A stretch of 64,000 bases of DNA from Thermotogaceae bacterium (GTDB taxonomy: Bacteria; Thermotogota; Thermotogae; Thermotogales; Thermotogaceae). Numbering within the stretch: the stretch's first letter is position 1; every line of letters starts with the position of its first letter. The stretch spans positions 496,001 to 560,000 of the forward strand of contig JALWTT010000006.1 in assembly GCA_027077795.1 (NCBI GenBank), given 5' to 3'. The notes beneath the pieces were generated by a model. It saw only the letters and a list, made by a program, of their open reading frames with translations, searched no databases and was not told the origin of the DNA. Position numbers and translations under genes: made by a program. Shown here piece by piece: positions 1 through 64,000 of this stretch.

Positions 1-229
1 GTATACTCATTGCAGATAGCCTCCAGATTTTTCCCTCAAGTATCAAAGTAATTATAGCTAACACTCCTCCAAGAGCCATGAACATGAACGTTAGAGTGAA
101 CCACGGTGACATCTGAAATTTCCTTCCAAGAACATTCAGGATATCTTCAGGCATTTTGCTCAGCGCTAGAAACACTGCTGATCCTGCAAACCCGATCAGT
201 GCTATCAACAAGGAGTTTATCAGAAGCAT
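1..229 (-). CDS. Partial small membrane protein, runs off left edge
   Basis: From an ATG at 229-227 the minus frame stays open to the window edge, about 76 codons. The product begins MLLINSLLIALIGFAGSAVF and has two hydrophobic segments (about residues 2-23 and 44-64) separated by a polar loop, so it is probably an inner membrane protein. Its start lies 5 nt after the rpe stop codon, with a possible SD (GGAG) inside the end of rpe, so it should be the next gene of the same operon. I do not recognise the family and the C-terminus is missing. The start codon is uncertain. Confidence 0.6.
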   Translation of the reverse strand, partial: MLLINSLLIALIGFAGSAVFLALSKMPEDILNVLGRKFQMSPWFTLTFMFMALGGVLAIITLILEGKIWRLSAMSI

Positions 230-234
230 CAACT

Positions 235-897
235 TTATGGTATTCTCCAGGACTCCTTCACCGCCGTGCAAACTGACTCGGGGTCGTCGCTTCTGAAAAC
301 CGCTGAACCCATGACCAGTATATCTGCGCCGGCTTCTACTAATTCTGAAGCGTTCGATGGGGAAACACCTCCATCCACCATGATCTTAAAGGTCAAGTCT
401 CTGGCCTTTCTCATCTCACTCAGCACGCGAATGCGTCTTATGGATCTGCCTATGAACTCTTGGCCTGAAAACCCTGGATTTACACTCATTATCAGAACTC
501 CATCTAGGTAATCTAAAATATCGTCGAGGATTATAACAGGTGTGTGAGGATTTATTGCCACGAAAGCTTTAGATCCCAATTCTTTGATCCTCTGAAGTGT
601 TCGGTAAAGGTTGTTACAAACCTCATAATGAATTGTGAGTATTTCAGGATGATATTCTGAAAACCCTTCAACATATTGTGGGGGATTCTCCACCATTAAG
701 TGTACATCCAAGGGGATCTTAGATATTCTCTTAATAGCTTCAACTACGGGATATCCGAAACTGAGGTTTGGAACAAAGTGCCCATCCATGACATCCAGGT
801 GAATGTAATCTGCGCACTTCTCGACCTTCCTGATCTCGTGTTCAAGGTTTGCAAAATCCGCTGCCAAAATAGATGGGGATACCTTGACCAATTTCAA
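235..897 (-). CDS. rpe: Ribulose-phosphate 3-epimerase
   Basis: Interconverts D-ribulose 5-phosphate and D-xylulose 5-phosphate in the cytoplasmic pentose phosphate pathway. The 220-residue length and the whole TIM-barrel pattern fit. The metal-binding and catalytic set is visible: H33 and D35 in HLDVMDG, H66 in DVHLMV, and D175 in MVDGGVSP, with the phosphate-binding loop near MGSAVF. The start is TTG at 897, directly abutting the TGA of the upstream aminotransferase gene (TGATTG), with AAGGGG as SD, so the two are translationally coupled. Nothing is missing. The neighbours are housekeeping genes and do not alter the call. Confidence 0.96.
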   Translation of the reverse strand: MKLVKVSPSILAADFANLEHEIRKVEKCADYIHLDVMDGHFVPNLSFGYPVVEAIKRISKIPLDVHLMVENPPQYVEGFSEYHPEILTIHYEVCNNLYRTLQRIKELGSKAFVAINPHTPVIILDDILDYLDGVLIMSVNPGFSGQEFIGRSIRRIRVLSEMRKARDLTFKIMVDGGVSPSNASELVEAGADILVMGSAVFRSDDPESVCTAVKESWRIP

Positions 898-2058
898 TCA
901 CCCCTTCAGTGAATTTTTGATAACCCTTACGACTTCTTCCACCTCATCATCTCTCAGCTCGGGAAAGATGGGAAGAGCCAACGTGGTTTTCGAGAGCTCC
1001 TCGGCGTTTGGGAAATCCCCCTCCCTATAACCCAAATTCTCGAAAACCTTCTGAAGATGAAGAGGTTTTGGATAGTACACAGCGTATCCTATTTTCCTTC
1101 TCTGAAAATCATCGATTACCTTCTCACGGTACTCGGGTTTCCTGAACTTTACGACATACTGGTGAAAAACATGGCTCCTGAGATTTCCTTTTGTTTTTGG
1201 ATACTCTAGAAATTCCGTTAGTTTCTCGGATTCAAAGAGCTTCCCGTACATCGTCGCTATCTCCATCCTTCTCCTGTTCCATTCATCTATGTATTTGAGT
1301 TTAACCCTCAGGATAGCTGCATGGACTTCGTCGAGTCTCGCATTCTTTCCAAGAATCTCGTGATCATACTTGATCTTCGACCCGTGCGCTCTGAGCATTC
1401 TGAGTTTCTCACAGAGATCTTCATCATCTGTTAAAACTGCTCCTCCGTCGCCATAAGCACCGAGATTCTTAGTTGGGAAAAACGAGAAAACCGATATTCT
1501 CCCAACACTCCCAGCTTTTCTAGTTCTTCCATCTGAAAGGTTCCATTCGGCTCCAAAAGCCTGCGCAACGTCCTCTACGAATGGGATCCCGTATTTCTTC
1601 TGGAGCTTTTCTAATCTTTCGAGATCTAAGCTTCTTCCGAAAAGATGAACGGCAACAACTGCCTTGATTCTATTGGGGTTCGCATTTCCTTCCCCGTTGA
1701 GTTCCCTTTCCAATAGCTCTAGGTTCATATTCATAGTCGATTTCTCCACATCGACGAACGCTGGAAGAGCTTTGACCCAACTTGCAGCCGAAGCAGAAGC
1801 TATAAATGTGTAAGGGGTGGTTATTACAAGATCCTCAAAGCCTATATTTAGGGCCATCATGGAAAGTATCAAAGCGTCTGTTCCATTTGAAACTCCCACA
1901 GCGCATTTAACTCCTATGTACTCAGCCAATTCTCTTTCAAATTCTTTCACATTCTGTCCAAGGATAACCTTGCCGGAGGAGAAAACCCTATCAACAGCAT
2001 CAAGGACTTCTCCACGAAGCTTCATGTACTGCCTTTTCATATCGAAGAGTGGTATCAT
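898..2058 (-). CDS. DegT/DnrJ/EryC1/StrS sugar aminotransferase
   Basis: A PLP-dependent aminotransferase of the family that aminates nucleotide-linked keto-sugars for surface glycans (WbpE/ArnB/PglE-like). About 386 residues from the ATG at 2058, which sits 8 nt after GGAG; a GTG three codons upstream overlaps the SD and is unlikely. The Schiff-base lysine is in FFPTKNLGAYGDGG (about residue 197), and the ring-stacking/Asp motif VEDVAQAFGA lies near residue 163. C-terminal YYPKPLHLQ is typical. No other nucleotide-sugar genes lie nearby, so the substrate is unknown; a UDP-linked amino sugar is the usual case. It sits between rsmE and rpe in one operon. Confidence 0.88.
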   Translation of the reverse strand: MIPLFDMKRQYMKLRGEVLDAVDRVFSSGKVILGQNVKEFERELAEYIGVKCAVGVSNGTDALILSMMALNIGFEDLVITTPYTFIASASAASWVKALPAFVDVEKSTMNMNLELLERELNGEGNANPNRIKAVVAVHLFGRSLDLERLEKLQKKYGIPFVEDVAQAFGAEWNLSDGRTRKAGSVGRISVFSFFPTKNLGAYGDGGAVLTDDEDLCEKLRMLRAHGSKIKYDHEILGKNARLDEVHAAILRVKLKYIDEWNRRRMEIATMYGKLFESEKLTEFLEYPKTKGNLRSHVFHQYVVKFRKPEYREKVIDDFQRRKIGYAVYYPKPLHLQKVFENLGYREGDFPNAEELSKTTLALPIFPELRDDEVEEVVRVIKNSLKG

Positions 2059-2071
2059 ATATATCACTCCT

Positions 2072-2763
2072 TTAGAGCTTTTTCATGTTGAATGCGAAAA
2101 GTGAGAGAGCCACCAATGCCGCTGTTTCGAACCTGAGGATCCTTCTGCCGAGACTCAGGAAAATCCCTATTCTTTTCAGAAAGTCTCGCTCAGATTCAGA
2201 GAATCCTGTTTCTGGACCCACGACAAGCGTGTAGCTACTTTCAAAGTCAACTTGCAACTCCTCGATTTTCATTCCGCTTTGCTCGAGGATCAGGATATTC
2301 GAAGATTCTCCGTCCAACGCATTTTTCAAAGATGAGAACAAATGGAGCCTCGGGAACAGCATCCTTTTGCACTGCTTTGAGGCATCTCTAATTATGATCT
2401 CGAGTTTTCTCCTCTTCCTTGTGTGGTCTCTTCTACTCCTATCACCTTTGTAAATGACTATCTCATCTGCTCCTATTTCAACGGCCTTTTCCACCACGAA
2501 TCTGAGTCTATCCCAGCTTGAAGATCCTATATAAAGCTTCAAAAGACTCTTTGAGGGGAATTCTACTCTGTGAGCTTCTATTATATCCCCATAGGACTTC
2601 CTTTTTCCAATGCTCCTGAGGATCACTTTGTACATTATCCCATTTCCATCTGTGACTTCGATACTTTGCCCTTCTTTTGCTCTGACAACCTTTAGATGCT
2701 CACTCTCATGTTCGTCAAACTCCATCATCCCTCCTTTGGTCCTACCGAAGAATATGTTTGGCA

Positions 2764-2764
<1 letters not shown>
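2072..2764 (-). CDS. rsmE: 16S rRNA (uracil(1498)-N3)-methyltransferase
   Basis: A SPOUT-class methyltransferase that uses S-adenosylmethionine to methylate U1498 of 16S rRNA. The 230-residue length is normal. An N-terminal PUA-like beta domain (about 1-70) is followed by the knotted SPOUT domain with the signature VVGPETGFSESE (181-192) and LGRRILRFETAALVAL (205-220), which bind the methyl donor. The start ATG overlaps the stop of serS (TGATG), so translation is coupled. The glycine pair often seen in GPEGG is GPETG here, a mild variant. Confident family call. Confidence 0.94.
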
Positions 2765-4436
<1,672 letters not shown>

Positions 4437-5745
4437 TTTCACCTTCTATCACCTTCATCAACACTTTTTCTATTCTATTCTTCCCGGATGCTATTACCTT
4501 AAAGTAGAACCTCCCAACCGTTATGTCCTCTCCCGTAGAGGGTATCCTTTGGAACATCTCCAGGAGATATCCAGCTAGGGTCTCATATTCGGTGTCTGGA
4601 AACTCTATTCCAAGCTCTCTTTCAATATCGTTCAGCGGTGTCATAGCGTCTATCAGATAAGAGCCATCCTCCAACCTTTTGATTCCGACAGCTTCCCCCT
4701 GATCGTATTCATCATATATTTCTCCTATAAGCTCCTCTATTATATCCTCAAATGTCACAATTCCGGCAGTTCCCCCAAATTCATCCACCACTATTGCTAT
4801 GTGGACCTTTTTGTTCCTGAGCTCCGATAGTAGATCGGCGATCCTCATAGTTTCTGGTACGAAAAGTGGCTCTCTCATTATATCCTTAACCCTTACCTTT
4901 TTAACATCCTCACAATTTCTCCTAGTCATGAGTGAAAGAACGTCTTTTGCGTAACACACTCCGACAACATCGTCTATCGTTTCTCGAAAGACAGGTATTC
5001 TACTGTACTCTTCTTCTTCAACTAACTCCATAAGAGCTTCTACGGTGTCGTTTTCTTCAACGGCTACTATCTCAACCCTTGGGGTCATTATCTCTCTCAC
5101 CGAGGTTTTCCTGAGGTCAAAGGTTCTCTTGACTATGAAACTTTCTTCTTTCTTCACAATACCAGCTTCCTGGCCAACTTCCACGACTCCGACTATGTCT
5201 TCCTCAGTTATGAAAGGCGCATCAGGAAGTGCTTTGCCTCCCAGGAGCTTTATCATTAGATTTGATGTAAACATCAATACCCTTACGGCTGGAGAATAGA
5301 TAGCCGCCAGAGCCTTTATAATGGGAATTGTTGTTTTGAAAACTCTATCTGTGTTTTCTCTAGCGTAGATCTTGGGAGTGATCTCGCCGAAAATCAGGAT
5401 CAAGATCGTCATGACTGCTGTTGCTATCACCGCAGATAGACCAGCGCTGTTCGGGCCTAAGATATCAAGGATCAAAATGGTGGCTATTGACGAGGCTAGG
5501 ATGTTAACAACGTTGTTCGAAATCAGTATAGTGGTTAACATCCGATTGGACCACTTGAGGTAATCTTTCACATCTGATATATGCTCCTTCAACTTGTGCT
5601 TGCTTACAGAAGTAAGAGCGGTTTCCGAGGAGGAAAAGAAACTCGATAGGTAAAGGAGGAACGCGAGAACAGCTATTTCAAAACCAATACTACTAGCACT
5701 TTCCACTTCTGATATCACTCCCCTTCTCGATCTTCTTCCAATCTC

Positions 5746-5775
5746 AATATACCATCACGGTACATCTCGTGTCAA
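5746..5775 (-). promoter_or_regulatory. Sigma-70-type promoter for the CBS-cdd-serS-rsmE-rpe operon
   Basis: On the minus strand a perfect -35 TTGACA (5775-5770) is followed after 18 bp by -10 TATATT (5751-5746), preceded by TGG, giving an extended -10. The start of the first gene lies about 40 nt downstream. This is the best consensus promoter in the window. Confidence 0.8.
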
Positions 5776-5808
5776 ATGTACTTGATATGCAACCTTGAAG
5801 CGGTAAAG

Positions 5809-5836
5809 TTGAAATTTCCAGCACTTCTATGATAAT
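5809..5836 (+). promoter_or_regulatory. Likely promoter for the patatin-like/ddl operon
   Basis: TTGAAA (5809-5814), a 16-bp spacer and GATAAT (5831-5836), located about 37 nt before the likely start codon. It is divergent from the CBS-operon promoter. Moderate match to consensus. Confidence 0.5.
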
Positions 5837-5872
5837 GTTTCTGCATGGTTGAAAGCAGGAGGTGAAGTGGTT

Positions 5873-6622
5873 TTGAATATATATGCTGGAGGCTACGGAA
5901 TACAAGGTGTAGTAGCCGCTGCGTTTATCAGGACCGTTAGGGAAAAAGGAATAGCCGGTGAGGTTGTATCCAACGGAATAGGAGGATTTTACGCTGTCGT
6001 TGAGGAACTCTTTGGAAATGACGAGGCTTTAAATCGAACGCTTGAACTCATGAAGAGAATCAACCGTGAACTTTACATGACAGAGCGCAGATGGATATGT
6101 GAGGATAGAAGGCCAAAAGGATGGAAGAAGATTGCGATTGAACACTGCGTAAGGTTGGCTACGGAGGAATCCTTCAAAAGTTGGGGAGATATAGAGGACT
6201 TACTTGATGGACTCGACAAAGATGTGAGTGTTGGGGCGGAATATGTCGATATCAACGGGAAAATAGGTGTTGAGTGGGGAAATGGTCTAGATGTTGCAAA
6301 AACTTCCCTTGCAATGATGGAAATATTTCCACCGTTCAAAGGTAGGTTTTCAACGACTCATCTCACTCAAATTCCAGTTTACACAGCAACAGATGGAGAC
6401 ATGATTTTGGTGAATTTCAGGGATCCTTCAAAATGTGACTTTGAGAAAGCGGATGAGATTCTCTCTCAATCCGCTGAGGTTCGTTCTATAGCGTTTGCAA
6501 GGAAGATTCTGGCTGGCAAGAAATTGAAGAAGATTTACGTGGATCCCATAAGCTCCAGAGATGTCGCGGATTTCGAAAGCATAAAAGAGAGTTTCGCGGA
6601 GAAGCTGGAGGGATTAGTTTGA
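5873..6622 (+). CDS. Patatin-like protein with a degenerate active site
   Basis: About 249 residues, start TTG 5873 (10 nt after GGAGG) or GTG 5867. The N-terminus NIYAGGYGIQGVVAAAFIR resembles the patatin oxyanion loop (GGGxxG), and IFPPFK followed by TDGDMILVNF resembles the second half of that fold. However, where patatins have the Gx-Ser-xG nucleophile elbow this protein has SNGIGGFYAV, with isoleucine at the serine position, and the catalytic DGG/DGA is replaced by a TTHLTQIPV segment. If the fold assignment is right, it is not a phospholipase and may bind a lipid or partner. Its stop overlaps the start of ddl, which hints at a cell-envelope link. Family call is inference. Confidence 0.5.
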   Translation: MNIYAGGYGIQGVVAAAFIRTVREKGIAGEVVSNGIGGFYAVVEELFGNDEALNRTLELMKRINRELYMTERRWICEDRRPKGWKKIAIEHCVRLATEESFKSWGDIEDLLDGLDKDVSVGAEYVDINGKIGVEWGNGLDVAKTSLAMMEIFPPFKGRFSTTHLTQIPVYTATDGDMILVNFRDPSKCDFEKADEILSQSAEVRSIAFARKILAGKKLKKIYVDPISSRDVADFESIKESFAEKLEGLV

Positions 6623-7527
6623 AGGTAGCGGTTTTGTACGGAGGTGTATCAAGGGAGAGAGAGGTATCTCTAAGAGGAGGAAAGAGAGTTTTCGAAGCTC
6701 TGAAAAAACTGGGATATGAAGCAACTCTAATCGATGTGAATTGGGATTTCTTGAAAAATGCTTGGAAATTGAAAGGTTTTGACGTCATATTCCCCATGCT
6801 TCATGGGGCCTTTGGTGAAGACGGAACAGTTCAAGGTATTTTGGAGTATCTCGGCGTTCCATACGTTGGATCAGGGGTTCAGGAAAGCGCTATTTGTTTT
6901 GACAAGCTTCGATCCTATCAGATATTGTCTGGCACTGTTAGCATTCCAAAGTATCGAGTTATTCATAAACCGACAAGTGAATCTCCCTTCGGATTTCCTT
7001 GCTTTATAAAGCCTCGCCGGGAGGGCTCGAGCATAGGAGCCCACATATGTCATGATCCCGATGAGCTTTTGAGGTACTCTGAGAGAGAATTGCAGAGCTA
7101 CAGCGAGCTCCTTCTCATGGAATATTTAAAAGGCAGAGAGCTGACGATTTCAGTTGTAGACGTAGATGGGCGAATTGTTGTTCTCCCGATATTAGAACTG
7201 AGGCCCTCGAAGGAATTCTACGACTACGAGGCCAAGTACACGGCTGGAATGACAGAGTTCATCTTACCAGCACCTTTGGATAAATCGTTGGAGAAGATCG
7301 TGATCGAAACCACCTTAACAGCTTACAGAAGCTTGGGGTGTCAGTCATTTGCAAGGATCGACGGCATACTCAAAGATGGAATATTCTACGTTCTCGAAGC
7401 GAATTCGATTCCAGGTATGACTGAAACCAGCGATCTTCCCGCCTCTGCTAGAGCTGGAGGATACTCGTTTGATGAGCTTGTCGAGGTAATTTTGAGGAGT
7501 GCTTCACTCAAAATTCCCAGACTATGA
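6619..7527 (+). CDS. ddl: D-alanine--D-alanine ligase
   Basis: An ATP-grasp enzyme making the D-Ala-D-Ala dipeptide for peptidoglycan. 302 residues. N-terminal YGGVSREREVSLRGG is the Ddl substrate loop; ATP-grasp residues appear at FPCFIKPRREGSSIGA and LLMEYLKGRELTI; the metal-binding end motif is EANSIPGMTETSDLP. Start TTG 6619 overlaps the stop of the upstream gene (TTGA), with GGAGGG as SD. The last 20 bp overlap the 3' end of the convergent gene at 7508. It may act on D-Ala-D-Ser or D-Ala-D-Lac variants; sequence alone does not decide. Confidence 0.93.
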   Translation: MKVAVLYGGVSREREVSLRGGKRVFEALKKLGYEATLIDVNWDFLKNAWKLKGFDVIFPMLHGAFGEDGTVQGILEYLGVPYVGSGVQESAICFDKLRSYQILSGTVSIPKYRVIHKPTSESPFGFPCFIKPRREGSSIGAHICHDPDELLRYSERELQSYSELLLMEYLKGRELTISVVDVDGRIVVLPILELRPSKEFYDYEAKYTAGMTEFILPAPLDKSLEKIVIETTLTAYRSLGCQSFARIDGILKDGIFYVLEANSIPGMTETSDLPASARAGGYSFDELVEVILRSASLKIPRL

Positions 7528-7810
7528 GTATACCTATCTTTTTATCTGACAGAAAAGATTCTCCGAACGTGGCTCCAAGAACGTCGGCTACTACATCTCC
7601 CAATTCCGGGGTTCCAGGACCGAATAAGTCGTATATTTCCTTGGATACACCTATGAGGACAGCTCCAATAAAACCTGTATGTGCATCGCCAAAGCTCCCG
7701 ATAACTGAGGAGAGCATCGAGCTGATACCCATGTGGAGAAGCTTATCGTGAGGCATCCCAAGAACTAGAGACACAGTGGCAACAATCAGAACTAAAAGAA
7801 GCGTTCTCAC
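7508..7810 (-). CDS. Small VanZ/YfiM-like membrane protein
   Basis: 100 residues, start GTG 7810 seven nt after GGAGG. Hydrophobic N-terminus (residues 3-18), then PHDKLLHMGIS, GVSKEIYD and GDVVADVLGATFG, which match the H...G / KE..D / GD..AD..G pattern of small VanZ-like and YfiM (DUF2279-like) proteins of unknown function. It follows the alpha/beta hydrolase gene (4-nt overlap) and ends 20 bp inside the 3' end of convergent ddl. No terminator is visible between them. A role in the envelope is possible but not shown. Confidence 0.6.
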   Translation of the reverse strand: MRTLLLVLIVATVSLVLGMPHDKLLHMGISSMLSSVIGSFGDAHTGFIGAVLIGVSKEIYDLFGPGTPELGDVVADVLGATFGESFLSDKKIGILIVWEF

Positions 7811-8748
7811 GTCTGATCCTCCAGAAAAAATTTCAGAGTTTTTGAAGCTATAAAGCTCCTGAATACAGCGTAAGATGTTAGGTGACCTGATGGAAGGACA
7901 TATCTTTTTTTTCTGGTGCTTCCCAAAAATTCGTAGAGCTCCTCGGAGGATTTGTAAGGTATGAATATGTCAAACAAGGCTGTGAAAATAACGGTTGGTG
8001 CTTTGACAAACTTCGCGAAAACCAATGGATCGTATTCGTAGCACTGCATGGGAGCTGTTCCCAGCTTTATCCTGGGATCTTTAACTTCTCTTATATATCT
8101 ATAAAAGTTGTCCTCTGAGTGCCAATATTTGCATTTCTTAGCATCGCACTCTTGATTTTGTTCATATTGGACTCTGAAGACTTTTGTCACCACGCTGTTC
8201 CAAGTTATGTGAAAGAAGTTTCCGCCAGACACAACTAGTGACAGCCCAGACAAATCTTTTCTAAACGCGGCAGATATGGTTGAGATCATCCCACCGAAAG
8301 AATAACCCATGAGATAGAGTGGATAACCAAATCTGTCCCTCAGATAATCCAGGGATGTTAAGGCATCGACAACAGAATGTTCAAATCTGGATCTAAGTAT
8401 GGTGTTATCCGTGGTATCCAGGAAAAGTTCCCCACTGCTTTTTCCAACTGGTGTTCTTTCAAAATGGTATGGCAGTATCATGAGAGCGGAGGAGAATCCC
8501 TTGCTTGCAAACCACTTTGGAAAATATGTCAGGAACTTTATGTTTCTCTTTCCAAGTCCATGTATGAACAAAAGGCTACCCCTAGTTCCCCCTTCAAACG
8601 TGTGAAGAACTATTTTAGAGGATTCTCTGTACTCAGTGGGATAGGGGCTTTCTAAGAAAACTTCCCCGCTGATTTCTTTGATTACCTTGTAGTATCCCTT
8701 TTTATAATGAGAAGCGAAAGTCCTAGTAGCTTGATAGGAATCTTGCAT
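7807..8748 (-). CDS. Alpha/beta hydrolase (esterase-like), substrate unknown
   Basis: 313 residues of alpha/beta hydrolase fold. The oxyanion region is FIHGLGKRN (61-69), the nucleophile elbow GYSFGG places Ser150, and likely acid and base are D260 (ALFDIFIP) and H289 (LPSGHLTSY), so the triad is complete. The spacing resembles bacterial acyl-hydrolases with a cap region (about 170-245). There is no signal peptide, so it is probably cytoplasmic. It overlaps the 3' end of pheS by 26 nt, giving an operon rdgB-pheS-hydrolase-VanZ-like. The substrate cannot be inferred. Confidence 0.8.
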
Positions 8749-9697
8749 CGTTTTTCACCAGCTCTCTTATATCCGTTATCCCATACTTTAGCATCGCGAC
8801 TCTGTCGACTCCCATTCCAAACGCAAACCCAGTCCACTCCTCTGGATCGTATCCAACATTTTTGAAAACCTCTGGATCGACCATGCCAGCTCCAAGGATT
8901 TCCAGCCATCCGTACCCCTTTAGGTAAACATCTACTTCAAATGATGGTTCAGTGAATGGGAAGAAGCTTGGTCTGAGCCTTACCCTTGAGCCCTCGCCGA
9001 ACATCCTTCTGGCAAATTCACCAAGTGTGAATTTCAAGTGACCCACGGTAACCCTCTTGTCGACATATAACCCTTCAAGTTGGTGGAAAACCGGGAGGTG
9101 CGTCGCGTCATAATCCCTCCTGTATACTTTTCCGGGTGATATGATAGCGATCGGAGGTTTTCGGGAAAGCATGATCCTTATCTGAACAGGAGAAGTGTGA
9201 GTTCTAAGGAGTGAGGTGTCTGAAAAATAGAAAGAATCATGTTCGTCTCGAGCTGGATGCCATTCTGGGGTGTTCAAAGCATCAAAGTTATGCCAAGTAT
9301 CCTCTATTTCAGGTCCTTCAACAACTTCGTATCCCATTGACACGAATATCTCTTCCATCTCCCTCCAGATCCTCATAACAGGATGTTCGTGCCCAGTTTT
9401 TCTTTTAGCTCCAGGTAGACTGACGTCAACCCACATGCTTTCGTACATCCTCAATTTTTCCAGATTCTTAAGTGTTTCCAACTTCTCTCTGATGAGATCT
9501 TCCACGTTGTTTTTCAATTCGTTAACAGCTTTACCGTATTTTCTTCTCTCTTCTGAAGGTATCTCCTTTATCCTCTTCATGAGCATCGATATCTTTCCTT
9601 TTTTCCCCAAGAACTCCACTCTTACATGGTTCAACTCGTCTAAATTCTTGGCCCTCTTTATCTTTTCCTCTGCTTCCTTCATTATTTCCTCGATCAA
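8723..9697 (-). CDS. pheS: Phenylalanyl-tRNA synthetase alpha subunit
   Basis: The catalytic alpha subunit of the alpha2-beta2 enzyme charging tRNA-Phe. About 324 residues: an N-terminal coiled coil (about 1-90), then a class II core with [14 protein letters not shown], the motif 2 region around [18 protein letters not shown], and [11 protein letters not shown] plus [14 protein letters not shown] (motif 3). I choose TTG 9697, 8 nt after GGAGG, since the GTG at 9706 is inside the SD. The beta subunit gene, usually next to it, is not in this window; an alpha/beta hydrolase follows instead. Confidence 0.95.
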
Positions 9698-9716
9698 CTG
9701 AATCACCTCCGCTGAA

Positions 9717-10295
9717 TTATATCAATCCTCTCAACATGCTGAACAGTTTTTCGAAAGCCTTCTTCCTGTGGCTGATACTGTTTTTTATCTCTTCTTTTAA
9801 TTCTCCAAAAGTCTCGCTGAAGCCTCTTGGAATGAATATTGGATCGTATCCGAAGCCTTCACTACCTCTTATGCCCTCTGCTATATTTCCTGTTACTTCT
9901 CCCTTTGACGATATCACAAAGCCTCTTTCAACATCTGAGAAAACTGCGTTGCAGATAAACTTAGCTGATCTGTTTTTCTCACCTTCAAGCATTTTTAAGA
10001 TTTTCTCCATCTTTCTCTTGTAACTTTCACCTTCCATGAATCTGGATGAGAAGATTCCCGGGAAGCCTTTCAAAGATTCTATGACGAGACCAGAATCATC
10101 AGCTATAACAGGTGCTTTCAGCTGTTTCGAGTAGAATAGAGCTTTTGACAAGGCGTTTTCGAGAAATGTATCCCCGTATTCAGGAGCATCGGGAATGCTA
10201 TCAGGAAGCTTTTCCAACTCTATCCAATGGGGTTTAATGGATTCAACCTCCCTGATCTTATGAGGATTTTTCGTGGCGAAGAAAACTATCACCAT
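9717..10295 (-). CDS. rdgB: XTP/dITP diphosphatase (house-cleaning NTPase)
   Basis: Hydrolyses non-canonical purine nucleotides (XTP, dITP, ITP) to monophosphates, keeping them out of nucleic acids. About 192 residues of the Ham1/RdgB family: FFATKNPHK at the N-terminus, [14 protein letters not shown] with the metal-binding acids, [18 protein letters not shown] and the closing [10 protein letters not shown]. The start is ATG 10295 just after GGAGGTGAA (GTG 10292 is an alternative). An intrinsic terminator hairpin lies only about 12 nt upstream, between it and pruA, so its transcription must come through that hairpin or from a promoter inside pruA. Confidence 0.94.
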
Positions 10296-10306
10296 TTCAC
10301 CTCCAG

Positions 10307-10331
10307 TAAAAGAGCGGGGGATTCCCCGCTC
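10307..10331 (-). terminator. Terminator hairpin after pruA, before rdgB
   Basis: On the minus strand an 8-bp perfect stem, GAGCGGGG / CCCCGCTC, with a 4-nt loop is followed by TTTT. The 5' arm starts inside the pruA stop codon. It separates pruA from rdgB although the genes are only 35 nt apart. Confidence 0.75.
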
Positions 10332-11907
10332 ATATGACTCTCTCGGAGATCGATTTCGCCTGCATGAATAGCAGCAGGTAATCTGGCCCTCCAGCTTTCG
10401 AGTCCGTTCCGGACATGTTGAAACCGCCAAAAGGTTGAACACCGACGAGTGCTCCTGTACACTTCCTGTTGAAATACAGATTCCCAACGTGGAACTCTTC
10501 TTTTGCTCTCTCTATCCTGTTCCTATCTTTTGAGTAGAGTGATCCTGTCAGACCGTATTCAGTACCGTTTGCGATTTCAAGAGCTTCGTTGAAGTCCTTA
10601 GCTTTTATAAAGGAAAGCACTGGCCCGAAAATCTCCTCTTGGGCTATCCTGGCCTTTGGATCGACATTAGAGAATATGGTGGGCTCTATGTAAAACCCTT
10701 TTAGCTCTTCCCCAAGGTATTTCCCACCAGTGACTAATCTTCCTTCCTTCTTACCAATTTCAATGTATCCCATGATCTTCTGAACAGCTGCGTTGTTTAT
10801 AACGGGCCCAAACCAGTTTTCTTTTTCAATCGGATCACCCATCTTTATAGATTTGATCTTTTCCAGCACGAGTTCCAGAACCTCGTTATACACATCTTCT
10901 ACTACTATTGCCCTACTTCCAGCAGAGCATTTCTGACCTTGGAAACCGTACGCGGAGACCACGATGCCTTCAGCGGCAGCTTCGAGATCAGCTGTTTCAT
11001 CAACCACAACAGCATCCTTTCCACCCATTTCCAGGATTATCCTTTTTATCCAGATTTGTCCCTTCTGATGTTTAGCCGCGATTTGATTTATTCTCAAGCC
11101 GACATCTTTTGAACCTGTGAAGGCTATAAAACGAGTTTTGGGGTGTGATACCAGATAATCTCCTATCTCTGCTCCGCTCCCTGGAAGGAAGTTGATAACT
11201 CCATCAGGAAGTCCTGCTTCCATCATTATTTCGTAGAATCTATAACCTATAACTGGTGAATCCGAAGCGGGTTTCAGAACAACCGTGTTGCCTGTGACTA
11301 TGGAGGCTAGTGTCATGCCACTGAGAATGGCAAGGGGAAAATTCCACGGAGGTATCACAACTCCAACACCGAGGGGTATGTATCTGTACTCGTTCTTCTC
11401 GCCGGGGATCTGATGAACAGGTTGACCTTCTGCATATTTTAGCATCTGCCTGGAATAATACTCCAAGTAGTCCACAGTTTCGGCTACATCAGCCCAGGCT
11501 TCTACCCAATTCTTTCCAACCTCTTTTACCATCCAAGCGGAGAGGTCATAGGCTCGATCTTTCATGATCTCCGAGGCTTTTAAGAGCACTTCTGCTCTTC
11601 TCCATGCAGGCCATTTTTTCCACTCTTTAAAAGCTTCCCAGGCAGTTTCTAGAGCTTTTTCTGCGAGCTCTCTGTCAGCCTTCGAAACTACACCCACGCT
11701 TTCATCATATTTTGCAGGATTGATGGAAGTTATTTTTCTATCTGTATGGAACTCTTTTCCTCCTATCACTATTGGGTACTCTTCCCCTAGTTTCGAATCG
11801 ACTCTGGATATGGCCTCCCTCATCCTTTTTTCGTCTTCTGGACTGGAAAAATCTATGATTGGGAAGTTCCTGAAGGGTTTTATCACAGTGTACTCGAAAT
11901 CCGTCAT
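10330..11907 (-). CDS. pruA: 1-pyrroline-5-carboxylate dehydrogenase
   Basis: An aldehyde dehydrogenase that oxidises glutamate semialdehyde (from proline or ornithine) to glutamate with NAD. 525 residues, the usual stand-alone length. Cofactor and catalytic motifs are in place: PPWNFPLAI, FTGSKDVG, general base E293 in LEMGGKDAV and nucleophile C327 in GQKCSAGSR. Start ATG 11907 follows GGGAGGG. No proline dehydrogenase gene lies in the window, so only half of the proline pathway is seen here, although gdhA at 20226 could use the glutamate formed. Confidence 0.93.
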   Translation of the reverse strand: MTDFEYTVIKPFRNFPIIDFSSPEDEKRMREAISRVDSKLGEEYPIVIGGKEFHTDRKITSINPAKYDESVGVVSKADRELAEKALETAWEAFKEWKKWPAWRRAEVLLKASEIMKDRAYDLSAWMVKEVGKNWVEAWADVAETVDYLEYYSRQMLKYAEGQPVHQIPGEKNEYRYIPLGVGVVIPPWNFPLAILSGMTLASIVTGNTVVLKPASDSPVIGYRFYEIMMEAGLPDGVINFLPGSGAEIGDYLVSHPKTRFIAFTGSKDVGLRINQIAAKHQKGQIWIKRIILEMGGKDAVVVDETADLEAAAEGIVVSAYGFQGQKCSAGSRAIVVEDVYNEVLELVLEKIKSIKMGDPIEKENWFGPVINNAAVQKIMGYIEIGKKEGRLVTGGKYLGEELKGFYIEPTIFSNVDPKARIAQEEIFGPVLSFIKAKDFNEALEIANGTEYGLTGSLYSKDRNRIERAKEEFHVGNLYFNRKCTGALVGVQPFGGFNMSGTDSKAGGPDYLLLFMQAKSISERVI

Positions 11908-11949
11908 TTGTTATCCCTCCCCTCAAATGTCCTTTGTGGCGCTCATGCC

Positions 11950-11981
11950 CCTGAGAATTTTACAACTTACCCTGAGAATTT
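11950..11981. repeat. Direct repeat CCTGAGAATTT, two copies 21 bp apart
   Basis: CCTGAGAATTT occurs at 11950-11960 and 11971-11981, exactly 21 bp (two helical turns) apart, in the divergent promoter region between pruA and the DUF2007-gcvT operon. The first copy overlaps the -10 of the pruA promoter. Likely a binding site for a dimeric regulator; the protein is unknown. Confidence 0.5.
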
Positions 11982-11986
11982 CCCAA
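11957..11986 (-). promoter_or_regulatory. Likely promoter of pruA
   Basis: Minus strand TTGGGA (11986-11981), 18-bp spacer, TAAAAT (11962-11957), about 50 nt before the start codon. The direct repeats at 11950 and 11971 overlap it, so regulation at this promoter is plausible. Confidence 0.5.
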
Positions 11987-12025
11987 CACGGCAATTCTTG
12001 AATAATTCAGGGATTGATGATGAAG

Positions 12026-12034
12026 TGATACAAT
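12026..12034 (+). promoter_or_regulatory. Extended -10 promoter of the DUF2007-gcvT operon
   Basis: TGATACAAT, an extended -10 (TGN plus TACAAT), 21 nt before the GTG start. There is no good -35 at the expected distance. The same element stands before gdhA and, with one change, before the TRAP operon. Confidence 0.6.
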
Positions 12035-12055
12035 TTCCTTCTGGGAGGGATTCGT

Positions 12056-12271
12056 GTGGAGAAGAAGTGGGAGAAAGTGGCTGAGGTTAGAGAATACGAG
12101 GCGGAATCTATAAAAAGCATGCTGGACAGAGAAGGGATACCGGTTTTAATTAGACCTGTAGACTTTGCCATACCGGCCATATTTGGATCTGGTGGAATGG
12201 TTGAAATACTGGTGCCTAAAGAGGAGGCTGAAAATGCAAAAGAAATCATATCTGAATTTGAGGAGGGATAA
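12056..12271 (+). CDS. DUF2007-like small protein
   Basis: 71 residues, start GTG 12056 five nt after GGGAGGG. The pattern WEKVAEVREYEAESIKSMLD, then GIPVLIRP and VEILVPKEEAENAKEII matches the small DUF2007 domain (a putative signal-transducing ferredoxin-like fold of unknown role). It precedes gcvT by 3 nt and is the first gene of the plus operon. No catalytic residues are evident. Confidence 0.75.
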   Translation: MEKKWEKVAEVREYEAESIKSMLDREGIPVLIRPVDFAIPAIFGSGGMVEILVPKEEAENAKEIISEFEEG

Positions 12272-12274
12272 AGA

Positions 12275-13378
12275 ATGGGAAAGAGAACACCACTTTACGG
12301 GGAGCACTTGAGACTCAAAGCAAGAATGGTTGATTTCGCAGGTTGGGATATGCCAATTCAATACAGCTCTATAATCGAGGAGACCAGAACGGTCAGAAGC
12401 GGTGTGGGGTTATTCGATGTCTCTCATATGGGGGAGATATACATAGAAGGACCTGATGCAGTTGGCTTTGTGAACTACATAATAACCAACGATTTTCAGT
12501 CTGTGAAGTTCGGAGACGCGGTCTACTCACCCATGTGCAAAGAGGATGGAGGGATAATAGACGATCTAATTTCTTATAAGATAAGTAAAGACAAAGCGCT
12601 TCTCGTTGTGAATGCATCTAACAAAGATAAGGATTATGAGTGGGTCAGGAAACAGTCGGAGAATTTCGATGTTGATGTAATAGATAGGTCCGATGAACTT
12701 GCTCTCCTCGCTTTGCAAGGTCCAAAAGCTGAGGAACTTCTTCAAAAACTGGCAAATGTGAAGCTCGGCGAGATAGGCTTTTATCAGTTTACAGAGGGAA
12801 GAGTTAGAGGAATAAAAGCTCAGATATCTAGAACGGGATACACAGGAGAAGATGGTTTTGAAATAATGGTTGAAGCGGAGGCAGCTGTTCCCCTTTGGAG
12901 AAGTCTTTTGGAGTACGGAAGCGAATTTGAGATAAAGCCTGCAGGATTAGGTGCCAGAGACCTTTTGAGGTTGGAAGCCTCGTATCTCCTCTATGGGAAC
13001 GATATGGATGAGTCTGCAAATCCCATAGAGGCAGGGATATCTTGGGCTGTCAAGTTTAACAAAGGTGATTTTGTTGGTAGGGAAGCTCTCTTAAAAGTTA
13101 AGGAAGAGAAACCGAAGAGGAAGCTGGTTGGAATGATCCTTGAGGGGAGAAACATTGCCAGACATGGTTACAAGATATTCAAAGAAGGTGAAGAAGTGGG
13201 CTTCATAACGAGTGGTGGATATTCACCCACCTTGGAGAAGTCGATCGCGCTCGGCTATGTAAACAAGCCTTACAACAAGAGAGAAACAGAGCTTGAGATA
13301 CAGATAAGGAATAAGATGGTGAAAGCAGAGGTGGTGAAATTGCCATTTTACAGAGGAAGTGTGAAAAGTAAGAAGTGA
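12275..13378 (+). CDS. gcvT: Aminomethyltransferase (glycine cleavage T protein)
   Basis: Transfers the methylene group from the aminomethyl-lipoyl H protein to tetrahydrofolate, releasing ammonia. 367 residues. Typical landmarks: RTPLYGEHLRLKARMVDFAG, VGLFDVSHMGE, RTGYTGEDGFEIM (folate-binding region) and PAGLGARDLLRLEA. Start ATG 12275 follows GAGGAGG. The H and P protein genes, often adjacent, are not found in the window; rnhB follows with a 4-nt overlap. The catalytic pattern is close to true GcvT rather than the YgfZ paralogue. Confidence 0.93.
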   Translation: MGKRTPLYGEHLRLKARMVDFAGWDMPIQYSSIIEETRTVRSGVGLFDVSHMGEIYIEGPDAVGFVNYIITNDFQSVKFGDAVYSPMCKEDGGIIDDLISYKISKDKALLVVNASNKDKDYEWVRKQSENFDVDVIDRSDELALLALQGPKAEELLQKLANVKLGEIGFYQFTEGRVRGIKAQISRTGYTGEDGFEIMVEAEAAVPLWRSLLEYGSEFEIKPAGLGARDLLRLEASYLLYGNDMDESANPIEAGISWAVKFNKGDFVGREALLKVKEEKPKRKLVGMILEGRNIARHGYKIFKEGEEVGFITSGGYSPTLEKSIALGYVNKPYNKRETELEIQIRNKMVKAEVVKLPFYRGSVKSKK

Positions 13379-14070
13379 ATTTGTTTGAATTCGATGAAGC
13401 ATATCGCCTGAAGTATGGTAGAGTAGCGGGTTTGGATGAAGCAGGTAGGGGCCCCATCGCGGGGCCCGTTGTTGCGTCAGCCGTTATCTTGGAAACGCCG
13501 ATCGATGGGGTGTTCGATTCAAAGCAGGTTCCCGCCAAGGAGAGAGAGGAGCTTTTCAGGAGCATCCACAGGTGGGGGAAAGTAGGTGTGGGGCTAGCCA
13601 CTCCCACGGAAATAGATGTTCTGAACATATTTAATGCCACGAAACTTGCCATGGAAAGAGCATTGAAGGCTCTCGGAGAGAACTTAGATTACGTTTTAAT
13701 AGACGGAAAGTATTTGGAACTGTCGAAGCCGGGAGAATGTATTGTAAAAGGGGATACGAAAAGTTTGAGTATAGCAGCAGCTTCAATAATATCCAAAGTA
13801 ATTCGGGATAGGATCATGAAAGCGTATGCTAAAAGTTATCCTGGATACGGTTTTGAACATAATTTTGGTTATCCAACGCCGGAGCACAAGAGAGCTGTCG
13901 AGAAACTGGGAGCGACACCGTTTCACAGGTTAACTTTCTCCAGCGTGATTGAGGTTCTAGACGAATCGATGATCTCAGATTGGAAGAAGCATGGTTATAT
14001 AAGTACTGAGAGATATAAAGCTGTCCTCAAGAAACTTTTCAAGCGTTTTAAGCAGCGGAAACTGATGTAA
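13375..14070 (+). CDS. rnhB: Ribonuclease HII
   Basis: Removes ribonucleotides from RNA/DNA hybrids and misincorporated ribonucleotides. 231 residues. The catalytic motif GLDEAGRGPIAGPVV gives D21 and E22; later acids are in YVLIDGK and KVIRDRIM, and YPTPEHKRAVEKLG is the family's conserved substrate-handling segment. Start GTG 13375 overlaps the gcvT stop; a TTG two codons downstream is possible. Complete. Confidence 0.95.
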   Translation: MNLFEFDEAYRLKYGRVAGLDEAGRGPIAGPVVASAVILETPIDGVFDSKQVPAKEREELFRSIHRWGKVGVGLATPTEIDVLNIFNATKLAMERALKALGENLDYVLIDGKYLELSKPGECIVKGDTKSLSIAAASIISKVIRDRIMKAYAKSYPGYGFEHNFGYPTPEHKRAVEKLGATPFHRLTFSSVIEVLDESMISDWKKHGYISTERYKAVLKKLFKRFKQRKLM

Positions 14071-14107
14071 ATTGAGGTGTAAAATACCCATCCGAGGAGG
14101 TGAAGAA

Positions 14108-14398
14108 GTGTTTGTTGTCGCAAATCTTGTTTATGCAACAGCACTTGTTTTAAGGATACTCATATCACTGGAAATCTTCTGTGTGATAATCTCAGCGATT
14201 CTCAGTTGGTTTCCATTCCACGGGATGTTCTCGTATTTCTGTTACTCGATGGCTGAGCTCATAAATAGACCGATTAGGAGGTTTATCCCTCCAATGGGCC
14301 CCATTGATATAGCTCCACTCGTTTCCATTCTTTTACTCATATTCACAGATGCTTTTTTGGTGAGGACGCTCTTTGACCTCTCGGAGGTGCTGAGATGA
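14108..14398 (+). CDS. YggT family membrane protein
   Basis: 96 residues from GTG 14108, which lies 7-8 nt after GAGGAGGTG. Two hydrophobic spans (about residues 8-32 and 68-90) flank a polar loop with INRPIRRFIPPMGPIDIAPL, the conserved YggT signature. These small membrane proteins are linked to osmotic tolerance, division or ion handling in other bacteria, without a fixed reaction. It overlaps nadK by 4 nt. Confidence 0.85.
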   Translation: MFVVANLVYATALVLRILISLEIFCVIISAILSWFPFHGMFSYFCYSMAELINRPIRRFIPPMGPIDIAPLVSILLLIFTDAFLVRTLFDLSEVLR

Positions 14399-15171
14399 AA
14401 TTCGCGATATGTTTTAGAAAAAGTAGAGAGGAGAGTGCTAGGAAGGTTAGAAGAATGCTAGAGGAATTTGGCGAAGTCACGCAATTCGTCGATGTGTGGG
14501 GTTTCCAAAAACCTGAGGCGGATCTTTCCGTTGCAATTGGGGGAGATGGAACAGTTATAAAATGTGCGAAAGCCGTGCAGGATTCCTCCCCAATAGTTGG
14601 GATAAAAGCAGGAAGGTTAGGGTTTCTGAGTTCTTACACACTTGATAACCTGGAAGAGTTCGTGGAGGACCTTAGGACTGGGAACTTCAGAGAGGAAGAA
14701 CGTGCGATGATAGAAGCTTTTGTCGGGAAAGAGATTCACCTCGTACTGAACGACGTAGTCATCCAAAAAGATGTCGATGGGAGAATGCTGGAGATAGAGG
14801 TTGTTGTTGGTGGGGAATCCCCCATGTGGTTCTTTGCGGACGGTCTCATAGTTTCCACTCCGACTGGATCCACAGCATACAACCTTTCAGCAGGTGGCCC
14901 GGTTGTTTATCCCTTCAGTGATACTACTCAAATAACGCCAATTTTGCCTCACTTTCTGTTCAACAGAGGGGTGGTGGTTCCGTCTTCAAAGGAGATATTT
15001 GTATCCGTGGATTTCCCATCAAACATACTGATTGATGGAAGGAACGTGGGAAAGCATAAAGAAGTTAGGGTGAGAAAGTCTAACAGATTTGTGAAGATCA
15101 TCAGATCCCCAAGATCGGATTTCTTCAAAATAGTCAAGGAGAGAATAGGCTTCGGTAGGAGATTGATATGA
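14395..15171 (+). CDS. nadK: NAD kinase
   Basis: Phosphorylates NAD to NADP with ATP or polyphosphate. 258 residues, a short bacterial form. Motifs: GGDGTVIK (49-56), GIKAGRLGFL, the NDVVI segment and STPTGSTAYNLSAGGP which binds the nucleotide. ATG 14395 overlaps the yggT stop, and its own stop overlaps the next ATG (ATATGA), so four genes here are translationally coupled. Confidence 0.95.
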   Translation: MKFAICFRKSREESARKVRRMLEEFGEVTQFVDVWGFQKPEADLSVAIGGDGTVIKCAKAVQDSSPIVGIKAGRLGFLSSYTLDNLEEFVEDLRTGNFREEERAMIEAFVGKEIHLVLNDVVIQKDVDGRMLEIEVVVGGESPMWFFADGLIVSTPTGSTAYNLSAGGPVVYPFSDTTQITPILPHFLFNRGVVVPSSKEIFVSVDFPSNILIDGRNVGKHKEVRVRKSNRFVKIIRSPRSDFFKIVKERIGFGRRLI

Positions 15172-18100
15172 AGATACTTTTCAAATACATAAGTAAGTTG
15201 TTCTTCGGACCGTTTTTGATAGGCTTAGGAGGTTTCATAGTTTTCGTAAGCGTTGAGCTGCTTTATCAGCTTTCTAACATTATTGTGAGAAACAGAGTTG
15301 GGATAGACAAGCTTTTCGTTCTAATATACTACAATCTTCCCAGTTTCACATCTGACGGTATACCCGTTGGGGTTCTTCTGGCTATATTTTGGATAATATC
15401 CACACTCTCGCATAGACGGGAGCTCATGGCTTTTCAGGTACATGGCATTTCCTTGAAGAACCTGTTCTTCCCATTTTTGGTGCTCTCACTGCTTCTAAGT
15501 GGCGCTGTGTACCTTCTAAATGATTTTGTTGTTCCGAATTATTACGTAAAGGCTGAACAATATATGAGCGAAAAGATATTCAAGAAGCCCAAGGTGGAAG
15601 ATTACATAGTCTCTGAGTCCGTCATAAGGTACAAGGATAAATTCATATATGTCGGGGAATACGACAAGAAGCACGAAGTAATGAAAGATGTGATGATAAT
15701 AGACTACTCCGGTGGCGATGAAAGGGTTATGACTGCAAAGAAGGTTTACAGGAGCGGTAGATATTGGTACCTAGAGGATGGAAGATTGTACATAGTGGAC
15801 GACCGGGGAATGATGAGGTTGGATTCTGTGTACAAGAATTTGAAGCTGAATTTCGGTGAGGATTTGGGCATACTTCTGGCATATCCTTCTGCTAGGAAGA
15901 TGAGCCATTCAGAACTCATCAAAGCCATAGGGGAAACTAGGGATAGGAAGAGAGCAGCTAAGTGGATTGTTGAGCTTCAAAGAAGATATGCAACAGCACT
16001 TGCACCAGTGATAATAGTCTTGGCTGGCCTTTCGCTATCGCTTCTTTTCAACCTTACGAGCAAATCTTGGGGAGTGATTCTCACATTTGTTCTCATCGTG
16101 CTATACCAAGGTTCAGAAGCCTGGCTGAGTGCCATGGGCAAGGAGATGATCATAGACCCGGTTTTAGCGGTTTGGCTTCCAAACATCCTGTTTGGTGGGG
16201 TTGGCTTGGTTTTGCTCCTGTTTGTAGATACTGTGGCGGTTCAGAAGGTCAGAGAAATTCTCGTGAGGGCGGGACTCGGTGTACTTTTGATTTTCCCAGT
16301 GATAGGTTTGGGATACACGGTTGAATCGAGATTAGCAATTCTGAGTGGTGATGTTGTGACAATGATAGGTGATGTCAAGATATACGACAAGGGTGATCTA
16401 AAGGCCACTGCGGAGAAGGCTATTTACTACATCAGTGAGGATCAGATGATATTGTTTGATGCAACGAGTGTTGGAAAGAATTATTCTTTGAAAGCCATGG
16501 CCCATATGACGTTAAATGGTGTGTCCTATGATAGAGGTGTCAGTGGTGAAATATCATCAAAGGGTGGAAATCTGACCATAAGAAGTGCGAGTGTTGTCGT
16601 GAGCAGTGGTGACATCAGGATCATAAAGGATGCAGACCTCGACGTTACGGATCAGAGGGAAAAGCTCAAATCTAGTGTCAAAGCGGTGTTTCTGATCTCT
16701 GACAAAAATGGCATAAAAAACGGAATGGGGCTAGCCAAGGGAGAAAAGGCGGAGAGAAATTTTGAAGTTGAAGTCGCCAGAATCAGTGGTTCCAAAGACA
16801 TGAAGGGTGTTATAGGAATGATGAAGGTAAAACTTGGAAAGAATCTGAAAAATATGTACTTTGCGGGGAATTCCCTTCTCATTTTGAAGGATAACCTTCA
16901 ACTTTCAGGTGCTTACATAACCACATGTTCTATGACCCCTCCTCATTATTACATTGCTTTTGAAAAAGCTTATGTTACGGAAGACTATGTTGCTGCTAGG
17001 AACACCATGGTTTTCATAAACGATTTCCCGATGGTTTATTTTCCGTACTTCTTCCAATTCTTCAGAACTCCTAAACCGGTTTCCATGAGTTTTGGAATTG
17101 GAAGCAAGAGTAAAGGGGTCTCATTTGCTTTCTACACCGAGGAGAGTGGTTGGAAATCGATCTATAAGAAGAGTGGCGGAAGATCGGAATTTTCCCTTTC
17201 AGGGGCTTTCTTATCTTTTCCCGTTTCTCTGAGTTGGAAGAATGGTCGCACAGGTATAACAGTGAAAAAGCTTCTTTTCGATGGATCACTCGGAATATCT
17301 TCCGCTGGAAAAACCGTTGTGTACCAATATTCGTTCAAGAAAAAGCTTTTGAAGTCCAGCACATTGGGGTTCCTTTTAAAGAGATACTACTCCAATGGAA
17401 GGGTTAGCTGGTTACTTCCCAATGTTTACCTGGGCAAACTCAAAGTAGGTGTCCCGATTATCGGTGGGAGTATGTATGTAAAAAGCTGGACCCATACAGG
17501 TACCTTGTCGTACAGTGAGGGATCAATCTTCGAGAACTTAGGAAAGATATCTGGAAAAGGAAAGATAGTGGCGAGTTACTCGAGAAGCCTCGTGAAATTC
17601 ACCGGATCAAGTCTAGGAAATTCCTTGAAGGTTACTTACGATGCGACTCCAGGGGGGTTTAGAGACTATGAACTTGATCAAACAACGGCGATATCTGTGT
17701 ACAACAAGAAATTTGATTTGAATTGGATATCGTTGAGTGCTCAGAAGTCCCTGTCGATATCAACCAGTTTTAAAAAAGGTTGGGATGAAATGTCGAAGAG
17801 CTTGTGCAATTCGGAAAAGTACTCCTTAGCTTTGAAAATGCCGTTCATTTCAGGCAGCCTGAATTATGAAAAATCGGATAGCTATTCTGGGAAAGAAAAA
17901 TTCGAGAGAAGTAGCGTTGCAAACAAGTTAGGTCTCTCCAGTTCGCTCTCTTTCCCGTTCATACCGCTGGTGATCTCAGCGAGTACCGGATATGATTTCC
18001 TATCTGAAAATCCCAGATTTTCCTACCCGGACCTTTCTGCAAAGAGTTCATTCTCAATAGGGGACTTTTCGCTTTCTTTCTCTGCATCCACCAAATACAG

Positions 18101-18707
18101 GTATGATATGGAAAGAATTTTCGATAGAATTGACTTCTCCTCAAGTCAGGCTTACAGGAAGAACAGATTTAAAAATTCGCTATCGTTCAGTTACTTTTTT
18201 GGTGACGATGTACCGGTCAAGGAGATAACAGACAAGTTTTCTGCGAAGTCTCTACCCATATTCGGACTCGAAATATCGGAAATGAGTGGAATAGCCAAAT
18301 ACAACTTTAAAGAAGATGGCTCTAAATTGACTTACTTTTCCACCAAGTTTATCAGTAATTTCAACTCCGCAAAGCATTCTCTTTTGCTGAGGTACAGAAG
18401 TCCAGTGGGTTTTGACAGATCTGACCTGAGCTTGAATTATTCCCTGTCTACTTATAAAGTGGACCCCGTTGTCAAAATGGGGTTCGGAATGAGTTTGAAA
18501 GATATGTCACTTTCCGCTTACAGTTTTTCGCTGTCCCTTAAGAAAAAACTCCATTGCTGGACTATGGGGATAGACCTGGAAGGTAGAATGTCCGAAGACG
18601 GGATAGAATTTTCAAAGCTGTTTCTGAGCTTCTCGATAAATGATTTAAGCGGAAAGGGCTTTAACTATGACCTGATTAGCGGGGAGTATAATCTTGGATT
18701 GATGTGA
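15168..18707 (+). CDS. LptF/G permease fused to an LptD-like outer membrane barrel
   Basis: 1179 residues. Residues 1-357 have the LptF/LptG layout: three N-terminal membrane spans (10-36, 62-80, 98-118), a periplasmic beta domain (about 125-265) and three more spans (about 276-295, 302-320, 336-354). Residues 360-383 (QKVREILVRAG then LGVLLIFPVIGLGY) look like an internal signal sequence. Residues 388-490 are OstA/LptA-like (LSGDVVTMIGDVKIYDKGD...). Residues 583-627 match the LptD start of barrel (YITTCSMTPPHYYI; INDFPMVYFPYFF), and 640-1179 is a long amphipathic beta-strand region ending NLGLM. Thus inner-membrane and outer-membrane parts of an Lpt lipid-transport bridge are in one reading frame. 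Cleavage before residue 384 or internal initiation at GTG 16263 (codon 366) could separate them. It lies between nadK and dnaB. Confidence 0.82.
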   Translation: MKILFKYISKLFFGPFLIGLGGFIVFVSVELLYQLSNIIVRNRVGIDKLFVLIYYNLPSFTSDGIPVGVLLAIFWIISTLSHRRELMAFQVHGISLKNLFFPFLVLSLLLSGAVYLLNDFVVPNYYVKAEQYMSEKIFKKPKVEDYIVSESVIRYKDKFIYVGEYDKKHEVMKDVMIIDYSGGDERVMTAKKVYRSGRYWYLEDGRLYIVDDRGMMRLDSVYKNLKLNFGEDLGILLAYPSARKMSHSELIKAIGETRDRKRAAKWIVELQRRYATALAPVIIVLAGLSLSLLFNLTSKSWGVILTFVLIVLYQGSEAWLSAMGKEMIIDPVLAVWLPNILFGGVGLVLLLFVDTVAVQKVREILVRAGLGVLLIFPVIGLGYTVESRLAILSGDVVTMIGDVKIYDKGDLKATAEKAIYYISEDQMILFDATSVGKNYSLKAMAHMTLNGVSYDRGVSGEISSKGGNLTIRSASVVVSSGDIRIIKDADLDVTDQREKLKSSVKAVFLISDKNGIKNGMGLAKGEKAERNFEVEVARISGSKDMKGVIGMMKVKLGKNLKNMYFAGNSLLILKDNLQLSGAYITTCSMTPPHYYIAFEKAYVTEDYVAARNTMVFINDFPMVYFPYFFQFFRTPKPVSMSFGIGSKSKGVSFAFYTEESGWKSIYKKSGGRSEFSLSGAFLSFPVSLSWKNGRTGITVKKLLFDGSLGISSAGKTVVYQYSFKKKLLKSSTLGFLLKRYYSNGRVSWLLPNVYLGKLKVGVPIIGGSMYVKSWTHTGTLSYSEGSIFENLGKISGKGKIVASYSRSLVKFTGSSLGNSLKVTYDATPGGFRDYELDQTTAISVYNKKFDLNWISLSAQKSLSISTSFKKGWDEMSKSLCNSEKYSLALKMPFISGSLNYEKSDSYSGKEKFERSSVANKLGLSSSLSFPFIPLVISASTGYDFLSENPRFSYPDLSAKSSFSIGDFSLSFSASTKYRYDMERIFDRIDFSSSQAYRKNRFKNSLSFSYFFGDDVPVKEITDKFSAKSLPIFGLEISEMSGIAKYNFKEDGSKLTYFSTKFISNFNSAKHSLLLRYRSPVGFDRSDLSLNYSLSTYKVDPVVKMGFGMSLKDMSLSAYSFSLSLKKKLHCWTMGIDLEGRMSEDGIEFSKLFLSFSINDLSGKGFNYDLISGEYNLGLM

Positions 18708-18717
18708 GGTGATGGAT

Positions 18718-20076
18718 ATGAAAACCCCTCCACACAGCAAGGAGGCTGAGGAAGCTCTAATAGGTAGCATTCTTATAGACCCATCGATAATCGCTGATGT
18801 TGTGGAGATAGTTTCCTCGCATGACTTCTATTTCCCGAAGAATGGAATGATCTTTTCAGCCATGGAAAAGCTGTTTGATGAGGGAGAACCCATAGATGTC
18901 ATATCTGTCTCAGAAAAGCTCAGATCTGAAGGAATGCTCGATAAAATTGGCGGTGAGCTCGAAATAGCCAAATATGCTGATATAGTTCCAACCTCTGCCC
19001 ACGCTGAACATTACGCGAGGATAGTTAGGGATAAGGCTATACTCCGGAGCTTGATAGAAGCTGCATCGAAGATAGTCGAAGTTGCTTCAGAGGAAGGAGA
19101 TGTAGATGAGATACTAGACGGTGCAGAAAGGCTGATCTTCGAGATAGCCGAATCCAGGACCACTAAAACTTATATGCATATAAAAGACATAATGCACGTT
19201 GTTTTCGAGAAATTGGAGGAGATTCAAGAAAAGGCAGATGACTTGGATGTAACCACCGCTCTTGTCACAGGAATACCGACGGGATTTTCAGAGCTCGACA
19301 AGCTTACCACAGGATTTCACACATCCGATCTGGTGATCATAGCGGCTCGCCCATCTGTTGGTAAAACTGCTCTCGCCTTGAGCATAGCGAGGAACATGGC
19401 GGTTAAGTATTCTGTCCCGGTGGGAATTTTCAGCTTGGAAATGTCAGCGGAGCAGCTCGCACAGAGACTTTTGGCTATGGAAGCAAGGGTTGACCTCCAC
19501 AAACTTAGAACCGGCATGTTCACGTCTGATGAATGGGATAGGCTAACAGTAGCGACAGAGAAGGTATACAAATCGTCCATAATCGTTGATGATGAACCAT
19601 CTCTCGATCCCAGAACTATGAGAGCAAAAGCGAGGAGGATGAAGAAGGAGTTTGGAATAGAGGTGATATTCGTCGACTACTTGCAGCTCATGCATCTTCG
19701 GAGATCTAAAGATAGCAGGCAACAAGAGATTTCAGAGATTTCAAGATCTCTGAAGCTCCTCGCGAGGGAACTCGACGTGGTGATTGTGGCCCTTTCTCAA
19801 CTTTCGAGAGCTGTTGAGCAAAGAGAGGATAAAAGGCCAAGATTAAGTGATCTCAGAGAATCCGGAGCTATAGAGCAAGATGCCGACACAGTCGTATTTA
19901 TATACAGGGAAGAATACTACAAGAAAACTGAGAGGATCCACCAACCACATGATGCGGAGATAATCATAGGGAAGCAGAGAAATGGTCCTATAGGAGCTGT
20001 TCACCTTATATTCGATCCTTCTGCAGTGGCTTTCTACGATCTAGATACCGTACATAGCGAAGAACTCCCCATGTGA
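18718..20076 (+). CDS. dnaB: Replicative DNA helicase
   Basis: The hexameric helicase that unwinds DNA at replication forks and binds primase. About 452 residues. N-terminal domain (1-100) with PPHSKEAEEALIGSIL, linker helix, then RecA-like domain: Walker A ARPSVGKTA (about 211-219), VIFVDYLQLM (Walker B), LSQLSRAVEQREDKRP and DLRESGAIEQDAD. I choose ATG 18718, 8 nt after GAGG; the GTG at 18709 is inside the SD. No intein. No obvious terminator follows before the gdhA promoter. Confidence 0.96.
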   Translation: MKTPPHSKEAEEALIGSILIDPSIIADVVEIVSSHDFYFPKNGMIFSAMEKLFDEGEPIDVISVSEKLRSEGMLDKIGGELEIAKYADIVPTSAHAEHYARIVRDKAILRSLIEAASKIVEVASEEGDVDEILDGAERLIFEIAESRTTKTYMHIKDIMHVVFEKLEEIQEKADDLDVTTALVTGIPTGFSELDKLTTGFHTSDLVIIAARPSVGKTALALSIARNMAVKYSVPVGIFSLEMSAEQLAQRLLAMEARVDLHKLRTGMFTSDEWDRLTVATEKVYKSSIIVDDEPSLDPRTMRAKARRMKKEFGIEVIFVDYLQLMHLRRSKDSRQQEISEISRSLKLLARELDVVIVALSQLSRAVEQREDKRPRLSDLRESGAIEQDADTVVFIYREEYYKKTERIHQPHDAEIIIGKQRNGPIGAVHLIFDPSAVAFYDLDTVHSEELPM

Positions 20077-20165
20077 AATCCGAAGATGGCAGAAATTATA
20101 AGCGGATATTTTCATGAAATTCACTCTTCCTTCTGTATGCTCGTTTTCTTTTTCCAAACCCCTGA

Positions 20166-20174
20166 TGATACAAT
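20166..20174 (+). promoter_or_regulatory. Extended -10 promoter of gdhA
   Basis: TGATACAAT (TGN plus TACAAT) 51 nt before the likely gdhA start, identical to the element at 12026. No convincing -35 at 17 bp. Confidence 0.6.
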
Positions 20175-20225
20175 TTACCTGCTGGGATAAGTGAAAATTT
20201 CAACAAAAAGAGGGGGGTGCTCGGT

Positions 20226-21461
20226 GTGAATCCTTATGAAGTTTTTCTCACCCAACTTGATGGAGCAGCGCAGGTGCTGAATTTATCAAAGCACGTAACA
20301 AGAGTTCTTAGAGAGCCAGAGAGAGTCATAGAGGTTTCCATTCCTGTTAGGATGGATGATGGGACTGTGCAGGTTTTCAAAGGATGGAGATCCGAACATA
20401 ACACCGCTCTTGGTCCTGCAAAGGGTGGGATAAGGTATCATTGGGATGTTACAAGAGATGAGGTGGTGGCTTTGTCAGCTTGGATGAGCATGAAAAACGC
20501 TCTGCTGGATCTTCCCTACGGTGGGGGAAAGGGGGGAGTGAGGGTAAATCCGAAGGAACTCTCCGATGGGGAACTTGAAAGGTTATCCCGCGGTTTCGTA
20601 GATAGAGTTTATAAATACATAGGCCCGGATCAGGATATACCAGCTCCGGATGTCTACACCAATCCGAAAATAATGGCCTGGATGATGGACGAGTATGAGA
20701 AGCTCGTCGGAAAGAAAGCGCCTGGTGTGATAACTGGGAAGCCTCTTATACTTGGAGGATCTAAAGGTAGGGGGTACGCTACAGCAATAGGGGGCTTTTT
20801 TGTTCTCAGAGAAGCACTTAAAATGAACAGCACGAGTTTTGAGGGAAAAACTGCTGCTATTCAGGGATTTGGAAATGCTGGATCATTCATGGGAAAATTC
20901 TTGTACGAGAATTCCACCAAAGTGATAGCTGTCTCTGATTCAAAAGGTGGCATATACAATCCAAATGGTTTACCCATATTGGAGGTTATAGATCACAAGA
21001 GAAGAACGGGATCTGTTGTGAATTTTCCAAATGCTGAGAATATAACCAACGAAGAGCTTTTAACGATGGATGTAGATATACTCGCACCCGCAGCACTTGA
21101 AGGGGTTGTGACAGGTAAAAACGCTGATCAGGTCAGAGCAAAGTACATAGTCGAGCTTGCCAATGGACCTGTTACGCCGGAGGCCGATGAAATTTTGTAC
21201 AAAAAGGGAGTGTTCATACTTCCCGATATATTGGCAAACGCTGGTGGCGTCACGGTTTCGTATTTCGAATGGGTTCAAAACAGGATGGGGTATTACTGGG
21301 AGGAGAGCGAGGTCGTAGAAAAGCTCGATAAAAAAATGTCGAAGGCCTTCAAGGAGATATATGACGTGATGGAAGAGTATGGGGTGAATTCCAGAAAGGC
21401 ATCTTATATAGTAGCTTTGAGGAGAATAGTGGAAGCTTTGAAAGCAAGGGGTGTTGCGTGA
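20226..21461 (+). CDS. gdhA: Glutamate dehydrogenase
   Basis: Reversibly converts glutamate plus NAD(P) to 2-oxoglutarate and ammonia. About 411 residues of the hexameric type. Substrate-binding GPAKGGIRYH, catalytic lysine in LPYGGGKGG, then the acid in IPAPDVYTN; the nucleotide-binding loop is IQGFGNAGSF, and DSKGGIYN after the second strand may allow NAD use. Start GTG 20226 lies 8 nt after GGGGGG; the upstream GTG 20217 is in the SD. It stands alone between its promoter and the terminator at 21461. Confidence 0.95.
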   Translation: MNPYEVFLTQLDGAAQVLNLSKHVTRVLREPERVIEVSIPVRMDDGTVQVFKGWRSEHNTALGPAKGGIRYHWDVTRDEVVALSAWMSMKNALLDLPYGGGKGGVRVNPKELSDGELERLSRGFVDRVYKYIGPDQDIPAPDVYTNPKIMAWMMDEYEKLVGKKAPGVITGKPLILGGSKGRGYATAIGGFFVLREALKMNSTSFEGKTAAIQGFGNAGSFMGKFLYENSTKVIAVSDSKGGIYNPNGLPILEVIDHKRRTGSVVNFPNAENITNEELLTMDVDILAPAALEGVVTGKNADQVRAKYIVELANGPVTPEADEILYKKGVFILPDILANAGGVTVSYFEWVQNRMGYYWEESEVVEKLDKKMSKAFKEIYDVMEEYGVNSRKASYIVALRRIVEALKARGVA

Positions 21462-21490
21462 AATAACGGGGGGGCTATCCCCCGTTATTT
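21461..21490. terminator. Bidirectional terminator between gdhA and the LacI gene
   Basis: 12-bp perfect stem AAATAACGGGGG (21461-21472) / CCCCCGTTATTT (21479-21490) with a 6-nt loop. It ends both convergent genes, as T- or A-rich ends are present on both strands. Confidence 0.85.
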
Positions 21491-22510
21491 CGAAATGTCT
21501 TTAACCGACTTTCTCTTCACTAGTTCTGCTTTAAAAACGACCGACTGGGGTGGGGAATTGCTTTTATCTATTCTCTCAAGTAGAAGGGTTGCTGCAGCCT
21601 TTCCTATCAAAGATACGGGTTGTTTAATAACGGTCACTGGAGGATCGAAGAGTTCATTTTCATCTATATCATCGAAACCCACCACTGATATATCCTCAGG
21701 TATTTTCCACCCTAGGAATTTCACGCATTTGTAGACCTCTTTTGTTACAAAATGGCTTGTGGCTATCACCGCACTCATCTTTTCATTTGACAAATAGCTA
21801 CAAACTCTCTTGAATTCTTGGTGATCAAAAATATCACTTAAGTCCATCACATCTTTGCAGTTTATTTTCAAACTTCTACATCCTTCCAGATACCCTTCAT
21901 ACCGTTTCCTCATAGTGTATATCTTCCCGTTTGCCAATATCATTCCCACATCTCTATGCCCTTTAAGGGATAGGTATTTCATGATGTCAAAGACTGCTCC
22001 AAAGTTATCTATGGTTACACTGTCGAAACCCCTGGATTTCTCTTCGTACACCCTGTCGTATAGAACCACGGGTATTCCCAATGCCCTTATTTTCATAAGG
22101 AAACGCAAATTCCCTTTTCCGTTTTTATCGAAAGAGGGTGATACCAGTATCCCATCGATTCCATGTTCCACCAACCATCTCAGGTACTGCTTTTCCTTTT
22201 CCACATTCTCATCGGACATACTCAAAAGTATCTTGTACTCTCGTGGAAACAGTATCCTTTCCACACCATACAGAAAGTCAAGGAAGAAGGGATTTCTTAT
22301 ATCTGGAACGATGATCCCAACAGTTGAAGTCTTTTGCGTTCTCAAGACCCTTGCATGATGGAATACCACGTATCCAAGCTCTGCAGCCTTTTCTCTGACT
22401 CTGATCTTCGTCTCCTCACTTATTCCTGGTTGATCGTTCAAGGCCCGCGAGACCGTAGATGGATTTACCCCAAGAGCTTTCGCTATGTCTTTTATGGTAA
22501 CCCTTTTTAT
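21485..22510 (-). CDS. LacI-family repressor with an apparent AUA start codon
   Basis: 341 residues. The DNA-binding helix-turn-helix is complete: KRVTIKDIAKALGV then NPSTVSRALNDQPG (about 2-30), followed by the periplasmic-binding-like effector domain (TVGIIVPDIRNPFF, VGFDDIDENELFDPPVTVI). No ATG, GTG, TTG or CTG exists between an in-frame TAA at 22537-22535 and the HTH. The codon at the expected methionine is ATA (22510-22508), placed 7 nt after GGGGGG, an ideal SD spacing. The first ordinary start, TTG at 22441, would delete the DNA-binding domain. It lies 16 nt after the isomerase gene, in one operon, and probably represses both divergent operons through the operators at 23969 and 24138. 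Confidence 0.85.
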   Translation of the reverse strand: MKRVTIKDIAKALGVNPSTVSRALNDQPGISEETKIRVREKAAELGYVVFHHARVLRTQKTSTVGIIVPDIRNPFFLDFLYGVERILFPREYKILLSMSDENVEKEKQYLRWLVEHGIDGILVSPSFDKNGKGNLRFLMKIRALGIPVVLYDRVYEEKSRGFDSVTIDNFGAVFDIMKYLSLKGHRDVGMILANGKIYTMRKRYEGYLEGCRSLKINCKDVMDLSDIFDHQEFKRVCSYLSNEKMSAVIATSHFVTKEVYKCVKFLGWKIPEDISVVGFDDIDENELFDPPVTVIKQPVSLIGKAAATLLLERIDKSNSPPQSVVFKAELVKRKSVKDISK

Positions 22511-22526
22511 TCCAGTTCCCCCCTTG

Positions 22527-23939
22527 TCAAATTAAGACTGTGTAATCGATATCTTTTAGCTTGCAGAATGTTACCAGCTCTTCTACGTAATTTCCATAAA
22601 CTCCGTGTGTATGGTTGCACGGATAGTTCTCCAAGAACTCGTCCATCGGAAAGTTGAACCTCACATAGGCGTGTGGCCACTCCACCTGAACTTCTTTTGC
22701 TCTTTTTTCCATCTCCTCTTCGCTCATCTGCACTACCTCTCCTTTTAGGATTATCATGTGGTACTTCCCATTTTTCCTTGTTAGCCTCGCGAATGTCATT
22801 TCCCCAGGAGCCGCAAAGTGTCTCACCGCAGCTCCTCCAGCTGGAAAGTAAAATGTCTCAGGATAGAACTTCACCTTCTTTAGGTTCTCTTCGGCTTTCC
22901 AAGACTTCCCAGCGAAGAATGTTGCATGAGCACCAGAATTGCACAGATCCACTATTCCATCATCGAATATGTGTCTGACATCCGCAAAAAGTACGGGTTT
23001 TTTTGAGATGTGTTTCAGTATCTCCATGCTTAGCGCTCCGTCCATATCGGTTTCGGTAGCGGCAACTATCGGATCCTTTTCCCCATCAAAATCGTATGGA
23101 TCGTTCAGGAACGCCTCAGTTACATCCATGGTGGCATAGTTGTTTGTCATTTCTGGCTGACCTTTGAATCCAACGAAGTCCAGTTCGTATTCGTCTATGA
23201 TCTCGCGTGTGGCGTAGTAAAGTGCGATCTGCTTCTCCAATTTTTCCGGAGTCAGGGCCTTTCCATCGTAAAGGACATTTGACACGCTTTCCAACCATTT
23301 TCTGGCTTTCTCCAGCTTGCCTCTGTCTATATTCTCAGCCCTCAACACCAACTCATATTGATCTATGTGTTCTACATCTATTCCAAATTCCTTCATCCAC
23401 TGATCACCGTTTGCTGCAGCTGTGTACATTCCCATGGGCCTTCCCCCAAAGTTTCCGTATCTCTCCCCTTTCAATGTGTTTACTGTGGATGCCGCTCTTA
23501 CAAACCTAAGGATCCTTTCAATAGTCTCACTATTTTCGGGATTTCCCCAAAGCTTCTTATGCTTCACACCTACCTGTTCCAGGGCACCAGATGCGGCCAG
23601 AAGCCCTACCATTCCTGGATATTTCGGATTTATGTGAGCGAAGAGTAGGTAGGGACCTGGAGCGTAAAGTGATGCTATGACCGTTAGATGTGGCCAGCAC
23701 CATATGGAATAATTGAAAATGGTTACCTCTACATCCTCATTCCGTAAATACCTACCAGCTTTTTTAGCTAAGGAAGGTTTCCAAACTATCTCTGAGAACG
23801 CGACCACTTCTACTTCACCTGTGCTTTCTAAAGCTTTTACAAGGGTATTCTGGAACCTCTTGTTCATCTTCAGAAGGTCTTCATGCACAAATCTCCTACC
23901 ATCTGAGAAGGTTATTATCCCTACTTTGTACCTTTTCAT
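22527..23939 (-). CDS. L-fucose/L-arabinose isomerase family protein
   Basis: 470 residues related to L-fucose isomerase (COG2407-type). Members interconvert aldoses and ketoses with a divalent metal. Recognisable parts: KRYKVGIITFSDGRRFVHED at the N-terminus, a central domain with GRPMGMY, VGFKGQPEMTNNYATMDVTE and AATETDMDGALSMEIL (metal-ligand acids), and a C-terminal beta domain (FYFPAGGAAVRHFAAPGEMT; CNHTHGVYGNY). The exact sugar is unknown. ATG 23939 follows GGGGG. First gene of a minus operon with the LacI gene, divergent from a TRAP transporter/aldolase/kinase operon and likely part of the same pathway. Confidence 0.8.
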   Translation of the reverse strand: MKRYKVGIITFSDGRRFVHEDLLKMNKRFQNTLVKALESTGEVEVVAFSEIVWKPSLAKKAGRYLRNEDVEVTIFNYSIWCWPHLTVIASLYAPGPYLLFAHINPKYPGMVGLLAASGALEQVGVKHKKLWGNPENSETIERILRFVRAASTVNTLKGERYGNFGGRPMGMYTAAANGDQWMKEFGIDVEHIDQYELVLRAENIDRGKLEKARKWLESVSNVLYDGKALTPEKLEKQIALYYATREIIDEYELDFVGFKGQPEMTNNYATMDVTEAFLNDPYDFDGEKDPIVAATETDMDGALSMEILKHISKKPVLFADVRHIFDDGIVDLCNSGAHATFFAGKSWKAEENLKKVKFYPETFYFPAGGAAVRHFAAPGEMTFARLTRKNGKYHMIILKGEVVQMSEEEMEKRAKEVQVEWPHAYVRFNFPMDEFLENYPCNHTHGVYGNYVEELVTFCKLKDIDYTVLI

Positions 23940-23968
23940 GTCATCAACCCCCTTTTGAAAAAAGTTAT

Positions 23969-23982
23969 AGCAATCGTTTGCA
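23969..23982. promoter_or_regulatory. LacI-type operator O1 (isomerase side)
   Basis: AGCAATCGTTTGCA, a near-palindrome whose reverse complement is TGCAAACGATTGCT. It begins 5 nt downstream of the -10 of the minus promoter, where a repressor would block initiation. The same core CAAACGATTG occurs at 24140-24149. Confidence 0.75.
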
Positions 23983-23987
23983 TGCAG

Positions 23988-23996
23988 ATTTTACCA
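23988..23996 (-). promoter_or_regulatory. Extended -10 promoter of the isomerase-lacI operon
   Basis: Minus-strand TGGTAAAAT (23996-23988), a TGN extended -10, 49 nt before the ATG. Operator O1 lies just downstream. Confidence 0.6.
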
Positions 23997-24123
23997 CTTC
24001 CCCTTTCAAAGTCAGATGTACGTTTTGTTTAGAATGGATGACCTCTCGGATAATAATCCAGAATAATCCATATTATCTGTTGAAAACAAGCAATTTCGGA
24101 TTTGTCTTTTTGTGGACTCGCTG

Positions 24124-24132
24124 TGGTACAAT
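24124..24132 (+). promoter_or_regulatory. Extended -10 promoter of the TRAP-aldolase-kinase operon
   Basis: TGGTACAAT (TGN plus TACAAT), 51 nt before dctP. A weak TTGTCT lies 19 bp upstream. Operator O2 starts 5 nt downstream. Confidence 0.65.
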
Positions 24133-24137
24133 TTCCA

Positions 24138-24151
24138 CGCAAACGATTGAG
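24138..24151. promoter_or_regulatory. LacI-type operator O2 (TRAP side)
   Basis: CGCAAACGATTGAG, sharing the CAAACGATTG core with O1 in the opposite orientation. It lies 5 nt after the -10, covering the likely transcription start. O1 and O2 are about 169 bp apart, so DNA looping is possible. Confidence 0.75.
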
Positions 24152-24183
24152 ATAGTTCAACATCAATGAGAGGAGGTGGTGGA

Positions 24184-25164
24184 ATGCTGAAGAAAGTTCT
24201 TATAGCTCTCATTTTGGGAATATTCATTATGGCTTTCAGCGCGAGTTATGTGATAAGGGTGGCTACGGTTGGTGGACCAACTCAGCCTCAAGTTAAGGCG
24301 GCAGAAAAGTTCAAGGAGGTTGTTGAGACTCTCAGCAACGGCGATATAGAGGTGCAGATATTCCACTCAGGACAACTTGGCGATCAGAAGACAGAGCTCA
24401 CAGCAGTCATGAGGGGTGATGTCCAGATAGTTTTGGACACTGGTCCTGCTTGGTTTGCTGATCTCGGAATCCCGGAGTTCGGAGTTTTCAACGCTGCTTA
24501 CATATTCAGGGATCTCGATCATATGTACAGAGTTATGTCAGGGCCGATTGCTCAGAAGCTCTATGACAAGCTCTTAAAGAAAACCGGATTGAGGGTCCTG
24601 GATACCTGGTACCTTGGAACTAGAGAACTGGATCTGACTAAAAAGGCGTGCCCGGTCTACAAACCGGAGGACCTCAAGGGTGTAAAGCTGAGAATGCCGA
24701 ACTCCAAAGCATGGCTTGATGTTGGAAGAGCGCTGGGTGCTAATCCAACACCTATGGATTTCACAGAAGTCTATCTCGGTCTCAAAACAGGAGTAATAGA
24801 TGGACAGGACAATCCTCTTCCAACTGACTATGCTATGAAGTTCTACGAGGTTACCCACTGTATAGTCCTTACAGACCATCTCATCTCGGTGCTTCAGCCG
24901 GTCATAAACGAGAAATTTTGGGAAAAATTACCTGACAAGTACAAATACTACGTCAAGAAGGGTATGGAAGTCGCCAGATACTACATGAACTACACGGTTC
25001 TTGAACAGGAAGCGAAGCTCTTGAAGACATTCCAGCAGGCTGGTATGGAGATAATAGTACCTGATAAAAAAGCGTTCATGGAAAATGCAAAGCAGTTCTA
25101 CAGCCAGCCACAATTTGATAAGATGTGGGGTAAGGGAATGTATAAGGAGATTCAAAGCTATTGA
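24184..25164 (+). CDS. dctP: TRAP transporter substrate-binding protein (DctP)
   Basis: Extracytoplasmic solute receptor of a sodium-driven TRAP transporter. About 326 residues. A signal peptide (MLKKVLIALILGIFIMAFSA, cleavage likely after about residue 20) precedes VIRVATVGGPTQPQVKAAEKF. The mature part has the DctP motifs: FHSGQLGDQKTELTAVMRGD, the ligand-carboxylate arginine near GVKLRMPNSKAW, and PTPMDFTEVYLGLKTGVIDGQDN. ATG 24184 follows GGAGGTGG. The arginine suggests an acidic ligand (sugar acid), whereas the rest of the operon handles sugar-like substrates. Followed by a hairpin before dctQ. Confidence 0.92.
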   Translation: MLKKVLIALILGIFIMAFSASYVIRVATVGGPTQPQVKAAEKFKEVVETLSNGDIEVQIFHSGQLGDQKTELTAVMRGDVQIVLDTGPAWFADLGIPEFGVFNAAYIFRDLDHMYRVMSGPIAQKLYDKLLKKTGLRVLDTWYLGTRELDLTKKACPVYKPEDLKGVKLRMPNSKAWLDVGRALGANPTPMDFTEVYLGLKTGVIDGQDNPLPTDYAMKFYEVTHCIVLTDHLISVLQPVINEKFWEKLPDKYKYYVKKGMEVARYYMNYTVLEQEAKLLKTFQQAGMEIIVPDKKAFMENAKQFYSQPQFDKMWGKGMYKEIQSY

Positions 25165-25190
25165 TATCTGATGTGAGACGGACCCAAACG

Positions 25191-25229
25191 TGGGGGGGCT
25201 TGTCCCCCCCCATTTAATAGAGGGGGGAC
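25191..25229 (+). promoter_or_regulatory. Alternative hairpins between dctP and dctQ
   Basis: Two exclusive stems share one C tract. Stem 1: TGGGGGGG (25191-25198) with CCCCCCCA (25205-25212), an 8-bp hairpin just after dctP, with only a weak T stretch following. Stem 2: GTCCCCCC (25202-25209) with GGGGGGAC (25222-25229), which hides the SD of dctQ. The first can stabilise dctP mRNA or attenuate; the second would lower dctQ translation. Together they can set a high DctP to DctQM ratio. Function is inferred. Confidence 0.65.
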
Positions 25230-25235
25230 CCGGAC

Positions 25236-25745
25236 ATGAAGAAATTTCTCAAAGGCTTGATCAACGTCATAGAGGTTCACATAAACGCTGTTATATTCAC
25301 GACTATGTTTCTCGCTATGGTGACACAGGTGTTCATGAGATATGTTCTCGATAAACCTTCTCCTGTCCTTCATGAGATAACCATGTACACCTTTGTTTGG
25401 ACTGTATATCTGAGTGCCACCTTGGCTCACAGGTACAACAAGCACATAAGGTTCAACATAATATATGACATGTTCCCGAGAAAAGTCAGGCTGGTTATAG
25501 ACCTATCTTTCAATGTTTTTATGACCATTCTGTTTTTGATTTCGTTGCCACCGGTTATTAAAGAGCTCATATCCTATAGTTTCATAGAGTCCACTATTTT
25601 AGAGATCTCTTGGACGTATCTTTACATGGTCTTCCCGGTGTTCATCATACTCATCATAGTTCACAACATCATATACATCTATTGGGAGATATTGGAGCTG
25701 TTCGTGGGTAAAGCTCCACCAAAGGAGGAGGAACTATGGGATTGA
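25236..25745 (+). CDS. dctQ: TRAP transporter small membrane subunit (DctQ)
   Basis: 169 residues with four hydrophobic spans (about 16-36, 49-64, 86-104, 127-151) and the DctQ-like VTQVFMRYVLDKPSPVLHEIT motif region. It forms the inner membrane complex with DctM. ATG 25236 follows GGGGGG, which can be sequestered by the upstream C tract. It overlaps dctM by 10 nt. Confidence 0.9.
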   Translation: MKKFLKGLINVIEVHINAVIFTTMFLAMVTQVFMRYVLDKPSPVLHEITMYTFVWTVYLSATLAHRYNKHIRFNIIYDMFPRKVRLVIDLSFNVFMTILFLISLPPVIKELISYSFIESTILEISWTYLYMVFPVFIILIIVHNIIYIYWEILELFVGKAPPKEEELWD

Positions 25746-27031
25746 TATGGGCAACAGTGATATTTGGTTTAATGTTCGCTCTTGGATACCCTTTGGTCTT
25801 CGCCATGATAGGTGGAGGAGTAATATACCTCATGCTCACTGGACACAGTTTGGGAGGTCTTCTTGATCTCCTGGCTGTGCACTTCACTTCTCAGGTTGTT
25901 CTGATAGCGGTACCGTTGTTTGTTTTTACCGCCAACATAATGAATGACTGCGATATAACCAGAAAGCTATTTGAATTCATAGAGAAAGCGATGGGAGGAA
26001 TCAAGGGGGGGCTTGGATATGCTAACATCATAGCGAGCGTAATCTTTGCCGGAATGAGTGGATCGGAGCTCGCAGATGTTTCTGGTATAGGTGCTATAGA
26101 GATAAAAGCCATGATGGATGCGGGATATGACGGAGCGTTCTCGTGTGCTGTGACAGCGGCCTCAGCGACGATCGGGCCTATAATCCCCCCGAGTATTCCT
26201 ATGGTGATATATTCAATGCTCACTGGTGTGTCTTTGGGATACTTGTTCCTAGCTGGATTCCTGCCAGGATTTCTCCTAGCAGCTGTGGAAATGTTCATGG
26301 TTTACATACTCTCAAAGGTTAGAAACTATCCAGCAGGTGAAAAAACGCCATTTCGAGCACTCTGGAGGCTTTTTATCCAATCCTTTGCAGCTCTTCTCGC
26401 ACCGATTATCCTTCTGTGGGGAATATACGGAGGGGTTTTCACCGCAACCGAGTCTGCCGCTGTAGTTGCGGCTTACACGATAGTAATCAGCTTTTTGATA
26501 TACAAAACCCTTGGTTGGAAAAAACTCTACAGGATCATAGTTAAATCTCTGATAATGATGGGATACATCAGCAGTATAGTTGCAGCGGCATACATAGTGA
26601 CCTACATAGTTTCTCTGGAGAGAGTGCCTGAATTAGTGACCAAAGCTTTCGTGACCGCGGGGCTTCTTTCCAACAAATGGATATTCCTGTTCAGTGCTAA
26701 TATACTGTACTTCCTACTGGGAATGTTCATAGATGTCTCCATAATCCAATTGATGGTCATACCGATACTCTTTCCAATAGCGAAATCCGTTGGCATAGAT
26801 CCAGTGCACTTTGGAGTTATAACAACGATGAATTTGATGATGGCCCTTGACACCCCTCCATATGGACAGACTGGATTTATCACGAGTGCAATAAGTGGCA
26901 CTCCCTTGAAGGATGTTTTCAAAGAGATGATCATATACTGGATACCGATAGAGATTGCTGCTCTGATAGTAGTTACGTATTGGCCGGATTTTGTCTTGTT
27001 CGTGCCAAGGATATTTGGATACCATGGATGA
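25736..27031 (+). CDS. dctM: TRAP transporter large permease subunit (DctM)
   Basis: 431 residues, about 11-12 membrane spans, the sodium-coupled channel subunit. Typical DctM patterns: GMSGSELADVSGIGAIEIKAM and TAASATIGPIIPPSIPMVIY in the first half, PILFPIAKSVGIDPVHFGVI and MALDTPPYG in the second half. ATG 25736 follows GGAGGAGG inside the end of dctQ. Completes a three-part TRAP system. Confidence 0.93.
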   Translation: MGLIWATVIFGLMFALGYPLVFAMIGGGVIYLMLTGHSLGGLLDLLAVHFTSQVVLIAVPLFVFTANIMNDCDITRKLFEFIEKAMGGIKGGLGYANIIASVIFAGMSGSELADVSGIGAIEIKAMMDAGYDGAFSCAVTAASATIGPIIPPSIPMVIYSMLTGVSLGYLFLAGFLPGFLLAAVEMFMVYILSKVRNYPAGEKTPFRALWRLFIQSFAALLAPIILLWGIYGGVFTATESAAVVAAYTIVISFLIYKTLGWKKLYRIIVKSLIMMGYISSIVAAAYIVTYIVSLERVPELVTKAFVTAGLLSNKWIFLFSANILYFLLGMFIDVSIIQLMVIPILFPIAKSVGIDPVHFGVITTMNLMMALDTPPYGQTGFITSAISGTPLKDVFKEMIIYWIPIEIAALIVVTYWPDFVLFVPRIFGYHG

Positions 27032-27045
27032 GGGAGGTGTAATTT

Positions 27046-27936
27046 TTGAAAAGATTGATATCAGCTGTGATGACTAAGTTCGATGACAGAGGAAAACTAG
27101 TCCTTGATGAAGAATACAGGGAATTCTTAGAATCCCTTGTGAAAAGCGGTGTTGACACCTTCATGGTCGCTGGAACTAATGGTGAATTTCATGTCATGAG
27201 TTTAGAGGACAGGAAGAAGCTCTTGGAATTTGTCGCGGAGAACTTCAAAGAATCGGTTGAGATAATCGCTCATGTTGGTACGACAAATTTGCATGATACT
27301 TTGGAACTTGGCGAGCACGCTCTCAGAACAGGGGTGAAAAAACTGGCAGTTGTCAACCCGTACTATTTTAAATACGATAACAGATCTCTGGTGGATTACT
27401 TTGTGAATGTTGCAAGGGGGCTTCCAGAGGCTGAGATACTTCTTTACAACATACCAGTTTTTTCCGGGAACAGGCTGGAGCTTTCCCACATAGTTGAGAT
27501 CAAAAACAGAGCCAGTAATGTTGTCGGTGTGAAAGATTCGGATGCACGCCCTGGAATAGTGCCAAAGCTGAAAGAAAGTTTGGGGAAAAGTTTCCTTGTG
27601 TTTGGAGGATTTGATACCCTTGTTGTGGACTATCTAGCCATGGGATCAGATGGACAGGTTTCGGGAACTTCAAATGTTTTTCCAAAAATCCTACGCGAAC
27701 TGCTAGATAGTTTTGAAAGGGGAAATTTTGAGAAGGCCTTCGAGCTTCAAAAGAAGCTGAATCTGATAGTGGAAAAGGTTTCGGGACATGAAGCATTTGT
27801 GAGTGCTAACAAATATGCTTTGAGCGTGCTTGGATACAACCTGGGGCTTCCTAGGTCTGCCTTTCGTGGCTTGAGCGAAAGCGAGAAAGCCGAGATAGAA
27901 GAGTTCTTGGGGAGCGTGAGAGAGTGGTCTATTTGA
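27046..27936 (+). CDS. DHDPS/NAL-family aldolase (pyruvate-type)
   Basis: 296 residues of the DapA/NanA superfamily, TIM barrel. Schiff-base lysine K163 in VVGVKDSD, the catalytic tyrosine Y134 in LLYNIPVFSG, and the pyruvate carboxylate loop GTNGEF (43-48). The family covers dihydrodipicolinate synthase, N-acetylneuraminate lyase and 2-keto-3-deoxy-sugar acid aldolases. Location in a sugar operon, away from lysine genes, points to a 2-keto-3-deoxy acid aldolase. Start TTG 27046 lies 8 nt after GAGG. It overlaps the kinase gene by 13 nt. Confidence 0.85.
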   Translation: MKRLISAVMTKFDDRGKLVLDEEYREFLESLVKSGVDTFMVAGTNGEFHVMSLEDRKKLLEFVAENFKESVEIIAHVGTTNLHDTLELGEHALRTGVKKLAVVNPYYFKYDNRSLVDYFVNVARGLPEAEILLYNIPVFSGNRLELSHIVEIKNRASNVVGVKDSDARPGIVPKLKESLGKSFLVFGGFDTLVVDYLAMGSDGQVSGTSNVFPKILRELLDSFERGNFEKAFELQKKLNLIVEKVSGHEAFVSANKYALSVLGYNLGLPRSAFRGLSESEKAEIEEFLGSVREWSI

Positions 27937-29405
27937 TGGGAATAGATATTGGAACGACTTCTACCAAGTCTGTCATCGTCGATGAAAGCGGGAAGATCGT
28001 TTCGGAAGCCCATTCAGAGTATGGTGTTCTCACACCTCACCCAACTTGGGCTGAGCAGTGGCCTGATATCTGGACCAAGGCTGCCTTGAAAGTCATTAAA
28101 GCTTCTTTGGAGATGTCCGGAGTGAAGAGCTCTGACATAAAAGCTTTGGCGTTCAGTGGGCTCTACGGGGGTTCTGGAATTCCAGTTGATAAGAACATGA
28201 ATCCACTGAGACCATGCATAATTTGGATGGATAGAAGAGCACAGAAGGAAACGGAATGGATAAAAAGAAACGTCCCAAAGGAGAAGATAGTATCGATAAC
28301 GGGAAATTATGTGGACAGTTACTATGGATTTACGAAAATCTTGTGGATTAAAAACAACGAACCGGATGTGTGGAATAGGATATACAAGTTTGTCACTCCA
28401 AAAGATTTCGTCATATACAAGCTCACTGGAAACCTAATAATAGATCACTCTTCCGCTGGGAATTTGGGAGGGCTCTACGACATATCTAAAAGAAGCTGGT
28501 CTGAGGAGATGGCAAAGATCCTGGGAATTCCACTTGAGATGCTTCCAGGTGAAATAATCAGTTCCACAGATGTCGCAGGTACTCTGAAGAGGGAAATAGC
28601 CGTGGAAACAGGTTTGCCGGAAGGTCTCCCAGTGATTGCCGGTGGAATCGATGCCCCTGTTGCCCAGCTAAGTGCAGGTGTTGTCGAACCAGGGGAACAT
28701 GTGGTCATGTTGGGAACATCCATGTGCTGGGGAACTCTTCACAGAGGAGAGTATATCTCCTCTTCTCTAGTTAACTTTCCGTATGTGGTTGATGAAAGTG
28801 AGATGATTTACACATTCGGAGGAGGAGCAACATCTGGAGCTATTGTGAAGTGGTTCAGAGACAATTTTGGAGGAAGCTACGAAGAGTTAAACTCTAAAGC
28901 AGGACAAATTCCAGAGGGAAGTGAAGGACTTGTAGTTTTACCGTATTTCATGGGTGAGAGGTCTCCAATATGGGACCCGAAGGCCAAAGGGATGGTGTTT
29001 GGCCTCACTTTGAAGCATACCAAAGCGCATGTGTACAGGGCCTTCTTGGAGGGAGTCGCTTACTCACTTCGACACAACATTGAGGAAGCTAGGAAGATAG
29101 GAATGAGCTTTACGGAGAAGTGCTATCTGGTCGGGGGAGGAGCTAGAAGTAACCTGTGGACGAAAATTCTATCAGATGTGACGGGATTCGATATGGTTAG
29201 GATAAGGGGTAACGTTGAGGCTCCACTCGGTGACGCATTCTTAGCAGGGCTGGGAATAGGGGTGTTTAAGGATAAGCACGAGATAAAGGATTGGATCAGT
29301 TATGAGGAATCCGTTAGCCCGGAGAAAAAAGAGGTTTACGAGAGGCTTTACAAGGTGTATCTGAGCCTTTACAAGCATACCAAAGAGGATATGTGGGCTC
29401 TCTGA
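27924..29405 (+). CDS. FGGY-family carbohydrate kinase
   Basis: 493 residues of the FGGY kinase family (xylulokinase, gluconokinase and relatives). N-terminal ATP-binding loop GIDIGTTSTKSVIVDE, catalytic base in GGIDAPVAQLSAG, the second adenosine motif YLVGGGARSNLW and FLEGVAYSL. GTG 27924 is chosen since family members begin MxYLxGIDIGTT and GGGGAG is 9 nt upstream; ATG 27936 is an alternative. The specific sugar is unknown; it would phosphorylate the ketose or keto acid made by its neighbours. Confidence 0.88.
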   Translation: MVYLMGIDIGTTSTKSVIVDESGKIVSEAHSEYGVLTPHPTWAEQWPDIWTKAALKVIKASLEMSGVKSSDIKALAFSGLYGGSGIPVDKNMNPLRPCIIWMDRRAQKETEWIKRNVPKEKIVSITGNYVDSYYGFTKILWIKNNEPDVWNRIYKFVTPKDFVIYKLTGNLIIDHSSAGNLGGLYDISKRSWSEEMAKILGIPLEMLPGEIISSTDVAGTLKREIAVETGLPEGLPVIAGGIDAPVAQLSAGVVEPGEHVVMLGTSMCWGTLHRGEYISSSLVNFPYVVDESEMIYTFGGGATSGAIVKWFRDNFGGSYEELNSKAGQIPEGSEGLVVLPYFMGERSPIWDPKAKGMVFGLTLKHTKAHVYRAFLEGVAYSLRHNIEEARKIGMSFTEKCYLVGGGARSNLWTKILSDVTGFDMVRIRGNVEAPLGDAFLAGLGIGVFKDKHEIKDWISYEESVSPEKKEVYERLYKVYLSLYKHTKEDMWAL

Positions 29406-29434
29406 TTTTTTCTCGTCATAACGAGATACCTAAA

Positions 29435-29443
29435 TGATATAAT
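29435..29443 (+). promoter_or_regulatory. Extended -10 promoter of valS
   Basis: TGATATAAT (TGN plus consensus TATAAT) 28 nt before valS. Upstream CTCGTCATAACGAG (29412-29425) is a small inverted repeat that may end the kinase mRNA or bind a protein. Confidence 0.65.
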
Positions 29444-29471
29444 CATCCCAAGTGTTTGGGGAGGTGATTTG

Positions 29472-32069
29472 GTGCTGTCTACAAGATACGACCCGAAGAG
29501 CATAGAGAAAAAGTGGTACAAGCGTTGGGTGGAGAAAGGGTACTTCAGGCCGAAAGGAGTGGGAGAGAAATTTTCAATAGTTATTCCTCCTCCGAATATA
29601 ACGGGGAGGATACATATGGGGCACGCTTTAAACATAACTCTTCAGGATATAGTTGTTAGATACAAGAGAATGAGAGGTTACGATGTTCTGTGGGTACCGG
29701 GTGAAGATCACGCCGGTATAGCCACGCAGAACGCTGTTGAGAAGTACCTTTCTAAGACCGAAGAAAAGAAGCGATCTGAAATCGGCAGAGAAGAATTCAT
29801 AAGGAAAACTTGGGAATGGGCGAACAAATACAGAGGAGTCATAAGAGAACAGATAATGGCGCTCGGTGCTTCTGTTGATTGGACGAGAGAACGCTTCACA
29901 CTGGATGAAGGATTGAACAAGGCGGTTAGGAAAGTCTTCGTCGATCTGTATAAAAAGGGCTTGATATACAAGGGAAGCTATATCGTCAATTGGTGTCCTA
30001 GGTGTAAGACGGTCCTATCGGATGAGGAAGTTGAGCATAGAGAGGAGGACGGCAAGCTCTACTACATAAGATACCCTATAAAAGATTCTGGAAAGTACGT
30101 TGTTATAGCTACGACAAGGCCTGAGACCATGCTTGGCGACACCGCCATCGCGGTCCATCCAAAAGATGAGAGATATAAAGATCTTGTGGGGAAGACTGCG
30201 ATTCTACCTCTTGTTGGAAGAGAGCTCCCGATAATAGCTGATAGAAGGGTGGACCCAAAATTCGGGACAGGTGCTTTGAAAGTCACTCCGGCTCATGATC
30301 CAACGGACTTTTTGATAGGCCAGGATCACAATCTCGAGGTCATAGATGTCATGGATGATGATGCGAGAATAAACGATAATGGAGGAAAATACGCGGGTCT
30401 CGATAGGTATGAAGCGAGAGAAAAAATAGTGGAGGACCTTGAAAGAGAGGGATATTTGATAAAGGTGGAAGATTACAAGCATTCCGTTGGGCACTGCTAC
30501 AGATGTGATACGGTGGTGGAACCCAGAATTATGGATCAGTGGTTTGTGAGAACAAAGCCTTTGGCTGAAAGAGGAATAAAAGCTGCCGAGGATGGAGAAA
30601 TTCAGTTCTTCCCGAAAAGGTGGACAAAGGTTTACCTGAATTGGATGAACGAAATAAGGGATTGGTGCATTTCCAGGCAACTTTGGTGGGGCCACAGAAT
30701 ACCGGTATGGTACTGTGAGGATTGTGGTCATGTTATGGCTTCGGAAAAAGCCCCGCAGAGATGTGAGAAGTGCGGCTCTACAAATTTAAAGCAGGATGAA
30801 GATGTGCTTGACACGTGGTTTTCATCAGCTCTTTGGCCATTTTCCACTCTTGGTTGGCCCAATGAAACCGAGGATCTCAAGAGGTACTACCCAACTGACT
30901 TGCTTGTCACGGGATTTGACATAATCTTCTTCTGGGTGGCGCGCATGATAATGATGGGTTACGAATTCATGGGTGAAAGACCATTCAGTCATGTTTACAT
31001 CCATCAACTTGTCAGAGATAAATACGGAAGGAAAATGAGTAAATCTTTGGGTAATGGAATAGATCCCTTAGATATGATAGATAAGTATGGAGCAGATCCG
31101 TTGAGGTTCACCCTTTCAATGCTGGCAGCTCAGGGTAGAGACATAAAGTTGGATGAGAGATATTTCGAGTCGTACAAGAGGTTTGCAAACAAGATATGGA
31201 ATGCCACAAGATTTGTGCTTCTCAATCTGGAGGATTTTGAAGAAATGAGGATATTGGTAGATGATCTGAAACTTGTTGACAGATGGATACTTTCCCGGCT
31301 TGAAAAAACAGTGAAAACCGTCACAGATGCACTTGAGAGCTACGATTTCAACATAGCTGCTCATGCGATATATGATTTCTTTTGGAAAGAATTCTGCGAT
31401 TGGTACATAGAAGCCGTGAAACCTAGATTGCAATCTGGAGATAGAAAAGTAGTTCAAAACGTCCTTGTGAAGGTCCTAGATCAGAGCCTGAAGCTCCTTC
31501 ATCCGATGATGCCTTTCTTGACGGAAGAGCTTTGGCAAAAGCTTCCAATCAGTGGGGAATCCATAACCATTTCAAAGTGGCCTGAGTACAAAGAAGAATG
31601 GCTGTTTGAAGATGAAGAGCGAAAATTTGAGAAGGTCATGGAGATTGTGAGAGGTGTAAGGAATGTTCGGGCTGAGGTTAACATACCACAAGCTAGAAAA
31701 GTTTCCGTAGCAGTCAAGGGAAAAAATCTCTCGGGGGAAGTTGAAAGTTATCTGAAGAATCTGGGCAACGTGGATTCCATTGAATACGTTCCTGAAAGGC
31801 CAAAGGCTTCTGCAACAGCCTTTGTTGATGAGAGTAATGAGGTTTATGTGAGGCTTGGTGGGATGGTCGATCTATCTAGGGAGGTAGAAAGACTCAAGAA
31901 AAAATTGGCGAAGGCGTACAAAGACAAAGAGATTTTTGAAAAAAAGCTCGCAAACGATAAATTCGTTAAGAATGCCCCCGAACGGGTGGTTGAGGAAGCC
32001 GAAGAAAAACTTAAAGATATAGAAGAGCAAATAGAAAAGCTCGAGAGGATAATAAGTGAACTGGAATAA
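29472..32069 (+). CDS. valS: Valyl-tRNA synthetase
   Basis: Class I synthetase charging tRNA-Val. About 865 residues. HIGH motif as HMGHALNITLQD, KMSKS motif as GRKMSKSLGNGID, CP1 editing domain with TTRPETMLGDTAIAV and VTPAHDPTDF, two zinc-ribbon type CxxC pairs (NWCPRC..., YCEDCGH/CEKCGS), anticodon-binding domain, and a C-terminal coiled coil (last about 75 residues, SREVERLKKKLAKAYKD) that contacts the tRNA elbow. GTG 29472 is 7 nt after GAGG; the overlapping TTG 29469 is the alternative. Confidence 0.97.
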   Translation: MLSTRYDPKSIEKKWYKRWVEKGYFRPKGVGEKFSIVIPPPNITGRIHMGHALNITLQDIVVRYKRMRGYDVLWVPGEDHAGIATQNAVEKYLSKTEEKKRSEIGREEFIRKTWEWANKYRGVIREQIMALGASVDWTRERFTLDEGLNKAVRKVFVDLYKKGLIYKGSYIVNWCPRCKTVLSDEEVEHREEDGKLYYIRYPIKDSGKYVVIATTRPETMLGDTAIAVHPKDERYKDLVGKTAILPLVGRELPIIADRRVDPKFGTGALKVTPAHDPTDFLIGQDHNLEVIDVMDDDARINDNGGKYAGLDRYEAREKIVEDLEREGYLIKVEDYKHSVGHCYRCDTVVEPRIMDQWFVRTKPLAERGIKAAEDGEIQFFPKRWTKVYLNWMNEIRDWCISRQLWWGHRIPVWYCEDCGHVMASEKAPQRCEKCGSTNLKQDEDVLDTWFSSALWPFSTLGWPNETEDLKRYYPTDLLVTGFDIIFFWVARMIMMGYEFMGERPFSHVYIHQLVRDKYGRKMSKSLGNGIDPLDMIDKYGADPLRFTLSMLAAQGRDIKLDERYFESYKRFANKIWNATRFVLLNLEDFEEMRILVDDLKLVDRWILSRLEKTVKTVTDALESYDFNIAAHAIYDFFWKEFCDWYIEAVKPRLQSGDRKVVQNVLVKVLDQSLKLLHPMMPFLTEELWQKLPISGESITISKWPEYKEEWLFEDEERKFEKVMEIVRGVRNVRAEVNIPQARKVSVAVKGKNLSGEVESYLKNLGNVDSIEYVPERPKASATAFVDESNEVYVRLGGMVDLSREVERLKKKLAKAYKDKEIFEKKLANDKFVKNAPERVVEEAEEKLKDIEEQIEKLERIISELE

Positions 32070-32081
32070 GAGGAGGTGTGC

Positions 32082-33287
32082 ATGGTGAACAGGCATGAAA
32101 TTCTGAAGGAGATTGTTACAAGCTCTGGTGGAAAGATAGTTCTTCTGGTCATGGATGGATTGGGAGATCTACCCATAAACGGTATGACTCCTTTGATGAA
32201 AGCTAGCACTCCTAACTTGGATTCTCTTGCCAAGGAAAGCGAGCTGGGTCAAACAATTCCCGTTCTCTATGGAATCACCCCTGGAAGTGGTCCGGGACAT
32301 CTTTCGCTTTTCGGATATGACCCGGTCGAGTACAAGATAGGAAGAGGGATATTAGAGGCACTTGGAATAGACGTGGAAGTTGAGAAGAACGACATGGTTG
32401 CCAGGGGAAATTTTGCAACTATCAGTGATGGTGTGATAGTGGATAGGCGGGCCGGAAGACCACCAACGGAGGAAAGCGCAAAGGTTGTACAGGTTTTGAA
32501 GGAAAACATCGAGGAAGTTGATGGGGTGCGGGTGGAATTCTACCCCGGTAGAGAGCATAGGTTCGTCGTTAAGTTCACAGCCGAGTGGCTAGATGATTCC
32601 CTCACTGATGCAGATCCTCAGAAAGAGGGCAACCCAATGGAATGGTCGAAACCTTTGAAACCAGAGGCTGAAAGAACGGCGCAAGTAGTGAACAAACTCA
32701 TCGAAAGAATAGGCGAGGTTTTAAAAGATCGTCCAAAGATGAATTGGGCACTTCTAAGGGGGTTCTCGAAATATCCGAAGCTTCCTCAGTTTTCCGAAGT
32801 TTACAAAGTGAAAGCTGCTGCCATAGCTACATATCCGATGTACCGAGGCATAGCAAAACTGGTGGGAATGAATGTTCTCGAAAGTGGGGAAACCATAGAG
32901 GATGAGTTGAAGGCCCTTGAAGAAAACTGGAACGATTATGACTTCTTCTATTTTCATGTGAAAAAAACAGACTCTTACGGAGAAGATGGTAAGTTTGACG
33001 AAAAAGTCCACGTAATTGAGGAAACGGATTCCATAATTCCAGGGATTCTCGAATTGAAGCCAGATGTGTTGGTCGTGACAGGAGATCACTCCACTCCCTG
33101 TCTCATGAGATCTCACAGTTGGCATCCCGTTCCATTCCTGATACATTCCAAATTTGCAAGGAAAGGCCTGTCTAAGGTATTCAATGAATTTGAATGTGCT
33201 CGAGGAACCCTTGGAACTTTCTACGCTTTAGATGCCATGTCCCTAATGCTAGCGCACGCTGGAAGGTTGGAAAAGTACGGAGCATGA
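32082..33287 (+). CDS. apgM: 2,3-BPG-independent phosphoglycerate mutase, archaeal type
   Basis: Interconverts 3- and 2-phosphoglycerate in glycolysis. About 401 residues of the ApgM family, alkaline-phosphatase superfamily. Metal and phosphoserine site LLVMDGLGDLPING with STPNLDSLAKES, GPGHLSLFGYDP, then FFYFHVKKTDSYGEDG and VVTGDHSTPCLMRSHSWHPVP (metal-ligand Asp and His). ATG 32082 follows GGAGGTGTGC. This class is common in archaea and in Thermotogae. It overlaps the comEC start by 4 nt. Confidence 0.93.
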   Translation: MVNRHEILKEIVTSSGGKIVLLVMDGLGDLPINGMTPLMKASTPNLDSLAKESELGQTIPVLYGITPGSGPGHLSLFGYDPVEYKIGRGILEALGIDVEVEKNDMVARGNFATISDGVIVDRRAGRPPTEESAKVVQVLKENIEEVDGVRVEFYPGREHRFVVKFTAEWLDDSLTDADPQKEGNPMEWSKPLKPEAERTAQVVNKLIERIGEVLKDRPKMNWALLRGFSKYPKLPQFSEVYKVKAAAIATYPMYRGIAKLVGMNVLESGETIEDELKALEENWNDYDFFYFHVKKTDSYGEDGKFDEKVHVIEETDSIIPGILELKPDVLVVTGDHSTPCLMRSHSWHPVPFLIHSKFARKGLSKVFNEFECARGTLGTFYALDAMSLMLAHAGRLEKYGA

Positions 33288-34531
33288 CAGCCCCTTTCCT
33301 TCTAGCTTCTCTGTTTTTCTCGTTGGGGACCCTCTTCCAGATTTTTGGGGGTCCCCTTTGGGTGCTGATAATCGCCATTTTTCCGATATATTTTTGGAAT
33401 CCGAAGGTCGCTATCTTGTTTTCTTTCTCTGTAATAGGGTTTCTTCTGGCCATTCGGCCTATTCCCCAGGGTGAGGAACTTCTAGGGAAGGTCAGTTCCT
33501 TCAGTGGGAAGAGATTCGTGGTCTCGGATCTATCAGTTTGGAATGGAAGTGTCTGGGAAAAACTGCCAGGGAAGGCATCGGCAAGGGAGGTGACCGTGGG
33601 AGAACGCGTTTATTGCAAGGGAGTAAAACTCGTAAAGGCATATCCAGAATATCTGCTAAAGGAATGCTGGAGCTTCCCACTGGACCGATCAGTTCTCAAC
33701 GAGTTGAAAGAGTACATGTGGACTGTCAGAGAAAGGCTCTTGAAGGTGAACAGTTTTTCGGTGGATATGGCCATTTCCAACCCCAGAAAAATCGCGAGAA
33801 AGGCAGGAGTGTCCCATCTATTTGCCTTTTCAGGATTTCACACAGGGCTGATCTTTTACATGGTGACAATTCTTGTCTCATCGTTTGCACCCTCACTTTT
33901 CATTACTTACCCTATTTCGCTTCTGGGAACTTTTCTTCTGATTCTCATAACCGGCCCGTCTCCTTCCGCTGTTAGGGCCTTCATGATGCTTTCGATCTGG
34001 GCTGTTTCAAGACTTGTGGATTATCCTGTGGAGAAACTGAACATCCTTGGCATGAGCGCGCTCTTTGCTCTCTTTTTAGATCCCTACGTGGTTCTTTCAC
34101 CATCGTTCATCCTATCCTATTCTGCAACTCTTGGCGTTCTATTTGCCCTTGAGATGGAAGGGAGATGGTGGAAGGTGCCGGTATATGCCCATCTTTTCTC
34201 TATTCCCGCTGTTCTTATATTTTTCAAGGAACTGAATGTGCTTTCTTTAGTGGTTTCCTTGATTCTTTCACCGATTGCTATGCTTCAGGTTTTCATAGCG
34301 GAAATAGCCGTTTTCTCGGCTATTTTAAATCTTTGGGGAGTTTCCGGGCTGTTGATATCAAGCCTTAAGCCCGTTGATTTATTGGTTGGAAAAATCCTGT
34401 CGATATTCGCGAAAGTCCCTCTTGTCAAGTTCCCCACTCTGATTTCCTTCGTGATATCATTAGCGTTGGTATGGTTGATCGGATTACTGCTGAGAGGGTC
34501 ATCGAGGAAATCACAAGAAAGTATAAATTGA
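33284..34531 (+). CDS. Short ComEC/Rec2-like competence membrane protein
   Basis: 415 residues from ATG 33284, which overlaps the apgM stop (ATGA) with GGAG upstream. The competence domain signature is GVSHLFAFSGFHTGLIFYMV, followed by GPSPSAVRAFMMLSIW and six or more membrane spans. It has the N-terminal and channel parts of ComEC, the DNA uptake channel, but no C-terminal metallo-beta-lactamase nuclease domain. Its last 61 nt overlap the 5' part of the CheR gene in another frame. Whether it works in DNA uptake is uncertain. Confidence 0.78.
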   Translation: MTAPFLLASLFFSLGTLFQIFGGPLWVLIIAIFPIYFWNPKVAILFSFSVIGFLLAIRPIPQGEELLGKVSSFSGKRFVVSDLSVWNGSVWEKLPGKASAREVTVGERVYCKGVKLVKAYPEYLLKECWSFPLDRSVLNELKEYMWTVRERLLKVNSFSVDMAISNPRKIARKAGVSHLFAFSGFHTGLIFYMVTILVSSFAPSLFITYPISLLGTFLLILITGPSPSAVRAFMMLSIWAVSRLVDYPVEKLNILGMSALFALFLDPYVVLSPSFILSYSATLGVLFALEMEGRWWKVPVYAHLFSIPAVLIFFKELNVLSLVVSLILSPIAMLQVFIAEIAVFSAILNLWGVSGLLISSLKPVDLLVGKILSIFAKVPLVKFPTLISFVISLALVWLIGLLLRGSSRKSQESIN

Positions 34532-35487
34532 ATGTAAAAAAGGATCACAGGGAAAGGGCAATCAGGCACTTGATGTCATTCAATCTTTCACCGGATTCCC
34601 TAAGGGTTGTTGCGCTTTCATACCTCGCAGTTGGCGAAAGCTACTTTTTCAGAGACAGGGAAACGTGGGAAGAGATATCAAAAGTGGTGCCGAGCGAGAG
34701 AGAAGTAAAAGCCTTGAGTGTAGGTTGTTCCGAGGGGGAAGAGGTGTACACATTTTCATTCACCATGAGTGGGAAGGTGAGCTTTAGCATCCTTGGACTG
34801 GATTTAAATGAGGAGAGGATTAGACGGGCGGTTGAAGGTGTCTACGACAGCTGGAAGCTCAGGGAAATGACAAAGCGTGAAATAGAAAAGTATTTTAATT
34901 CAGTGAATGATGGCTTTAGGGTGAAAGATGAGTATAGGTCTGGAGTTTATTTCAAAGTCTCGAATGTTCTAGATGAGCCTATCTCTGGGACATATGATGT
35001 GATCCTTGCAAGACGTGTTTTGATATATCTGAATGAAAGTGGCATTTCGAAAATGCTGGAAAAACTCCTCAAGGCCATGAAAGAAGAAGGGGTGTTGGTC
35101 TTGGGAAAGGGAGAGGTCTACTGGCAAGTTATGGAGAGGTTCGAACCGTTTCCAGTGGGAGAAGCAGTGTTCTGGAGAAAGAAAAGGCAATTTATTCCCG
35201 ATGAAATGGAGGAGAGAATGGTGGAAATGACCTTCCCCCATCATGCGGTGTGGGAGAAAATTGACTTAATAAAAGATATGATAAATATAGGACTGTATGA
35301 GGAAGCTCTGAGATGGGCCAAGGAAGCTAAAAAGGTGAAGGGAGAAGAGGCTAAAGCTTGGAAATATGAAATACTGGCTTTGACATATATGGGGTTGTCT
35401 GAAGAGGCAATTGAGGTCCTCAGGGAGGCTAGGAAAAAATTCCCATTTGATGAAGATATAAAGCGACTGGAGAAGGTGTTAACTTGA
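34471..35487 (+). CDS. CheR-type methyltransferase with C-terminal TPR
   Basis: Methylates glutamates of chemoreceptors with SAM. 338 residues. N-terminal helical domain, GESYFFRDRETW (CheR signature), SAM loop ALSVGCSEGEEVYTF (81-95) and VILARRVLIYLNESG in place of the usual CRNVLIYF. The end (about 265-338: AVWEKIDLIKDMINIGLYEEAL..., YMGLSEEAIEVLREA) forms TPR-like helices as in WspC. No SD; it starts inside comEC. First of five overlapping chemosensory genes ending in a REC-GGDEF protein. Confidence 0.85.
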   Translation: MVDRITAERVIEEITRKYKLNVKKDHRERAIRHLMSFNLSPDSLRVVALSYLAVGESYFFRDRETWEEISKVVPSEREVKALSVGCSEGEEVYTFSFTMSGKVSFSILGLDLNEERIRRAVEGVYDSWKLREMTKREIEKYFNSVNDGFRVKDEYRSGVYFKVSNVLDEPISGTYDVILARRVLIYLNESGISKMLEKLLKAMKEEGVLVLGKGEVYWQVMERFEPFPVGEAVFWRKKRQFIPDEMEERMVEMTFPHHAVWEKIDLIKDMINIGLYEEALRWAKEAKKVKGEEAKAWKYEILALTYMGLSEEAIEVLREARKKFPFDEDIKRLEKVLT

Positions 35488-36263
35488 AGGTATTGGTTTG
35501 TAGCATAGGTGTGGAAGATACATATATAGGTGTAGAGGATTCTGAAGTTAGAGAATTGATTGAATCAAAAGCTTATGTGGTTCCCTGGAGAACTGCTGGG
35601 CCTTCTAAGGTCGTAGCCAGTTCTGGTAAGTTGCATGTGGCAGCAAGCGTAAATGGGGTTTTCGGAGAAGGCGAAATCAGGATATTCGTGATCTTGAAAT
35701 CAGGTTATGCTTTGGGAGTGAAATCAGTTGTTGGATATGAAAATCTGAATAGCGAGCTGGAGCTTCCTGACGAGCTTTCAAAATATTTTAAAGGGGCTTT
35801 CAAATATGAAAATGGGATTGTCTACCTGATCGATTTGGAAAAACTTGATAACCTTCCTCCAGCGGAATTCCCAACAGAGTCTGAAAATAAACAGCTTTTC
35901 GAGGAAAACGAGCAAACTCCTGGGGGTGCTGGAGAGGAGTTCTTAGTTTTAAAGATCGCATCCAGCTTTTATGGAATCAGGTTGGAAGATGTGACAGAAA
36001 TATTGGAAGCTGATAAGGTGAACATCATGAAACATGGAAATTTATATGGTTTTGTTCAGGCAGGGGGCAGAGTGGTACCGGTAGTTTCCAAATGGAAGGT
36101 TTGTCCGAGATGGATCATAGTAGTCGGAGAGGTAGCTGTTCCGTGTGAGACTTTCGAGCATTTCACCGCGCCTCTTAAAGGGTCAGAAAAGAGAAAATTT
36201 TTAGAGTTCAAAGATGACCACATAGAGGTTCTTGAAAAGGAGGAACTGATAGAGTGGATCTAG
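35484..36263 (+). CDS. Tandem CheW-like coupling protein
   Basis: 259 residues. The second half (about 150-255) is a CheW-type domain: FLVLKIASSFYGIRLEDVTE, ILEADKVNIMKHGN, GFVQAGGRVVPVVSKW. The first half (1-118) has a degenerate second copy, with IFVILKSGYALGVKSVVGYE and KGAFKYENGIVYLIDLEKL as the closing CheW-like strands. A linker (about 119-148) rich in E/N/P joins them. It should couple receptors to the CheA at 36254. Start TTG 35484 overlaps the cheR stop (TTGA). Two CheW modules in one chain recall the separate WspB and WspD. Confidence 0.75.
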   Translation: MKVLVCSIGVEDTYIGVEDSEVRELIESKAYVVPWRTAGPSKVVASSGKLHVAASVNGVFGEGEIRIFVILKSGYALGVKSVVGYENLNSELELPDELSKYFKGAFKYENGIVYLIDLEKLDNLPPAEFPTESENKQLFEENEQTPGGAGEEFLVLKIASSFYGIRLEDVTEILEADKVNIMKHGNLYGFVQAGGRVVPVVSKWKVCPRWIIVVGEVAVPCETFEHFTAPLKGSEKRKFLEFKDDHIEVLEKEELIEWI

Positions 36264-38032
36264 TGAGTATGTTTTTCGAAGAAATGGGATCCAGAATAAA
36301 TGAATCGAAGGAAGCTCTTCGAAGGCTTTTGGAGAATCCTGAGGATTATTCTCTCCTAGAAACGATTTTCAGAGATTTTCACACGATGAAAGGATCTGCA
36401 AGCTTGGTCGGAATGAAGAATTTTCAAAAGGTTTTTCACAACCTTGAGGATATTTTAAAGGAATGGAGAGAAAATCCTTCGATGGTGGATCAAAAAAGTG
36501 TTGTGAATATGATAAACACCTTGGAATTTTTGTCATCTAGAAAGAAAAGTCTCTCTGAAGGAGATCTGGAGGAAGTTGAGAGGATATTGAATGGAGAGGG
36601 AAGATTCACGGATGAAGGTTCTAGAGATCTGGCAATCGATAAAGAAATAAAGGAAATGCTGGAGGATATTCTTGACAGTGTCGTGGAACTTGAAACATAT
36701 CTCAAATCCGGAGACATCGAGCTATCAGAAGCCTTGATAGGAATGCTGAAGAAGAAGCTCCTGAAGATTTACGAGAGGACGAAATACGTGAGGCTGTCGG
36801 AGGTACTAACGGGGTTCGAAGATTTAGTTTTAAAAGATGCGCTCGATACTGGTAAAAAAGTCCGCTTGAATTTGAACGTGGAAGGGGCAATGGTAGAGAA
36901 AGAAGATGCATCAGTGTTGAGGGATTCTCTCATTCACGTGGTCAGAAACGCTATCGTTCATGGGATAGAAAAGCCAGATTTTAGGAAAGAATTGGGAAAA
37001 AGTGAGTACGGTCAGATAACAATAACAGCTTTTATAGACGGTGGAGAACTCACGGTGAAAATAGAAGATGATGGTAGGGGCATAGATCTGAAGGCTGTGG
37101 AAAGAAAGGTGAAGAAACTCGGCTTGAGTGTGTCAAACCCCATCGATGCTATATTCCTCCCGGAGTTTTCCACAAGTGATTCCGTGGATGAGAGGAGTGG
37201 AAGAGGGGTCGGATTGAGCGCTGTGAAGGATTTCATCGGATCCAGGAAGGGAACCGTGGATATAGAGACTCATCCTGGAAAAGGGACAAAATTCATTCTT
37301 CGGATTCCCCTGAGAAGATATTTGAAGAGGTGCTTGATATTGAGAAGAGGTGAATCGATTTTCGCGGTCAAAGCGGATGACGTTGATGAGGTAATCAAGG
37401 TTGAAAAGATTTTCACTAAGGATCGTAAAACATATATATCCCATGAGAATAAGATATACGAAGTAGTGGATCTATCAAGCGGAGAAGCGCAGTTTGCGGT
37501 GATATCGAGAGGATTCGCAGTTGTTGCCGATGAAATACTTGAAGTCAGAGACACTCCTTTGAAAATGTCAGACATTTCTGTACCCTTTGTCATCGGGTTT
37601 GCACTCGGACTAGGAATGTTCCCGGTTCCCGTGATAGATCCCTCGAAACTTGAGAAGAGAGTCACACCTGCTGAGGGAAGAAGAAAAGTTTTGGTTGTCG
37701 ATGATTCGCCTCTCACCAGACTGGTCATAATGAGAATACTGGAGAGAGCTGGGTATGATGTGATTGGAGTTCCATCATTTGAAAGAGCTGTTAAAGCTGT
37801 CACAAGTGATGACTTTGATTATGCCATAGTAGATCTAGAACTACCAGACGGGAATGGTATAGATCTGGTAAGGGAGTTGAAGAGAATCAAACCCAGCTTG
37901 CATTTGGCTATTCTTACAACGGCGGATACCGAGGATAACAGAGTCGCTGCTGAAAAAGCCGGGGCAGATGCCTTCCTCTCAAAGAGCAGCGATATAGATA
38001 AGATACTCTCGTTCATGAAAGGAGACGTCTGA
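36254..38032 (+). CDS. Hybrid CheA histidine kinase with C-terminal receiver
   Basis: 592 residues. HPt domain with phospho-acceptor His43 in FRDFHTMKGSAS; no separate P2 domain; dimerisation helices about 125-190; ATPase domain with N232 in VVRNAIVHGIEKP, DDGRGIDL (272-279) and SGRGVGLSAVKD; a divergent CheW-like domain about 350-465; and a receiver domain (478-592) with phospho-Asp527 in YAIVDLELPDGNG and lysine in FLSKSS. This matches WspE-type CheA-REC hybrids. Start GTG 36254 is 10 nt after AGGAGG, inside the CheW gene end. Its own end overlaps cheB by 1 nt (GATGC). Confidence 0.9.
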   Translation: MDLVSMFFEEMGSRINESKEALRRLLENPEDYSLLETIFRDFHTMKGSASLVGMKNFQKVFHNLEDILKEWRENPSMVDQKSVVNMINTLEFLSSRKKSLSEGDLEEVERILNGEGRFTDEGSRDLAIDKEIKEMLEDILDSVVELETYLKSGDIELSEALIGMLKKKLLKIYERTKYVRLSEVLTGFEDLVLKDALDTGKKVRLNLNVEGAMVEKEDASVLRDSLIHVVRNAIVHGIEKPDFRKELGKSEYGQITITAFIDGGELTVKIEDDGRGIDLKAVERKVKKLGLSVSNPIDAIFLPEFSTSDSVDERSGRGVGLSAVKDFIGSRKGTVDIETHPGKGTKFILRIPLRRYLKRCLILRRGESIFAVKADDVDEVIKVEKIFTKDRKTYISHENKIYEVVDLSSGEAQFAVISRGFAVVADEILEVRDTPLKMSDISVPFVIGFALGLGMFPVPVIDPSKLEKRVTPAEGRRKVLVVDDSPLTRLVIMRILERAGYDVIGVPSFERAVKAVTSDDFDYAIVDLELPDGNGIDLVRELKRIKPSLHLAILTTADTEDNRVAAEKAGADAFLSKSSDIDKILSFMKGDV

Positions 38033-38574
38033 TGCTACCAGTTGTCATAGGCTCTTCTGCCGGGGGACCGAATACCTTGAAAAAACTTTTGTTGGGGATA
38101 AGCGATCTCCGGTTCCCTGTTGTTGTAGCTCAACATAATCTCGCCTCTGAGGTGGAAAATTTTGCGAAATGGATAGCATTCGAAACGAAGAGAAAGATAG
38201 TCCTTGTGAATGATAAGGAGATTATAAGGGATGGTAGAGTATACTTTCCGAGTAAAGGTAATGACATACTGATAAAGGGGAAAAATATGGTGACCGTAGA
38301 AAAGTCAAATGGGGCAATAGCTCCAAGTATAGACAGACTCTTTGAAAGTGCTGCCAGGTGCTTGAAAGAAGATGCATTCGCAATAGTTCTAGGTGGACTT
38401 GGAACAGATGGTGTCAGAGGTGCTAGGAAAATAGTTGAATCGGGGGGCAAGGTGATAGTTCAAAGTGATCCAGAGTTTGGATATCTTCCCGAGATGGTTT
38501 TTAAGAACACTGAAAAGGTTGCTAGAAGAAGTTTGGAAGAGATAATCCTCATATTGGAAACATTAGTGAGGTGA
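38032..38574 (+). CDS. Stand-alone CheB-type methylesterase domain
   Basis: Removes methyl groups from chemoreceptor glutamates. Only 180 residues, i.e. the catalytic domain without the usual N-terminal receiver. Triad: Ser9 in VIGSSAGGPN, His35 in VVAQHN, Asp126 in GGLGTDGVRGA. GIAPSID-like segment AIAPSIDRLF is also typical. Without a receiver its activity would not be phospho-gated in the usual way; the REC domain of CheA may substitute, but this is inference. It ends 4 nt before the next start region. Confidence 0.88.
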   Translation: MLPVVIGSSAGGPNTLKKLLLGISDLRFPVVVAQHNLASEVENFAKWIAFETKRKIVLVNDKEIIRDGRVYFPSKGNDILIKGKNMVTVEKSNGAIAPSIDRLFESAARCLKEDAFAIVLGGLGTDGVRGARKIVESGGKVIVQSDPEFGYLPEMVFKNTEKVARRSLEEIILILETLVR

Positions 38575-38578
38575 TTTG

Positions 38579-39985
38579 GTGAGGAGAGTCCTGGTCGCCG
38601 ATGATAGCCCTGTTTGGAGAAGTTTTATTTCTAACATTGTGAAAGAACATGGCGATACAGTTGAAACTGCATCAGATGGTCTTGAAGCATATAACAAAGC
38701 TTTTGAGTTTGTGCCAGACATAATATTTACAGATATCGAGATGCCGATGTTGAGAGGTTATACGCTGTGTAGAATTCTTCGAAATGAGCCTGCTTTCAAA
38801 AGCAGTGGTGTCATCATAATGACTTCTCTGAGCGAAACTTTGAACAGATTTTGGGCGGAGAAGTCCGGAGCGAGTGGATTTTTGAGTAAGGAAGGCGGAT
38901 CAGAGGATATCAGAAAGAATGTAATCGCATTTCTTGAAAGGGATTCTTTCAGGGCTGACAGATCTTTTCTCAAAAATTCAAGTCCTAAGCCCATATATGA
39001 GATAAATTTGCTCCTTGAAAAGCTATTACTGAAAGAGACGATAAAAAGTGAGATATATTCCCTCTTCAAATACGTGACAGATGAAGAGCATATAATGTGG
39101 AAGCTATCCGATCTGATCTTCCAACTCCTTCCTGTCAGACTCGTAGCAGTTATGGTTCTAGATCCACTCCAAGGTAGGTTGTTTATAGCTTCGAAAGAAG
39201 ATGGTACAAGCGTTGACTTCGATGAAGTTAGAGATACCCTATTTGCCGTGTTGTCCAGACCAGTTATCCCAATGAGTTGGAAATTCGGCGGAAATACTAA
39301 AAGGGGTGAATTTGTCCCGAACCTACTCCCATTTGTAGTGAAGAACACCGAAGAGATAGGGGTAATAGGTGTGGAAGCTGATAATCTCCAGATGGAGGAC
39401 CTTGAGATAATGGTGGATATAGTTACCAACCTTTCATCGTTGTTTGAAATATCGTTGATGTATTCTTCTGCGGTTATGCAAGCTAAGGTGGATGAGCTCA
39501 CAAAGCTCCTAAATTACAGGGCTCTTATGGAGAAGTTATCTGAGAATTTCACGATTGCTAAGAGGAATGGTACTTTGTTCTCAATCGGGATGATCGATAT
39601 AGACGACTTCAAAAAGGTTAATGACACATTTGGACATACCACGGGGAACAACGTCCTCAAGGAGCTAGCTTCTGTTATGAAGAATTCCTTCAGAGATATA
39701 GATATACTGGGGAGATATGGAGGTGAAGAGTTTTCCGTGGGCATTCTGGCATCGGGCATTGAGGAGGCATACAAGGCTATGGAAAGGTTTAGGAAAAACG
39801 TGGAGAACCATGATTGGAAAAAAGTTAACCTTGACTTGAAGGTCACCATTAGTGGGGGAATAACGTCTACAAGTGTTAGAAGCTATAGAACGGTTGTCGA
39901 AATGATAGAAGACGCCGACAGAGCTCTCTACATATCAAAGAACTCTGGGAAAAACAAGATAACTAAATTCACAGATCTAACGTGA
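38579..39985 (+). CDS. REC-GGDEF response regulator (diguanylate cyclase)
   Basis: About 468 residues. N-terminal receiver (4-118) with acids in VADDS and phospho-Asp near 52 in IIFTDIEMPMLRG; a middle GAF-like domain (about 145-300: LVAVMVLDPLQGRLFIA...); and a C-terminal GGDEF domain (about 305-465) with MIDIDDFKKVNDTFGH, active site GGEEF and an intact inhibitory RxxD (RDID) five residues before it. It should make cyclic di-GMP under control of the CheA kinase, like WspR. Start GTG 38579 (7 nt after GAGG) or TTG 38576. Last gene of the cluster. Confidence 0.9.
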   Translation: MRRVLVADDSPVWRSFISNIVKEHGDTVETASDGLEAYNKAFEFVPDIIFTDIEMPMLRGYTLCRILRNEPAFKSSGVIIMTSLSETLNRFWAEKSGASGFLSKEGGSEDIRKNVIAFLERDSFRADRSFLKNSSPKPIYEINLLLEKLLLKETIKSEIYSLFKYVTDEEHIMWKLSDLIFQLLPVRLVAVMVLDPLQGRLFIASKEDGTSVDFDEVRDTLFAVLSRPVIPMSWKFGGNTKRGEFVPNLLPFVVKNTEEIGVIGVEADNLQMEDLEIMVDIVTNLSSLFEISLMYSSAVMQAKVDELTKLLNYRALMEKLSENFTIAKRNGTLFSIGMIDIDDFKKVNDTFGHTTGNNVLKELASVMKNSFRDIDILGRYGGEEFSVGILASGIEEAYKAMERFRKNVENHDWKKVNLDLKVTISGGITSTSVRSYRTVVEMIEDADRALYISKNSGKNKITKFTDLT

Positions 39986-40000
39986 ACGCTGATCTGTGAA
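39968..40000. repeat. 10-bp inverted repeat at the end of the REC-GGDEF gene
   Basis: TTCACAGATC (39968-39977) and GATCTGTGAA (39991-40000) form a perfect 10-bp stem with a 13-nt loop spanning the stop codon. No T run follows, so it may be a T-less terminator, an mRNA-stabilising hairpin or a protein site. The space to 40085 before the Mrp operon shows no clear promoter. Confidence 0.5.
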
Positions 40001-40085
40001 AGGCAAAAAGAATTTTCATCACAAAAGCCAAAGGTGAATTTTAAAGGTGAATGTGATATGCTTCAGGTTCGAGGAGGTGTTAGAC

Positions 40086-40553
40086 GTGAGTGTATTCATA
40101 ACAAGTCTGGTGATATGGTTACTTCTCACGAACTTTTCGTATTCTGAGCTCCTCGCCGGAGTCATTGTTTCTATCTTTGTGGCATTGATCTTCCGAAAAT
40201 ACCACGCCATTAGGTTCGATTGGAAGTTCCTTGTGAGGTTCGCTTATTACACCGTAGTCTATCTTCCCGTTTTCATAGTTGAGATGGTGAAGGCAAATCT
40301 GGATGTTGCAGCTAGGGTTCTGAACCCAAAGCTTCCTTTAAATCCTGGTTTTGTACAGGTCAAAACACAGCTCAAGGGAGACGCGGCAAAGCTCTTTCTT
40401 GCTAATTCCATAACACTTACTCCCGGCACTCTCAGTATGGATGCCAAAGGAGAGAAGCTGTTCATACACTGGATAGATGTCAAGACCATTGAAGACAAAG
40501 AGAAGTACATCTCAAAGAGATTCGAGCGGATCCTCAAGGGGGTGTTCGAATGA
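40086..40553 (+). CDS. MrpE/MbhA-like subunit
   Basis: First gene of the Mrp-Mbx complex. About 155 residues from GTG 40086, 7-8 nt after GAGGAGG. Two to three N-terminal hydrophobic spans, a middle LLLTNFSYSELLAGVIVS and a C-terminal soluble segment with FLANSITLTPGTLSMD, the MrpE hallmark. It is part of the sodium/proton antiporter module of the membrane arm. Overlaps mrpF by 4 nt, as do most genes here. Confidence 0.9.
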   Translation: MSVFITSLVIWLLLTNFSYSELLAGVIVSIFVALIFRKYHAIRFDWKFLVRFAYYTVVYLPVFIVEMVKANLDVAARVLNPKLPLNPGFVQVKTQLKGDAAKLFLANSITLTPGTLSMDAKGEKLFIHWIDVKTIEDKEKYISKRFERILKGVFE

Positions 40554-40798
40554 TAGTACTATTTTTCACTTTGATAGGTATAGGGGTGATTTTGGCTTTT
40601 ATAAGAGTCATAATAGGTCCGACGTCTCCAGATAGAGTGGCGGCGCTCGACACTATGAATGTGATGCTAACAGGCCTCATAGTGGTCTTGGCTTATGTTT
40701 TTAACAGATCTATATACCTCGATATAGCACTTGTCTATGCACTTCTTTCGTTCTTGGAAACGATCGTTATATCGAGGTATCTGGAGGGGAGAAAATGA
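40550..40798 (+). CDS. MrpF/MbhB-like subunit
   Basis: 82 residues, three hydrophobic spans, with the MrpF motif RVIIGPTSPDRVAALDTMN. Antiporter module of the complex. ATG 40550 overlaps the previous stop and ends overlapping the MrpG gene. Confidence 0.9.
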   Translation: MIVLFFTLIGIGVILAFIRVIIGPTSPDRVAALDTMNVMLTGLIVVLAYVFNRSIYLDIALVYALLSFLETIVISRYLEGRK

Positions 40799-41124
40799 GT
40801 GCGAACGTGGTCATAGGGGATATACTTTTGGCAATTGGGGCTTTTTTTTATTTCCTGGGAGGCCTGGGAATCTTAAGGATGCCAGACGTTTACAACAGGC
40901 TTCAGGCTGGCACCAAAGCTACCACTCTTGGCACCTTTTCAACGGTCCTAGGAGTTGGAATAGCAAAGCCAGAATTTCTTCTCAAAACGTTGATAATAAT
41001 AGCCTTTGTGGCTTTGACCAACCCTGTTGGGAGTTCAGTCCTGGCCAGGGCTTCCTACCTTTCGGGAATCAAACCTTGTGATTGTACAAAGGTTGACGAG
41101 TACAAAGGTGGTGGTGAGGAATGA
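40795..41124 (+). CDS. MrpG/MbhC-like subunit
   Basis: 109 residues, three spans. The MrpG signature GGLGILRMPDVYNRLQAGTK is clear. C-terminal tail contains a CDCTK segment not usual in the family. Part of the antiporter module. Confidence 0.9.
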   Translation: MSANVVIGDILLAIGAFFYFLGGLGILRMPDVYNRLQAGTKATTLGTFSTVLGVGIAKPEFLLKTLIIIAFVALTNPVGSSVLARASYLSGIKPCDCTKVDEYKGGGEE

Positions 41125-41363
41125 GCGCCCTTATCTGGATAGCGGGAGGAATGATGGTAGTTGCTGCTGTATTCGCGGTTGAAGCCAAGAGAATTCTAGA
41201 TAGTGTTATAGCGATGTCAGCTCTCAGCCTCATCTCGGTTTTCCTGTTTATAGCCATGAGGGCACCGGATGTTGCCATAACCGAGGCAGCGGTTGGAGCA
41301 GGTCTCGTAACGGCGGTCCTTCTTGTTACCCTCTTCAGGATGAAGGGAGGTGGTGATGAATGA
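41121..41363 (+). CDS. MbhD-like (DUF4040) subunit
   Basis: 80 residues, three hydrophobic spans, with VIAMSALSLISVFLFIAMRA followed by PDVAITEAAVGAG, the conserved part seen in MbhD and in the C-terminus of MrpA. In Mrp antiporters this segment is joined to a long MrpA; in Mbh/Mbx it is a separate gene, as here. Overlaps both neighbours. Confidence 0.88.
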   Translation: MSALIWIAGGMMVVAAVFAVEAKRILDSVIAMSALSLISVFLFIAMRAPDVAITEAAVGAGLVTAVLLVTLFRMKGGGDE

Positions 41364-42127
41364 GGAGACTCTACGCTATACTGGTTGCAGCAGGTTTGAT
41401 ATACATGCTTTTTGTGTTTCTTGGTACTCTGCCACTTTACGGGAAAGTGGATCTTTCCAATAGAGTTTCAGCGCATTTTCTGGCAAAGGATGTAAATTCC
41501 GTAGATGTAAAAAAATGGGTTGAAGGAGATAAGCAGGTTCCGTCGAGGGAAAAGATTTATGGAAGAAAGGGATTTGAAGATGAGAGTGCTAATGTTGTTA
41601 CATCAATTGTCGTGAATTACAGGTCTTTCGATACTTTGGGAGAAGTCACAGTTCTTTTCGCATCAGCTGTTGGAATAGGCTTGGTCCTTGGCGGAATGAA
41701 AAGAATGGGATATGGAAGAAAACCGAATTTCATCCTCAGGGTTAGTACAGGGATACTTCTCCCTTTGATAATAATGTTTGGGATATATATATTCGTTCAC
41801 GGTCATCTCACACCAGGTGGGGGATTTCCAGGAGGAACTGTTATAGCCGCGGCTGTGCTCCTACTCTACCTGTCAAATGAAGAGTTCGTCGCAAACATGA
41901 AAACCTCGAAATCTCTCGAAGGTTCTATGGGATCTCTTTATGTGATATTCGGTCTTGCAGGGTTGGCAACCGGTGGAGCGTTCCTGTTCAACTTTCTACC
42001 AAACGGTGTTGTAGGATCACTTTTCAGTGCAGGTGTTGTGCCTCTAGTTTATATGACGATAGGTCTTAAAGTCGGATCAGAACTCTCAGGTGTCGTTGCA
42101 GAGATACACGAAGAGAGGGAGGGATGA
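41360..42127 (+). CDS. MbhE-MnhB fused subunit
   Basis: 255 residues. The N-terminal half (1-115) resembles MbhE, ending ANVVTSIVVNYRSFDTLGE plus a span; the C-terminal half (about 120-255) is an MnhB/MrpB domain with GHLTPGGGFPGGTVIAAA. The two are separate genes in Mbh. ATG 41360 follows GGAGGTGG and overlaps the MbhD-like stop. Confidence 0.85.
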   Translation: MRRLYAILVAAGLIYMLFVFLGTLPLYGKVDLSNRVSAHFLAKDVNSVDVKKWVEGDKQVPSREKIYGRKGFEDESANVVTSIVVNYRSFDTLGEVTVLFASAVGIGLVLGGMKRMGYGRKPNFILRVSTGILLPLIIMFGIYIFVHGHLTPGGGFPGGTVIAAAVLLLYLSNEEFVANMKTSKSLEGSMGSLYVIFGLAGLATGGAFLFNFLPNGVVGSLFSAGVVPLVYMTIGLKVGSELSGVVAEIHEEREG

Positions 42128-42129
42128 AG

Positions 42130-42474
42130 ATGGTATACGGTATATCGATAATTTTAATAGGGATAGGAATATACGGCCTCATGACCCAGAAGAATCTCTT
42201 TAAGCATATCGTTTCCCTCTCGATAATAGACACTGCGGTGAACATATTCATCGTTGCTACAGGTTATGTGAGCAATGGAAAAGCTCCCATATATACAAGG
42301 GCTCTTCCGGGCTTTTCCCCAAACTCTTTTGTCGATCCACTTCCGCAGGCACTCGTTCTGACGGCAATCGTTATAGGTGTTGGAACATTAGCCCTTGGAG
42401 CCTCTTTGCTCGTACGCGTCAAAGAGAAGCACTCCTCAATCAATGTTGAGAACATGAAGGGAGTGGGAGAATGA
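42130..42474 (+). CDS. MrpC/NuoK-like subunit
   Basis: About 114 residues, three spans; IGIYGLMTQKNLFKHIVSLSI and DPLPQALVLTAIVIGVG are typical of MrpC (homologous to NuoK). The ATG at 42124 abuts the SD directly, so ATG 42130 is preferred. Confidence 0.88.
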   Translation: MVYGISIILIGIGIYGLMTQKNLFKHIVSLSIIDTAVNIFIVATGYVSNGKAPIYTRALPGFSPNSFVDPLPQALVLTAIVIGVGTLALGASLLVRVKEKHSSINVENMKGVGE

Positions 42475-43865
42475 TCAGTCTACTTATTGCGATCCCGCTT
42501 CTACTGGCGTTCATTTCCATCATTTGGAGAAGCTTATCAAAGCCCCTGTTCTTTCTTGCATCGTTCACGAATATCGTAATACTTATTACATCATGGTTTC
42601 CAAACGGCGTAGAAATTCACGCTATGGGGAATTGGAAACCTCCTTTTGGAATAAACCTCGTTTTCGATAACGCGAGCTTTTACGCAGCTCTTGTGGTGAA
42701 CGCATTCTTCCTCTTAACTTCTCTGCTACCAGGCTTAGTTGGGAATTATGGAATCCCACTCATGCTTCTCATGGCTGCGGCAAATGGTTTTGTTCTCACT
42801 GGGGACCTTTTCAATTCGTTCGTGTTCATGGAAATAATAACGATAACCGCTGTGACCATAGCTTCAAAGAAAGAGAATTTTTACAACGCTTTCAAATACT
42901 TGATACTTGGTGGAATAGCCGGATCAATTTATCTTCTAGCTACTATCTTCGCTTATGCCTCAACCGGCAGTTTGAACATGGCTCATGTCTCCATGGCGGG
43001 AATATCATCCTCTTCGCTGGTTGCCATAACTACACTCTATGCTATCGGACTTGGTGTTGAAGCTAAGTTATTCCCACTGAACGGCTGGGTTTCAGGGGTT
43101 TATGGAGGAAATGACCTTGCTCCTGTCATTCTCGGAACTTCAGTCTCTTTTGCAGCCCTTTACATGGTTGGAAGGTTGTTCGGAACAGTCTTTCATGGAA
43201 ATGGTGCAGAGGTTCTCTACACCTTAGCATTGATAACAATAGTCATAGGAGAAGTCGCCGCTCTGAGACAGAGAAATCTTCTAAAAACATTTGCGTATTC
43301 CAGCGTTGCGCAAGCCGGCGTAGTAGTCGCCATGCTTTCGAAGGGAACGGGAACGGCGATGGGACTTGCATATTTTCACCTCACAAACGATGCAGTGGCA
43401 AAGTTCGTGATATTCCTAGTTGCGGGATTTTTAGTCTATAACTACAAAAATCTCAATGGTGTGTTCAAAAAGCACAAAGTTTTGGGTGCCTCCTTCAGTA
43501 TAGCCAGTTTCTCACTAGTGGGTTTCCCACTTTTTGCGGGTTTTCAAAGTAAGTTGAGAATCATCATGGAGGCCTTTTCGATGAAGGATTACCTCTTCCC
43601 ATCTGTCATGCTTCTGGCAACTCTCATAGAAGTGGGCTACGTTGTTAGGTGGAATGTAAAGTTATGGTTCGAAGAAGAGACCCAGGAGAAGGCTGAGACC
43701 CCAGTTATAGCCAGCACGCTTGCTCTAATACTCGCCCTTGTTTTGATCACCGTCTTCATCAAACCAGATATATTCCTTGGTGGTGCTATGAAAATGGGAA
43801 ATGCTTTAGCCGATACAAAGGACTATATTCAGGGTGTTCTCTCCGTCGTGAAGGGAGGGATGTGA
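42471..43865 (+). CDS. MrpD/NuoN-like proton-channel subunit
   Basis: 464 residues, about 13-14 membrane spans of the antiporter/NuoLMN family. Key polar elements are present: a conserved glutamate in NSFVFMEIITITAVTIAS, lysine/His region GLGVEAKLFPLNGWVSGVYGG and TFAYSSVAQAGVV. It pumps H+ or Na+ in the membrane arm. Overlaps mrpC by 4 nt. Confidence 0.92.
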   Translation: MISLLIAIPLLLAFISIIWRSLSKPLFFLASFTNIVILITSWFPNGVEIHAMGNWKPPFGINLVFDNASFYAALVVNAFFLLTSLLPGLVGNYGIPLMLLMAAANGFVLTGDLFNSFVFMEIITITAVTIASKKENFYNAFKYLILGGIAGSIYLLATIFAYASTGSLNMAHVSMAGISSSSLVAITTLYAIGLGVEAKLFPLNGWVSGVYGGNDLAPVILGTSVSFAALYMVGRLFGTVFHGNGAEVLYTLALITIVIGEVAALRQRNLLKTFAYSSVAQAGVVVAMLSKGTGTAMGLAYFHLTNDAVAKFVIFLVAGFLVYNYKNLNGVFKKHKVLGASFSIASFSLVGFPLFAGFQSKLRIIMEAFSMKDYLFPSVMLLATLIEVGYVVRWNVKLWFEEETQEKAETPVIASTLALILALVLITVFIKPDIFLGGAMKMGNALADTKDYIQGVLSVVKGGM

Positions 43866-43866
43866 T

Positions 43867-45750
43867 GTGGCGATGAGCACTCTCTTGGTATCTTTAGTAG
43901 CCACATCTGTGGTCATGTATTTCATCTCCAAAGCCAGCTGGAAAATCGGAGCTATATTGAACTTTCTGATAGGAATCTTCTTGATATCCTATGTATTCGC
44001 TTTGAGCACAGGAACCACAAGTGAGCTTGGTACACTGTTTGGACAGAAACTCCAATTGATTTGGACAAACGCATCTTATTACTTCTCCTTGGTGAGTTTG
44101 CTTGTTATAGTTTCTGTCATGCTTTTCGCCATAAAATGGCTTGATTCCCAAAAATACCCAGCGGCTTTCAACATGTTCCTTCTCATGATGACGGCTGGAT
44201 CCCTCGGAGTCTTCATGGCTGCTGATTTGATAACGCTTTACATCTTTTGGGAAATAGCCGTCTTGTCGTCTATGCTCATAGTTCCGATGGGGAAGAAGGA
44301 ATCGAGGAAAGCCGCTGTTGTATATGCTGTGATGAGCGCTTCTGGAACTTACATGTACCTTTACGGAGCTTTCCTAGCTTTTCAAAGATATGGAACTTTG
44401 AACATATCCGAGATAGCTAAGCATATGGTCTCTGATCCGTCAACAGGTATTAAAGCGACGATATTCCTTCTTCTGGCATCTGCTGGAATAGCCAAGAGTG
44501 GTATATTCCCACTCCACACGTGGCTGAGAATTGCGCACGGAAACGCCCCAGATGCGTTCTCAGCAGTTCTCTCAGGGCAGCTTGTTAAGTTAGGTAGCTA
44601 TGTCCTCATGGTTTCAGTTGCCGCTCTTCCATCGCTAAAGATTTTCTCGAATATTCCCTTCTACTCGGGTATACCTGCAACTAACTATTTCCTCATAGCT
44701 CTCGGTGCGACGTCGATAATAATCGGAACCCTTATGGCCATAAAGCAAGATGATATGAAGATGCTCATAGCATTCTCCTCCGTTGCAAATGGAGGGTACA
44801 TACTCATAGGCATAGGGACGATGGATCCGATAGGCTTTGAGGGAGGAGTTCTTCATGTTTTCAACCACGCATTGGCAGCTGCAGTTATATTCATGGCATT
44901 TGCTTCGGTTGTTTATAGAACACACACTAAGAAAATAAGTGAGCTTGGCGGACTCATACACAAGATGCCGATAACTTTCCTCGCATATCTTTTCGCCATA
45001 ATATCATTAGCGGGGATACCTCCAATGAGCGGCTTCATTTCCAAGTGGATGATATATCAGGCTCTCGTCAGAAAGGGGATGTTCATAACAGCGTTCATCG
45101 CATTTTTCGGATCGATAGGCTCTTTCCTGTACGTTTTCAGGCCACTTGCAGGAGTATTTCTAGGTCAGCTCCCCAAGAAGTATAAGGATGTCAAGGAAGT
45201 TTCGCCAATCATGTGGCTTCCCATGGTGATACTTGTAACCATTAGTTTGATCATAGGAATTTGGCCATTCCCGATCCTCAAACCTATAGAAGGTATGAGA
45301 ATGGATTTTGGGATTGCACCCACAATGAAGATAGCTGATTCGAGCCATTGGCTCATAAAAGGGTTCGCTGGAAACTGGAACCCTGTTTTGGTCTTCAATT
45401 TGTTCTTAATAGGTTTTGTCATCGCTTATATACTCTACACGCTTTTCCCGCGCCCCAAAAAAGTGGATTTGCTCGCTCCCCATAAGAAAGAGGGAGCTCC
45501 GATCAACATCTACACGGGAGGCGAGTTCATATACAATCCGGACCTTTACCAGTACAACACGAAGTTTTATGCGGGGTTTGAAAGAATGTACGAAAAGCAT
45601 CCATCTTGGGAGAAACTACTTGAAATGCTTGCGAAGTTCTTCTACGATCTTGGAGAATGGGTACACGGTTGGTTTTTCAGACCTTCTCCATCTGCCTACA
45701 CATTCTGGGTGACATTAACCATACTAATCGTATTCTGGGTGAGGTGGTGA
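43867..45750 (+). CDS. Second MrpD/NuoL-like subunit (MbxH'-like)
   Basis: 627 residues, a second antiporter-like subunit with TLYIFWEIAVLSSMLI, GIFPLHTWLRIAHGNAP and IAFSSVANGGYILIGIG. The C-terminal third adds spans and a soluble segment (PRPKKVDLLAPHKKEG, YTGGEFIYNPDLYQ). Two such subunits, rather than one, distinguish Mbx/Mbs-type complexes from Mbh hydrogenases. Start GTG 43867 or ATG 43873. Confidence 0.9.
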   Translation: MAMSTLLVSLVATSVVMYFISKASWKIGAILNFLIGIFLISYVFALSTGTTSELGTLFGQKLQLIWTNASYYFSLVSLLVIVSVMLFAIKWLDSQKYPAAFNMFLLMMTAGSLGVFMAADLITLYIFWEIAVLSSMLIVPMGKKESRKAAVVYAVMSASGTYMYLYGAFLAFQRYGTLNISEIAKHMVSDPSTGIKATIFLLLASAGIAKSGIFPLHTWLRIAHGNAPDAFSAVLSGQLVKLGSYVLMVSVAALPSLKIFSNIPFYSGIPATNYFLIALGATSIIIGTLMAIKQDDMKMLIAFSSVANGGYILIGIGTMDPIGFEGGVLHVFNHALAAAVIFMAFASVVYRTHTKKISELGGLIHKMPITFLAYLFAIISLAGIPPMSGFISKWMIYQALVRKGMFITAFIAFFGSIGSFLYVFRPLAGVFLGQLPKKYKDVKEVSPIMWLPMVILVTISLIIGIWPFPILKPIEGMRMDFGIAPTMKIADSSHWLIKGFAGNWNPVLVFNLFLIGFVIAYILYTLFPRPKKVDLLAPHKKEGAPINIYTGGEFIYNPDLYQYNTKFYAGFERMYEKHPSWEKLLEMLAKFFYDLGEWVHGWFFRPSPSAYTFWVTLTILIVFWVRW

Positions 45751-45751
45751 T

Positions 45752-46642
45752 ATGGTGGCTGCGTACAAAGCCCTTTTCAACTTGGTTTTGGGATTTTTCC
45801 TAGTTCTTTCACTAGAAGGTGTTGGGAGGAAGATAACGGCCAGGGTTCAGAGGAGAATTGGTCCGCCCTGGTACCAGAATTTCATAGATGTTTTCAAGGC
45901 ACTTTCAAAGCATCCTTTCAGCAACGGATGGGTTTTCGACTTCGGGGTCTTGATGGCTCTTGGAGGAGCCATGGCAACAGCTATGATAGTTCCCATGGGA
46001 TCAACAACGTGGACACCATTTCCAAACAGCGATAACTTTTTCGTTATAATGTACCTTTTCGCCGTCGGAGCCCTGGGAATGGCAATGGGAATGGTCGGAA
46101 GCGGGAACCCATGGGCTTCTATAGGTGTGAGTAGGGCCTTGACCCAGATGCTTGGATACGAACTCCCATATCTCATCGTTATATCCTCGACGATCTTCTA
46201 CTACAAAACCGCATCGATCCACAAACTTGTAGAGCTGCAAAAGAATGGATGGAATCTCCTTGTTATGCCACTCGGGGGAATAATAGCATTCATATCACTG
46301 ATGGGAATGCTTGGTAAAAAGCCATTTGATATTTCAACGGCTCCGGCTGAGATCGCGTCAGGTCCCATGACAGAACTTTCTGGAAAATATCTTGGGCTTC
46401 TTCACATAATGCATGTTTTTGCCATGTTTGTGGAAGTTTCGCTTTTCGTGGATGTGTTTCTTGGTGGAGGAAATCTAGGATGGTACCTGGTTAAATTCAT
46501 AGTAGTCTGGGTGCTCGCAGTTCTCATATCCTCTGTCCTTCCGAGGTTCAGAATAGAGCAGATGCTTAAATTCTACTGGGGTGTTCCACTAGGTTTGGCA
46601 TTTTTGAACGCCCTATTCGTTCTGCTGGGTTGGACGCTCTGA
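45752..46642 (+). CDS. NuoH/MbxM-like membrane subunit
   Basis: 296 residues, about eight spans. GRKITARVQRRIGPPWYQNF then DVFKALSKHPF is the quinone-site-region motif of NuoH, retained also in quinone-independent Mbh/Mbx, and KKPFDISTAPAEIASGPMTE is the second signature. It joins the antiporter arm to the hydrophilic arm. ATG 45752 follows GAGGTGG. Confidence 0.93.
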   Translation: MVAAYKALFNLVLGFFLVLSLEGVGRKITARVQRRIGPPWYQNFIDVFKALSKHPFSNGWVFDFGVLMALGGAMATAMIVPMGSTTWTPFPNSDNFFVIMYLFAVGALGMAMGMVGSGNPWASIGVSRALTQMLGYELPYLIVISSTIFYYKTASIHKLVELQKNGWNLLVMPLGGIIAFISLMGMLGKKPFDISTAPAEIASGPMTELSGKYLGLLHIMHVFAMFVEVSLFVDVFLGGGNLGWYLVKFIVVWVLAVLISSVLPRFRIEQMLKFYWGVPLGLAFLNALFVLLGWTL

Positions 46643-46654
46643 GGAGGTGATTCG

Positions 46655-47191
46655 ATGAAGGAGAGAACGATCTGGGAACAGATAGCGGATAGCTTCAGAT
46701 CAAGGTCAATCTGGATGCTTCATTACTGTACGGGATGTGGAGCTATGGAGCTCCCTCCAACCATGACGGCTAGGTTTGACATGGAGAGGTTTGGAATAAC
46801 TCCCATGGCAACTCCGAGACAGGCGGATATAATGCTCATAACCGGATATCTTAACACCAAGACACTCAGAAGAGTTATATATACATACGAGCAGATGGCC
46901 GATCCAAAATATGTGGTTGGATTTGGAAGCTGCACGATAAACGGTGGAATCTACTTTGATTCCTACTCCACCATAAACAGGCTCGACTACTACATACCGG
47001 TCGACGTTTACATAGCTGGATGCATGCCGAGGCCCGAGGCCATACTGGAGGCGTTTAACTATTTAATGGAGAAGATAAGAAAAGGAGAAGCGGATGGTTG
47101 GAAGAGATACAAAGAAAACTACGATTGGTACAAGCAGAACCAAATCCGCTCCCTCGGGGAGGTGTATGTACATGACGAGTTCCATGAGTAA
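46655..47191 (+). CDS. NuoB/MbxJ-like iron-sulfur subunit
   Basis: 178 residues. It carries the proximal [4Fe-4S] cluster near the active site. Ligand cysteines: C25 and C28 in HYCTGCGAMELPP, C93 in GFGSCTINGG and C123 in IAGCMPRPEA. The CxxC spacing rather than adjacent cysteines is like the Mbh/Mbx J subunits. ATG 46655 follows GAGGAGGTG. Confidence 0.93.
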   Translation: MKERTIWEQIADSFRSRSIWMLHYCTGCGAMELPPTMTARFDMERFGITPMATPRQADIMLITGYLNTKTLRRVIYTYEQMADPKYVVGFGSCTINGGIYFDSYSTINRLDYYIPVDVYIAGCMPRPEAILEAFNYLMEKIRKGEADGWKRYKENYDWYKQNQIRSLGEVYVHDEFHE

Positions 47192-47696
47192 TCTGGTGAA
47201 GATACTTGAGGGGTTCAATCCGTTCGTTGAAGAGATAGATGAGAAAGAAGTAAAGATAACCATATCTTCAGACAAGGTCGTCGCAGTTCTTGAAACTCTC
47301 AAATCCAATGGATACTCACACCTTTCGCTGATGACTTGCATCGATTGGATAGACGACAATCAATTAGAGCTTGTTTACATTCTTTTTTCCTGGAAAAATG
47401 GGGGGAAGTTCTTGGTTTCAACAAGGATAGATAGGAACGATCCGAAGTTCGTAACCGTCAAAGAGCTTTGGCCGGTTGCGAGGTTCTATGAGAGGGAAAT
47501 CCACGAGTTCTTCGGAGTGGAGTTCGAAGGAAATGACGACATGAAACCTCTCTTTTTGGAACTTTGGGATGAAAAACCACCTCTCAGGAAGGATTTCGAT
47601 CCGAGGGATTACTCCAGAAAGAAATTTCCTGATCGTAAATATGAGAAAGATGTGATAAAAGAAGCGAAGATATTCAGGGGTGAGATAAATGGGTGA
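47172..47696 (+). CDS. NuoC/MbxK-like subunit
   Basis: About 174 residues from ATG 47172 (9 nt after GGGGAGG), overlapping the NuoB-like gene by 20 nt. It has the NuoC fold with VARFYEREIHEFFGVEFEGN, ELWDEKPPLRKDFDPRDY. It is a structural partner of the L subunit and carries no cofactor. Confidence 0.9.
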   Translation: MTSSMSNLVKILEGFNPFVEEIDEKEVKITISSDKVVAVLETLKSNGYSHLSLMTCIDWIDDNQLELVYILFSWKNGGKFLVSTRIDRNDPKFVTVKELWPVARFYEREIHEFFGVEFEGNDDMKPLFLELWDEKPPLRKDFDPRDYSRKKFPDRKYEKDVIKEAKIFRGEING

Positions 47697-48795
47697 AGTG
47701 AAGCTGTTTTTCGGTCCGAACCACCCCGGTATGAATGGAAACTTCTCGGTTCACATGTACGTAGAAGGGGACATAGTGAAAAAAGCTCGTCCACTTCCTG
47801 GGTTCCTCCACAGGGGATTTGAGAAGCTCATGGAGAGAAGATACTGGTATTCAAACATAGCACTCATTCCAAGGATATGTGTTCCAGAACCTGATATAAA
47901 CGAAGCCTGCTACGCGATGGGTGTGGAGAAGATAGCCAAATTGGATGTTCCAGAAAGAGCTCAGTGGATAAGGATGATAGTTCTCGAGCTTACAAGGATA
48001 GCGAACCACCTCATGGCGGTTGGAGGGATAGGAGGACCCATCGGACTTTACACAGCTCCGCAGTGGGGAACGGCAGACAGGGATAGAATCCTGGATATAT
48101 TCGAGGCTCTCACTGGTGCGAGGGTTTACCACATGTACATAGTGATAGGTGGGGTCAGAAAGAACATGACTCCCAAGATAGAGGACATGATCTGGAAGAC
48201 TTTGGACTATATAGAATCCAGACTCCCGGACTACGAGAACCTTATATTCAAAAACAGAATTCTCCACTCAAGGCTCAAGGGAAGGCTCATATTAACGAGG
48301 GAGCAGGCCCTTGAGATGGGTGTTACAGGTGTTGGACTGAGGGCCACGGGTGTCGAATACGATGTTAGAAAAGTCGATCCTTACCTTTTCTACGACAAAG
48401 TTGATTTTGAAATCCCAACAGCAACAGAGGGAGATGCTTTTAGTAGGGTCTACTTGAAGTTCAAGGAGATCCCACAGAGTATAAGGATAATAAGACAAGC
48501 ACTTGAAAGGATGCCACAAAGCGATAAAGTTAACGTGCCAGTTAGCAAAGGAAGTGCTCTTAGAAGGATTGTTCCAGAAGGAATGGCATATGTGCACATA
48601 GAATCCACCAGAGGAGAGTACGGATTCTTCGTAGTCTCCGATGGGAAGAACAAGCCGTACAGAGTAGCTGTCAGGGGTGCGTCCTATCCGCAGGGGCTTT
48701 ACGGAATAGAGAAATACCTCCCCGGCACGAGGATAGAAGACGTACCGATCTGGCTTGCGACGATGGACGTCTGTGCACCGGAAATAGACAGGTGA
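47689..48795 (+). CDS. NuoD/MbxL-like large subunit without NiFe cysteine pairs
   Basis: 368 residues of the 49-kDa / NiFe large-subunit family. N-terminal GFLHRGFEKLMERRYW and HLMAVGGIGGPIGLYTAPQW are typical. NiFe hydrogenases need CxxC near the N-terminus and CxxC near the C-terminus. Here only one cysteine remains at each site: C64 in PRICVPEPDIN and C362 in MDVCAPEIDR. So it cannot bind a normal NiFe centre, which matches Mbx/Mbs complexes that reduce polysulfide or couple ferredoxin and NAD(P)H. ATG 47689 overlaps the previous gene. Confidence 0.92.
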   Translation: MGEVKLFFGPNHPGMNGNFSVHMYVEGDIVKKARPLPGFLHRGFEKLMERRYWYSNIALIPRICVPEPDINEACYAMGVEKIAKLDVPERAQWIRMIVLELTRIANHLMAVGGIGGPIGLYTAPQWGTADRDRILDIFEALTGARVYHMYIVIGGVRKNMTPKIEDMIWKTLDYIESRLPDYENLIFKNRILHSRLKGRLILTREQALEMGVTGVGLRATGVEYDVRKVDPYLFYDKVDFEIPTATEGDAFSRVYLKFKEIPQSIRIIRQALERMPQSDKVNVPVSKGSALRRIVPEGMAYVHIESTRGEYGFFVVSDGKNKPYRVAVRGASYPQGLYGIEKYLPGTRIEDVPIWLATMDVCAPEIDR

Positions 48796-48807
48796 GGGGT
48801 GAGAAGA

Positions 48808-50652
48808 ATGGCGATGCAGGAGCTACCAAAAAAAGATTTCTTCGCTCCTCTCAAGGCTTGGAAGTTTTTGGGAAAGAAGCCGGTTACCATAGAGGTCCCA
48901 AACAAGGTCAAGAGAGAAGCGTCTGACAGGTACAGGGGCTTTCACATAAACGACTGGAGCAAGTGCATCGGATGTGGAACCTGTTCCAAGATATGTCCAA
49001 CGGATGCGATAACGATGGTGGAAGTTCCAGGTCTTGTCCAGGAGGATGGAAAGCTTCCTCAACGACCAGTGATAGATTATGGGAGATGCTCTTTTTGCGG
49101 GCTCTGTGTCGATATATGCACAACTGGGTCTCTTCAGATGACCAGGGAATATATCCACGTTTCCGACAACGCGGAAGATTACATATACATGCCAACGGAA
49201 AAGGGTCTGAATGCGAAGAGAGGGATTTACGAACATGGAAAAGCTCCCATTGGTTGGGTGAAGGACAAAGATTCCGACCTGCTCGACCTGGAGAGAGTAG
49301 AAATGCCGGTGGAGGAACCTGAGGTCCGCGTTAAGTCATTCATGGAAATCGTCAAAGGATACAGTAAAGAGCAAGCGATGAAGGAGGCTTCAAGGTGTGT
49401 AGGATGTGGAATCTGCACGTACACGTGTCCTGCTCATATGGATATCCCACAGTACATAGAATCGATATACAAGGGAAATCTTGAGGAAGGACTTCAGTGG
49501 CTCTATAGAACCAACCCTCTTTCGATGGTCTGTGGAAGGGTTTGTACTCACAGATGTGAATCGGTGTGTTCTGTTGGTATCAGAGGGGAACCAGTTGCTA
49601 TAAGGTGGCTTAAACGCTACATAATCGATAGCATACCAATTGAAGATTACGATAGAATTCTGAACATAAGGCCAGAGAAGAAAGACAAGAGTGTTGGAAT
49701 AATAGGCTCAGGGCCTGCAGGACTTTCAGCAGCTTACTTCCTGGCAACTATGGGATACGATGTAACGATATACGAAGCTAATGGAAGACCTGGTGGTGTC
49801 ATGAGGTACGGCATTCCTCGCTACAGGCTCCCAGACGAGGCTCTCGACAAGGATATAGCACTCATAGAAGCCCTTGGCGTGAAGATACTCGTCAATATGA
49901 AGGTTGGTCAAGATATAACATTCGATGAGATAGCGAAAAAGCACGATGCTGTATTCCTCTCAACGGGATTCGGCCTTGGAAGATCCACTAGAGTTCCAGG
50001 TACAGATCACTCAAATGTTAAGCAAGCACTTCCAATGCTGAAGATGATAAGAGATTACCTCAGAGGAGATGGGCCGAAACCACCGGTTCCAAAAAAACTC
50101 ATAGTCATAGGTGGAGGAAACGTCGCTATGGATATCTCAAGGTCGATGGCAAGACTCCAGACGATGGAATATGGAGAAGTTAACGTTCATACGCTATCTC
50201 TTGAGAGATCCTATGAGGAGATGCCGGCTGATATGGATGAAATAGAAGAGGCGCTCGAAGAAGGTATTGAGTTTCATCCTGGTTGGGGTCCAATAGAGAT
50301 CGTTATAGAGAACGATGAGGTCAAGGGAGCGAGGTTCAAGAAGTGTTTGAGGGTTTTTGACGAGAACCACAGATTTAATCCACAGTTTGACGAGGGCAAT
50401 CAAATATTCATAGAAGCGGACATGGTCATAGAGGCCATAGGTCAAGCTCCAGATTACTCATATCTGCCACAGGAGATCCAGGAGAAGCTCGAATTCTTCA
50501 GGGGGAGGATAAAGACGAACGAGTACAATCAAACAGCTATAGAATGGCTATTTGCAGGAGGAGATATCGTTCACGGACCTGATATAGTGCATGGTGTAGC
50601 AGATGGTCACGCAGCGGCGAAGGGAATAGACATGTACCTCAGCAACAAGTGA
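48808..50652 (+). CDS. Fused ferredoxin (MbxN/NuoI-like) and GltD/NfnB-like flavoprotein
   Basis: About 614 residues. Residues about 35-130 form a two-cluster ferredoxin domain: CIGCGTCSKICP and CSFCGLCVDICTTGS. Then a GltD/NfnB-like part: CVGCGICTYTCPAHMDIPQ, CGRVCTHRCESVC, FAD loop GIIGSGPAGLSAAYF and NAD(P) loop IVIGGGNVAMDISRS, ending FAGGDIVHGPDIVHGVADG. The fusion links the ferredoxin subunit of the membrane complex to a pyridine-nucleotide oxidoreductase, so NAD(P)H and ferredoxin could exchange electrons within it. ATG 48808 is 8 nt after GAGGGG. Last gene before the terminator. Confidence 0.9.
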   Translation: MAMQELPKKDFFAPLKAWKFLGKKPVTIEVPNKVKREASDRYRGFHINDWSKCIGCGTCSKICPTDAITMVEVPGLVQEDGKLPQRPVIDYGRCSFCGLCVDICTTGSLQMTREYIHVSDNAEDYIYMPTEKGLNAKRGIYEHGKAPIGWVKDKDSDLLDLERVEMPVEEPEVRVKSFMEIVKGYSKEQAMKEASRCVGCGICTYTCPAHMDIPQYIESIYKGNLEEGLQWLYRTNPLSMVCGRVCTHRCESVCSVGIRGEPVAIRWLKRYIIDSIPIEDYDRILNIRPEKKDKSVGIIGSGPAGLSAAYFLATMGYDVTIYEANGRPGGVMRYGIPRYRLPDEALDKDIALIEALGVKILVNMKVGQDITFDEIAKKHDAVFLSTGFGLGRSTRVPGTDHSNVKQALPMLKMIRDYLRGDGPKPPVPKKLIVIGGGNVAMDISRSMARLQTMEYGEVNVHTLSLERSYEEMPADMDEIEEALEEGIEFHPGWGPIEIVIENDEVKGARFKKCLRVFDENHRFNPQFDEGNQIFIEADMVIEAIGQAPDYSYLPQEIQEKLEFFRGRIKTNEYNQTAIEWLFAGGDIVHGPDIVHGVADGHAAAKGIDMYLSNK

Positions 50653-50683
50653 ATAAAGGCGCCCTGAAAGGGCGCCTTTATTC
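50651..50683. terminator. Bidirectional terminator after the Mbx operon
   Basis: 14-bp perfect stem GAATAAAGGCGCCC (50651-50664) / GGGCGCCTTTATTC (50670-50683), loop TGAAA, with T- and A-rich arms. It serves the Mbx operon and the convergent lipoprotein operon. Confidence 0.88.
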
Positions 50684-52153
50684 ATTTATATCCACTTTGA
50701 ATACCCATGTGACTCCACTTGGAAATTTCGATTCATCGATATCGGCATTGACATCTCCATCCTCAGACCTAGTCTTTCCAGCAACTATCACCGTGTTTTC
50801 ATCGATAGCGCTCAGAAGGATCCCCATATCTCCTTTACTTCCACCGAATTTTTCCAGGCTGATGATCTTTCCATTCTCATCGAGTTTTACCACGAAAGCA
50901 TCGAAATCCTTGCCAAGATCTGAATAGTCAAATGGATATGTTCCCAAATAAGAATACGCATCTTCATCGGTTGAAAATCCCGTCACCACGGAACCGCTCC
51001 CAAATGAAACAACGGATATGGGAATCAGTACAGAGGACAAGGAACCGAAGTCAGAGTGTCTCGAATAGACCTTATTCCAAATTTTTCCTCCACTTTCCGA
51101 TATCTTCATGATGAGCATATCATTTCCATGACTTCCTACTAATACGTATCCATCACTTACCTTTGCTATATCCGTGGCGATTATGTCTTCACCTATTGGA
51201 AGTTTCCAGACGACTCCTCCTGACCTGTCCACTTTCACCACGTAACTGCTTCTCTCCCCAGTTGGGGTAAAACTGCTACCAAAGATCACAAAGTTTCCAT
51301 CGGAACTGACGAAAAGTTTTTCAACATTGTTCACGTCTGACGGCATGTTGTAGATTTCATTTCTGTTGAGATTTTCGTCAAACTCATCGATTTTGACCGA
51401 TCCTGAGAGATCCCTGTATACCGCGTACAGATTTCCTTCTTTCATCGCTATGTTCTCGCAGTCTCCCGAAAGATCTTTTTTTTCTAAGATGCCGCCAGAG
51501 TGACCAATTTTCACAAGATTTCCTTCAAAGCACGCTATGTACCCACCATCCGGGGATTTCTCAAGTTTAATATCCGTTACCCAGTCCTCCAAAGAGATTT
51601 TCCAAATGACGTTCCCCGAATAGTCTAACTTTTCTATGACACCTGGCTCGTATTCCCTTATGAGACCGACTACAAAACCGTCTGAATCACCAATGACTGA
51701 GCTCGGATGATCATACGGCAAAACCTTGCTGAAAATTATGTCCAAATTGCTCGTTTTGAACTTCCAAATCGGACCTGGAAAATCTCCATAGCTTCTATCG
51801 TGTGCTACGACTCTCCAGTAATACTCTGTTCCTTTTCCAAGCCTGAATGGAATTTTCATCAGATAGACATCTGAATCCTCAGATTGCTTCGAATTGCTGT
51901 AATATTCCGATGCCATTTTTAAAACATCGTCTTTCTTATCAGATATAAAAACCTTGAAACTTTCCGGTTGAAGTTCTCTATGTGGAGGGATTCTCCAGGA
52001 GAGAGTCAACATCGTTTCCACACCAGATGCACCATTCGATGGATAAATTAGATAGATTTCCCTCGGAGGGATTTTCTCAGTGCTCGTGTAAACGCATCCC
52101 CAGAGAATGAATAATATTGCTGTTGCGGTGAAAAGAAAGGAGATTTTCTTCAT
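50678..52153 (-). CDS. Lipoprotein with Ig/FN3-like module and propeller-like repeats (1)
   Basis: 491 residues. Lipobox LWGC at about 17-20 after a hydrophobic signal (KKISFLFTATAILFI). Residues about 30-135 form an Ig/FN3-like module with YPSNGASGVETMLTLSW and YYWRVVAHDRS...GPIWKFKT. The rest (about 140-491) has repeated IWK/VVWKLPIG and DGYVLVGSHG type strands, as in a bacterial beta-propeller of repeated GNxIW.. units. ATG 52153 follows GAGGTGAAACC. Related to the proteins at 52158, 55140 and 57394. Function unknown; surface binding is likely. Confidence 0.8.
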   Translation of the reverse strand: MKKISFLFTATAILFILWGCVYTSTEKIPPREIYLIYPSNGASGVETMLTLSWRIPPHRELQPESFKVFISDKKDDVLKMASEYYSNSKQSEDSDVYLMKIPFRLGKGTEYYWRVVAHDRSYGDFPGPIWKFKTSNLDIIFSKVLPYDHPSSVIGDSDGFVVGLIREYEPGVIEKLDYSGNVIWKISLEDWVTDIKLEKSPDGGYIACFEGNLVKIGHSGGILEKKDLSGDCENIAMKEGNLYAVYRDLSGSVKIDEFDENLNRNEIYNMPSDVNNVEKLFVSSDGNFVIFGSSFTPTGERSSYVVKVDRSGGVVWKLPIGEDIIATDIAKVSDGYVLVGSHGNDMLIMKISESGGKIWNKVYSRHSDFGSLSSVLIPISVVSFGSGSVVTGFSTDEDAYSYLGTYPFDYSDLGKDFDAFVVKLDENGKIISLEKFGGSKGDMGILLSAIDENTVIVAGKTRSEDGDVNADIDESKFPSGVTWVFKVDINE

Positions 52154-52157
52154 GGTT

Positions 52158-53711
52158 TCACCTCTCAGTGATTTTTAAAAACCACACATCAGATTTTCCC
52201 AAGTTCTGAGCTATATCCCCGTCGTTAGACCATGTCCTTCCAATTATGGCTAAATCACCGTCTTTTTCCGTGATATCAAAACCTCCATCTTCATATGAAC
52301 CACCGAAATGCTCGTATCCAGTGACACTTCCAGACGACGTGAGCTTCATTATCATGAGATCTTGATTGTCATCTGGATCGCTCACTGCGTTTTCAAAGTG
52401 AAAAGGGTACTCATAGAAAGTGTTGTTACTGAAAGTGAGTGTTCTCACTCCTACTAATAACAGAATGTCGCTTCCAACGACTGTAGCCGAGTATGGAACA
52501 AAGTGATAGCTTGAACATCCACTGAAAAATCTTTTTGTGCTTAGGATATCACCAGATTCATCTATCGTAGTAATGCACGGAGAAATTCGAGAGTCATTTA
52601 TTTCTCCTCCATCTGGGCAGTAAAATGTTTTTGCTTTATCAGAGTATCCTATGGCTATATATTTTCCATTTAATGCTATGACTTTATAAAAACTCGTACA
52701 GTCATTTATTAGTTTGTAACTTTTGACTTCAAGGTCTTTATCCAAGAAGATTATCAGGCCGTTTTCATCGGATGATCCCACCACGATATAGCCGCTCTTA
52801 GTAGCTATGACATCATGAGCATAGTCCTTGGAACCGTAGTCCAGCACATTTTTCTTTATACAGTTCCCGCTACTGTCAAACTTCAACATTACTATATCAG
52901 AATCAGGAGAACCGAACATGTAGGTTCCCACAGCTACAAAGTGCGAATTACCTGGTGCTATACCAAACAGAGTGGAATTTGGCGCTAAGTCTTTTTTGAA
53001 CAGTACTTTCCCATCATTCACGGATAGTTTCGATACCACACCACTCACCGCTGGTGATACACCGCTGTTATCCACACCAACTGCTATTATGTTCTTATCG
53101 CCATCCGTAACTTCGATATCATAAATGGTTCCGTTGTCTCCTAATCTCGACATCCATATCAAATCTCCATCTTCGTTTATCCTGAATACAGCTGGTGCTC
53201 CGGTGGAGTCGTGGTATTCATTAAGGAGGTATCCAATATAGCCACCTAAGATATAGCCATCTTTAAGTGCTTTCACTGAAAAGGCTCCATCCTCATAAGG
53301 ACTGCCAAGGTTCTTATTCTTCGCAACTTTAAAGTTGTTTGTTTTAAATTTCCAAACTGGGCTAGATATTTTTGTGTTACCCTTCTCTCCAATGACCTTC
53401 CAGTAATAGGTCTTTCCCTTCTTCAACCCCTTAACCTCGAATCTGGAATCGTTCGTTTCTCCTATCAAGGCATTCTTGGAATTTTCAAGAACCTCATTTA
53501 AGTCTTCCGATAAGTACAACAAAAACTTTCTAGGTTTACCTCCGTAAAATGGGTCCAGCCATTCCAAAGTAGGAGAAGTGCTAACACCTTCAGAACCATT
53601 TTGGGGAGATGATAGATATAGATCTAAACCCAAACTACCAAAAGGTACATATTCGCATTGACTCAGCATAATTAGAATAATCACTGCGGTAAGAATGTGA
53701 AATCTTTTCAT
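52158..53711 (-). CDS. Lipoprotein with Ig/FN3-like module and propeller-like repeats (2)
   Basis: About 517 residues from ATG 53711, which lies 5 nt after GGAGGG. Signal and lipobox LSQC follow MKRFHILTAVIILIM. The module has SSPQNGSEGVSTSPTLEW and YYWKVIGEKG...SSPVWKFKT. Repeats such as DGDLIWMSRLGDNG, YDIEVTDGDKNIIAVG and DGDLAIIGRTWSNDGDI recur, close to protein 1. The stop codon is 4 nt before the next start. Paralogue of 50678. Confidence 0.8.
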   Translation of the reverse strand: MKRFHILTAVIILIMLSQCEYVPFGSLGLDLYLSSPQNGSEGVSTSPTLEWLDPFYGGKPRKFLLYLSEDLNEVLENSKNALIGETNDSRFEVKGLKKGKTYYWKVIGEKGNTKISSPVWKFKTNNFKVAKNKNLGSPYEDGAFSVKALKDGYILGGYIGYLLNEYHDSTGAPAVFRINEDGDLIWMSRLGDNGTIYDIEVTDGDKNIIAVGVDNSGVSPAVSGVVSKLSVNDGKVLFKKDLAPNSTLFGIAPGNSHFVAVGTYMFGSPDSDIVMLKFDSSGNCIKKNVLDYGSKDYAHDVIATKSGYIVVGSSDENGLIIFLDKDLEVKSYKLINDCTSFYKVIALNGKYIAIGYSDKAKTFYCPDGGEINDSRISPCITTIDESGDILSTKRFFSGCSSYHFVPYSATVVGSDILLLVGVRTLTFSNNTFYEYPFHFENAVSDPDDNQDLMIMKLTSSGSVTGYEHFGGSYEDGGFDITEKDGDLAIIGRTWSNDGDIAQNLGKSDVWFLKITER

Positions 53712-53727
53712 TCTATCCCTCCAGATA

Positions 53728-55134
53728 TCAGAGAGTGAAGAAAGCTTCAACTGACAAAATGAGGAAAGAGGGAATCACACCGTTTTTTATATAATTAAGA
53801 TCCATTAAAGAAATGCTTTCCACATTCAAAGATAGAAATCCAAACACCTCAAAACTCAATTTGCTCGCGAGGCTGAATCCGTAGATATCATTCCATGATG
53901 CTCCCAGACTGGTTTTGAGAGTTAAGAACTTGTTCAACACCGGGAATCTCAAGAATGCACCCAAGATCTGTATGCCACGTCGGAAGTTTATGTTTTCGAA
54001 ATACAAATAAGAATACTCGACCCTTACAAGAGCTCCTCCTTCCCCTCCAATAGCGTCATAGGCAAATCCAGCTCCGATTGAAAAAGGCTGTGAAAGAAGA
54101 ACGGAGGTTATCGATATTCCAGAGCCCTTAACTATTTTGAGATTTGAGGACACTTCTTTTGCTTTGCTGTCAACCAGACGCCTGAAATCGTTTAAGTCAA
54201 TCTTGCCGAGTGCGAGTTTCCATATATATATCCTTATATACCTCTCATCTTCGCTGTCTTTGAAAGGGCTCTGGGCTATGACTTTCCCAACCGCTGATTT
54301 TATGTAATCTGGAAGGTTAGAGCTTTTCACCATGTTGAACGCCTTCTCTTCAAGTACCGGAAAACCAAGGGATACTCTCTCATCTTCAAGTTGCCTTGGA
54401 AATATAACCTGTGGATTTTGAAGCTTTCCCGTGACCTTCGATACTTCCCCTTTCACATATTCCCCAAGTTCTTTGAAGGATACGAGACCGTCATTGTTGA
54501 GGTCAGCTTTACCTTCTAGCCCCTCTATCAAATAGTATGTGAATATCCCATGCTTCAGCTTGTCGTCCTCTTTCGAGGTTTCGTTGGGACCAGACGACAA
54601 GATCATAGCGGCCTTTTCCGGCGGCAAAGATTTCTTCGAAAAGTGTGTTACTCTGAGCGGTTTGTCTCTTCCTATGCTCCCTGAATAACAGGCGTCTATG
54701 AACATGAAGACCTCAGCAGGTGTTTGTTCAGCCAGTTTCTTCAAATGATCGTCAACCGGATATGCAGTTTCAGATAAGTAGTCGGCTACAGTGTCCTTCG
54801 GTATGAAATAAGTCTTTCCAGTCTTTGGATCATGATATCCATGTCCAGAGTAGTAGAAATAAAGCACATCTCCTTTTTTTGCTTTCGAGAAGAAATCCCT
54901 TATTTTCGCCTTCATCCATCCAAGAGTTGGATTCACAAGAACGGTGATCTTGTCCTTGGGAACTATCTCAAACACCTCGAGAGTTTTTGCAAAGGCCAAA
55001 GCATCGTTCTCTGCGTATTTCAGAGGGCTGATCGTCGGATCGTCGAATTTGGACACGTATATGACAAGGGCTTTTGAGATGGCAAATGTGAAGCCGTACA
55101 GGATTAAAAGCATGGGTATGAGAAACCTTTTCAT
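53728..55134 (-). CDS. Secreted caspase-like protease with EF-hand and beta-rich C-terminus
   Basis: About 468 residues from ATG 55134 (GGAGG, 8 nt). A signal peptide (MKRFLIPMLLILYGFTFA) is followed by a C14/metacaspase-like domain: His98 in YFYYSGHGYHDP and Cys149 in FMFIDACYSGSIG form the catalytic dyad. Residues about 215-232 are an EF-hand-like loop (DLNNDGLVSFKELGEY). After a helical part, residues about 340-468 show alternating strands (SIGAGFAYDAIGGEG, LKTSLGASWNDIYGFS, VEAFFTL at the end) suggesting an outer membrane barrel or beta-sandwich. It sits between two pairs of propeller lipoproteins. Overlaps the gene at 55140 region without overlap of the chosen starts. Confidence 0.82.
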   Translation of the reverse strand: MKRFLIPMLLILYGFTFAISKALVIYVSKFDDPTISPLKYAENDALAFAKTLEVFEIVPKDKITVLVNPTLGWMKAKIRDFFSKAKKGDVLYFYYSGHGYHDPKTGKTYFIPKDTVADYLSETAYPVDDHLKKLAEQTPAEVFMFIDACYSGSIGRDKPLRVTHFSKKSLPPEKAAMILSSGPNETSKEDDKLKHGIFTYYLIEGLEGKADLNNDGLVSFKELGEYVKGEVSKVTGKLQNPQVIFPRQLEDERVSLGFPVLEEKAFNMVKSSNLPDYIKSAVGKVIAQSPFKDSEDERYIRIYIWKLALGKIDLNDFRRLVDSKAKEVSSNLKIVKGSGISITSVLLSQPFSIGAGFAYDAIGGEGGALVRVEYSYLYFENINFRRGIQILGAFLRFPVLNKFLTLKTSLGASWNDIYGFSLASKLSFEVFGFLSLNVESISLMDLNYIKNGVIPSFLILSVEAFFTL

Positions 55135-55139
55135 GGGAA

Positions 55140-57386
55140 TCACCTCCAACTTTCAAAGTCGTTTTGCACCACAAGAATCCCTTTAGAAGAAGTCGAAATG
55201 TAAGCGTAATCCCCATAGAAGATTATATCGTTTATGTTCGACACGCCTGTGTCTATTGTTTGAATCAGCTTATCGTTGGACGTATCGACTACGTAAATCG
55301 TATCTCCCAATATGTAAAGATGATCTCCGAATATTCTGAGGCCGTTCACACAAGCTTTTAATACATTATTTTCTTTGAAGTTCTTCCTGTTTATTGACAT
55401 TACCTCTGCTGATACCATTCCGCTGGTTGCCACATATATCTTGTCTCCTGTAACTATCAGTTTTCCAGGACTCGAAGGAAGAAACTTTCTTCTCGTTACT
55501 TTTGGATTTGATGGATTGGTTATATCTAACTCCACTATTTCATCTTCGTCTTGAACTGATGCATACAAAGAGGTCCCTTCTAGGGCTAGACCTACAACTT
55601 TACCCAGTGGGATTTTGTCAACCGTTGTGGGAAACTCTGGAAAAGTTACATCGACAATCAAAAGTCCACTTTCACCATCTGCAATATATGCGTATTTATC
55701 TTTTACCACCAGATCTGTGTTGTATCCAGTTGTGCTGTTCATAGAACCCATGAGTCTCGGTTTCGATAAATCCTTGACATCTATTGTTAAGAAGTTCCAT
55801 TCCGTTACAGAGTATATGGTATGGTCTTTTATCACCATTTTTTCTATGTTGCTCTCTGGAAGCTGACCCAAAATTTTTGGAGAAGCAGGTGATGATTTCA
55901 GATTGAATATCAACAATCCGTTTGCATCATCTGAGGCGATTAGTGCATCTCCGTACACCTCGGACGTAATTATGTTACCTTTATCTTTGAACACATTCTT
56001 AATTCTCAGGTCATCTGAGTCTGATAAAACTATCAGTCCATTATACCCGGCTGATACGAGTATGAAATTCTCTGAGCAGGAGAAATCTGCATTTAAACAA
56101 TTATAAATGGGTAATGCTATTTCTCCGTCTAAATGAAGGCTCGATAGATCTGATATATCCACTCTAACTATTTCAATCTCACAGTTGCTTTGAAGATTGT
56201 TGTACGCCATGAGAAAGACATGATCGCCATAACTTTTGATTTCTTTAATCGAGGAATCCTCAAGATTGACTCCAAGATCTTCCAAATTGATTTCGGATAG
56301 CTTCGTGTAATCCTTCCTGTCATATATTATGAAAGTGTCGTAGGATATTACAAATAAGTAGTCTTGGTTGAGATCAAAGTGATACACATCTTGATCACTT
56401 AAAATCTTTTCGACGTATTTTGGAGATGCTGGATTGGTGACATCGAATACTAATATACCACCAAGTACATCATAGGGATTGCTTCTAAGGTACAACTTAT
56501 TCTCATATACCTTCATATTTTCGAAAAAGTCGGTTGATATTTTCAAATCTTCAGGTTTGAACTTTCCAACAATTTCAGGATCCCTCGGGTTTTCCACATT
56601 TATTATTGTAATCTCTTCACCAGCGTTCATGTAAACGTAAGAATTCTCCACTTCTATCTCTTTAGGATCATATATGGGGTTTAAAGTGATCTTCGAAACA
56701 AGTGAAGGGCTGGAAACATCGGATAAGTCCACAACGCAGAAACAATGGTTGGAGTCGTTGTCGTACCCAAAGATATATGCAAAATTACCTTCTATCACCA
56801 TCTTGTTAAAAGTGTAACCCTCTTTAGAAAATGATGAGATTTTCTCTAAGTTTCCATCATCATCAATGTTGTAGATATCTAGTTCATCCTGTGTGAGCGC
56901 TACCACGGCACTTTTATTTAGCATGAATGCACCGTAAAACGGCCCACCTTCTGTAAATATTGTGTTGAGAATTTTTGGATTCAATACATTATCGCCGGAC
57001 GCTTCGTTAGATACAGTCGTAAAGTTCCAAACTGGCCCTTCTACTGTGTTACCTCTCCCGCCATGTGCTACCACTTTCCAGAAATATTGCCCAGGACTTA
57101 ACTCATTTTTCAGAGAATATGATGATCCTTCTATTGCGCTTGCTACAAGTGAATCATCTTGACCGCTCTTCACTGATTCTGAATCCTGTGACAGGTACAA
57201 ATCGAATGTCATGCTGTTTATATCAGCGTTTTTCACACTCCATACAAAAGAAGGCTTCAACGATACGGAAGTTTGACCATTTTTTGGGCTTATGTACTCT
57301 ATTTTCACAAGACTTTCTGGCCCCGATGTTGTACACGATGAGAGGATCACGATTAGTAAGCCTAGTGCTATGATAAGCCTTTTCAC
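55140..57386 (-). CDS. Lipoprotein with Ig/FN3-like module and LVIVD-type propeller (3)
   Basis: 748 residues, start GTG 57386 ten nt after GAGG. Signal plus lipobox LSSC (about 15-18). Module: ISPKNGQTSVSLKPSFVW and YFWKVVAHGG...GPVWNFTT. The rest has many repeats of the LVIVD class (e.g. SGLLIVDVTFPEFPTTVDK, GLIVLSDSDD, IVELDITNPSNPKVTRRK), which fold into beta-propellers. Probably displayed on the cell surface. It precedes the caspase-like gene by 5 nt, so the two are likely co-transcribed. Confidence 0.82.
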   Translation of the reverse strand: MKRLIIALGLLIVILSSCTTSGPESLVKIEYISPKNGQTSVSLKPSFVWSVKNADINSMTFDLYLSQDSESVKSGQDDSLVASAIEGSSYSLKNELSPGQYFWKVVAHGGRGNTVEGPVWNFTTVSNEASGDNVLNPKILNTIFTEGGPFYGAFMLNKSAVVALTQDELDIYNIDDDGNLEKISSFSKEGYTFNKMVIEGNFAYIFGYDNDSNHCFCVVDLSDVSSPSLVSKITLNPIYDPKEIEVENSYVYMNAGEEITIINVENPRDPEIVGKFKPEDLKISTDFFENMKVYENKLYLRSNPYDVLGGILVFDVTNPASPKYVEKILSDQDVYHFDLNQDYLFVISYDTFIIYDRKDYTKLSEINLEDLGVNLEDSSIKEIKSYGDHVFLMAYNNLQSNCEIEIVRVDISDLSSLHLDGEIALPIYNCLNADFSCSENFILVSAGYNGLIVLSDSDDLRIKNVFKDKGNIITSEVYGDALIASDDANGLLIFNLKSSPASPKILGQLPESNIEKMVIKDHTIYSVTEWNFLTIDVKDLSKPRLMGSMNSTTGYNTDLVVKDKYAYIADGESGLLIVDVTFPEFPTTVDKIPLGKVVGLALEGTSLYASVQDEDEIVELDITNPSNPKVTRRKFLPSSPGKLIVTGDKIYVATSGMVSAEVMSINRKNFKENNVLKACVNGLRIFGDHLYILGDTIYVVDTSNDKLIQTIDTGVSNINDIIFYGDYAYISTSSKGILVVQNDFESWR

Positions 57387-57393
57387 TTTGCAG

Positions 57394-59562
57394 TCACCTC
57401 TTTTCGATTCTCAGAATGTGGATTCCGTTTTCCCAACCTGAGATTATTATCATGTCACCGTCCAAGGATAGATCATTGCTCAGCTGCGGGATATCGTTAT
57501 ACTGAAGAACTTCCACCGGATTTTCCGGGTTTGACAGATCTATGATGTGTAGAGAATTCCTTTCCAAGATGAAGATGTACCCTTTTTCTGACTCCATATC
57601 CACGAAGTCGGATAACGTTTTAACATCGAGTTCGTTCACCTTCAAAAGGGTATGGTTGGAAAGCAACTTAAAAACTATGAGTTTAATGTCTCCATCGCTT
57701 GCCGTGGCATATATGTAATCATCGCGCTTTTGGATTCTCCAGATGCCGTATATCTCTTCCTTATGCACCACCTGTGGTGATGACGGATCGCTGACGTCTA
57801 CAATTAGAATACCCTTGAGCGTTGAAAGATAAACAGTTTCACTAGCCGCTGTTATATCGGTTACTTGACCAAAACTTATGTTCGTGTGTCCAACAACTAT
57901 CGGTGTTGAATCACCATTCAATTTCGCTATGTATAGATCTCCATCAGACGAGATGACGTATACGTAGCCGTTCTCTACGTCGAATCTCCCCTCGATATTC
58001 GATTGAAACAACAAGTTTGGTTGGCACTTCTTTGAGACATCCACCGCGGCTAGCGGACTGTAAAAATCACCCAAATAAAGTACAGTGCCATGTAGCAGAA
58101 GCTTGTTTATATAATACATGTAATCCGGAAGGAAGAATTCACAAACTTTCGAGGCGCTTAAATCCGGTGTTAGATCTACTGTATTTAGTTTAGAGCTACT
58201 GTATGCGTACAGAGTGTTATGATCCAGAATCGCTGTTCTGACATTAGCATAGGGGAAGACGCGGTCTAACTCCTCTAAATCTTTATTGAGTATTGTCACA
58301 CCGTTATTCAAACCAGTTACATACAAATTACCATTTATGGATCTCAATCTTGATATGTATATCACATGCTTGCTCTTTACCAACCTTGGAGAGGTGATAT
58401 CGGATAAATCGAATACGTCTATCCAGGAAGGTCCCGCCATATATAACCGGTTGTCTAAGGCTATCATAGAATTGGTCGACATATTCAAATCCGAAGCTTT
58501 TCCAAGCAATGCAGGATCCTTTGGATCGCTTATATCCATGACTATTAGTTCTGAAGAAGTCTTTATGAAAAGTTTGTTTGAATGGACTGCTATTTTTTCT
58601 ATGTCACAGTAGGGGCGGGTAATCTCGTTTACCTTGATTGGATTTTCCAAGTCAGAGATGTCGAAAACCTTCACACTATCTCCGGTTGCTATATACATAA
58701 CATCACTTAAGACTGCTATGTCCCTCACATCTTCATTCAAGGAGGCTTTCAGAGAAAGTTCGCTGGATTTAGGGTCATACTCATATATTTTTACCTTGTC
58801 TGAGTCTTTTAAAAATATTCTATAGTCATCAACCCTGAAGAATGGTTCTAAGTCATCAATGCTGATTACATTCAGAGGATGGGGATTTAAAGGATCGGAT
58901 ATGTCAAGGGTTATCAAGTAGTTTATCCCGTAGCGATTCAATATCACATATAAGCTATTTCCAGCGACTTCTATTTGCTCAATCAAAGCGTCTGTAGAAA
59001 ATCTCTTGATAACTGATTTACCATTCATTATATAGATGCCTTTATCTGTTCCGACATACAATAAATCACTTGCGTAAGACACATCGTACGTGTTAGATTC
59101 TCCAACCATTATCGTTGCGACTTCCGACAAAGAAAGCTTGGGGGTTCCAGAGCTAGACGATACCGTTGTGAAATCCCACACATCACTTTCCGCTTTAACA
59201 TCATCTTTGTATGCTACGACTTTCCAGAAATACTTTGTAGAAAAATCCAGAGGAGTTCCATTTTCAAAATGGTTTTCTCGAATTCCTTTTGCTATCAAAG
59301 CATCTGAAGCTTCTCTTTCTACATCTTCTTTGTTTTTTGAGAGATATAAGTTATATACAACTCTGTCAAGTTCTCCACCATCTGTGTGCCATGAAAATCG
59401 CGGGGTAACCGAGACATCCTCCAAATGATTCTCCGGGAACTCGAGTGTTATGAGCAAAGAGCTTTCATCCTCCTCGCTTGCGTTTGGACTGTAAGAACAG
59501 GATGAAATGAAGGTGAGAATCATAAATGAAATGAGCAAAAATCTGAGCCACTCAACTCTCAC
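57394..59562 (-). CDS. Lipoprotein with Ig/FN3-like module and LVIVD-type propeller (4)
   Basis: About 722 residues from GTG 59562, 7 nt after GGGGG. Signal and lipobox ISSC (about 19-22). Module: FPENHLEDVSVTPRFSW and YFWKVVAYKD...SDVWDFTT. LVIVD-like repeats include VKVFDISDLENPIKVNE, LIVMDISDPKDPALLGK, LIVDVSDPSSPQVVHK. First gene of the island operon, with promoter 59598-59625. Paralogue of 55140. Confidence 0.82.
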   Translation of the reverse strand: MRVEWLRFLLISFMILTFISSCSYSPNASEEDESSLLITLEFPENHLEDVSVTPRFSWHTDGGELDRVVYNLYLSKNKEDVEREASDALIAKGIRENHFENGTPLDFSTKYFWKVVAYKDDVKAESDVWDFTTVSSSSGTPKLSLSEVATIMVGESNTYDVSYASDLLYVGTDKGIYIMNGKSVIKRFSTDALIEQIEVAGNSLYVILNRYGINYLITLDISDPLNPHPLNVISIDDLEPFFRVDDYRIFLKDSDKVKIYEYDPKSSELSLKASLNEDVRDIAVLSDVMYIATGDSVKVFDISDLENPIKVNEITRPYCDIEKIAVHSNKLFIKTSSELIVMDISDPKDPALLGKASDLNMSTNSMIALDNRLYMAGPSWIDVFDLSDITSPRLVKSKHVIYISRLRSINGNLYVTGLNNGVTILNKDLEELDRVFPYANVRTAILDHNTLYAYSSSKLNTVDLTPDLSASKVCEFFLPDYMYYINKLLLHGTVLYLGDFYSPLAAVDVSKKCQPNLLFQSNIEGRFDVENGYVYVISSDGDLYIAKLNGDSTPIVVGHTNISFGQVTDITAASETVYLSTLKGILIVDVSDPSSPQVVHKEEIYGIWRIQKRDDYIYATASDGDIKLIVFKLLSNHTLLKVNELDVKTLSDFVDMESEKGYIFILERNSLHIIDLSNPENPVEVLQYNDIPQLSNDLSLDGDMIIISGWENGIHILRIEKR

Positions 59563-59597
59563 AGCACTTCCCCCTTCCAGAAGTAAGCCCCACAAAT

Positions 59598-59625
59598 ATT
59601 TTAAAACTAGTTAAAAATTTTTCAA
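59598..59625 (-). promoter_or_regulatory. Promoter of the caspase/lipoprotein operon
   Basis: Minus-strand TTGAAA (59625-59620), 16-bp spacer, TAAAAT (59603-59598), 35 nt before the first start codon. It interleaves with the trp leader promoter on the other strand. Confidence 0.6.
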
Positions 59626-59638
59626 AAAGTGGTAAAAT
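59611..59638 (+). promoter_or_regulatory. Promoter of the trp leader and trpB2
   Basis: TTAAAA (59611-59616), 16-bp spacer and TAAAAT (59633-59638) preceded by TGG, an extended -10. The leader peptide starts 22 nt downstream. No TrpR-type operator was recognised; control appears to be by attenuation. Confidence 0.65.
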
Positions 59639-59660
59639 CTCAAGAGATAGGAGGGAAAGT

Positions 59661-59732
59661 ATGGTAGTGTTGCTGGAAAGCCTTTATTTTTCTCTTAGCA
59701 ACAACTGGTGGTGGATTTCTCCCCCGATCTGA
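59661..59732 (+). CDS. trpL: trp leader peptide with three consecutive Trp codons
   Basis: A 23-residue ORF, MVVLLESLYFSLSNN then WWWISPPI, starting ATG 59661 five nt after GGAGGG and ending TGA 59730-59732. Codons 16-18 (59706-59714) are TGG TGG TGG. It lies inside the transcript upstream of trpB2 and overlaps the RNA arms of an attenuator, so its translation senses charged tRNA-Trp. Too short for normal gene finders, but position, SD and the Trp run make it convincing. Confidence 0.9.
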   Translation: MVVLLESLYFSLSNNWWWISPPI

Positions 59733-59796
59733 GGGAGAAATTCTGCTTTTTGTGCTAGATCGGGGGCTCTCAACATCGAGAGCCCCTTTATTTTTT
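59715..59796 (+). promoter_or_regulatory. Tryptophan transcription attenuator of trpB2
   Basis: Three exclusive stems. Pause hairpin: ATTTCTCCC (59715-59723) with GGGAGAAAT (59733-59741), 9 bp. Antiterminator: CCCCCGATCT (59721-59730) with AGATCGGGGG (59757-59766), 10 bp. Terminator: GGGGCTCTC (59763-59771) with GAGAGCCCC (59778-59786), 9 bp, then TTTATTTTTT. A ribosome stalled at the Trp codons leaves 59721-59730 free to form the antiterminator; one at the stop codon covers it and allows termination. This is the classic arrangement of the E. coli trp leader. Confidence 0.9.
59763..59796 (+). terminator. Attenuator terminator hairpin
   Basis: 9-bp stem, 6-nt loop (AACATC), followed by a T-rich tract, with a second copy of the downstream arm and tract at 59800-59818. 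It ends the leader transcript when tryptophan is plentiful. Confidence 0.9.
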
Positions 59797-59818
59797 AATA
59801 GCCCCTTTATTTTTTAAT
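59781..59818 (+). repeat. Tandem 19-nt duplication of the terminator tail
   Basis: AGCCCCTTTATTTTTTAAT occurs twice in direct tandem at 59781-59799 and 59800-59818. The first copy is the 3' arm and T tract of the terminator; the second can pair only 6 bp with the 5' arm. Confidence 0.85.
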
Positions 59819-59833
59819 TAGGGGGGATGCGTT

Positions 59834-61102
59834 GTGAGAATTAGGGTAGATTTAAAACCTTCAGAGCTCCCAAGAAGTTGGTACAACGCTTTAGCAGATC
59901 TTCCGTTCAAACTCGATCCACCACTTGATCCGGAAACATCGAAACCGGTGAACCCTGAAAAGCTTCTGGCGATTTTTCCACGACCGATTGTTGAACAAGA
60001 GTTACCGGAGGGGAGGTTCGTGGAAATACCTGAGGAAGTTCTCAAAGAGTATTCGGTTTATAGACCAACTCCTCTGTTCAGGGCAAACTTTTTGGAAGAG
60101 TACCTTCAAACTCCGGCGAGGATCTACTACAAGTACGAAGGAGTCAGTCCTACAGGTAGTCACAAGACGAATACTGCCATCGCTCAGGCGTACTTCAACA
60201 AAATAGACGGTGTAAAAAGACTTGTTACCGAAACAGGAGCAGGGCAATGGGGAAGTGCGCTTTCTTACGCCGGGAGTAAATTTGGCCTTGAAACGAAAGT
60301 TTTCATGGTGAAGGTTAGCTATGAACAAAAGCCGATGAGGAAGAACTTGATGAAACTCTTTGGAGGGGACGTGACTCCAAGTCCGAGCGATAAGACGAGC
60401 TTTGGAAAGAAACTCCTTGAGGAAGATCCAAGCAATCCTGGTAGTTTGGGAATAGCGATAAGTGAAGCACTTGAGATAGCTATAAGGAGCGAAGATACAA
60501 AGTATGCTCTTGGGAGCGTTCTAAACCATGTTCTTCTCCATCAAACCGTTATAGGGCTCGAGATAAAAAGGCAACTTGAAATCCTCGGAGAGAAGCCAAA
60601 TGTGATAATCGGTTGTCATGGTGGAGGATCTAACTTTGGGGGGACAATTCTACCATTCGTTCCAGATAAACTCTCAAGGGATAATCTTGAATTCGTGGCT
60701 GCGGAGCCGAAAGCTTGCCCCTCTCTAACAGAGGGTGAGTTCCGATATGATCACGGTGATACAGCTGGTTTGACCCCTCTTTTTAAGATGTACACGCTTG
60801 GAAAAGATTTCATGCCTCCAAAGATACATGCAGGTGGCCTTAGGTATCACGGATCTTCTCCCATAATAGCGAGAATGGTGAAAGAGGGTTTGGTCAGAGC
60901 TGAGGCGTACGAACAAAACGAGGTTTTCAAATGGGCAAAGATTTTTTCAAGGTTAGAGGGAATAGTTCCAGCTCCCGAATCCGCACATGCAATAGCGTCT
61001 GCAGTCCATCACGCCTTAATGGCAAGAGAAGAGGGAATAGAAAAGGTGATCGTTTTCAATCTAAGTGGTCATGGTCTTTTCGACCTCTCCGCTTACAGCT
61101 AA
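59834..61102 (+). CDS. trpB2: Tryptophan synthase beta chain, TrpB2 type
   Basis: Condenses indole and serine to tryptophan with PLP. 422 residues, the longer TrpB2 form common in thermophiles. PLP lysine in PTGSHKTNTAIAQAYF (about residue 110), phosphate loop GCHGGGSNFGG, catalytic glutamate in TETGAGQWGSALSYA, TrpB2-type HHAL and SGHGLFDLSAYS end. GTG 59834 is 7 nt after GGGGGG. No trpA or other trp gene is adjacent, so it acts alone, recycling indole or scavenging. Expression is set by the attenuator. Confidence 0.96.
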   Translation: MRIRVDLKPSELPRSWYNALADLPFKLDPPLDPETSKPVNPEKLLAIFPRPIVEQELPEGRFVEIPEEVLKEYSVYRPTPLFRANFLEEYLQTPARIYYKYEGVSPTGSHKTNTAIAQAYFNKIDGVKRLVTETGAGQWGSALSYAGSKFGLETKVFMVKVSYEQKPMRKNLMKLFGGDVTPSPSDKTSFGKKLLEEDPSNPGSLGIAISEALEIAIRSEDTKYALGSVLNHVLLHQTVIGLEIKRQLEILGEKPNVIIGCHGGGSNFGGTILPFVPDKLSRDNLEFVAAEPKACPSLTEGEFRYDHGDTAGLTPLFKMYTLGKDFMPPKIHAGGLRYHGSSPIIARMVKEGLVRAEAYEQNEVFKWAKIFSRLEGIVPAPESAHAIASAVHHALMAREEGIEKVIVFNLSGHGLFDLSAYS

Positions 61103-61104
61103 GA

Positions 61105-61130
61105 AGGCGCCTTTTCGGGCGCCTCTTTCA
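61105..61130. terminator. Bidirectional terminator after trpB2
   Basis: AGGCGCC (61105-61111) / GGCGCCT (61118-61124) with a 6-nt loop, followed by CTTTC on the plus side and A-rich bases on the minus side. It lies between trpB2 and the convergent SwrB-like gene. Confidence 0.75.
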
Positions 61131-61631
61131 TTCATCTTTCTTCCTGAACAGAGATATCATGAGCCTAACCTCTCCGACGCCTATTCCCAACCTTCTAGCT
61201 ATTTCTATATCACTTATACCTTCGTCATACATCGAGACTATCTTCTTTTCTATCCCTATATCTTCTTCAGCTTCTTCCATCTCTTCTTCCGACTCTGGGT
61301 TTTTTTCTCCACTGGGTTCTATCTCCTCCTGTTTTTCCTCCACGAAAACTTCTTCTTTCAACTTCATGATGTCAGTCATCTTGACCACAAGTGATGAATA
61401 TATATCATTTGCTTCCCTCATGACTTTCTTTATCTCGTTTATCTTTTTATCCAGCATCTCGATTCTCATGGAAGAAACATGTTTGAACCTTCCCATAAGT
61501 TCTAGAATCCTTTGCTCCATCATTTCAAATTCCTCGTCTTCAACCTTCTTTTTGTTCATGAGAAAGCTTGCCCAACTAAAAGCTAAAGCTCCAACTGTTG
61601 ATATCACTATCAGGAAACTCGAGACATCCAT
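61128..61631 (-). CDS. SwrB/DUF6115-like membrane-anchored coiled-coil protein
   Basis: 167 residues: one N-terminal membrane span (about 4-23), a long charged coiled-coil stretch (25-95), an acidic low-complexity linker (95-125) and a C-terminal HTH-like segment (VSMYDEGISDIEIARRLGI then GVGEVRLMISLF). This layout resembles YlxL/SwrB proteins that sit beside flagellar genes in Firmicutes. No flagellar genes are in the window. ATG 61631 abuts the sirtuin stop. Confidence 0.65.
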   Translation of the reverse strand: MDVSSFLIVISTVGALAFSWASFLMNKKKVEDEEFEMMEQRILELMGRFKHVSSMRIEMLDKKINEIKKVMREANDIYSSLVVKMTDIMKLKEEVFVEEKQEEIEPSGEKNPESEEEMEEAEEDIGIEKKIVSMYDEGISDIEIARRLGIGVGEVRLMISLFRKKDE

Positions 61632-62375
61632 TTACTTCACCCCCAGCTCCTCGGCGACCCTTTTGAAGAACTCCTCAACATCTGTCTCGTATTTTCTGTA
61701 TGCTATACCGTCAAGCCCTGTCTCGCCCAGGTTTATTATCAACAATTTTCCACCATTTTCAACTGTCAATCTGGGAATCATAGCTGCTGGATAAACCACG
61801 AGCGATGATCCCACGACAATTGCAAGGTCGGATTCCTCGGCTATTCGGTACGCCTTGATGAGTGCCTTTTCAGGAAGAGATTCACCGAAGAAAACAACAT
61901 CTGGTTTGAGAATTCCACCGCATTTCGGACATCTGGGAATTTCTCCATGAGCTATTTTTTCTTCCACCGCTGTGTGATCGTATATCTCTCCGCATTTTGT
62001 ACAAACATATCTGTCAAGTGATCCATGAAGTTCTATGACTCTTCTCGTTCCAGCTTTCTGGTGAAGTCCGTCTATGTTTTGTGTTATCACCCAACCAATC
62101 ATATTCTGTCTCTCCATCTCAGCTATAACCTTGTGGGCGATGTTTGGCTCGGCGCTCCTCATGTTGAGAATTCTCTCTGAGTGTATTTTGTAGTACTCTC
62201 GTGGATTCTCATGGAATTTTTCTATGTCGAATATGTCGGATGGTATCTTTGTGTAAAGGCCGTTTTTCCCCCTGAAATCCGGTATACCACTTGGAGTTGA
62301 CACTCCAGCTCCGGTGAAAACATACGCACTTCTAGAGGACTTCACTATGTTCAGGAATTCCTTGGGTTCATTCAC
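61632..62375 (-). CDS. cobB: NAD-dependent protein deacylase (sirtuin)
   Basis: Removes acetyl or related groups from lysines using NAD. 247 residues. NAD-binding GAGVSTPSGIPDFRG, catalytic His in IELHGSLDR with QNIDGLHQKAG, and a zinc site of four cysteines in CTKCGE and CPKCGG. VVFFGESLP and VVGSSLVVYPA are typical. Close in layout to Thermotoga maritima Sir2, whose structure is known. Start GTG 62375 overlaps the preceding gene by 8 nt. Confidence 0.95.
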   Translation of the reverse strand: MNEPKEFLNIVKSSRSAYVFTGAGVSTPSGIPDFRGKNGLYTKIPSDIFDIEKFHENPREYYKIHSERILNMRSAEPNIAHKVIAEMERQNMIGWVITQNIDGLHQKAGTRRVIELHGSLDRYVCTKCGEIYDHTAVEEKIAHGEIPRCPKCGGILKPDVVFFGESLPEKALIKAYRIAEESDLAIVVGSSLVVYPAAMIPRLTVENGGKLLIINLGETGLDGIAYRKYETDVEEFFKRVAEELGVK

Positions 62376-62967
62376 CCCTCTCGTACACCACCTTTGGGAA
62401 AGCCTTGAGAGCGCCGTTCCTCCAGACGAGTATTATGCTTCCATCTTTTTCCACCCTTTCTGTTTCCTTCGGATCGACTGAGTCAACTTTGGCATTTCCA
62501 GGGAGAATAACCTCCACTGTGGAATCTCCAACCGCATTTATCTTCACGTCACCCAAGGACGCTTCATAAACAGTCTTTCCATCTTCATGCCTTACAAGAG
62601 CGGCTCCTTTGAGAGAGAGTATCTCACTTATCTCAAGAGTCTGAGAATCGACTTTTTTCGTCCTGTAGGAATATGAAATAACCTTCAGATCCCTCTTGAG
62701 TTTTTCTCCAAGATCCTTGAAATATTTGTCTATAACATCGGTTGCCCCACTCTTCAGGGTATCCAAGTATTTGTTCAAATACGTATCCTTTCTGAAAACC
62801 ACCCTGGTTGTAGTCGTGAAGGTAGCGGAATCTGTAAAACCATACTCGTAGGTAGCTTCATAGTGAGCCACCTCGTAGGGTCTCTTGCTCATGAACATGA
62901 TCACTATGTCCACTACGAGCATCACTACTACAACCAATATAAGGGTGTATAGAAGAGTGCTTTTCAT
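62368..62967 (-). CDS. Unknown membrane-anchored protein (DUF4897-like)
   Basis: 199 residues: one N-terminal membrane span (about 6-27), then a soluble domain with beta strands (HYEATYEYGFTDSATF, KVVYERGE at the end). The layout resembles DUF4897 proteins of Thermotogae, function unknown. I do not recognise a catalytic motif. ATG 62967 follows GGAGGGG and overlaps the next stop (ATGA). Confidence 0.6.
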   Translation of the reverse strand: MKSTLLYTLILVVVVMLVVDIVIMFMSKRPYEVAHYEATYEYGFTDSATFTTTTRVVFRKDTYLNKYLDTLKSGATDVIDKYFKDLGEKLKRDLKVISYSYRTKKVDSQTLEISEILSLKGAALVRHEDGKTVYEASLGDVKINAVGDSTVEVILPGNAKVDSVDPKETERVEKDGSIILVWRNGALKAFPKVVYERGE

Positions 62968-63887
62968 AAAATCCCCTCCAAGGCTTGAATTTGAGCGAAC
63001 AATCCAAAAACTCCTCCGGTGTGAACAAATATAACCTTTTCTCTTTCTCCCATGGTTTCCATCATACCCCTAAAGGCCTTTGCCGTATACACTGGATCCA
63101 GGATTACGCCACTTTCGCTTGCAACGTATTTTATCATTTTTAGATCTTCTTCCTCTGGATATGCGTAATCTTTTCCTTCAAAGCCCCTTAGAAGATTTAT
63201 ACCTGAAAAATCTTCTATTCCAAGTTGGGATAATATCCTTTTTATCTTTTCGACAACGACATCCGTGGGCTTTTTGTGAACCACTACACCCCTGACATCC
63301 ACTTTCAAACCAAGCTTCTTCACGCCACTCAGTATCCCCGCATATGTTCCCGCACTGCTTGTAGCTACGTATATCGCGCTGAACTCTTCCAAATCCGCTT
63401 GCTTGTTAAGCTCGAACACTGCATCTTCATATCCCTTGGATCCGATGAAATTGGATCCTCCTTCTGGAATTACATAGACCCTTTTCCCCATGGATTCGAG
63501 TTCTTCCGCCCGATTTCTCATTATCTCATCTATATCCTCATATTCATTTGGAGTGACGATTTCTATCTTTGCCCCCATTAGATGATTCAGCAGGAAGTTT
63601 CCACTGCTCCTACCGGGATACCACTCTTTCAAGAATAGGATCACGTCCATCCCAAGCCTTTTGGCAAGGTAATTAGTCGCTCTGGCGTGGTTCGATTGGA
63701 TTGCACCACAGGTAATTACCACATCCGATTTTCTCTCAAGTGCCTCACCGAGTAGATACTCAAGCTTCCTTATCTTGTTACCACTGGCTACGAAATCTGT
63801 CATATCATCTCTCTTTATCCATACTTCTTTTCCATCGAAAATGTACTTCTCAAGAGGAGTGGGTTTTTTTGCAAGTTCGAGTTTCAA
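62964..63887 (-). CDS. D-cysteine desulfhydrase / ACC deaminase family PLP enzyme
   Basis: About 307 residues of the fold-type II PLP family. PLP lysine in VASGNKIRKLEYLLGEAL; CGAIQSNHARATNYLAKRLG near the substrate carboxylate; SSAGTYAGILSG phosphate loop; FVHTGGVFGLFAQ at the end. Family members split D-cysteine to pyruvate, H2S and ammonia or open the cyclopropane ring of ACC; the former is commoner in thermophiles. TTG 63887 is 8 nt after GGAGG; the ATG 63893 abuts the SD. Confidence 0.85.
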   Translation of the reverse strand: MKLELAKKPTPLEKYIFDGKEVWIKRDDMTDFVASGNKIRKLEYLLGEALERKSDVVITCGAIQSNHARATNYLAKRLGMDVILFLKEWYPGRSSGNFLLNHLMGAKIEIVTPNEYEDIDEIMRNRAEELESMGKRVYVIPEGGSNFIGSKGYEDAVFELNKQADLEEFSAIYVATSSAGTYAGILSGVKKLGLKVDVRGVVVHKKPTDVVVEKIKRILSQLGIEDFSGINLLRGFEGKDYAYPEEEDLKMIKYVASESGVILDPVYTAKAFRGMMETMGEREKVIFVHTGGVFGLFAQIQALEGIL

Positions 63888-63907
63888 AATCATCACCTCC
63901 TTGAGGG

Positions 63908-63920
63908 ATTGTAGTACAAT
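63908..63920. promoter_or_regulatory. Overlapping divergent -10 elements (ATTGTA-G-TACAAT)
   Basis: ATTGTAGTACAAT contains TACAAT on both strands around a single base, 20 nt before ruvA on one side and 21 nt before the D-cysteine desulfhydrase gene on the other. It could be a bidirectional promoter; -35 boxes are weak on both sides. Confidence 0.5.
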
Positions 63921-63939
63921 TTTGCCCGAGGTGGGAGGA

Positions 63940-64000
63940 TTGATAAGAAGGATAACAGGGAAAGTTGTGGGAATAGGGAGAGACCGAGTGGTCATAGATG
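63940..64000 (+). CDS. ruvA: Holliday junction DNA helicase subunit RuvA (5' part)
   Basis: The frame from TTG 63940 reads LIRRITGKVVGIGRDRVVID and runs off the window. The pattern (Met-Ile-x-x-Ile-x-Gly-x-Val... then Val-Val-Ile-Asp) matches the start of RuvA, which binds Holliday junctions and loads RuvB. GAGGTG is 6 nt upstream. Only 20 residues are visible, so confidence is moderate. Confidence 0.7.
   Translation, partial: MIRRITGKVVGIGRDRVVID

Follow-up and report, generated by a model that had tools for sequence, protein, structure and literature searches.

How is a solitary trpB2 gene of a Thermotogaceae bacterium tied to the supply of tryptophan, and what does the cell need it for? 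The gene lies in a stretch of 64,000 nucleotides of contig JALWTT010000006.1 (assembly GCA_027077795.1), here called the window. Its product scores 691.1 bits against TIGR01415, for which the curated cut-off is 518.85, and its nearest solved relatives (6hul, 4qys and 6hte) are chains deposited as tryptophan synthase beta. The upstream neighbor is divergent (ending at 59595) and the downstream neighbor is convergent, leaving trpB2 as a single-gene unit, and the hairpin directly 3′ of the gene (Table 1) is the probable end of its transcript. The TrpB2o subgroup is defined by genes that stand outside a trp operon, as trpB2 of the window does. On the minus strand of the window (53728-59595), a caspase-domain protein (Peptidase_C14) adjoins two large neighboring LVIVD-repeat proteins that look like paralogues.

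An earlier note on this DNA had described a 23-residue leader peptide with three successive Trp codons, a pause hairpin, a 10-bp antiterminator and a 9-bp terminator with a T tract, all placed between a promoter and trpB2. The peptide is present in the sequence at or very near the place described, as are the three helices, with stems of 9, 10 and 9-10 bp (Table 1). The Trp codons are codons 16-18 (59706-59714), and the stop codon sits in the loop of hairpin 1, a perfect 9-bp inverted repeat (9/9) that is part of the MFE fold. The antiterminator, a perfect 10-bp inverted repeat (10/10), shares 59721-59723 with hairpin 1 and 59762-59766 with the terminator, whose stem (59762-59771 with 59778-59787) is followed by the T-rich tract TTTATTTTTTA. 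The three helices are thus mutually exclusive. RNA folding, proposed in the note as a check, ranked the leader above 199 of 200 dinucleotide shuffles in stability (z = -3.75), and the 5′ and 3′ segments of the antiterminator pair at -21.5 kcal/mol, a value equalled by one of 5000 shuffles. The layout is as the note had it, while the promoter itself is weak, if plausible: the scan found 9/12 consensus matches with TG ahead of the -10, and two sites compared with 0.4 in shuffles. Congeners have an extended -10 at the same place (aggtggtaaaat in G001, agtgctaaaat in G002 and agtggtataat in G004), and transcription would be expected to start near 59645.

Table 1. Features of the trpB2 locus, in positions of the window.
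Feature	Position	Strand	Basis
Probable promoter: weak -35 TTAAAA, 16-nt spacer, extended -10 TGGTAAAAT	59611..59638	+	Consensus scan
Shine-Dalgarno of leader peptide, AGGAGGG, strong	59649..59655	+	Sequence
Leader ORF MVVLLESLYFSLSNNWWWISPPI, 23 aa, ATG 59661, TGA 59730-59732	59661..59732	+	Sequence
Hairpin 1 (pause/anti-antiterminator), ATTTCTCCC 59715-59723 with GGGAGAAAT 59733-59741	59715..59741	+	
Antiterminator, CCCCCGATCT 59721-59730 with AGATCGGGGG 59757-59766	59721..59766	+	Inverted repeat, covariation, arm-swap
Intrinsic terminator, GGGGGCTCTC-AACATC-GAGAGCCCCT, then TTATTTTTTAA	59762..59798	+	Scan, inverted repeat
Second tandem copy of AGCCCCTTTATTTTTTAAT (terminator 3′ arm and T tract)	59800..59818	+	Sequence
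Shine-Dalgarno of trpB2, AGGGGGG	59820..59826	+	Sequence
trpB2, GTG start, 422 aa, TrpB-like PLP enzyme	59834..61102	+	TIGR01415
GC-rich hairpin with T-rich tail GAAGGCGCCTTTTCGGGCGCCTCTTTC, directly 3′ of trpB2	61104..61128	+	Read from sequence

The note had also suggested looking for the same leader before trpB2 in related genomes. Of 61 relatives searched at the protein level, 49 have trpB2 (including G011, where it is in pieces), and 47 of these have readable upstream DNA, the other two being cut by contig ends. A Trp-run leader stands directly ahead of a terminator in 37 of these 47 relatives, and a further 18 genomes were found blind by a covariance model, giving 55 genomes with an attenuated trpB2. 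The run is TGGTGGTGG (WWW) in all 37 except G048, which has TGG TAT TGG TGG (WYWW), and an equivalent terminator is present in all 37 aligned leaders. As a sole query for other leaders the motif is too common, with 36 matches to the genome of the window. What is conserved is the run of Trp codons directly before the antiterminator arm; the N-terminus of the leader peptide varies. Among the readable relatives without the leader, two belong to group g7 (G015 and G036) and the other eight to genus groups g4 and g5; each of these eight retains a trp operon. Group g5 is probably Thermotoga itself, and it includes G011, which has a trp operon and no attenuator, with trpB2 in separate pieces at G011:C1:121937-124299. 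In two relatives, G052 (L075) and G046 (L076), a tRNA-Val(GAC) gene lies directly ahead of the trpB2 leader, and the two may share one transcript.

Pairing within the antiterminator was assessed in two ways. In an arm-swap test on the non-overlapping 5′ and 3′ antiterminator segments of the 37 leaders, mean pairing was -24.4 kcal/mol for a leader's own arms, -23.4 for arms exchanged within a family and -11.0 for arms exchanged between families. A leader's own pair was better than every cross-family pair in 33 of the 37, the leaders of G048 and G056 failed the test, and none of 20,000 random reassignments reached the observed mean. Column-based pair counts were made on the 14 leaders of families f1 and f2 and were limited to the antiterminator, because MAFFT puts hairpin 1 and the terminator of these two families out of register. 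In this alignment 97.4% of the antiterminator cells are paired, and both bases are exchanged in four pairs, C-G for G-C among them. A one-column shift of the partner lowered pairing to 66% or 49%, a control that is biased in favor of the tested structure since that structure was derived from the same sequences; the cross-family arm swap is independent of the column alignment. The sequences of the helix thus change while pairing is kept, and we regard this conservation with compensatory change as decisive, being the strongest evidence against chance.

Comparative evidence from conservation, arm swap and covariation therefore gives strong support to reading the trpB2 leader as a classic ribosome-mediated tryptophan attenuator. 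That the conserved RNA switch is an attenuator we hold to be almost certain, and the full mechanism, in which ribosome-mediated transcription attenuation of the stand-alone trpB2 senses charged tRNA-Trp, is very probable; from the sequence we infer that trpB2 responds to tryptophan. With ample tryptophan, the ribosome would reach the TGA at 59730 and cover the 5′ antiterminator arm (59721-59730), the terminator would form and transcription would end near 59797. With scarce charged tRNA-Trp, the ribosome would stall at the first Trp codons and mask the 5′ arm of hairpin 1, so that 59721-59730 could pair with 59757-59766 while the 3′ arm of the terminator is still to be made, and RNA polymerase could read into trpB2. 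If the leader were not translated, hairpin 1 could block the antiterminator and the terminator would form.

These steps were modeled in silico at 75°C by a simple footprint scheme, in which the ribosome is assumed, as in other bacteria, to cover 16 nt counted from the start of its P-site codon. When it waits on the first Trp codon, 30 of the 37 leaders have the antiterminator as the best fold of the transcript synthesized up to that point; when it is on the stop codon, the antiterminator forms in none. The arm is uncovered much less often when the ribosome sits on the second Trp codon (8 of 37 leaders) or the third (4 of 37), which makes the first Trp codon the likely sensor. When the full-length leader is folded, the terminator is preferred in most leaders, including that of the window, despite a ribosome on the first Trp codon. 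Since the complete terminator is then the more stable fold, the model implies that the choice between the structures must be made co-transcriptionally, i.e., kinetically. Similarly, without a ribosome and before the 3′ arm of the terminator is made, the antiterminator is favored in 25-28 of the 37 leaders, so a kinetic role is required of hairpin 1 as well. The E. coli trp attenuator is likewise a co-transcriptional (kinetic) switch. Its antiterminator uses the 3′ arm of hairpin 1, whereas here the antiterminator's 5′ arm, which includes the stop codon, shares bases with the 5′ arm and the loop of hairpin 1.

A promoter and a terminator can arise by chance, and the terminator scan found one terminator here compared with 0.7 in shuffles. 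The region could therefore be read as an ordinary intrinsic terminator, serving an upstream transcript or acting constitutively, next to a chance short ORF with no tryptophan control. However, the neighboring gene upstream runs divergently, and many families preserve the WWW run together with the three competing helices, with compensatory changes. The comparative data refute a chance ORF with a terminator, and we give this explanation practically no credence. Trp genes of other phyla are also controlled by TRAP-like proteins, T-boxes and riboswitches, and such a tryptophan-responsive mechanism could act on this leader with the WWW peptide being incidental. Yet the search, which covered the Rfam families, T-box included, found none at gathering score in the window and none near it when the leader was searched at relaxed thresholds. 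The element that relatives keep is the stretch of Trp codons just ahead of the antiterminator arm, which argues against an incidental peptide. A T-box or riboswitch was rejected since the gathering and relaxed searches gave nothing relevant, and the probability we leave to another mechanism of this kind is very small.

A different kind of control was suggested by a feature that the earlier note had missed, a perfect 19-bp tandem duplication (59781-59799 and 59800-59818). AGCCCC at 59800-59805, in the second copy, is complementary to part of the trpB2 Shine-Dalgarno, and control could be mainly translational if the CCCC paired with AGGGGGG. The duplication is absent from the upstream regions of the relatives, the second copy being confined to the genome of the window, so it was rejected as the main switch and could at most be a local addition to the conserved attenuator. 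Mainly translational control is thus improbable, and the duplication itself is either recent slippage or an assembly effect.

To what extent is this attenuator particular to trpB2? The covariance model, built from 14 leaders, was run against 103 genomes of the phylum and matches 43 of them; for matches outside the training families the downstream gene was read or assigned by coordinates. Matches precede trpB2 in G061-G063 and in fifteen genomes of family f11 (G069-G083), and they precede trp operons in family f5 (trpD first) and in G099 (trpE first). In the genome of the window the trpB2 leader is the single significant match. In G061, which has a leader at the trp operon and another at trpB2, the two can be aligned for most of their length and are clearly homologous, so one probably arose from the other. 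Two further genomes, G101 (L119) and G086 (L120), have a lone trpB1 under a WWW attenuator and no trpA match, as though trpB1 stood in for trpB2 in family f9.

The role of trpB2 was approached from the rest of the pathway. The earlier note placed the gene outside any trp operon, which turns out to be an understatement: no match for trpA, trpB1, trpC or trpE was found in the genome of the window, and trpD gave only partial sub-threshold matches like those in every relative. trpB2 is the only tryptophan-pathway gene found there. Among the 61 relatives, trpA, trpC, trpD and trpB1 are carried by the same 18 genomes, and 31 of the 37 genomes with an attenuated trpB2 lack all four, counts that are not independent as relatives inherit together and in which some absences may be assembly gaps, the genomes being 94%-99% complete at best and MAGs being liable to miss genes. 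The remaining six (G024, G038, G046, G049, G055 and G059) carry these genes along with an attenuated trpB2. No trpA match was found in the f11 genomes, and the pattern of absence recurs over several families and genera. Since trpB2 is the sole pathway gene found, indole salvage is favored over the serine-linked recycling that the note had offered beside it, and no evidence for such recycling was found. A full-length tryptophanase was also not found in the genome of the window (only G060 has full-length matches), so the indole would come from outside or by another route. The trpB2 product most likely makes tryptophan from scavenged indole and serine or O-phosphoserine, and indole salvage is likely its main role. 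The TrpB2 of T. kodakarensis is reported to have a part in the salvage of indole (Hiyama et al. 2014, as cited in PMC11085991), and TrpB2 enzymes reportedly bind indole tightly (Hettwer and Sterner 2002, as cited in PMC11917138) and use O-phosphoserine (Busch et al. 2014, as cited in PMC11917138). Tryptophan synthase activity from indole is thus known for relatives (PMC11917138; PMC11085991).

The role of stand-alone TrpB2 is debated, and another function has been suspected where a lone TrpB2 occurs without a trp operon. The attenuator could thus be real while TrpB2 has another main task, such as deaminating serine or producing a different tryptophan-like compound, with tryptophan control being a mere reflection of kinship with TrpB. 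For the lone trpB2o of Pyrococcus horikoshii, retention was argued to point to another function and a serine deaminase role was proposed, although the serine deaminase activity of TrpB2o was reported to be poor (PMC1854888). In addition, the Trp-codon leader kept across the phylum ties trpB2 to tryptophan supply, and the same type of leader controls trp operons and lone trpB1 genes without trpA. We consider a main function of this other kind unlikely. The occurrence of one attenuator type before trp operons and lone trpB1 in related lineages supports the reading of the trpB2 leader as attenuation of indole salvage.

How does this leader compare with known systems? It shares with the enterobacterial trp attenuator (trpL, RF00513) a short leader peptide with tandem Trp codons, three exclusive helices and an intrinsic terminator ahead of the first structural gene, with termination as the default. 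It differs in having three or four Trp codons instead of two, and in its target, a lone trpB2 instead of the trp operon. The Trp_leader family RF00513 has no match to it at gathering score, nor up to E = 5 in the relaxed leader search. Tryptophan attenuators have been described from proteobacteria and Actinobacteria (PMC1262725; PMC3766115), and those of Actinobacteria likewise have two or three TGG codons and GC-rich terminators with poly-U (PMC1262725). The actinobacterial attenuators stand at both parts of the trp operon, one of them ahead of the C. diphtheriae operon given the name trpB2A in that paper (PMC1262725). The trpB2 of C. diphtheriae precedes trpA in a biosynthetic operon, however, whereas here trpB2 stands alone, and most of the genomes lack the trp operon genes that were searched for. 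As a TIGR01415 member outside an operon, the window gene resembles the TrpB2o (COG1350/TIGR01415) of T. maritima, Pyrococcus and Thermococcus (PMC1854888). In that study, 14 of 16 TrpB2o were from species that also have an operon trpB1, while most genomes with an attenuated trpB2 here have no trpB1, and no leader control of TrpB2o was described (PMC1854888). We found no earlier description of a trpB2 leader or of a Thermotogota trp attenuator in the open-access library searched.

The leader is thus a known mechanism in an undescribed, phylum-wide family and at an unusual target. It brings a thermophilic, deep-branching phylum into the range of ribosome-mediated tryptophan attenuation, with trp operons, trpB2 and lone trpB1 as the targets, and a covariance model is now ready for a family that Rfam lacks. 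Going further, we somewhat favor the view that this is a distinct, Thermotogota-wide class of tryptophan attenuator outside Rfam that has become a dedicated regulator of indole salvage. If this is true, many lineages would have lost the trp operon and kept a lone attenuated trpB2 (trpB1 in family f9), and most of the phylum would depend on the indole of neighboring microbes, its uptake into tryptophan being switched by the charging of tRNA-Trp. A phylum-wide attenuator at trpB2 means that selection ties the gene to tryptophan supply, and indole salvage becomes directly testable.

Two other loci found by the model, both in G047, lie ahead of different genes. A WWW leader with the same attenuator layout (L116, G047:C43:500-3200) precedes two ferredoxin-type genes and an aldehyde:ferredoxin oxidoreductase, which suggests that in this genome a tungsten or molybdenum enzyme is under tryptophan control. 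At L117 (G047:C72:11060-13800), a weak match (E 0.009), a similar terminator and antiterminator stand ahead of a homocysteine biosynthesis (HcyBio) gene, and the leader peptide has Met-Ile-Met-Cys where WWW stands elsewhere, making it a candidate sulfur amino acid attenuator.
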